A stretch of 21,725 nucleotides of DNA. Origin: a virus. The notes beneath the pieces are model-generated. The model saw only the letters and a list, made by a program, of their open reading frames with translations, was not told where the DNA came from and ran no database searches. Positions 1-21,725 of the stretch are shown here, piece after piece (position 1 is the stretch's first letter; the number at the start of each line of letters is the position of its first letter). The position numbers and the translations under genes were made by a program. The stretch is taken from positions 1-21,725 of the IMG/VR virus record IMGVR_UViG_3300007871_000073. One strand, 5' to 3'.

Positions 1-478
1 GAGCTTTAGGACTCCAGGACTCTACACAGTCACTGCTGCTGTGTATACGAATGAGGAAGTCTCGATTCTTAGTTTCCCGATTGATGTTCGTGGTCCTCCC
101 GTACCAGATGAGCCAGACGAGCCAGACGAGCCAGACGAGCCAGATAATGATGGGTATGATCAAGTATTGATCCAGAGTGTTATCTCTTGGTGCCGTGGCT
201 CTGCCGCAAATAAAGATCAAGTGCTGGGCATAGCCACAGTATTTGGTTATGTGGCCGTTGAAATTGAAGAGGGCAAGCTCACAACTCCGATAGAGGTTAT
301 TGGTCGGACTGCTGTTCTCAATAGGGAAATAGACATGGAAGGTCTTGGTCTTCTAATGAGTAATATCCAAACCGAGCTACAAAAGAGATCTGACTCTGGG
401 TTCCTTGAGACAGTTGACCAGCATTTGATAGTTTGGAGGTCGATTGCAGAAGGGCTAGAGCGGTATGCTAGGAAGTAA
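1..478 (+). CDS. C-terminal part of a protein with Ig/PKD-like strands and a PDE-repeat linker (5' truncated)
   Basis: The frame is open to the first base of the window, so the gene very probably starts upstream. A GTG at 41 is the only start-like codon nearby, but the residues before it (TPGLYTVTAAV) continue the same fold. They look like the last strands of an Ig or PKD-like domain, which commonly ends in a 'GxYTVTxxV' strand. A proline/acidic linker of PDE repeats follows at 104-148. A roughly 100-residue, probably helical domain then begins near DQVLIQSVISWC. I do not recognise that C-terminal domain. The stop overlaps the next gene by 14 bases, which suggests translational coupling with the papain-like peptidase. 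A surface or secreted role is inferred from the Ig-like segment and the linker; no signal peptide can be seen because the N-terminus is missing. Confidence 0.7.
   Translation, partial: SFRTPGLYTVTAAVYTNEEVSILSFPIDVRGPPVPDEPDEPDEPDEPDNDGYDQVLIQSVISWCRGSAANKDQVLGIATVFGYVAVEIEEGKLTTPIEVIGRTAVLNREIDMEGLGLLMSNIQTELQKRSDSGFLETVDQHLIVWRSIAEGLERYARK
104..148 (+). repeat. 9-bp in-frame tandem repeat encoding PDE
   Basis: Five consecutive 9-base units of the form CCAGAYGAG (first unit CCAGATGAG, three exact CCAGACGAG, last unit diverged to CCAGATAAT) encode (Pro-Asp-Glu)4-Pro-Asp-Asn. The repeat lies exactly between the Ig-like strand region and the C-terminal domain, as expected for an extended acidic linker. 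Near-identical units make it prone to slippage, always in multiples of three codons, so the linker length may vary between relatives. Confidence 0.9.
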
Positions 479-1478
479 AAAAATCCTGGCGTTAGTATTC
501 TGTGCCACTATATTTTTCTCGCAGGTTATAGCGGTACTGTTTACACCGGAGCAATCTTACCAAGGTGGTTGGTCTGACCCAAAAATATTTGACAGCGATG
601 TTGAACGGGCCATAGACCCAAACTTAAAATCATCAATTCCAGACAACTGGAAAGGTAAAGGCAGTGGTGGAATACGACTGCTTTATCAGGATTACAAAAA
701 GGTTCATGGCGTAACATACGTGCCACGCAACCAGGGTAGGGTACCATCGTGTGTAGGCCAAGCAGTGGCCGCAGCGGCGGATTTTCTGGCGGCAGTAGAT
801 ATTGTGGCCGGACAGCCAGAAAGAAAACCACCCGCACCTGCTGCTGCCGGGGTCATCTATGGTCTGAGTCGACAAGAGATAGGCGAACTGGGACCGGGTG
901 TTCGTGGCGGGAGTATGAATATCTGGGGAGTGCAAGCTCTCCAGAGGTATGGAGTGGTTGCGAGATTGCGGTATCCTTTGATTGGGATAGACCTTCGCCA
1001 GCCGAGTTCAGCTAGGGCATTAAAATATGGCAAAGAAGGTGTCCCAGAAAGTTTAGAGCAAATTGCTCGGCTGCATCCAGTCAAAGAATACTATTCAATT
1101 AACTCTTATGAAGATCTTCGAGACGCCATTTGTGCTGGGTATCCAGTAGTAATCGGATCTAAACAAGGGTTTGGCAATGGAAAATTGAAACGAGATAAGG
1201 ACGGATTCCTGAATCCTCCGAGGCGTGTTTTCTTCAAGAGTGTTTGGAAGCACTCGATGGTTTGCATTGGCGTGTGTGATAACGGACGCAAAGGCGCGTT
1301 GATTTTGAACAGTTGGGGCTCAGAGTGGGTCAGTGGGCCACATAGGTTTGAAGGTTCACCAGAAGGAACATTCTTTGTCGATTACTTTATTATTGACCAC
1401 ATGGTCAAACAAAAAGACTCTTATGCTATTCGTGGTTTTAGAGGGTACCGCGAATACAGAATTTGGACCAAAAAATGA
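465..1478 (+). CDS. Secreted papain-like (C1 family) cysteine peptidase
   Basis: This 337-residue protein begins with a positively charged, hydrophobic signal peptide or anchor (about residues 5-24). The mature part carries the papain signature: Gln90 and Cys96 in NQGRVPSCVGQA, His263 in KHSMVCIGV, and Asn282 in LNSWGSEW. The Gln-to-Cys spacing of 6 equals papain's Q19-C25, and the NSWG context matches papain's Asn175 region, so the triad and oxyanion residue all appear intact. No classic inhibitory propeptide is obvious, though about 65 residues separate the signal from Gln90. The ATG at 465 overlaps the preceding gene by 14 bases, and the stop overlaps the next start as ATGA. Export out of the cytoplasm and peptide-bond cleavage are inferred from the signal and active site. 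The target is unknown; a cell-envelope, lysis or surface-modifying role is possible. Confidence 0.8.
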   Translation: MLGSKKILALVFCATIFFSQVIAVLFTPEQSYQGGWSDPKIFDSDVERAIDPNLKSSIPDNWKGKGSGGIRLLYQDYKKVHGVTYVPRNQGRVPSCVGQAVAAAADFLAAVDIVAGQPERKPPAPAAAGVIYGLSRQEIGELGPGVRGGSMNIWGVQALQRYGVVARLRYPLIGIDLRQPSSARALKYGKEGVPESLEQIARLHPVKEYYSINSYEDLRDAICAGYPVVIGSKQGFGNGKLKRDKDGFLNPPRRVFFKSVWKHSMVCIGVCDNGRKGALILNSWGSEWVSGPHRFEGSPEGTFFVDYFIIDHMVKQKDSYAIRGFRGYREYRIWTKK

Positions 1479-1873
1479 AACATTTAATGGGGATACTTTG
1501 CTGTGTTACGTTTATTCTTACGTCTGCGGCGTGTCTTATTGGATCGGAACCTGTCTATCAGGCAAAAGATCATCAAGGCGTCACCGTTGATTATAGCTAT
1601 GTTGAACAGGCTGGGTCCACAGTCCAAATCGAAAAAGCGACGACGTTGGAGATAGTATGGGAACGTGGGTGCGCACCTTGTCGCAGGATGAAAGTGGTAG
1701 CAATCAGACTTGTGGCCGAAGGTTACGATGTAACTCTGGTTGAGGATAAAGATGACACTAGAGACTCTCAGGCTTATCCAACTCTTTACTACTTGGACTC
1801 CGAAGGATACGCTATTCGCACGGAAATAGGGTTCAGGCCAGCAGAACACGTCAAAAAGTATTTGGACAAATGA
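1475..1873 (+). CDS. Thioredoxin-fold protein with signal peptide and CAPC motif
   Basis: The preferred start is the ATG at 1475, which forms an ATGA overlap with the upstream stop; a TTG at 1463 is possible but less likely. The 132-residue product has an N-terminal hydrophobic signal (residues 4-18) ending near Ala-Ala-Cys20. That is a weak lipobox, so it could be a lipoprotein, a cleaved secreted protein or an anchored one. The mature domain has VWERGCAPCRRMK with Cys66-x-x-Cys69, the placement and flanks of a thioredoxin active site. It also has a cis-proline candidate in AYPTLYY (Pro102) and a final amphipathic helix. These are hallmarks of thiol-disulfide oxidoreductases acting outside the cytoplasm. 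Its coupling to a cysteine peptidase and to a CxxC membrane protein suggests it may keep those thiols in the right state, but this is inference. Confidence 0.75.
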   Translation: MKHLMGILCCVTFILTSAACLIGSEPVYQAKDHQGVTVDYSYVEQAGSTVQIEKATTLEIVWERGCAPCRRMKVVAIRLVAEGYDVTLVEDKDDTRDSQAYPTLYYLDSEGYAIRTEIGFRPAEHVKKYLDK

Positions 1874-2151
1874 AAGACGTAATACTAGGCGGCCTCGCGG
1901 CTGGGGCATTGACTGTGCTTCTTTGTTCATCCTATGTTGGGCAGCGATTCCAGGATGGAGTCTTGAAGGTCATACCGAAGTCTGTCCACAAGCATACCGA
2001 GTATTTACTAAACTGCACGTTTTGTGCGTCGTGGTGGATCAGCCTCGCAATGCTACAAAAATTTTCAATTATGGAATGGGCGGCAACAGTAGCAGTAGCA
2101 AATATCACAGTGCTATTGATTCATTGGAGCTTATCAACAGAGGAAGAATAG
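1870..2151 (+). CDS. Small membrane protein with CxxC loop (DUF1360-like)
   Basis: A 93-residue protein starting in an ATGA overlap with the thioredoxin-like gene. Hydrophobic segments lie at about residues 4-22, 52-66 and 68-87. Before the second segment is LLNCTFCASWWISLAM, with Cys49-x-x-Cys52 followed by an aromatic pair. This resembles the 'CxxCxxxW' motif of DUF1360 membrane proteins, whose function is not established. The resemblance is by eye and only moderate. Its place in the coupled cassette, after two exported proteins, suggests an inner-membrane component. It could also be a holin-like or spanin-like lysis helper, but nothing specific shows that. Confidence 0.6.
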   Translation: MKDVILGGLAAGALTVLLCSSYVGQRFQDGVLKVIPKSVHKHTEYLLNCTFCASWWISLAMLQKFSIMEWAATVAVANITVLLIHWSLSTEEE

Positions 2152-2460
2152 ATGTTTATCATGACTTGGTTTAGAGAACGTCGAAGAGTTCGGATGTTTG
2201 CTGGCGCAATGAGAGATACTGCTGTTAAGCAATTCAATGAAGGCCAAATGGAGACGGCGTTATACGCCAAGGTTGTCACAGCGACCGAGAACCCAAAAAC
2301 CATGCGAGCCCTCATGCGCCAGACAGAGCTTGAGCCTGGACTTTACGGCGGCATCATGGATTGGGATTGGGAAGCCATCCTTAAATGGGTAGAGGAATAC
2401 TTTATTCCATTGGTTAAATTGTTGCTGCCATTGATATTGCTATTGGATGAGGAAGAATAA
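2152..2460 (+). CDS. Hypothetical protein, basic N-terminus and hydrophobic C-terminus
   Basis: A 102-residue protein whose ATG immediately follows the upstream stop, with AGGAAG five bases before it; a second ATG at 2161 is a less favoured start. The N-terminus is rich in arginine (WFRERRRVRMF), the middle looks helical, and a hydrophobic stretch FIPLVKLLLPLILLL lies just before a terminal DEEE. That tail could be a membrane anchor or an amphipathic membrane-binding helix. I do not recognise the family. It is the last gene before the tRNA cluster and probably closes the left-end operon. Confidence 0.6.
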   Translation: MFIMTWFRERRRVRMFAGAMRDTAVKQFNEGQMETALYAKVVTATENPKTMRALMRQTELEPGLYGGIMDWDWEAILKWVEEYFIPLVKLLLPLILLLDEEE

Positions 2461-2461
2461 T

Positions 2462-2535
2462 CTGGATGTAGCTCAGTTTGGCAGAGCGGGTGGTTTGGGA
2501 CCATCAGGCCGGAGGTTCGAGTCCTCCTATCCAGA
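2462..2535 (+). tRNA. tRNA-Pro(TGG)
   Basis: A full cloverleaf folds by eye. The acceptor CTGGATG pairs with TATCCAG (one G-T). The D-stem is GCTC/GAGC with GG in the loop, and the anticodon stem GGTGG/CCATC encloses TTTGGGA, giving anticodon TGG. The T-arm GGAGG-TTCGAGT-CCTCC is canonical. The discriminator is A and no CCA is encoded, as usual for phage tRNAs processed by the host. It reads CCA, a codon frequent in the phage genes. Confidence 0.92.
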
Positions 2536-2539
2536 CTGA

Positions 2540-2611
2540 TGCGTGGTAGTTCAGCGGTAGAACGCGCGACTGTTAATCGTGATGTCGGAGGTTCGACCCC
2601 TCCCCGCGCAG
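2540..2611 (+). tRNA. tRNA-Asn(GTT)
   Basis: The acceptor TGCGTGG pairs with CCGCGCA. The D-arm GTTC/GAAC has a GG-containing loop. The anticodon stem CGCGA/TCGTG encloses CTGTTAA, giving GTT. The T-arm GGAGG-TTCGACC-CCTCC is canonical. The discriminator is G, typical for Asn, and there is no encoded CCA. It lies four bases after tRNA-Pro and is probably co-transcribed. Confidence 0.92.
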
Positions 2612-2618
2612 CTTAATA

Positions 2619-2687
2619 GTGCGGTTAGTTTAATTAGAACCCTCGGCTGTACCGAGGAAATGCGGGTAAACACTCCCGCACCGCACA
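2619..2687 (+). tRNA. Degenerate tRNA-like cloverleaf (anticodon uncertain)
   Basis: Four stems pair almost perfectly: acceptor GTGCGGT/ACCGCAC, D-stem GTTT/GAAC (one T-G), anticodon stem CCTCG/CGAGG (extendable by one G-C) and T-stem GCGGG/CCCGC. The loops are abnormal. The D-loop is only AATTA and lacks the invariant GG. The T-loop is TAAACACT instead of TTCRANY. The anticodon loop reads GCTGTAC with C in place of U33, or CTGTA if the stem is extended. Nominally the anticodon would be TGT (Thr), which is duplicated by the normal tRNA-Thr at 3240. The flanking pattern also looks like a tRNA-Asn loop CTGTTAA that lost two bases. It could be a decaying tRNA, a mitochondrial-style minimal tRNA, or a tRNA mimic. 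Confidence 0.6.
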
Positions 2688-2693
2688 CATTAT

Positions 2694-2763
2694 CGTGGGT
2701 AGAGTGGGTACTCCGCTGGGCCTCATAAGCCCCGTCGCTCAGGTTCGACTCCTGGACCCACCA
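2694..2763 (+). tRNA. tRNA-Met(CAT) with reduced D-arm
   Basis: The anticodon loop CTCATAA gives CAT, and the T-arm TCAGG-TTCGACT-CCTGG is canonical. The acceptor has six strong pairs (GTGGGT/ACCCAC) with a C-C mismatch at the end, or a 3' CA overhang if the ends are shifted by one. The D-arm is short (GAGT-GGGT-ACTC, or three pairs with loop TGGGTA), and the first pair of the anticodon stem (T/C) is mismatched. CAT could mean elongator Met, initiator Met or, after lysidine modification, Ile2. The C1-C72 mismatch recalls the unpaired 1-72 of initiators, but the stem lacks the three G-C run in initiator form. The exact ends are uncertain by a base. Confidence 0.75.
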
Positions 2764-2767
2764 CTTA

Positions 2768-2838
2768 GGGCCTCTATGTCAAGGGGACGATTGGCACTTG
2801 CAATGCTGATGTGACGAGTTCGATTCTCGTGTGGTCCA
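2768..2838 (+). tRNA. tRNA-Ala(TGC)
   Basis: The anticodon loop CTTGCAA gives TGC on the stem TGGCA/TGCTG (with wobbles). The T-arm is ACGAG-TTCGATT-CTCGT and the D-stem TGTC/GACG. The acceptor GGGCCTC/GTGGTCC has a G-T at the third pair, which is the G3:U70 pair that is the main identity element of alanine tRNA and supports the call. One T-T mismatch lies at the sixth acceptor pair. The discriminator is A and no CCA is encoded. It starts about five bases after tRNA-Met. Confidence 0.85.
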
Positions 2839-2852
2839 CTATTGAGAGTTTA

Positions 2853-2925
2853 GTCCCGTTCGTCTAGCGGTTAGGACATCGGGCTTTCAACCCGGCAACG
2901 GTGGGTTCAACTCCCCCACGGGACA
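2853..2925 (+). tRNA. tRNA-Glu(TTC)
   Basis: The acceptor GTCCCGT/ACGGGAC is perfect and the D-arm is GTCT/GGAC with a GG-containing loop. The anticodon stem TCGGG/CCCGG (outer T-G) encloses CTTTCAA, giving TTC. The T-arm GTGGG-TTCAACT-CCCCC has one T-C mismatch. The discriminator is A and there is no encoded CCA. It directly precedes the small gene at 2949. Confidence 0.9.
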
Positions 2926-2948
2926 CTACTAATATAGGAAACAAAACA

Positions 2949-3233
2949 ATGCCGATACAAGAAGCAGGAACTCCTGCAAACTCATTCAGTTTGGAAGGCG
3001 ACATTGAAATGGCCTTCTTTCCAGGAAGGGATGATGCCTACCATGTTCGGATCAATGGAGATAGATTAGAGGTATTGGTGGCTCGCATGTTAGGGTTCCC
3101 GAGCGAAGCTGAATTTGATGCAGCCTTAGCCGCAGGTCTCAGCCCTGACCCAGATGTACCATCAGTTGTGCGGAAAATGAGCGATGTGAGCCTGTCGGTC
3201 CATCAATTTAACTCTGATGGAGTATGTTGTTAA
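2949..3233 (+). CDS. Hypothetical 94-residue protein between tRNA genes
   Basis: I choose the ATG at 2949 because an AGGA box lies at a suitable distance (TATAGGAAACAAAACA-ATG) and because an upstream GTG start would sit inside the tRNA-Glu gene. The product has a short beta-rich middle (DAYHVRINGDRLEVLVARML) followed by FPSEAEFDAALAAGL and a less ordered tail ending in two cysteines. I do not recognise it. It occupies the place where a small terminase subunit often lies, just before the large terminase, but it shows no helix-turn-helix that I can see, so I do not make that call. Its stop is six bases before tRNA-Thr. Confidence 0.65.
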   Translation: MPIQEAGTPANSFSLEGDIEMAFFPGRDDAYHVRINGDRLEVLVARMLGFPSEAEFDAALAAGLSPDPDVPSVVRKMSDVSLSVHQFNSDGVCC

Positions 3234-3239
3234 GTATTT

Positions 3240-3310
3240 GCCCGCTTGGCAGAGCGGTGATGCACCGGATTTGTAATCCGGCGAGGTGGGTTCAACTCCT
3301 ACAGTGGGCT
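3240..3310 (+). tRNA. tRNA-Thr(TGT)
   Basis: The acceptor GCCCGCT/AGTGGGC has one G-T. The D-stem is GCA/TGC with a nine-base loop. The anticodon stem CCGGA/TCCGG encloses TTTGTAA, giving TGT. The T-arm GTGGG-TTCAACT-CCTAC has one G-T. The discriminator is T and there is no encoded CCA. It is separated from the other tRNAs by the 94-codon gene. It is a clean Thr tRNA, so the TGT-like cloverleaf at 2619 would be redundant. Confidence 0.9.
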
Positions 3311-3386
3311 CTTATGATAAGATATGTGCCGACAACAAAGACCTCTGGTTCTGTTACATTAAGATATACTCCACGAGACCTCTGGC

Positions 3387-5060
3387 ATGATAGACAAGTT
3401 CGCACAACTTATTGCGGACAGGCTTATAAACAATTCTTTAGTGACATGTTCGAGATGGGCGGAACACAAGATTTGGACTCCAGAACCACACTTTGGACCG
3501 CTTAGTTTTGAGAAGTTTCCGTGGCAAAAAGATATTATTGACTGCCAAGAGCCACAAGTTACAGTGCAAAAATGCTCCCAGAGCGGTTTTAGTGTTGCTG
3601 GGCTGATCAAAACACTGTTCATGGTAGACCAAGTAAGGACTGATGTTTTATATGTACTTCCTACAGCCAATCTTGCGGGCGATTTTGCAAAAGCTCGACT
3701 GGACCAAATGGTTGCGATATCGCCAGAACTCGCTAATCTATTTGTGGGCACCAATAATGTTGGACTCAAAACCACCTCGCACAGATCCAATATTTTTATC
3801 AGAGGATCTGTCGCGGAATCAGGACTCGTATCACTACCGGTGGGGACAGCCGTAGTAGACGAGTGGGATAGGTGTAACCAGAACGCCTTGGCGTTAGTGC
3901 ATAAAAGAATGTCCGCTTATGTAAATAAGCATTTATTCGTATTAAGCACGCCTACTTTACCAGAGCATGGCATAAATGTACAGTACCTGCTTGGGACACA
4001 GGAACAATTTGTGTTCCCTTGCATAGGCTGTGGCCGGATCATTCAGTTGATTTGGCCAGACAATATTGAAATCTGTGGCGAGTCGTCAACAGACCCGGAT
4101 TGTCATTTGTCATACCTCAAGTGCGACAAATGTGGAGTCAAACTTCCTCACGAAACCAAAACGGAGTGGCTCTCTAAGGCGTCTTGGGAAGCTATGGCAG
4201 TTGCTCACGGACATCGAAGTTTTCATTTGAATCAGATGTACGCATGGGCCATGACCCCTGGAGAGCTTGTAGTAGATTACTTCAAAGGAGAGTCAAGTGA
4301 AGCAGCAAAAGTCGAGTTCACGAACCAAATACTAGGTAAACCACACCTAATAGATGGTGCCAGAGTCACTGATACGATCATTGACTCGTGTCTAGGGTCT
4401 CACAAAACCGACGACCCAAGACCAGAAGACAGCAGTCGGATGATTGTTATGGGCGTGGACATTGGCATGTACCTAGATATCGCAATAGCCGAGTACCTTT
4501 ACGACCAAGATCCTGGATATGAGCCTTATATCCATAGTACCTGTAAATTGCTGACAACATTGCGGCTACCAGGAAGTGATTTTGATGTTTTAGATAGAGT
4601 CATGGCAGAGTGGCAGGTCCAATACGCCTGCCTTGACTTCCAGCCAGAAACCGTTCTGGCAAAAGCCTTCTGCCGTCGCTTCTATGGCTACTCTGCCGTA
4701 GTACAGTACAGGCGCGGCACAGTTGGCAACGAAATAAAAGAGGTAATGGATGATAACAAAGTTCCCACACTTACAGTGGATCGCACATCGTTTTTAGATA
4801 TGAGTCTGGGTCGGTTGCATAAGCAGAAAATTATACTTCCGTCCAACATTTCGCCAGTCTTTCGAGACCACGTCAAAGCATTGGCAAGAACCTATGAACT
4901 TGACGAGTTTGGGAGGCCGAGGGCCGTTTATGTGACGTTAAACAATAGATCCGATCACTTGGCTCACGCTTTAACTTTGACTGAGGTAGCTCATTTTAGG
5001 TCGTACAGTAAGGCCACAGGGCGGTCAATTAAACCGAGTGAATCAATTCACAACTTTTAG
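3387..5060 (+). CDS. terL: Terminase large subunit, GpA-like
   Basis: This is the DNA-packaging motor and headful or cos nuclease, about 557 residues and in the usual size range. After an N-terminal segment with the GpA-type start (CSRWAEHKIWTPEP), the ATPase has a Walker A-like KCSQSGFS at about 62-69. The Walker B-like AVVDEWDR is at 155-162 and an STPT coupling motif is near 187. A zinc-binding pair Cys212-x2-Cys215 and Cys246-x2-Cys249 follows, a feature of the lambda gpA family. The nuclease half has VMGVDIG (Asp about 358), ACLDFQPE (Asp about 416) and RSDHLAHALTL (Asp about 522) as the acidic metal ligands. The ATG at 3387 is the first start after an in-frame stop; its ribosome binding site is weak. 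No small subunit is identified upstream. Confidence 0.9.
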   Translation: MIDKFAQLIADRLINNSLVTCSRWAEHKIWTPEPHFGPLSFEKFPWQKDIIDCQEPQVTVQKCSQSGFSVAGLIKTLFMVDQVRTDVLYVLPTANLAGDFAKARLDQMVAISPELANLFVGTNNVGLKTTSHRSNIFIRGSVAESGLVSLPVGTAVVDEWDRCNQNALALVHKRMSAYVNKHLFVLSTPTLPEHGINVQYLLGTQEQFVFPCIGCGRIIQLIWPDNIEICGESSTDPDCHLSYLKCDKCGVKLPHETKTEWLSKASWEAMAVAHGHRSFHLNQMYAWAMTPGELVVDYFKGESSEAAKVEFTNQILGKPHLIDGARVTDTIIDSCLGSHKTDDPRPEDSSRMIVMGVDIGMYLDIAIAEYLYDQDPGYEPYIHSTCKLLTTLRLPGSDFDVLDRVMAEWQVQYACLDFQPETVLAKAFCRRFYGYSAVVQYRRGTVGNEIKEVMDDNKVPTLTVDRTSFLDMSLGRLHKQKIILPSNISPVFRDHVKALARTYELDEFGRPRAVYVTLNNRSDHLAHALTLTEVAHFRSYSKATGRSIKPSESIHNF

Positions 5061-5068
5061 GAGATAAA

Positions 5069-5419
5069 ATGGCAAAAAATAAACCCAGTTTCAAAAAAGT
5101 CATTGCCGAGGAAACCAAGAGTATGTTTACGCCAATGAACTCTGCTGAGGTTGAAGACGAAGTTCTTGAGGCTGTGAAAGAGGCAAGAATCTCTCCAGAA
5201 GTTGAGATCGGAGAAATTAAGGTTAAAGTTACTCCAAGACCTGTCAAGGTCAAAGAAAAAGTTCGGCCAAAGCCACATAAACACGACCACGAACTCATTA
5301 GAGGGCTGCGCAAACAAGATCGCAAAGGCTTGAATAAGACTTGTTCAAGGTGCGCGAGGCGTATGCCACTGGCACAAATGGATGGTGGAAAAGCCGACCT
5401 CTGTGACGATTGCCGTTAG
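5069..5419 (+). CDS. Small protein with C-terminal zinc ribbon
   Basis: A 116-residue protein with a good TAGGAGAT ribosome binding site, eight bases after the terminase stop. The N-terminal half is charged and probably helical. A basic proline/valine/lysine stretch follows (about residues 50-75), then a likely zinc ribbon: Cys92-x2-Cys95 and Cys112-x2-Cys115 (TCSRCARRMP ... LCDDCR). The basic segment plus the zinc site suggests nucleic-acid or protein binding. Its position between terminase and portal suggests a role in packaging or portal assembly, but I do not recognise a family and that is inference. Confidence 0.75.
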   Translation: MAKNKPSFKKVIAEETKSMFTPMNSAEVEDEVLEAVKEARISPEVEIGEIKVKVTPRPVKVKEKVRPKPHKHDHELIRGLRKQDRKGLNKTCSRCARRMPLAQMDGGKADLCDDCR

Positions 5420-5427
5420 GAGACAAA

Positions 5428-7155
5428 ATGTCAGAATCGACATTCCATATAACCGATATTCGACATCCTGATTATCTCTTATACTCTGACCAATGGTTTG
5501 AGTGGAGGGACACCTTTCGAGGTGGGGTTGAGTATTTGAATAGATATCTGAAGCCGTTTTCAGAGCGGGAAACGGATGGTGACTTCAATCGCAGAAAAGA
5601 ATGTACTCCAATACCTACATTTGCTAAGGCAGCAGTTCTAGATATTAGGAATAGCATTTTCCAACGACTCGAAGAAGTTTCAAGAATAGGTGGTTCGACT
5701 AAGTATAATTCAGCCGTGGCAGGAGAGGGATCTGGAGTAGACAGAGAAGGAACTTCTATGAACTCCTTCGTCGGTATTGATGTGCTAACAGAATTGTTAG
5801 TGATGGGCAAGGTAGGAGTATATGTCGACGCCCCAGCTAAGGTTCCAACCTCGCTGGCGGAAGAGGCACTCTCTCCTTATCTGTATTATTATCGAGTAGA
5901 AGACATTCTCTCCTTCAAATTGGACGATCAAGCAGAGGACGGGACATTCAAGGCAGTTTTACTAATAGACCATGCCATCAACTATAAAACAGTGTTTGAT
6001 GGTATTGAGCTTCCTGCTGGGCGAGAGACTAGATACAGGCTAGTGTGGAAAGATGAAAACGGAGTTTGGTGCAGATTTTATGATAAACACAAAAAGATCA
6101 TAATGTATCCAGACTCCAATGCAGAAGGGAGTATCCCGCTAGGGATTTCTGTAGTTCCGTTTGTATTAGCAGACATTGGTGGATCGTTGCTGGAAGATGT
6201 ATCAAGCTATCAAAGGGCTTTGCTGAATCTAGTTAGCGGAGACGTAAACTGGGCTCTAAAGTCCAACTCTCCTTTCCTTACAATTCAACAAGAACTCCGC
6301 ACCGTTGGTGCTCACCTAAAGAAAACATCACTATCAGCAGAATCCGGTGCCCAAGTCTCACAGAATCAAGTGGAGTCTCATGGCGCAGGGACCGGACGAT
6401 ACTACGACACAGGCTTAGATCGTCCAGGCTATATAGCCCCGCCGACAGACCCTCTACTCGCTTCTATGAAACTTCAGGAGAAGTTGGAAGACGACATACG
6501 CAAATTGATTAACCTAGCCGTAACCAACAAGGCAGGCTCCAGAACAGAAAGTGCAGAAGCCAAGAAGCTGTCATCACAGGGCCTTGAGGCAGGTCTCTCA
6601 TTTATTGGCACAGTATTACAGCAAGCAGAACAAGCTATTGCACGTTACTGGGCGATGTATGAGAATGTTAAATCTCCAAAGGTAGCCACAGTGGCATACC
6701 CTAAAAGATATATTCTCAAAGAAGATAGCGAGAGATTAGAGGAGGCCAAATCTTTTTTAGACCTGGCCGACCGAATCCCCGGCTATGAGGCAAAAAAAGC
6801 CATCACCTCTATGGTGGCCGGTATTTTATTGTCTGGCAGAATAAATGTTTCTAATATCGAGTCTATTGTGTCAGAGATACAAGCCGCAGGATACACCACT
6901 TCATTACTTGAGGCTGTAATAGCACAGCAGGAGGCTGGTTTAATTAGCGATGAACTGGCCAGCGAGGCTTTAGGGATTGAAGATGGGCAAGTAGAGCAGG
7001 CTAGAAAAGATCATGCAAAGAAACTTGCATTGATTCAGGAAGCACAGACTTCGCCCGAAGATCAGATGACAAATCCAGCGTCTCGCGGAGTCCCGCAGAT
7101 GGGTGAAGGCGAACAGAGCGCATCTGAGGAACAAGCAGGAGACGATGATGAGTAA
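5428..7155 (+). CDS. Portal protein
   Basis: A 575-residue protein starting at ATG 5428, preceded by TTAGGAGACAAA; a TTG 18 bases upstream lies before that site and is rejected. Portal proteins form the dodecameric ring at one capsid vertex through which DNA passes. The call rests on position (after terminase, before scaffold and capsid), on length, and on layout. The N-terminal helical region includes TPIPTFAKAAVLDIRNSIF and the central part is a beta-rich wing (YYYRVEDILSFKLDD). Long helices from about residue 345 include DPLLASMKLQEKLEDDIRKL and ESAEAKKLSSQGLEAGLSFI, the latter a portal-like stem and crown pattern. The C-terminus is acidic and low in complexity. It most resembles DUF4055-type portals by eye. 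No insertion or break is visible. Confidence 0.8.
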   Translation: MSESTFHITDIRHPDYLLYSDQWFEWRDTFRGGVEYLNRYLKPFSERETDGDFNRRKECTPIPTFAKAAVLDIRNSIFQRLEEVSRIGGSTKYNSAVAGEGSGVDREGTSMNSFVGIDVLTELLVMGKVGVYVDAPAKVPTSLAEEALSPYLYYYRVEDILSFKLDDQAEDGTFKAVLLIDHAINYKTVFDGIELPAGRETRYRLVWKDENGVWCRFYDKHKKIIMYPDSNAEGSIPLGISVVPFVLADIGGSLLEDVSSYQRALLNLVSGDVNWALKSNSPFLTIQQELRTVGAHLKKTSLSAESGAQVSQNQVESHGAGTGRYYDTGLDRPGYIAPPTDPLLASMKLQEKLEDDIRKLINLAVTNKAGSRTESAEAKKLSSQGLEAGLSFIGTVLQQAEQAIARYWAMYENVKSPKVATVAYPKRYILKEDSERLEEAKSFLDLADRIPGYEAKKAITSMVAGILLSGRINVSNIESIVSEIQAAGYTTSLLEAVIAQQEAGLISDELASEALGIEDGQVEQARKDHAKKLALIQEAQTSPEDQMTNPASRGVPQMGEGEQSASEEQAGDDDE

Positions 7156-7672
7156 TTACGGAACTGTCAATGGCGGAAATGCTTATTTTGACTCTCGCCT
7201 ACATAGCTACGATTGGGACAATGCCTCAGTGGAAGATAGGCAGAAAGCATTATCGGAAGCTACGGAGCTTATTGAACAATTTAACTACGTTGGTTATAAA
7301 TACACAGTGCAGCAGGCAATAAACGAACTAGACGGCGGGGATTGCACTACAGATGAGGCCCAAGAATCAATTAGACAAGCAAACTTGGCTCAGGAATTGT
7401 CATTTCCAAGAGGAGATGTCACAGATATTCCGGCAGAAATCGACACAGCCTGTTATTTAATTGCCAAAGCTCTCTTATCGGGTAGAGATCCTGACTATGA
7501 CTTGGAATCATTAGCTACCAAATCTACTGCATACGGAGATGTTCGCAATACCTATAATCGAGACGGTAATCACATGGAGCATCTGACTCACTTGATCCCG
7601 TCACCACAAGCATTTAACTTACTTCGACCGTTCCTCCGCGAACACTATCAGTTTGATAGCTATGAAGTTTAG
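7148..7672 (+). CDS. Head-tail adaptor, DnaT-like ssDNA-binding family
   Basis: A start at ATG 7148 is favoured because AGGAG at 7137-7141 sits six bases upstream; ATG 7145 is a close alternative. The gene overlaps the end of portal. The 174-residue product has the layout of phage 'putative DnaT-like ssDNA-binding' proteins, many of which are connector adaptors. The order is YFDSRLHSYDW, a helix with EDRQKALSEATELIEQF, an AQELSFPRGDVTDIP motif (the family's 'Q-x-L-x-(W/F)-P-R ... IP' signature), then the helix EIDTACYLIAKALLSG. By family knowledge this would bind under the portal ring. The tail of the protein (about 60 residues after the core) is not recognised. The name DnaT-like does not imply a replication role. 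Confidence 0.6.
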   Translation: MSNYGTVNGGNAYFDSRLHSYDWDNASVEDRQKALSEATELIEQFNYVGYKYTVQQAINELDGGDCTTDEAQESIRQANLAQELSFPRGDVTDIPAEIDTACYLIAKALLSGRDPDYDLESLATKSTAYGDVRNTYNRDGNHMEHLTHLIPSPQAFNLLRPFLREHYQFDSYEV

Positions 7673-7690
7673 ATAAATTTTATACCGTTA

Positions 7691-7732
7691 CTGCCTGCGG
7701 TTTAACAGGCGGGTCACTCTTTCAAAAAGAGG
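7691..7732 (+). promoter_or_regulatory. Two intergenic hairpins, the second covering the scaffold ribosome binding site
   Basis: The gap between adaptor and scaffold holds two inverted repeats. CTGCCTG (7691-7697) pairs with CAGGCGG (7706-7712) across an eight-base loop. CTCTTT (7717-7722) pairs with AAAGAG (7726-7731) across CAA. The right arm of the second contains most of the AGAGG Shine-Dalgarno (7728-7732) for the ATG at 7739. The first could be an RNA-stability or termination element, but no T-tract follows. The second could limit ribosome access to scaffold mRNA. Both are read from the sequence only. Confidence 0.4.
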
Positions 7733-7738
7733 TTTGAG

Positions 7739-8623
7739 ATGTTGAATGAACTATTTGAGTTGGAAGTCACCTGCATGGATAATGAAGGTGAGGAAAAAAA
7801 CGCAACGGATTCTGACACTGGTGAAGCGGCTGCTGCAAGTGCTGCTGAGGCTGCCGAAGTAGCTGCTAAGAAAGCTGCCGAGGCTGTTAAAGCTGCCGAG
7901 GAGGCTGGCAAAAGTGAGCGTACTTTCAACCAACAAGAAGTCAACAAAATAATGGGCGAAAGGACTAAAGCCCTTAATGAGAAGTTGTCTGCCCTTGAAG
8001 GAACTTACACTGAACTTCTGGAACAAACTACTCTGACATCAAGTTCCCGTGAAAAGCTGCAAAAAGATTTGGAAGCTGTCCAAGCCGAAATGCGGACTAA
8101 GGAGCAACAGATCGAGTTTGAAAAGAAGAAGGCCGCTGAGAAGTATGAAACCGATCTAGGTGCGGCTAATGAGGCCCGAGAGAAGTGGCAAAGTTTGTAT
8201 GAAACCAGCACTACTGAACGCGCCATTGTTGATGCCGCTATTAAGCATGAAGGTTTCAACGGAGACGACTTCATTGCCTACTTGGGACCAAAGGCAAAGG
8301 TTGTGGACGAAGTTGACTCCCTCGGAGAGAAGACTGGTCGCCTAGTGCCCAAAATTGAATGGAAAGTTACTAATCAGGATACCAAGGAAATAACAATGGT
8401 CCTCAAGTCTCCTGATGAAGTAGTGGAACTGATGAAGGAAACTCATGGTAACTTGTTCCGGTCTAACGTAGCCAAGGGAATTGGAGAAGGAACTGCTGCT
8501 AATGGGGCAGCCACGCCTGGAGGCCCTGTCAATCAACAGCGCATCTCTACGGAAGACTACATGGCTATGGCCAAAACAGTGGAAGGAAGACAGCGTTTAG
8601 GTCTGCCTGCACTTCGTACATAA
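7739..8623 (+). CDS. Capsid scaffolding protein
   Basis: A 294-residue, highly charged protein directly before the capsid gene. It has an Ala/Glu/Lys-rich segment at about 30-60. The scaffold-type motif TFNQQEVNKIMGERTKALNE follows and leads into a long coiled coil (to about residue 165), with a C-terminal part ending in QRLGLPALRT. Scaffolds of DUF4355 type carry a similar 'F-x-Q-x-E-V-N-x-I' helix start, guide shell assembly and are then lost. The start at 7739 has AGAGG upstream. An internal ATG at 7775 with GGAAG upstream is an alternative that would remove the first 12 residues. The longer form is favoured because residues 3-12 closely match the N-terminus of the capsid protein. No protease gene lies nearby. 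Confidence 0.8.
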   Translation: MLNELFELEVTCMDNEGEEKNATDSDTGEAAAASAAEAAEVAAKKAAEAVKAAEEAGKSERTFNQQEVNKIMGERTKALNEKLSALEGTYTELLEQTTLTSSSREKLQKDLEAVQAEMRTKEQQIEFEKKKAAEKYETDLGAANEAREKWQSLYETSTTERAIVDAAIKHEGFNGDDFIAYLGPKAKVVDEVDSLGEKTGRLVPKIEWKVTNQDTKEITMVLKSPDEVVELMKETHGNLFRSNVAKGIGEGTAANGAATPGGPVNQQRISTEDYMAMAKTVEGRQRLGLPALRT

Positions 8624-8630
8624 CCCAATC

Positions 8631-8659
8631 GGGAGGGCGGAATCCATAACCGCCCTCCC
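8631..8659 (+). terminator. Strong hairpin after scaffold gene (terminator-like)
   Basis: GGGAGGGCGG (8631-8640) and CCGCCCTCCC (8650-8659) form a perfect 10-pair, GC-rich stem with a nine-base loop, seven bases after the scaffold stop. No T-run follows, so it is not a classic intrinsic terminator. It may act as a partial terminator or as a 3' end protecting the scaffold mRNA, setting different levels for scaffold and capsid. Confidence 0.55.
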
Positions 8660-8800
8660 ATCCAAATCAAGGTTGCAATCGTGCCAATGCAGCCAAAGTC
8701 CACTGTGGACTCTAAATTCAGGTTCTGCTTGTTTTACCGGGAGCGGGGAAACTCAAATATTTTTTTGTAACCTTTTAATCTTTTTCATGGAGAAAACAAC
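8660..8800 (+). promoter_or_regulatory. Long untranslated leader of the capsid gene
   Basis: About 140 noncoding bases separate the hairpin from the capsid ATG, the longest gap between protein genes outside the tRNA block. It holds a short inverted repeat AGTCCA-CTG-TGGACT (8697-8711), a purine-rich stretch, a T-rich run (about 8761-8785) and the GGAGAAAACAAC ribosome binding site. A capsid-specific promoter or an expression-enhancing leader would fit. I see no convincing -35/-10 pair; the best is TTGTTT near 8729 with an A/T-rich stretch near 8753, which is weak. Confidence 0.35.
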
Positions 8801-10201
8801 ATGAATCCTCTTTATTGCACTCTCGAAGTCACTTGCTTCGCGAATGACAATGACGCTTTGATCCCCGAACTGTGGGCACGCGAAGCGTTGCGCGTACTGA
8901 TGTCGAATATGGTCATGGGTAACCTCGTGAACCGTGATTTCTCTCCTATGGTAGCCAATTTTGGCGACGTTGTCAATACTAGCCGCCCCGCTAACTTCAG
9001 TGGCACACGTAAGACGGATGCCGACAGTGTGGTGGCGCAAGACGCCGTCAGTCCAAATATCCCAGTGCCATTGGATCAGCACCTCTATGTCACATTCGTC
9101 ATTAAGGACGGTGAGATGTCGAAGGCTCTGCCTAACTTGGTTGAGCGATATCTTGAGCCAGCGGCTCGCGAACTGGCCGAGAAAGTCGACCAGATCCTTT
9201 GTGGTCAGGTCGCGCGTCTGTCGACGTATGAAGTCGGTGCCCTTGGCGAAATGGACAAAACCAACGCTGATGATGTGGTCCTGGATGCCAACACTCAGTT
9301 GGATATTAACCGTGCCCCGAAGGCCGGTCGTAACTTGGTTCTTGGCCCACGGGCTCAGAAAGCTACCCTCGGTGCGGACCTGTTCGTGTCGACCGAAAAG
9401 CGTGGCGATGCCGGTACCGCTCTGCGGACAGCAAGCCTCGGCTCGGTTTATGGGCTGGACAGCTTTATGGACCAGAACGTCAGTTGGGTTGACGTTGGCA
9501 GCGCTCAAGTGAGCACCGGCGTGACTGATAATGCGGAAGCCGTTGGCGACACTGTGATTGAAACCACAGTCGCTGACTCCGCTGATATCGTCGCCGGTTG
9601 CTATGTCGTGTTCGGCGGCGAAGGCAAGCCTTATCGGGTTGCCTCCAAGGCCAATGATCCTGTTGACTTGACGCTGACCGAAGGTCTGGCAGGCCCTGTT
9701 GGCGCTGCGGCTGCTGTTACCGTTTATCGCGTAGGCGAAGTCAATGGAACCAAGGCTGCTGATTATGCCAAGGAAATTTCCCTGGATGGTCATGATGCCA
9801 ACAAAGGTCCGCAGTTGGGACAGTGGGTCACTTTTGGTACCGGCGCGTCCTCGCACTCTTACTCGGTAATCGCGGTCACAGAGACCACGACAACTGAAAG
9901 TGCGGTTCTTCTGGATCGTCCCCTCGATGCCACAATCACAGATGGCGATTCCGTATTCTACGGTCCCGCTGGTGGCATGAATCTTGCGTTCACGCGAGAT
10001 GCGGTTGCGATGGTGAATCGTCCTCTCGTGACGGTTCCTAGCGACACTGGCGCTCGTAGCTTCGTGGCATCCTTTGAGGATCTGGCCATGCGTGTTACGA
10101 TGCAGTATGATAGCGAAATCATGGGTATGCGGGTCACGTTCGACTTGCTCTGTGGTGTTGCCATTCTTGACGACCGTATGGCCGTCGCCGTCTACAGCTA
10201 A
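8801..10201 (+). CDS. Major capsid protein, P22 gp5-like (HK97 fold)
   Basis: This 466-residue protein makes the icosahedral shell. The family start is seen at residues 19-65: ALIPELWAREALRVLMSN, then GNLVNRDF and GDVVNTSRPA, as in P22-coat-type proteins. The end is also typical, with AFTRDAVAMVNRPL (397-409) and the final MGMRVTFDLLCGVAILDD. Between them, about residues 248-310 and 326-388 look like two copies of a small beta domain ('G-x-Y/W-V-x-F-G ... Y-x-V ... L-x-x-x-L'), where one insertion domain is usual. The first 18 residues, with LEVTC, are an extension beyond the family's usual start and match the scaffold N-terminus. All 22 arginine codons are CGN, with no AGA or AGG, unlike the neighbours, which points to very strong expression. 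It has its own leader and a following hairpin. Confidence 0.88.
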   Translation: MNPLYCTLEVTCFANDNDALIPELWAREALRVLMSNMVMGNLVNRDFSPMVANFGDVVNTSRPANFSGTRKTDADSVVAQDAVSPNIPVPLDQHLYVTFVIKDGEMSKALPNLVERYLEPAARELAEKVDQILCGQVARLSTYEVGALGEMDKTNADDVVLDANTQLDINRAPKAGRNLVLGPRAQKATLGADLFVSTEKRGDAGTALRTASLGSVYGLDSFMDQNVSWVDVGSAQVSTGVTDNAEAVGDTVIETTVADSADIVAGCYVVFGGEGKPYRVASKANDPVDLTLTEGLAGPVGAAAAVTVYRVGEVNGTKAADYAKEISLDGHDANKGPQLGQWVTFGTGASSHSYSVIAVTETTTTESAVLLDRPLDATITDGDSVFYGPAGGMNLAFTRDAVAMVNRPLVTVPSDTGARSFVASFEDLAMRVTMQYDSEIMGMRVTFDLLCGVAILDDRMAVAVYS

Positions 10202-10222
10202 GCTGTAGTGTTAATCTTTAAC

Positions 10223-10250
10223 CCCTACCTTCCCTTCGGGGGAGGTAGGG
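10223..10250 (+). terminator. Hairpin with UUCG tetraloop after the capsid gene
   Basis: CCCTACCTTCCC (10223-10234) pairs with GGGGAGGTAGGG (10239-10250) through 12 pairs, one of them T-G, closed by a C-UUCG-G tetraloop, an unusually stable RNA hairpin. It is followed by TCTTC, a weak T-tract. It lies about 20 bases after the capsid stop and is probably an intrinsic or partial terminator, or a 3' stabiliser of the capsid message. Confidence 0.75.
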
Positions 10251-10272
10251 TCTTCATAAATTAGAGGAAATT

Positions 10273-10569
10273 ATGCCTTCTATCAAATCAGTCATGGAAG
10301 CTCGTGTGGTCACTGGTTATCACCAGAAGGCAGCGAGCACTATTGACACAGCAGCACCGGTCCCCGGCACTGGTGGAATCGTGATGATCCAGGCAGAATC
10401 AATAGATGTACGATATCGTATGGATGGGGTCAACCCCACTACCACTGTCGGACTTCTTTTGGCAGCCGGTGAGACTCACACCCTCAATGTTGGTGAAGGT
10501 AACATCCAAAACATCAGAGTCATCGGAGTGGCAGCAAATGCCATTTTGAATGTGACGGCTTTCAGATAA
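10273..10569 (+). CDS. Small beta-rich virion protein, tandem copy 1 (possible capsid decoration)
   Basis: A 98-residue protein with an AGAGGAAATT ribosome binding site. It is predicted to be nearly all beta strand, with VMIQAESIDVRYRMDG, then TTTVGLLLAAGETHTL, and finally AANAILNVTAFR. Small proteins of this type ('R-Y-R-x-D-G ... P-T-x-x-V-G-x-x-L') are found next to capsid genes and are plausible decoration or cement proteins. I place it by pattern and position, not by a named family. It is about two-thirds identical to the next gene. Confidence 0.7.
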   Translation: MPSIKSVMEARVVTGYHQKAASTIDTAAPVPGTGGIVMIQAESIDVRYRMDGVNPTTTVGLLLAAGETHTLNVGEGNIQNIRVIGVAANAILNVTAFR

Positions 10570-10578
10570 GAGGAAAAC

Positions 10579-10872
10579 ATGTCAATCAAATCAGTCATGG
10601 AGGCTCGCGCAGTAACTGGGTCTCATCAATTGGGCGCGGGAGATATGGCTTCTGCCGTTTCAGTGCCTGGAACAGGCAGTTTGGTAATGATACAAGCCGA
10701 GGCACAGAATGTCCGTTACAGGGCCGATGGTGTCGACCCAACGGCCACAGTAGGTATGTTGCTGGCCGCAGGTGAGTGCCATATACTCAATGTCGGTAAA
10801 GGTAATATTCAAAATATCAAAGTCATCCAAGCCGTAGCCGGTGCAATCCTTAACGTAACAGCGTTCCGATAA
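10579..10872 (+). CDS. Small beta-rich virion protein, tandem copy 2
   Basis: A 97-residue paralogue of the preceding gene, nine bases downstream, with AAGAGGAAAAC as its ribosome binding site. Shared blocks include IKSVMEAR at the start, VMIQAE, VRYR-x-DGV-x-P, GNIQNI and AILNVTAFR at the end. The differences cluster at residues 13-30 and near the ends of strands, as expected for surface loops. The pair could form a hetero-oligomer or occupy different capsid sites. The stop and the next start overlap as TAATG. Confidence 0.7.
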   Translation: MSIKSVMEARAVTGSHQLGAGDMASAVSVPGTGSLVMIQAEAQNVRYRADGVDPTATVGMLLAAGECHILNVGKGNIQNIKVIQAVAGAILNVTAFR

Positions 10873-11588
10873 TGTTGTCTTGTGGCCTGTCTCAGAATAC
10901 GCATACGCACTGTGGTGACGGGTTTGACCCATCGTCGCCGGTGCCGACTAAGCAACTGACTCAATATCTTTTGCTCAACGATGTAGTATCTCCAGCAGGC
11001 TCAATCTACAACTTGTTGGTATCTCAAGATCTCGGCATTGAACAAAGTTTCAGCGACTTTATACATGAGACAATCTCTGACCCAATTTCTTTTGTGCAAC
11101 TTGGACAAGGGTCAGTGGATAGGTTTCGGAGTTTATCTGATGACTTAGGTATCACTGACTCATTTGTGTTCGCTGGCACCGCAGGCGGTGGAGAAGGTGG
11201 AACTGGTCCCACTCCAATTTCAGCTATCTTCGATTCCACAACAGACGAAGGTATGGTGCTCTACGTACCGTCTAACGGTCATGTGGATTTAGCGAAAGCC
11301 GATATTGTTGCCACATCTGGCGCTGTAGGATTAGCCGAAGAAAACGTGGTTGCCACAGGGACAGGCACGTATATAACTGAGGGCCAAGTTGAAAAAACGG
11401 ATTGGACTTCTGTCGTAGGCACTACTTTATTGACTCCCGGTGCAGTCTACTTTTTGAGTATTGATGATGAGGGAGAAATGACAACTATTGCACCAGACGA
11501 CAGCCCTGGAGAATCTTCCGTTAGAATTGGTACTGCATTAACAACCCAAATTTTTGACATAGAAATATCACAACCAGTGTTACTATAA
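10872..11588 (+). CDS. Virion protein with fibre-like C-terminal beta domain
   Basis: A 238-residue protein coupled to the previous gene by TAATG. It has three parts. A short N-terminus contains Cys, Thr and His (SQNTHTHCGDG). The middle has two related units, VSQDLGIEQSFSDF and LSDDLGITDSFVF. A Gly-rich hinge (GTAGGGEGGTG) leads to the C-terminal beta domain, with LTPGAVYFLSIDDEGEMTT, then SVRIGTALTTQIFDIEI and SQPVLL. That C-terminal pattern ('LTPG-x-x-Y-x-L ... G-x-x-T ... V-G-x-A') is common at the ends of phage fibre and head-decoration proteins. The gene probably encodes a surface-exposed virion component. The middle units recall the 'SDSLGLSD' repeats seen in many phage proteins. Confidence 0.65.
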   Translation: MLSCGLSQNTHTHCGDGFDPSSPVPTKQLTQYLLLNDVVSPAGSIYNLLVSQDLGIEQSFSDFIHETISDPISFVQLGQGSVDRFRSLSDDLGITDSFVFAGTAGGGEGGTGPTPISAIFDSTTDEGMVLYVPSNGHVDLAKADIVATSGAVGLAEENVVATGTGTYITEGQVEKTDWTSVVGTTLLTPGAVYFLSIDDEGEMTTIAPDDSPGESSVRIGTALTTQIFDIEISQPVLL

Positions 11589-11600
11589 GGAAAATAAACA

Positions 11601-11921
11601 GTGGCCGATATTCCTAGAAGTCTATCAGATGACCTAAGCCTACAATCACAGGGCTGGGTGAATCAAAGCACTCTACCGCTAATATATACTCGCAAAATAC
11701 GGCGGTTGGACAAAACCCATAAACTTTTACTCTACCCTGAACCTCTCACATTCACCTACTCTGGCAATAAGGTTATAACAATTACGAATAGGGTGGGGAC
11801 GAAAACTTTCACCTATAGTGGTGGGAAAGTGTCCACAATTTCTGACACGGAGACAGGCAAGGTCTCTACTTTTACTTACTCCGCTGGTAAGGTATCCAGC
11901 ATAACAATTTCTGATATTTAG
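11601..11921 (+). CDS. Small protein with three YD-like TFTYSGGKV repeats
   Basis: A 106-residue protein starting at GTG 11601 with TAAGGAAAAT upstream. Its N-terminus, PRSLSDDLSL, echoes RSLSDDLGI in the preceding gene. The C-terminal half is three tandem strand repeats at about residues 50-62 (TFTYSGNKVITIT), 69-81 (TFTYSGGKVSTIS) and 90-102 (TFTYSAGKVSSIT). These resemble the YD/RHS-type strand repeat, but three units are far too few for an Rhs cage. A small beta-sheet virion or tip protein is most likely. I do not recognise a specific family. Confidence 0.6.
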   Translation: MADIPRSLSDDLSLQSQGWVNQSTLPLIYTRKIRRLDKTHKLLLYPEPLTFTYSGNKVITITNRVGTKTFTYSGGKVSTISDTETGKVSTFTYSAGKVSSITISDI

Positions 11922-11932
11922 GAGATACACCC

Positions 11933-14122
11933 ATGGCTATGGTTGACGGCGACTGGACCATCGAACGGTCCACTAAAGATATTAGGTACATCGGTGGCGA
12001 CCATGATAATTCGCCGACGTATGCCACTGTGATTCAATTCCATCGCTGGTTGCAAGACTTTGCCGACCAGGAAGTTAGTTCTGGCGATGACGAACTCGAT
12101 ATCACGGATCTGACGCCTTCGGAACGATCTACGAACAACATTATTACAATGAAGAATGGATACAATATTGACGATAATGCGGCTGAGCATCTTTATGACG
12201 GATCTATCATTCAGGGCACTGGTGGTACTGAAGAGTATTATGACGGCATTGTAAACTTCGGTAATGCTAGTGTGCAAATTCAAATCCATCAAAATGGTGC
12301 CGTCCTTCAAGATGATTGGTGGAATCAAGCAGGCGCTGGCCTTAACCCTGACGCCACCCAAGGTATTAGCCACCGATTCATGATCAAAACTCGCACATCT
12401 GGTGCGGATATTGATGGCCGAAAATTGCTTGGCATTGCTAGAACCTATGGCAACACTTACTCGGAGTTTAACATCAATGGTACCAACAGTGGTAACAATG
12501 TTTTGGCTTTGAGTGACGCGACCGACCTTAACAATGCCACTGCAATTGCCACTATTGCTGGTTACAACTCGATTACAAATACTACTGAAGGCTATATCGG
12601 CATCGACGCAGACGACAGTGGCGCGGATGAGTTTTACTACAGCGAATGGAATACGAATCAGCCCACGCAGGACATCAACGATTTCTATGAGAGAATGAAG
12701 TGGTTGTCAAAAGATCCTGTTGTCGAAGATTCCAGCACGGAAACAGGTACAGACTATGTCGTTGGTAATGGTACTCTAACTGGTCAAGCTCAATCTTGGC
12801 AGATGGGTGCTAAAGCCGCTCTAGTGACTAAGGCAGTCTTCAGCCTAAAGAAAACTGGTACTCCGACAGGCAATGCGACCGCTGTTCTCTATGCACACTC
12901 TGGTTCATTTGGCACATCTAGTGAGCCAACCGGTGCGGCCCTCGCCACCTCGGACAACTTTGATGTGTCTACTTTGGACACGACATACCGAGATGTGACC
13001 TTTACGTTCTCTGGTACCGATCTTATCAGCTTCGCAGCGTCCACTGATTTTTGTGTGGCCGTAGAGTTCACTAACGGTGACGCCACTAATTATGTTCAAG
13101 TTGAAGGTGACGCAACCGGAGCCCATGCTGGCAACCAGTCTGACGAGACCGCTTCAGTCTGGACTGCGGCTGCCGCCGAGGATCTGGAAATGGCAGTCTA
13201 TACTGCACCAGATCTCTACGGATTACCGGGATCATTATTCCGTGGCATCACGCATGAAATCGATGTTGACAGCGCGTCAGGCACATTCGCTGGCGCGGAA
13301 CTAATGACATGGTCTGGCGGAACTGGTCAGATGTTGGCAGTTAATAGCACTACTGCTGCAACTAAGATATGGATTCAGCTTCTGACTGGGGCTGTGCCAG
13401 CAGATGACGTGGTTATGACAGGTGCAGATTCTGGTGCAACAGTGACTGCGGAATTGACTACTGGCTCTATCACATCGAGAACGATCTCAACTCCGTTTGT
13501 TGGAGTTTCGACAGGTACTGCTTTGATTGGTTCATACGGTTTGGGCGTAGAAGCTGCCGATCTAAATTCTACGGACACGGTATTCGATCTGACAGATACG
13601 CAGATCTTCCCGCCGAATAACGTAACTTTCACGGTATTTGGAGTGGAGAGCGGTCAGGATCGGGTGCTTGTGACGAACGATGATACTGGAATCGATTTCA
13701 ATCAGATGACTTTGGCTACTGCTTTAACAGCCACTAATGAGACCACGGTTAATGTGCAAGCCGCAAGTATCCCAGCAGATACTCCAAAACCGTCTGGTGT
13801 TATCCGAATTGAATTGGATGATGGACGTTACAAGCGAGTGCCTTATACGGCCCTTCCCGATACTTCCAACTTCACAATTGGGTCCACGGATTTCAGCGGA
13901 GCAGGAAATGGTGCGGCCATCTCGAATAATGTCTTTTTGGCGTACATCGACAAGCTAGCTACTGGAGCTTCGGAAGCCTTTACTACAGTTTACAATGCCG
14001 ACCGTACACTCTTCGTCCGAGTGCGGGACGGTGGTGTGAGCCCGATTAAGACTTTCGAGACAACTGGTACTCTAGGTTCGAGTGGTGGAAGCTCGACGGC
14101 CATTCGTACTCCGGATGAGTAA
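11933..14122 (+). CDS. Large virion structural protein with inserted choice-of-anchor-like domain
   Basis: A 729-residue protein with TTAGGAGATACACCC upstream. The N-terminal domain (IRYIGGDHDNSPTYATV, then FHRWLQDFADQ and LTPSERSTNNIITM) matches a family of phage structural proteins I know from many tailed phages but cannot name. That domain runs to NDFYERMKWLSKDP (about 248-262). It appears to resume at LYGLPGSLFRGITHEI (about 428) and WSGGTGQMLAV (about 460-470). Between these, residues 265-425 look like a choice-of-anchor R-type beta sandwich: AQSWQMG, then KKTGTPTGNATAVLY and the closing FTFSGTDLISF-x-ASTDFCVAVEF. C-terminal beta domains follow, with RYKRVPYTALPDTSNF and AFTTVYNADRTLFVRV. 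Codon use is partly shifted toward that of the capsid gene, suggesting an abundant virion protein. Confidence 0.7.
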   Translation: MAMVDGDWTIERSTKDIRYIGGDHDNSPTYATVIQFHRWLQDFADQEVSSGDDELDITDLTPSERSTNNIITMKNGYNIDDNAAEHLYDGSIIQGTGGTEEYYDGIVNFGNASVQIQIHQNGAVLQDDWWNQAGAGLNPDATQGISHRFMIKTRTSGADIDGRKLLGIARTYGNTYSEFNINGTNSGNNVLALSDATDLNNATAIATIAGYNSITNTTEGYIGIDADDSGADEFYYSEWNTNQPTQDINDFYERMKWLSKDPVVEDSSTETGTDYVVGNGTLTGQAQSWQMGAKAALVTKAVFSLKKTGTPTGNATAVLYAHSGSFGTSSEPTGAALATSDNFDVSTLDTTYRDVTFTFSGTDLISFAASTDFCVAVEFTNGDATNYVQVEGDATGAHAGNQSDETASVWTAAAAEDLEMAVYTAPDLYGLPGSLFRGITHEIDVDSASGTFAGAELMTWSGGTGQMLAVNSTTAATKIWIQLLTGAVPADDVVMTGADSGATVTAELTTGSITSRTISTPFVGVSTGTALIGSYGLGVEAADLNSTDTVFDLTDTQIFPPNNVTFTVFGVESGQDRVLVTNDDTGIDFNQMTLATALTATNETTVNVQAASIPADTPKPSGVIRIELDDGRYKRVPYTALPDTSNFTIGSTDFSGAGNGAAISNNVFLAYIDKLATGASEAFTTVYNADRTLFVRVRDGGVSPIKTFETTGTLGSSGGSSTAIRTPDE

Positions 14123-14123
14123 A

Positions 14124-14333
14124 ATGAAACCTTCTGATTTACAGGCTTGGTGCCGTTGCGCCGAATGTGGATGTGTTATGTGGACAGAGGTGTCCCCGCA
14201 CGAACAACGATGCAGTTGCTCGTGCGGGTGCCCTACCACAATAAGTCAGGGTAAAATATCAGGGAATCCAGACCCAAATTTCACTGAGGAAGAATTACAA
14301 ATCCTATTGGATGAAGAATACGACCCAGAATAA
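14124..14333 (+). CDS. Cys-rich mini-protein (probable zinc binder)
   Basis: About 69 residues from ATG 14124, which lies one base after the previous stop; an ATG at 14115 in the same frame is possible. Eight cysteines sit in about 30 residues (WCRCAECGCVMW ... RCSCSCGC), with one His between the clusters, arranged like a zinc ribbon or two-metal cluster. An acidic tail (TEEELQILLDEEYDPE) follows. Its stop is directly followed by the ATG of the first large paralogue. I do not recognise a family. It could be a chaperone-like or regulatory partner of the virion proteins beside it. Confidence 0.65.
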   Translation: MKPSDLQAWCRCAECGCVMWTEVSPHEQRCSCSCGCPTTISQGKISGNPDPNFTEEELQILLDEEYDPE

Positions 14334-16151
14334 ATGACTGCTATTTCATACGTATCAGACTTATCGGACATATACATGTTCGAGAGCACTTCCGGAGTTG
14401 GAGCCTATGGTGGTGGTGGTGCTGGTCTAACTGCTGGTACTGACTTTGCCATAGAGGGCACTAATTGCGTAATGAAGCAAATTAAGGCAGCAGAGAAAGG
14501 ATTTCTGTACGACGCTGTCACAAACTTCACTATTGGTGCCGATGATCACTTCTATATTTGGGTCAGAGGTGCCACTCCTGGTGTGTGCGATACCAGAGAC
14601 AACAGAGGAATTGTTGTTTGCATCGGAGATGATACCTCAAACTTTGTAAAGTTCCACGTAAACGGAAAAGATACATTACCCCGTGGAGGAACACTACCTT
14701 ATGCCATAAGATACGTCAACACTACGTTGACAAATTATAGGACTCTAGTTGGCTCTCCGAGCACCACCCCTTCACAAATAGGTGGCGGATTAAAGGGCCT
14801 TGCTAGTGTAAAAACAGACAACATTGGAGTCGATGCTGCCAGGATAGGGACTGGGTATGACATTACTGGAGGCACTGGTGTAGATGACCCAGGAGAGTTT
14901 CAGGGGATTGCGGATGATGATGATTCTACTTCTGAAGGAGTATTTAGAAAGCCTATCCAATCTGGAATTTTTATACTACAAGGTAAGTTAAGATTTGGGG
15001 GCACTAGCAACGAGTGTGAATTTACTGATACCGGTGCTTTTGTTGCAGCGGCAGACACTTTTCATAGCCTATCGGACTTCAATGAGATTTTAGTAGAACA
15101 TGCTGATACAATAATAGATCTAACTGTCTGCACATTTAGGGGGCTCGGAACCAACAGTCCAGGCAGGTTTGAGATGATAACCTCAGCCGCCACTGTGGAC
15201 ATGGTCGGGTGTTCATTTATAGACTGGGGAGATATTATACTTGGCACCGGCGCTTCCTTGTTATCATGTAGCTTTGTCAACACGGACACCATTACAGCCA
15301 ATGGCGCAGATCTGACTGGCTCCAAGGTAGAAGGATACGAAGTTGCAGCCGATACCAGCCCTCTGATTTGGGACGTGGCCACTGATCCAGATGGTCTACT
15401 GGATGACATGAGCTTCACTAAGGGAACCTTGGCAACTCATGCGATTGAATTTGGCACATCCAGCCCTACGGCAATAACCTTGAATGGAATCGATTTCAGT
15501 GGCTACCATGCCAATAATGGTAACAATGATTCCACATTCCATATTAAGAGGACAAGTGGTACAGTCACAATTACTATAGTTGGAGGCTCTGGGAATTTAA
15601 GTTACAAGACTGCTGGAGCCACAGTAGTAATCATTGACAATCCTGCAACTCTTGAATTGCATGTGACCGATATTGGAACTGGAGCAAACATCTCAGGTGC
15701 CCGTGCCTATGTTACGGCAGATTCAGTTGGTCCACTTCCTTATCAGGATTCAGTAACTATATCCAGGACAGGTGCGACAGCTAGCGTGGCACATACCGCA
15801 CACGGATTATCGAATAGCGATAAAGTATTTATTGAAGGTGCAAATCAAGATGAATATAATGGGGTACAAACAATCTCAAATGTGTCCACCAATGCTTATG
15901 ATTATACAGTATCGGGGTCGCCAACTACACCGGCAACTGGGACTATAAAATCAACAGCAGTAATAATTGATGGCACTACCAACGCTAGTGGGCTCATTAG
16001 TGACAGCAGATCGTACTCCTCGGACCAAGAAATCGCTGGCCGTGTTAGACACTCCTCATCTTCCCCATTTTATAAGACTTCGCCGATAGTTGGAACAATT
16101 GATAGTGGTACAGGTCTTGAGATTGCAGTACAAATGGTGAGGGACGAGTAA
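14334..16151 (+). CDS. Beta-rich virion protein, tandem paralogue 1 (fibre or head-surface type)
   Basis: A 605-residue, Thr/Ser/Gly/Asp-rich protein. The N-terminal third begins ISYVSDLSDIYMFEST. A run of short strand repeats with alternating hydrophobic residues (about 215-440: DTIIDLTVCTFRGLG, VDMVGCSFIDWGD, SLLSCSFVNTDTITANG) is typical of a right-handed beta-helix. The C-terminal region looks like an Ig/carboxypeptidase-regulatory-like domain, with LELHVTDIGTGANISGARAYV at about 440-460 and IIDGTTNASGLISDS at 545-558. It is interrupted at about 475-541 by a module with HGLSNSDKVFIEGANQDEY that occurs in many phage fibres. No catalytic residues are evident. Its start abuts the upstream stop and its own stop overlaps the next ATG as TAATG. 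Confidence 0.7.
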   Translation: MTAISYVSDLSDIYMFESTSGVGAYGGGGAGLTAGTDFAIEGTNCVMKQIKAAEKGFLYDAVTNFTIGADDHFYIWVRGATPGVCDTRDNRGIVVCIGDDTSNFVKFHVNGKDTLPRGGTLPYAIRYVNTTLTNYRTLVGSPSTTPSQIGGGLKGLASVKTDNIGVDAARIGTGYDITGGTGVDDPGEFQGIADDDDSTSEGVFRKPIQSGIFILQGKLRFGGTSNECEFTDTGAFVAAADTFHSLSDFNEILVEHADTIIDLTVCTFRGLGTNSPGRFEMITSAATVDMVGCSFIDWGDIILGTGASLLSCSFVNTDTITANGADLTGSKVEGYEVAADTSPLIWDVATDPDGLLDDMSFTKGTLATHAIEFGTSSPTAITLNGIDFSGYHANNGNNDSTFHIKRTSGTVTITIVGGSGNLSYKTAGATVVIIDNPATLELHVTDIGTGANISGARAYVTADSVGPLPYQDSVTISRTGATASVAHTAHGLSNSDKVFIEGANQDEYNGVQTISNVSTNAYDYTVSGSPTTPATGTIKSTAVIIDGTTNASGLISDSRSYSSDQEIAGRVRHSSSSPFYKTSPIVGTIDSGTGLEIAVQMVRDE

Positions 16152-18043
16152 TGGCAGTAGCATCCTATGTATCAGATTTATCAGACATTTTTATGTTTGA
16201 GAGTACAACTGGTTGCACCGCTACCGGTGGTGGTTCACCTGGCCTTAGCGCTGGTGTGGACTTCGCGATGGAAGGCACTAATGCCGTAGATAAACAAGTA
16301 ACAGCTTCATATACTAGAGGATTTTTCTACGACAACGTCTCTGACTTTTCGGATGGAACACAAGCTCATTTTTATCTATGGGTAACTACTTCCACTCCTG
16401 GTACCAATCGCGGACTCTATGTTATCATGGGCGATGCAGACCCCGGTTATGTGCAATATGAAGTCGCAAACGTAGCTTATCCAGGAGGCACCGGGATGTT
16501 TAATGGGTGCTATCTTGATCTGGCGGGAGACTGTTATGCTATCAGATACGCCGGATATTTTGAGGATAGAGAAGGGGACGGTCACTGGCAAGGGGTTTTT
16601 GGTTCTGGTGTTCCTGACGAGACTGCGAATTTCATAGGGTGTGAAAAGACCATCTCCGGCAGTGCAAAGGGGCCTAATCTCGCTTGTGACGGCGCTCGTT
16701 TGGGCACTGGTTATGATATAACTGGAGGCACTGGGGCAGACACGGAAGCAGACTTTGACGGCATAGCTGCCGACGATGCGAGCACTTCTGAAGGCGTGTT
16801 CAAAGAAATTACACATGGTGGTGGGTATGAATTACTGGGCAAACTAAGAATTGGTAGCTCTACCACTGCCTGCGAATTTTTAGATTCAAATAAACTAATC
16901 GGCATTAAACTTACAGGGCACGCTCAGGACGACTTCTCGGAAATACTAATTGAACACGCCGACACTATTGTAAATCTTACTAATATTACTTTTCGAGGTT
17001 TTTGGACATACAATCGTGGCAGGTTTGAAGTAATAACCTCGGCAGCGGAAGTAAATTTAACAGGGTGTACTTTTCAAAATTTTGGGAAAACAGTTCTCGG
17101 CACGGGATCTACGTGCCACAATTGCAACTGGGTTAATGGCGATATAATTACGGCCAATGGTGCTGATCTAACTGGATCTCTAATTAGAGATTATCAAACT
17201 GTGGGCGGAAGTCGTGATGTAAATCCAAACCCAGATGTAGAAGATACTAGCCCGCTAATTTGGGATGTAAACACTGATCCAGATGGTCTCCTGGACGATA
17301 TGACAATCATCAAGGGTACCGAATCTACCCATGCGATTGAGTTTGGTACAACCAGCCCAACAAGCCTGACTTTGAATGGAATCGATTTCAGTGGTTACAA
17401 TGCAAGTAATGCTCAGAACGATTCCACATTCCATATTAAAAGAACAAGTGGTACGGTCACTATAACTGCGTATGGTTGTACTGGTAATTTAAGTTACAAG
17501 ACTGCCGGAGCGACAGTAGTAATTATTGATAACCCTGCTACATTTCAGTTGCATGTTATCTCTCAGTCAACAGGTAATGATATTTCAGGGGCCAGAGCGC
17601 ACGTAGAGGCAGATTCTACAGGCCCATTGCCGTATCAGGATTCAGTTACTATAACCCGGTCGGGCGCTACAGCTAGCGTGGCCCATACAGGACACGGGCT
17701 GTCGAATGGCGAAAAGGTAATTATCAATGGCGCAGACCAAGACGAGTACAATCATGTGCATACAATTTCCAATGTATCTACCAATGCTTATGACTATACT
17801 GTGTCAGGGTCGCCAACTACGCCTGCGACTGGCACTATAATTTCAACAGCGGTGATAATCTCTGGCACCACTGATGGTAACGGATTGATCAGTGACTCAC
17901 GGCCTTACTCATCGGACCAGGATTATACTGGTAGAGTTAGAGATTCAAGTGGCTCACCGTTCTACAAGAACTCACCCATTTCTGGCACTATTGATAGCGA
18001 TGCTGGTACTACTGTAACAGTCCAAATGGTTTTGGATGAATAA
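16151..18043 (+). CDS. Beta-rich virion protein, tandem paralogue 2
   Basis: A 630-residue paralogue of the preceding gene, coupled by TAATG. The match runs end to end: SYVSDLSDI-x-MFEST at the start, RIGTGYDITGGTG, FEVITSAAEVNLTGCTF, the strongly conserved LTLNGIDFSGY with DSTFHIKRTSGTVTIT, GNLSYKTAGATVVIIDNPAT, and the nested HGLSNGEKVIINGADQDEYN module. Divergence is greatest in the N-terminal third and in a short extra loop (GGSRDVNPNPDVED). Conserved blocks are also near-identical in DNA, such as GATTCCACATTCCATATTAA, so the duplication is recent or is maintained by gene conversion. Two co-assembling fibre or surface subunits, or two receptor-binding alternatives, would fit. Confidence 0.7.
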   Translation: MAVASYVSDLSDIFMFESTTGCTATGGGSPGLSAGVDFAMEGTNAVDKQVTASYTRGFFYDNVSDFSDGTQAHFYLWVTTSTPGTNRGLYVIMGDADPGYVQYEVANVAYPGGTGMFNGCYLDLAGDCYAIRYAGYFEDREGDGHWQGVFGSGVPDETANFIGCEKTISGSAKGPNLACDGARLGTGYDITGGTGADTEADFDGIAADDASTSEGVFKEITHGGGYELLGKLRIGSSTTACEFLDSNKLIGIKLTGHAQDDFSEILIEHADTIVNLTNITFRGFWTYNRGRFEVITSAAEVNLTGCTFQNFGKTVLGTGSTCHNCNWVNGDIITANGADLTGSLIRDYQTVGGSRDVNPNPDVEDTSPLIWDVNTDPDGLLDDMTIIKGTESTHAIEFGTTSPTSLTLNGIDFSGYNASNAQNDSTFHIKRTSGTVTITAYGCTGNLSYKTAGATVVIIDNPATFQLHVISQSTGNDISGARAHVEADSTGPLPYQDSVTITRSGATASVAHTGHGLSNGEKVIINGADQDEYNHVHTISNVSTNAYDYTVSGSPTTPATGTIISTAVIISGTTDGNGLISDSRPYSSDQDYTGRVRDSSGSPFYKNSPISGTIDSDAGTTVTVQMVLDE

Positions 18044-18067
18044 CTTTTTAGAAAGAGAAGGTGGATT

Positions 18068-18322
18068 GTGGCAAAAGAAGTAATGGAAACTGAGGAAGAA
18101 ATCAGAGCGCGGAAAGAGTCCGACGAATATAAATTGGTACAAAGAAACGCCTTATCAATTGGCCAGACACTTGAGCACCATGGAAAAATATTGGATGATC
18201 TTTTTAATGAGCTTCACAGTGCAAAGTCTCAGATTGCTATGATGCAACAGGAAATGGTCATGCAAAAGAACATGATCGTCAAAAGTCTTGCACAAAAATA
18301 TGGTACAGGATCAACAGCATAA
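18068..18322 (+). CDS. Small coiled-coil protein
   Basis: Eighty-four residues from GTG 18068 (GUG start), preceded by GAGAAGGTGGATT. The whole protein is charged and helical; the stretch about 30-70 (LEHHGKILDDLFNELHSAKS, then QMMQ-type Met/Gln-rich heptads) looks like a coiled coil. No membrane segment is present. It could be a virion fibre trimerisation or assembly factor, suggested only by its place between virion genes. The stop overlaps the next start as TAATG. Confidence 0.6.
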   Translation: MAKEVMETEEEIRARKESDEYKLVQRNALSIGQTLEHHGKILDDLFNELHSAKSQIAMMQQEMVMQKNMIVKSLAQKYGTGSTA

Positions 18323-18813
18323 TGGCCGTTTCAGTTGATTACGCCACGAAGATTATCACCATTCCCAAAGCCGATCTTACTTTGGTGACGGGTACCTTGT
18401 ATGAATTAGATACCGAAGCTCTCCGGCGAGAATTAGCGGCTCTGCAAGATGATGAAGAAGGTATATGGGCAGATACGATGTATACCCATAATACTGAAGT
18501 CACTGTGGCTGGGACGACATTCGCCAGAACAATTGAAATCTTTAATGGGTACTCATTAGAGTTTGAGGATGGTAATTACAGCGTGCGACTTGAGGGCTCC
18601 AACAATAATTATTTTGATGTCGAAAATGGAATCCTGGAACAAAATCAAGTACAAGTAATCTCTAATAATTCTGGCGGCTTAGTCAAACAAGCTCAGGGAC
18701 CGCCTATAGATGAGCAGGCTGTAAGAGATGCTATGGAGCTTGAAAGCACTTCGGGTGAGATCTCAATTGACGACAAGTTGGATAACAACTTTGCAATATC
18801 GGCAGCGAGGTAA
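18322..18813 (+). CDS. Virion-associated protein of unknown function
   Basis: A 163-residue protein. The centre has ELDTEALRRELAALQDDEEG, then FARTIEIFNGYSLEFEDG and VRLEGSNNNYFDVENGILEQN, ending with VISNNSGGLV. This layout (a helix, then paired strands, then an 'N-S-x-G-L' end) recurs in tailed-phage structural regions and I know the pattern, but not a described function. The last 35 residues are acidic and may be helical. It is translationally coupled to the coiled-coil gene. Confidence 0.6.
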   Translation: MAVSVDYATKIITIPKADLTLVTGTLYELDTEALRRELAALQDDEEGIWADTMYTHNTEVTVAGTTFARTIEIFNGYSLEFEDGNYSVRLEGSNNNYFDVENGILEQNQVQVISNNSGGLVKQAQGPPIDEQAVRDAMELESTSGEISIDDKLDNNFAISAAR

Positions 18814-18819
18814 TTAACT

Positions 18820-19197
18820 ATGGGTTGCTGTCCAAAAGGAGTTTATAAGCCTCTTGTCCGAGACTGTAATGGTGAAATTATATCACTGCCAGCCGATGGT
18901 ACTTTCCGCGTCATAGTGCCTGTGATTACAGTCTCAGCAGTCACAACTATCGGCCCAACCAATGCTATTATTTTAGCAGATGCAACCGATGGTGCATTTA
19001 GTATTTTTCTGCCACCGGCCATAGAGGGTGGAGATTTCATTTTCAAAAAAGTAGATGGCGGTGCTAATATTGTCACGATAGATGGCGACGACGGCGAAAC
19101 CATCGACGGCTCTACAACACACCAATTAACTTTAGCCGACAATTTTGTACGCATTATAGCGGATACTTCCAGCAATTGGTGGGTTGTTTCAGATTAA
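18820..19197 (+). CDS. Fibre-type beta domain protein
   Basis: A 125-residue protein from ATG 18820 with GCGAGGTAATTAACT upstream. After a Cys-containing N-terminus (MGCCPKGVYKPLVRDC), residues 45-125 match a widespread phage fibre module. The parts are AFSIFLPPA, then FIFKKVDGGANIVTIDGDDG, then ETIDGSTTHQLTLADNFVRI and SSNWWVVSD ('I-x-L-P-x-A ... V-x-I ... G-E-T-I-D-G ... W-x-V'). In larger fibres this module lies near the distal end; here it is a stand-alone protein, so it may attach to another virion protein by its N-terminus. Confidence 0.65.
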   Translation: MGCCPKGVYKPLVRDCNGEIISLPADGTFRVIVPVITVSAVTTIGPTNAIILADATDGAFSIFLPPAIEGGDFIFKKVDGGANIVTIDGDDGETIDGSTTHQLTLADNFVRIIADTSSNWWVVSD

Positions 19198-19209
19198 AGG
19201 ATATTAAAT

Positions 19210-19725
19210 ATGGCATCAAAATCATACCAAGCATCAGAAACAGCCAGGACGTGGTCCGATTCTGGAACCTCCAGTGATGAATTACTGGATATGGGCGGCC
19301 TAGCGGCTAGTGGGGGCATAGCCTGTGGATCTTATTGGGACTTGGGCGCATCTCCAAGAGCCGATACTTATGAGGTTGAATTATTCATTGACGGATTTGA
19401 CACTGCACCGGTTGTGGGGCAGATTGTTGAATGTTGGATTACACAATCAAACGCCACTACGGGATTTGATGGGCAACTGACTACAGATCCTGGCGATGCT
19501 ACAGAAGGCACAGCAACGGTTGCTCAAGCTGAAAACTGCACACATGCTTGTGCTGTAAGAGTCTATTCGACTACGGCTGGCGATGAATTACAAAAGAGAC
19601 AAACTGTTCGTCTTACCGGACGATACATCGCGCCTATAGTAATCAATCGGACAGAAGATGTTTTATTGTCAACATCAGATGCACACATGGTAACCATAAC
19701 GCCGATTCCACAAGAAGGCCAATAA
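19210..19725 (+). CDS. Virion structural protein, unknown family
   Basis: A 171-residue protein from ATG 19210 with TTAAAGGATATTAAAT upstream. A beta-rich protein (TYEVELFIDGFDTAPVVGQI, then VECWITQSNATTGFDG) that ends RYIAPIVINRTEDVLL and AHMVTITPIPQEGQ. The ending 'RY-x-x-P-x-V-x-N-x-T ... H-x-V-x-(I/L)-T-P' is familiar from phage virion proteins near connector genes, though no function is established that I can name. The stop overlaps the next start as TAATG. Confidence 0.6.
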   Translation: MASKSYQASETARTWSDSGTSSDELLDMGGLAASGGIACGSYWDLGASPRADTYEVELFIDGFDTAPVVGQIVECWITQSNATTGFDGQLTTDPGDATEGTATVAQAENCTHACAVRVYSTTAGDELQKRQTVRLTGRYIAPIVINRTEDVLLSTSDAHMVTITPIPQEGQ

Positions 19726-19913
19726 TGAAATGGCTCGAACTTATCAGAGAGGTTGGACCTTACTTCGGCATTATGTTTTTCTTCGTGTGGCGAGACTATC
19801 GCCGAGAAGAGAGGCTGGAAAGCCAAATCAAAGAACAAAATGATTTCATCCAAGGTCAACTGGTGAGATTGTTAGAAAGAACAAATGAGGTATTAAGCCG
19901 TGTTAAATGGTAA
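19725..19913 (+). CDS. Small membrane protein, BhlA/UviB holin-like
   Basis: Sixty-two residues. A single N-terminal transmembrane segment (VGPYFGIMFFFVW, about residues 10-22) is followed by a charged helix with DYRREERLESQIKEQ and LVRLLERTNEVLSRV. This 'GP-aromatic-TM, then REE-x-L coiled helix' layout resembles BhlA/UviB-type holin-like proteins. Those can permeabilise the membrane at lysis, but small single-TM proteins are easy to mis-assign. No endolysin lies beside it, and its place inside the virion gene run is unusual for a holin. It overlaps the next gene by 14 bases. Confidence 0.55.
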   Translation: MKWLELIREVGPYFGIMFFFVWRDYRREERLESQIKEQNDFIQGQLVRLLERTNEVLSRVKW

Positions 19914-20409
19914 CCCAAACCTCAACCGAATATTGAAGCAGACCATCTACGAACTAAAACATTCGTATGGTGCCCAAGTTCAAGTCTATAAACTTGATTC
20001 TGCTTCGACAGACTATAAAACAGGTGTCAAAACCGCAAGTAAGTCTGTTATATGTGTACGAAAAGCCGTGGTCATGCCTGCCTCGACTTTACGGAAATTC
20101 ACGCAGGGCATAAGCTACCTCAGTGCAAGCAAGCCCTTTGCCTCTCAAGGAGGTCAGGGTTGGGATGGCACGTCCCGTGTTTTCATCTTTGAGGGTAGCG
20201 ACCTTCCTGGGTACGAATGGGAGGTAGAAGATTGGATTGTATACCGAGATAGGAGATATGATGTAGCCGAGATAGAAACACTGGAATACGACACCGGATG
20301 GATGATTCTAGGTAAGGAGGTCAAGGGAGCAGTTCCCGAAAGAATCATCAACCTGAATGTAGTTAGCAGTTTCAACCCAGAAGATGAACAAACGGAGACG
20401 GTAGAATGA
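19900..20409 (+). CDS. Putative head-closure (stopper) / connector protein
   Basis: A 169-residue protein from GTG 19900 with GAGG upstream, inside the end of the membrane-protein gene. A small beta-barrel layout is suggested by AQVQVYKLDSAS, RVFIFEGSDLPGYEWEVEDWIVY and RRYDVAEIETLEYDTGWMI. The pattern 'V-x-D-x-I-x-Y-x-x-R-x-Y-x-V-x-x-I ... G' is typical of head-closure or adaptor proteins of the SPP1 gp16 / HK97 type. Position supports this: it is followed by a putative tail terminator and then the tail tube. I place it by pattern and order, and a different connector component is possible. Confidence 0.5.
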   Translation: MLNGNPNLNRILKQTIYELKHSYGAQVQVYKLDSASTDYKTGVKTASKSVICVRKAVVMPASTLRKFTQGISYLSASKPFASQGGQGWDGTSRVFIFEGSDLPGYEWEVEDWIVYRDRRYDVAEIETLEYDTGWMILGKEVKGAVPERIINLNVVSSFNPEDEQTETVE

Positions 20410-20894
20410 ACGCAAATTTACCACGATGGATGTTCTCTTCAATGGCTGAACACTTCAGGACAGTAGCAAGTGGAATTAGCCTTCCATACTTCGTGGAAGG
20501 TGTTGATGAGGAAGAAGCTCTGGATTTTCAGAGAGACTCCTCATTGTTCCGGATGGATGGTCCATTTGCATTTCAAGGTAGTGGGGCTACATTGGACGAG
20601 TGGTACAAAGTAGAAATTCAAATCTTATTGACCGATCTCGTTGCCCTAACCAATGACAACGCTTACGACATTTATACGTGGGCAGGCGCTTTTCAAGGTT
20701 CAATGATGAATGACACACTGCCAATTTACCGGTATGGCAGTGGCGTAGAAGACGATCAATCCTTAATTGGATGCCTTGTGCCTGATAAAAGCGTAAAAAA
20801 CAATGTTCGTATTGCTTCTTACGGGATGATAGACAAAGACTGGCGAGTCAAGCAAGTCTCTGTTAATGGCAAATTTGTCCTTTGCCCTCTTTAA
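20406..20894 (+). CDS. Putative tail terminator / tail completion protein
   Basis: A 162-residue protein coupled by ATGA to the preceding gene. It begins LPRWMFSSMAEHFRTVASG, then LPYFVEGVDEEE, then SSLFRMDGPFAFQGSG and DEWYKVEIQILLTDLV. An N-terminal helix followed by a sheet, just upstream of the tail tube gene, is the usual position and fold order of the tail terminator that caps the tube at the head side. The C-terminal half (IYRYGSGVEDDQSLIGCLV, RIASYGMIDKDWRVKQVSV) is beta-rich. The function is inferred mainly from gene order. Confidence 0.5.
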   Translation: MNANLPRWMFSSMAEHFRTVASGISLPYFVEGVDEEEALDFQRDSSLFRMDGPFAFQGSGATLDEWYKVEIQILLTDLVALTNDNAYDIYTWAGAFQGSMMNDTLPIYRYGSGVEDDQSLIGCLVPDKSVKNNVRIASYGMIDKDWRVKQVSVNGKFVLCPL

Positions 20895-20919
20895 CCCATA
20901 ACAATTTAGGAGATTTTCA

Positions 20920-21725
20920 ATGGCGAGAATCCAATTAAGAAATACCACCATATACATCCAGGATGGATTAAGTGGGACTGGGCAAGTCGATATCGGCAAC
21001 TCGTCCCTCGCCACTCCAGCCGTCAGTGTTACAACTGAAGGCTCGACGGCTCCAACTGATGAGGTGCAAGTTATCGCACAGTATGTGCGAGCGCCTTCTG
21101 GTGGCACATATACTCTAACAGTTGATGATGGTGTCAATGACCCTGTTACCACGGCTGGAATTGCCTATGATGCTGTAGATACGGTGATTGAAGGTGCAAT
21201 TGATACAGCAATGACCAGTGCAGCATACCCATCATGGACAAACGCTGATATTAGTGTCTCTATGAGTGGGGCGGCTGGTCTTACTGATGGCACCGTGACT
21301 CTGACCTTCGACGGCACTTCGGTGGCTGGTAAGGACTGGCTCACATCGATTATTGATGGTGCAGCGCTAACTGGAACCACCGTTTCCAGCGGTACCAGTC
21401 TTGGGCTTCAAAGCCTGTCCTTAAATAGTGACGATACGGACCTGTGCCCTGTTGGCGCAAGATTCACGATTGCCACTGAGACTGGGACTCCGATTCACAC
21501 TGTCACAGCACGTGACAATACTTCGGATGATGCTAAGACTCTGCGAGTTGATGTGACTCCAGCAATTGTGTCCGCTGTTTCCGATGCTGATGTTATCACT
21601 TTCCTCCCTCAACGGATTGATGTCAAAATTGGCGAGGGAGACCTGACCTGGACCGAAAACCGAGAAATGATTTATGACCTGGATCGTGACCTGTTGGACA
21701 CCGTTCGACAAGGCGCGGAACAGCC
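20920..21725 (+). CDS. Tail tube (major tail) protein, 3' truncated by the window
   Basis: Starts at ATG 20920 with TTTAGGAGATTTTCA upstream and stays open to the end of the window (268 complete codons). It begins LRNTTIYIQDG, and the last visible part is QRIDVKIGEGDLTWTENREM, then YDLDRDLLDTVRQGAE. That segment closely follows the tail-tube pattern 'K-I-G-E-G-x-L-x-(W/Y)-x-E-x-R-x-x-x-Y-x-x-D-R-G-x-L-D-x-V-R-x-G'. Here the usual Gly in 'DRG' is Asp. Roughly residues 22-165 form an Ig-like extra domain (GGTYTLTVDDGVNDPVTT, GTVTLTFDGTSVAG) inserted before the region VGARFTIATETGTPIHTVTA. An abundant virion protein, consistent with codons shifted toward those of the capsid gene. Confidence 0.75.
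   Translation, partial: MARIQLRNTTIYIQDGLSGTGQVDIGNSSLATPAVSVTTEGSTAPTDEVQVIAQYVRAPSGGTYTLTVDDGVNDPVTTAGIAYDAVDTVIEGAIDTAMTSAAYPSWTNADISVSMSGAAGLTDGTVTLTFDGTSVAGKDWLTSIIDGAALTGTTVSSGTSLGLQSLSLNSDDTDLCPVGARFTIATETGTPIHTVTARDNTSDDAKTLRVDVTPAIVSAVSDADVITFLPQRIDVKIGEGDLTWTENREMIYDLDRDLLDTVRQGAEQ

Follow-up and report, generated by a model that had tools for sequence, protein, structure and literature searches.

A co-inherited phage gene module with an exported papain-like peptidase upstream of the terminase, a candidate lysis module

Nearly all phage lysis that has been studied works by cutting peptidoglycan or by blocking its synthesis. The DNA analysed here, an entire 21.7-kb IMG/VR virus record (in the following, the window), begins with genes for a papain-like cysteine peptidase, a thioredoxin-fold protein and a membrane protein with a CxxC pair. 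This raises the question of what such a set of genes does for a phage, and whether its members belong together at all.

Layout of the cassette and its left-hand extension

The right part of the window is an ordinary tailed-phage head module with a portal (5410-7155), a head-tail adaptor (7103-7672) and a major head protein (8801-10201). The terminase large subunit TerL (3387..5060, + strand; phrog_675 E 2e-68, PF05876 E 2e-27) is the right-hand neighbour of the cassette and served as the marker of the phage clade. The cassette itself consists of five genes on the + strand within positions 1-2460. The 3' part of a gene for an Ig/PKD-like exported protein (2..478) lacks its 5' end and has its frame open at the left edge. 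It is followed by the genes of the papain-like cysteine peptidase of 337 aa (465..1478), of the exported thioredoxin-fold protein with a CAPC motif (1475..1873, preferred start ATG 1475, with a TTG at 1463 as an alternative start), of a DUF1360-like (PF07098) membrane protein with two transmembrane segments and the motif CTFCASWW (1870..2151), and of a small protein with a hydrophobic, Trp-rich C-terminal tail (2152..2460). An earlier note on this DNA had described the five genes as coupled, and both its coordinates and its junctions hold: the peptidase gene overlaps the Ig gene by 14 nt, the next two junctions are ATGA overlaps, and the last gene directly abuts the DUF1360-like gene. Six tRNA genes (Pro, Asn, Met, Ala, Glu, Thr; 2462..3311, + strand) lie between the cassette and the terminase, outside the module. 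This insert is missing from the relative L008, and L017 has an array of 14 tRNA genes at the equivalent place. Promoter and terminator scans gave signals near the shuffle level.

The unit had been described as cut off on the left, and this was confirmed with the near-identical contig L004, which runs 1.7 kb farther left than the window. L004 adds the complete Ig gene (L004:1411-2160, 249 aa), whose product has an N-terminal hydrophobic segment, a linker of the sequence PDEPDEPDEPD and a C-terminal domain made of helices. Its AF2 model (pLDDT 86.6) matched PKD/Ig domains in Foldseek with E 2e-4, in agreement with the Ig-like part proposed earlier for one of the proteins. Upstream of the Ig gene, L004 encodes a 64-aa holin-like protein with two transmembrane segments and a 167-aa protein. 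A two-transmembrane protein of 61-64 aa was found upstream in L004, L008, L014, L101 and others; it matches no holin family, and spanins were not identified. Searches of cultured phages gave no homologue of the Ig protein or of the holin-like protein. For the first and the last protein of the cassette, no family match was obtained in Pfam or PHROG. The hydrophobic tail described for the last protein is nevertheless a clear C-terminal segment (DWDW..WVEEYFIPLVKLLLPLILLL), and the tail is conserved across 53 relatives.

The peptidase and its thiol partners

The residues of a papain site occur in the expected order in the window peptidase (Q90, C96, H263 and N282) and do not vary in any of the members that include these sites (90-94 of 95). 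The AF2 model (pLDDT 89.4) has a papain fold. In Foldseek, xylellain and cathepsins were matched with E values from 1e-12 to 1e-8, the best PDB match being xylellain (3ois, E 1e-12), and 3ois was also the best match of a profile search against the PDB (E 3e-4). The view of the protein as an intact papain-like peptidase is thus borne out by both site and fold. Although these two features are common to the phage peptidase and family C1, no match to Pfam C1 (PF00112) was found for the window protein, with one relative reaching 17.8 bits against a cut-off of 20.7, and no I29-type prodomain was recognised. The phage protein further differs from family C1 in its Tat or Sec export and in being part of a phage module. 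Searches of cultured phages gave no homologue of it. Among viral models its fold neighbours are phage C1 peptidases; other phage fold relatives bear the names N-acetylmuramidase or peptidoglycan-binding-like, as names only.

At its N-terminus the window peptidase has a hydrophobic segment (7-25) inside a predicted signal or anchor helix (4-26), for which a cleavage site looks plausible by eye. A Tat-type signal (RRxFLK) is present on the peptidase in 29 of the 43 non-redundant contigs. In L009 and L010, for example, the N-terminus is MDRRDFLKVAGIG with its twin-arginine motif, and the NCBIfam Tat model scored slightly below its cut-off in the single relative tested. The intact peptidases that do not carry a Tat-type signal are those of the window, L008, L014/L018, L016, L019, L020, L021 and L109, which is the window's own clade (TerL identity about 49% or more). 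This clade has lost the signal. An export segment of its own and a possible control by cysteines or disulphides are features that the peptidase has in common with SAR endolysins such as Lyz of phage P1, whereas it differs from Lyz in its fold and in the Tat-type signal of most relatives. The cysteine in question, residue 13 of the N-terminal segment, is common to the window and L008 peptidases and was seen only in close relatives.

In four relatives, inteins are located at the active site of the peptidase. An intein-like insert ends in HN exactly before the catalytic cysteine (HN/C) in L068, L111 and L035, and an intein lies inside NSWG/S in L068 and L120. Inteins are retained where an important protein has an indispensable site, and their position here supports an essential active site. 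Since Tat exports folded proteins, this route would be compatible with intein splicing in the cytoplasm prior to export.

The thioredoxin-fold protein matched phrog_22 (E 1e-4), its family profile matches PDB thioredoxins, and a relative matched PF00085 with E 2e-15. Both cysteines of the CxxC motif are kept in 93 of 93 members. The window protein has an N-terminal hydrophobic segment (4-22) and fits the periplasmic type that had been proposed; this does not extend to about 11 relatives in which the signal peptide is missing. The DUF1360 match of the CxxC membrane protein lies above the gathering cut-off of 21 in the window (21.3 bits) and reaches 25.1 bits in a relative. Its two hydrophobic segments and its cysteine pair, present in 22 of 22 relatives, agree with the earlier description. 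DUF1360 is optional, being missing from many cassettes, e.g. those of L009 and L010. For the window's DUF1360 protein no homologue was found in cultured phages, and that of a relative gave one significant match in the cultured-phage set, to an unannotated 462-kb uncultured phage.

Gene order and co-inheritance with the terminase

Relatives were collected from IMG/VR with terminase and peptidase profiles (141 and 87, respectively), and HMMs of the components were run on their six-frame ORFs. Among the 43 non-redundant contigs with both peptidase and terminase, each was a subsequence of a single order without violation: holin-like, Ig, peptidase, thioredoxin, [DUF1360], tail protein, TerL. Many of the missing members fall at contig ends. 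The order is kept down to about 30% peptidase identity. L008 has all six genes in identical order at 31-61% protein identity, and in the less similar L014 the order is kept with one additional ORF of 67 aa. The genes are therefore not scattered in relatives, and the idea of a cassette withstands this comparison. When distances were compared with those of TerL, the peptidase gave a Mantel r = 0.89 (n = 41), followed by the Ig protein (0.81), DUF1360 (0.80), the tail protein (0.72) and thioredoxin (0.56). The recurrence of the gene order and the tracking of TerL distances by the peptidase indicate that the cassette is more than chance. The locus is an ordered, co-inherited block with export signals, an intact protease site, a thioredoxin-fold CxxC protein and a DUF1360 CxxC protein.

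Among 33 non-redundant TerL relatives whose upstream sequence spans 5.5 kb or more, 23 have the peptidase upstream of the terminase. The remaining ones have a thioredoxin-like gene beside the terminase and no peptidase. This persistence in many peptidase-less relatives, the lower correlation of thioredoxin with TerL compared to the peptidase, and the thioredoxins that lack a signal peptide would fit a cassette of two functional units, in which the thiol part independently assists the oxidative folding of exported phage proteins and is next to the peptidase by coincidence. The translational-type overlaps in the window and the constant placement of the thioredoxin gene after the peptidase gene speak against such a division, and we consider it rather unlikely. 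That the peptidase is an auxiliary, non-essential protease serving to scavenge nutrients or to take over the host is very improbable, because the invariant active site, the inteins located there and the deep co-inheritance point to an important gene.

The earlier note knew of no standard phage lysis or moron module with this combination. The open literature that was searched likewise contains nothing on such a cassette, so that as far as this literature goes the module is previously undescribed, and its occurrence is that of a deep clade and not sporadic as for a moron.

A probable lysis module and its possible hosts

The search for canonical lysins covered 17 cassette contigs with a total length of about 0.95 Mb. 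No Amidase_2, Phage_lysozyme, SLT, M15_4, M23, Amidase_3 or NlpC/P60 protein was found, and control genomes gave matches. These contigs range from 22 to 125 kb and none is known to be complete, and the family-by-family set consisted of these seven, with GH19, GH25, GH108, CHAP and Amidase_5 outside it; an endolysin of a distant kind could be missed here. In a 67-kb relative, a Pfam search of the called genes gave no lysin among the best 25 families, down to E 2e-6. The tested lysins were absent from relatives without the peptidase as well, and the idea that their absence is unique to cassette phages was dropped. A PHROG match of G010 to 'endolysin; inhibits RNA polymerase' was rejected, as the protein is a dATP/dGTP diphosphohydrolase domain.

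In holin-endolysin cassettes, too, a small two-transmembrane protein, an envelope-directed hydrolase and accessory exported proteins form a block before the terminase. The present module differs from them in that its enzyme is a predicted protein peptidase with its own export signal and in that a thiol protein is added. Lysis, superinfection exclusion and receptor modification had been named as possible roles. Lysis fits best because the module lies before the terminase and has a holin-like neighbour, because the tested lysins are absent and because the module is conserved over a deep clade. For the other two no direct evidence was found. With moderate confidence, we propose that the genes form a conserved envelope-attack module of a tailed-phage clade, most likely acting in lysis.

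The export signals on several products would also suit a remodelling of the envelope, in which the exported peptidase trims surface or receptor proteins, providing superinfection exclusion or preventing re-adsorption of progeny, while thioredoxin and DUF1360 keep it active. Members of the peptidase family with a signal anchor are also present on their own in other phages, with neither TerL nor thioredoxin nearby, which is in line with such a role. Genes for superinfection exclusion are usually sporadic; the module is inherited with TerL over a deep clade, and no alternative lysin was found with the seven families in the 17 contigs, which makes remodelling unlikely. It is more improbable still that the virion carries or injects the peptidase and the Ig protein to breach the envelope at entry, with the signals serving periplasmic storage. 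The module does border the head genes, and virion proteins often contain Ig-type domains. However, Tat or Sec signals and transmembrane tails are unusual for virion proteins, and the module lies upstream of TerL, outside the tail genes and with no link to tail proteins.

As a lysis module, the genes could act late in infection. Export of the peptidase would use Tat in most relatives and a Sec-type signal in the clade of the window; the enzyme would then cut proteins that hold the host envelope together, in place of a peptidoglycan-cutting endolysin. The Ig/PKD protein may attach to the envelope or to the peptidase. A role of the thioredoxin-fold and CxxC proteins may be to keep the catalytic cysteine reduced or to open disulphides of the substrate, and the holin-like, DUF1360 and tail proteins may set the timing or permeabilise the inner membrane. 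The presumed redox control is the weakest link of this mechanism, since about 11 relatives have a thioredoxin lacking an export signal, many cassettes do without DUF1360, and a thioredoxin-like gene persists where the peptidase is missing.

The sole plasmid match was pPLIM01 (NC_014149.1) of the cultured planctomycete Planctopirus limnophila DSM 3776, a complete circular phage-plasmid of 37 kb with terminase, portal, capsid, tape measure and integrase genes. Its gene 1 (21-1133) encodes a two-transmembrane holin-like segment fused to a lipoprotein-like Ig and helical protein (hhalign 98.8%). The peptidase homologue (1184-2218) was detected with HMM E 4e-38 and hhalign 99.7% at 26.5% identity, and carries a signal anchor. 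It is followed by a gene for a small exported, cysteine-containing protein (ATGA overlap), an HNH gene and TerL, which the family HMM does not detect. Holin-like and Ig parts followed by the peptidase thus stand upstream of the terminase as in the module, whereas in pPLIM01 the first two are fused, no thioredoxin, DUF1360 or tail-protein homologue was found, and the peptidase has no Tat signal. No lysin was found among its annotated or Pfam-listed proteins. In a search of genome contigs the single match was to an Anaerolinea MAG, on a small contig of 10.8 kb. L165 had pointed to a Chloroflexota host, but this was discarded for want of support, since the true family occurred in only 1 of 301 Chloroflexota genomes, on this 10.8-kb contig.

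Some peptidoglycan is now known from planctomycetes through later work. A link of the module to this group may be drawn from one remote homologue, that of pPLIM01. An envelope that is free of peptidoglycan, resists SDS and consists of cysteine-rich, disulphide-stabilised protein has been reported for the Planctomyces group (PMC3035269). A planctomycete-type envelope of disulphide-linked protein would be a fitting target of the peptidase. More tentatively than the lysis role as such, we suggest that an exported papain-like protease with thiol partners replaces the endolysin and dismantles a protein and disulphide envelope, probably in Planctomycetota and perhaps in others, and that in some members the splicing of an intein gates its catalytic cysteine ahead of Tat export.

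This widespread module, with its exported protease and thiol proteins, takes the lysis position in phages that yielded none of the usual lysins, and it hints at another route by which cells may be opened. With inteins placed at the catalytic cysteine, nature provides an experiment on how a potentially toxic protease may be controlled. The module may also give access to phages of little-studied hosts, planctomycetes among them, and with the pPLIM01 homologue in a cultured strain, the lysis role is directly testable.

Genes upstream of the terminase, and a doubtful PHROG label

Six tRNA genes lie in the gap between the cassette and the terminase (2462-3311), and the same gap holds fourteen in L017 (L017:59-2719), a related locus with a close TerL relative. 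No tRNA genes were found between cassette and terminase in the related loci L008, L014 and L016. The L017 contig is without the cassette, possibly through truncation at the contig's left end; a gene for a secreted serine protease, trypsin-like by eye, adjoins the terminase there on the upstream side (L017:2732-3415). A gene that is sulfotransferase-like by eye sits between cassette and terminase at L008:4389-4895 and L007:1309-1815.

On contig G010, a dATP/dGTP diphosphohydrolase domain (L167:18469-19224) was matched by PHROG families 2252 and 5033, whose label, 'endolysin; inhibits RNA polymerase', looks wrong for it.

Inserts in the peptidase, and other proteins resembling cysteine peptidases

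Intein-like inserts interrupt the peptidase genes at L068:2792-5983 (two inserts), L120:7845-9920, L111:7197-8714 and L035:425-1906, placed exactly before the catalytic cysteine and/or inside NSWGS. Near the place of the cassette peptidase, peptidase-less TerL relatives encode a lipoprotein and another protein (candidates L063:4485-5168, L206:4148-4816 and L049:2237-2845). By eye, these look like other cysteine-peptidase-type folds, C39-like and NlpC/P60-like; Pfam gave no match for either of the two that were searched.

Possible thiol partners and anchors

The phage-plasmid pPLIM01 encodes a small exported protein with DCLECGHG and a C-terminal RCTRNGC (L222:2215-2622). Its gene and the peptidase gene overlap by ATGA, and the protein is possibly a thiol partner in place of the thioredoxin-fold protein (Trx). 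In some Tat-type cassettes, an extra protein of 105-116 aa with an N-terminal membrane segment (L009:4619-4966, L178:7423-7740) is placed between the peptidase and a signal-less Trx, and could serve there as an anchor for the Trx system.
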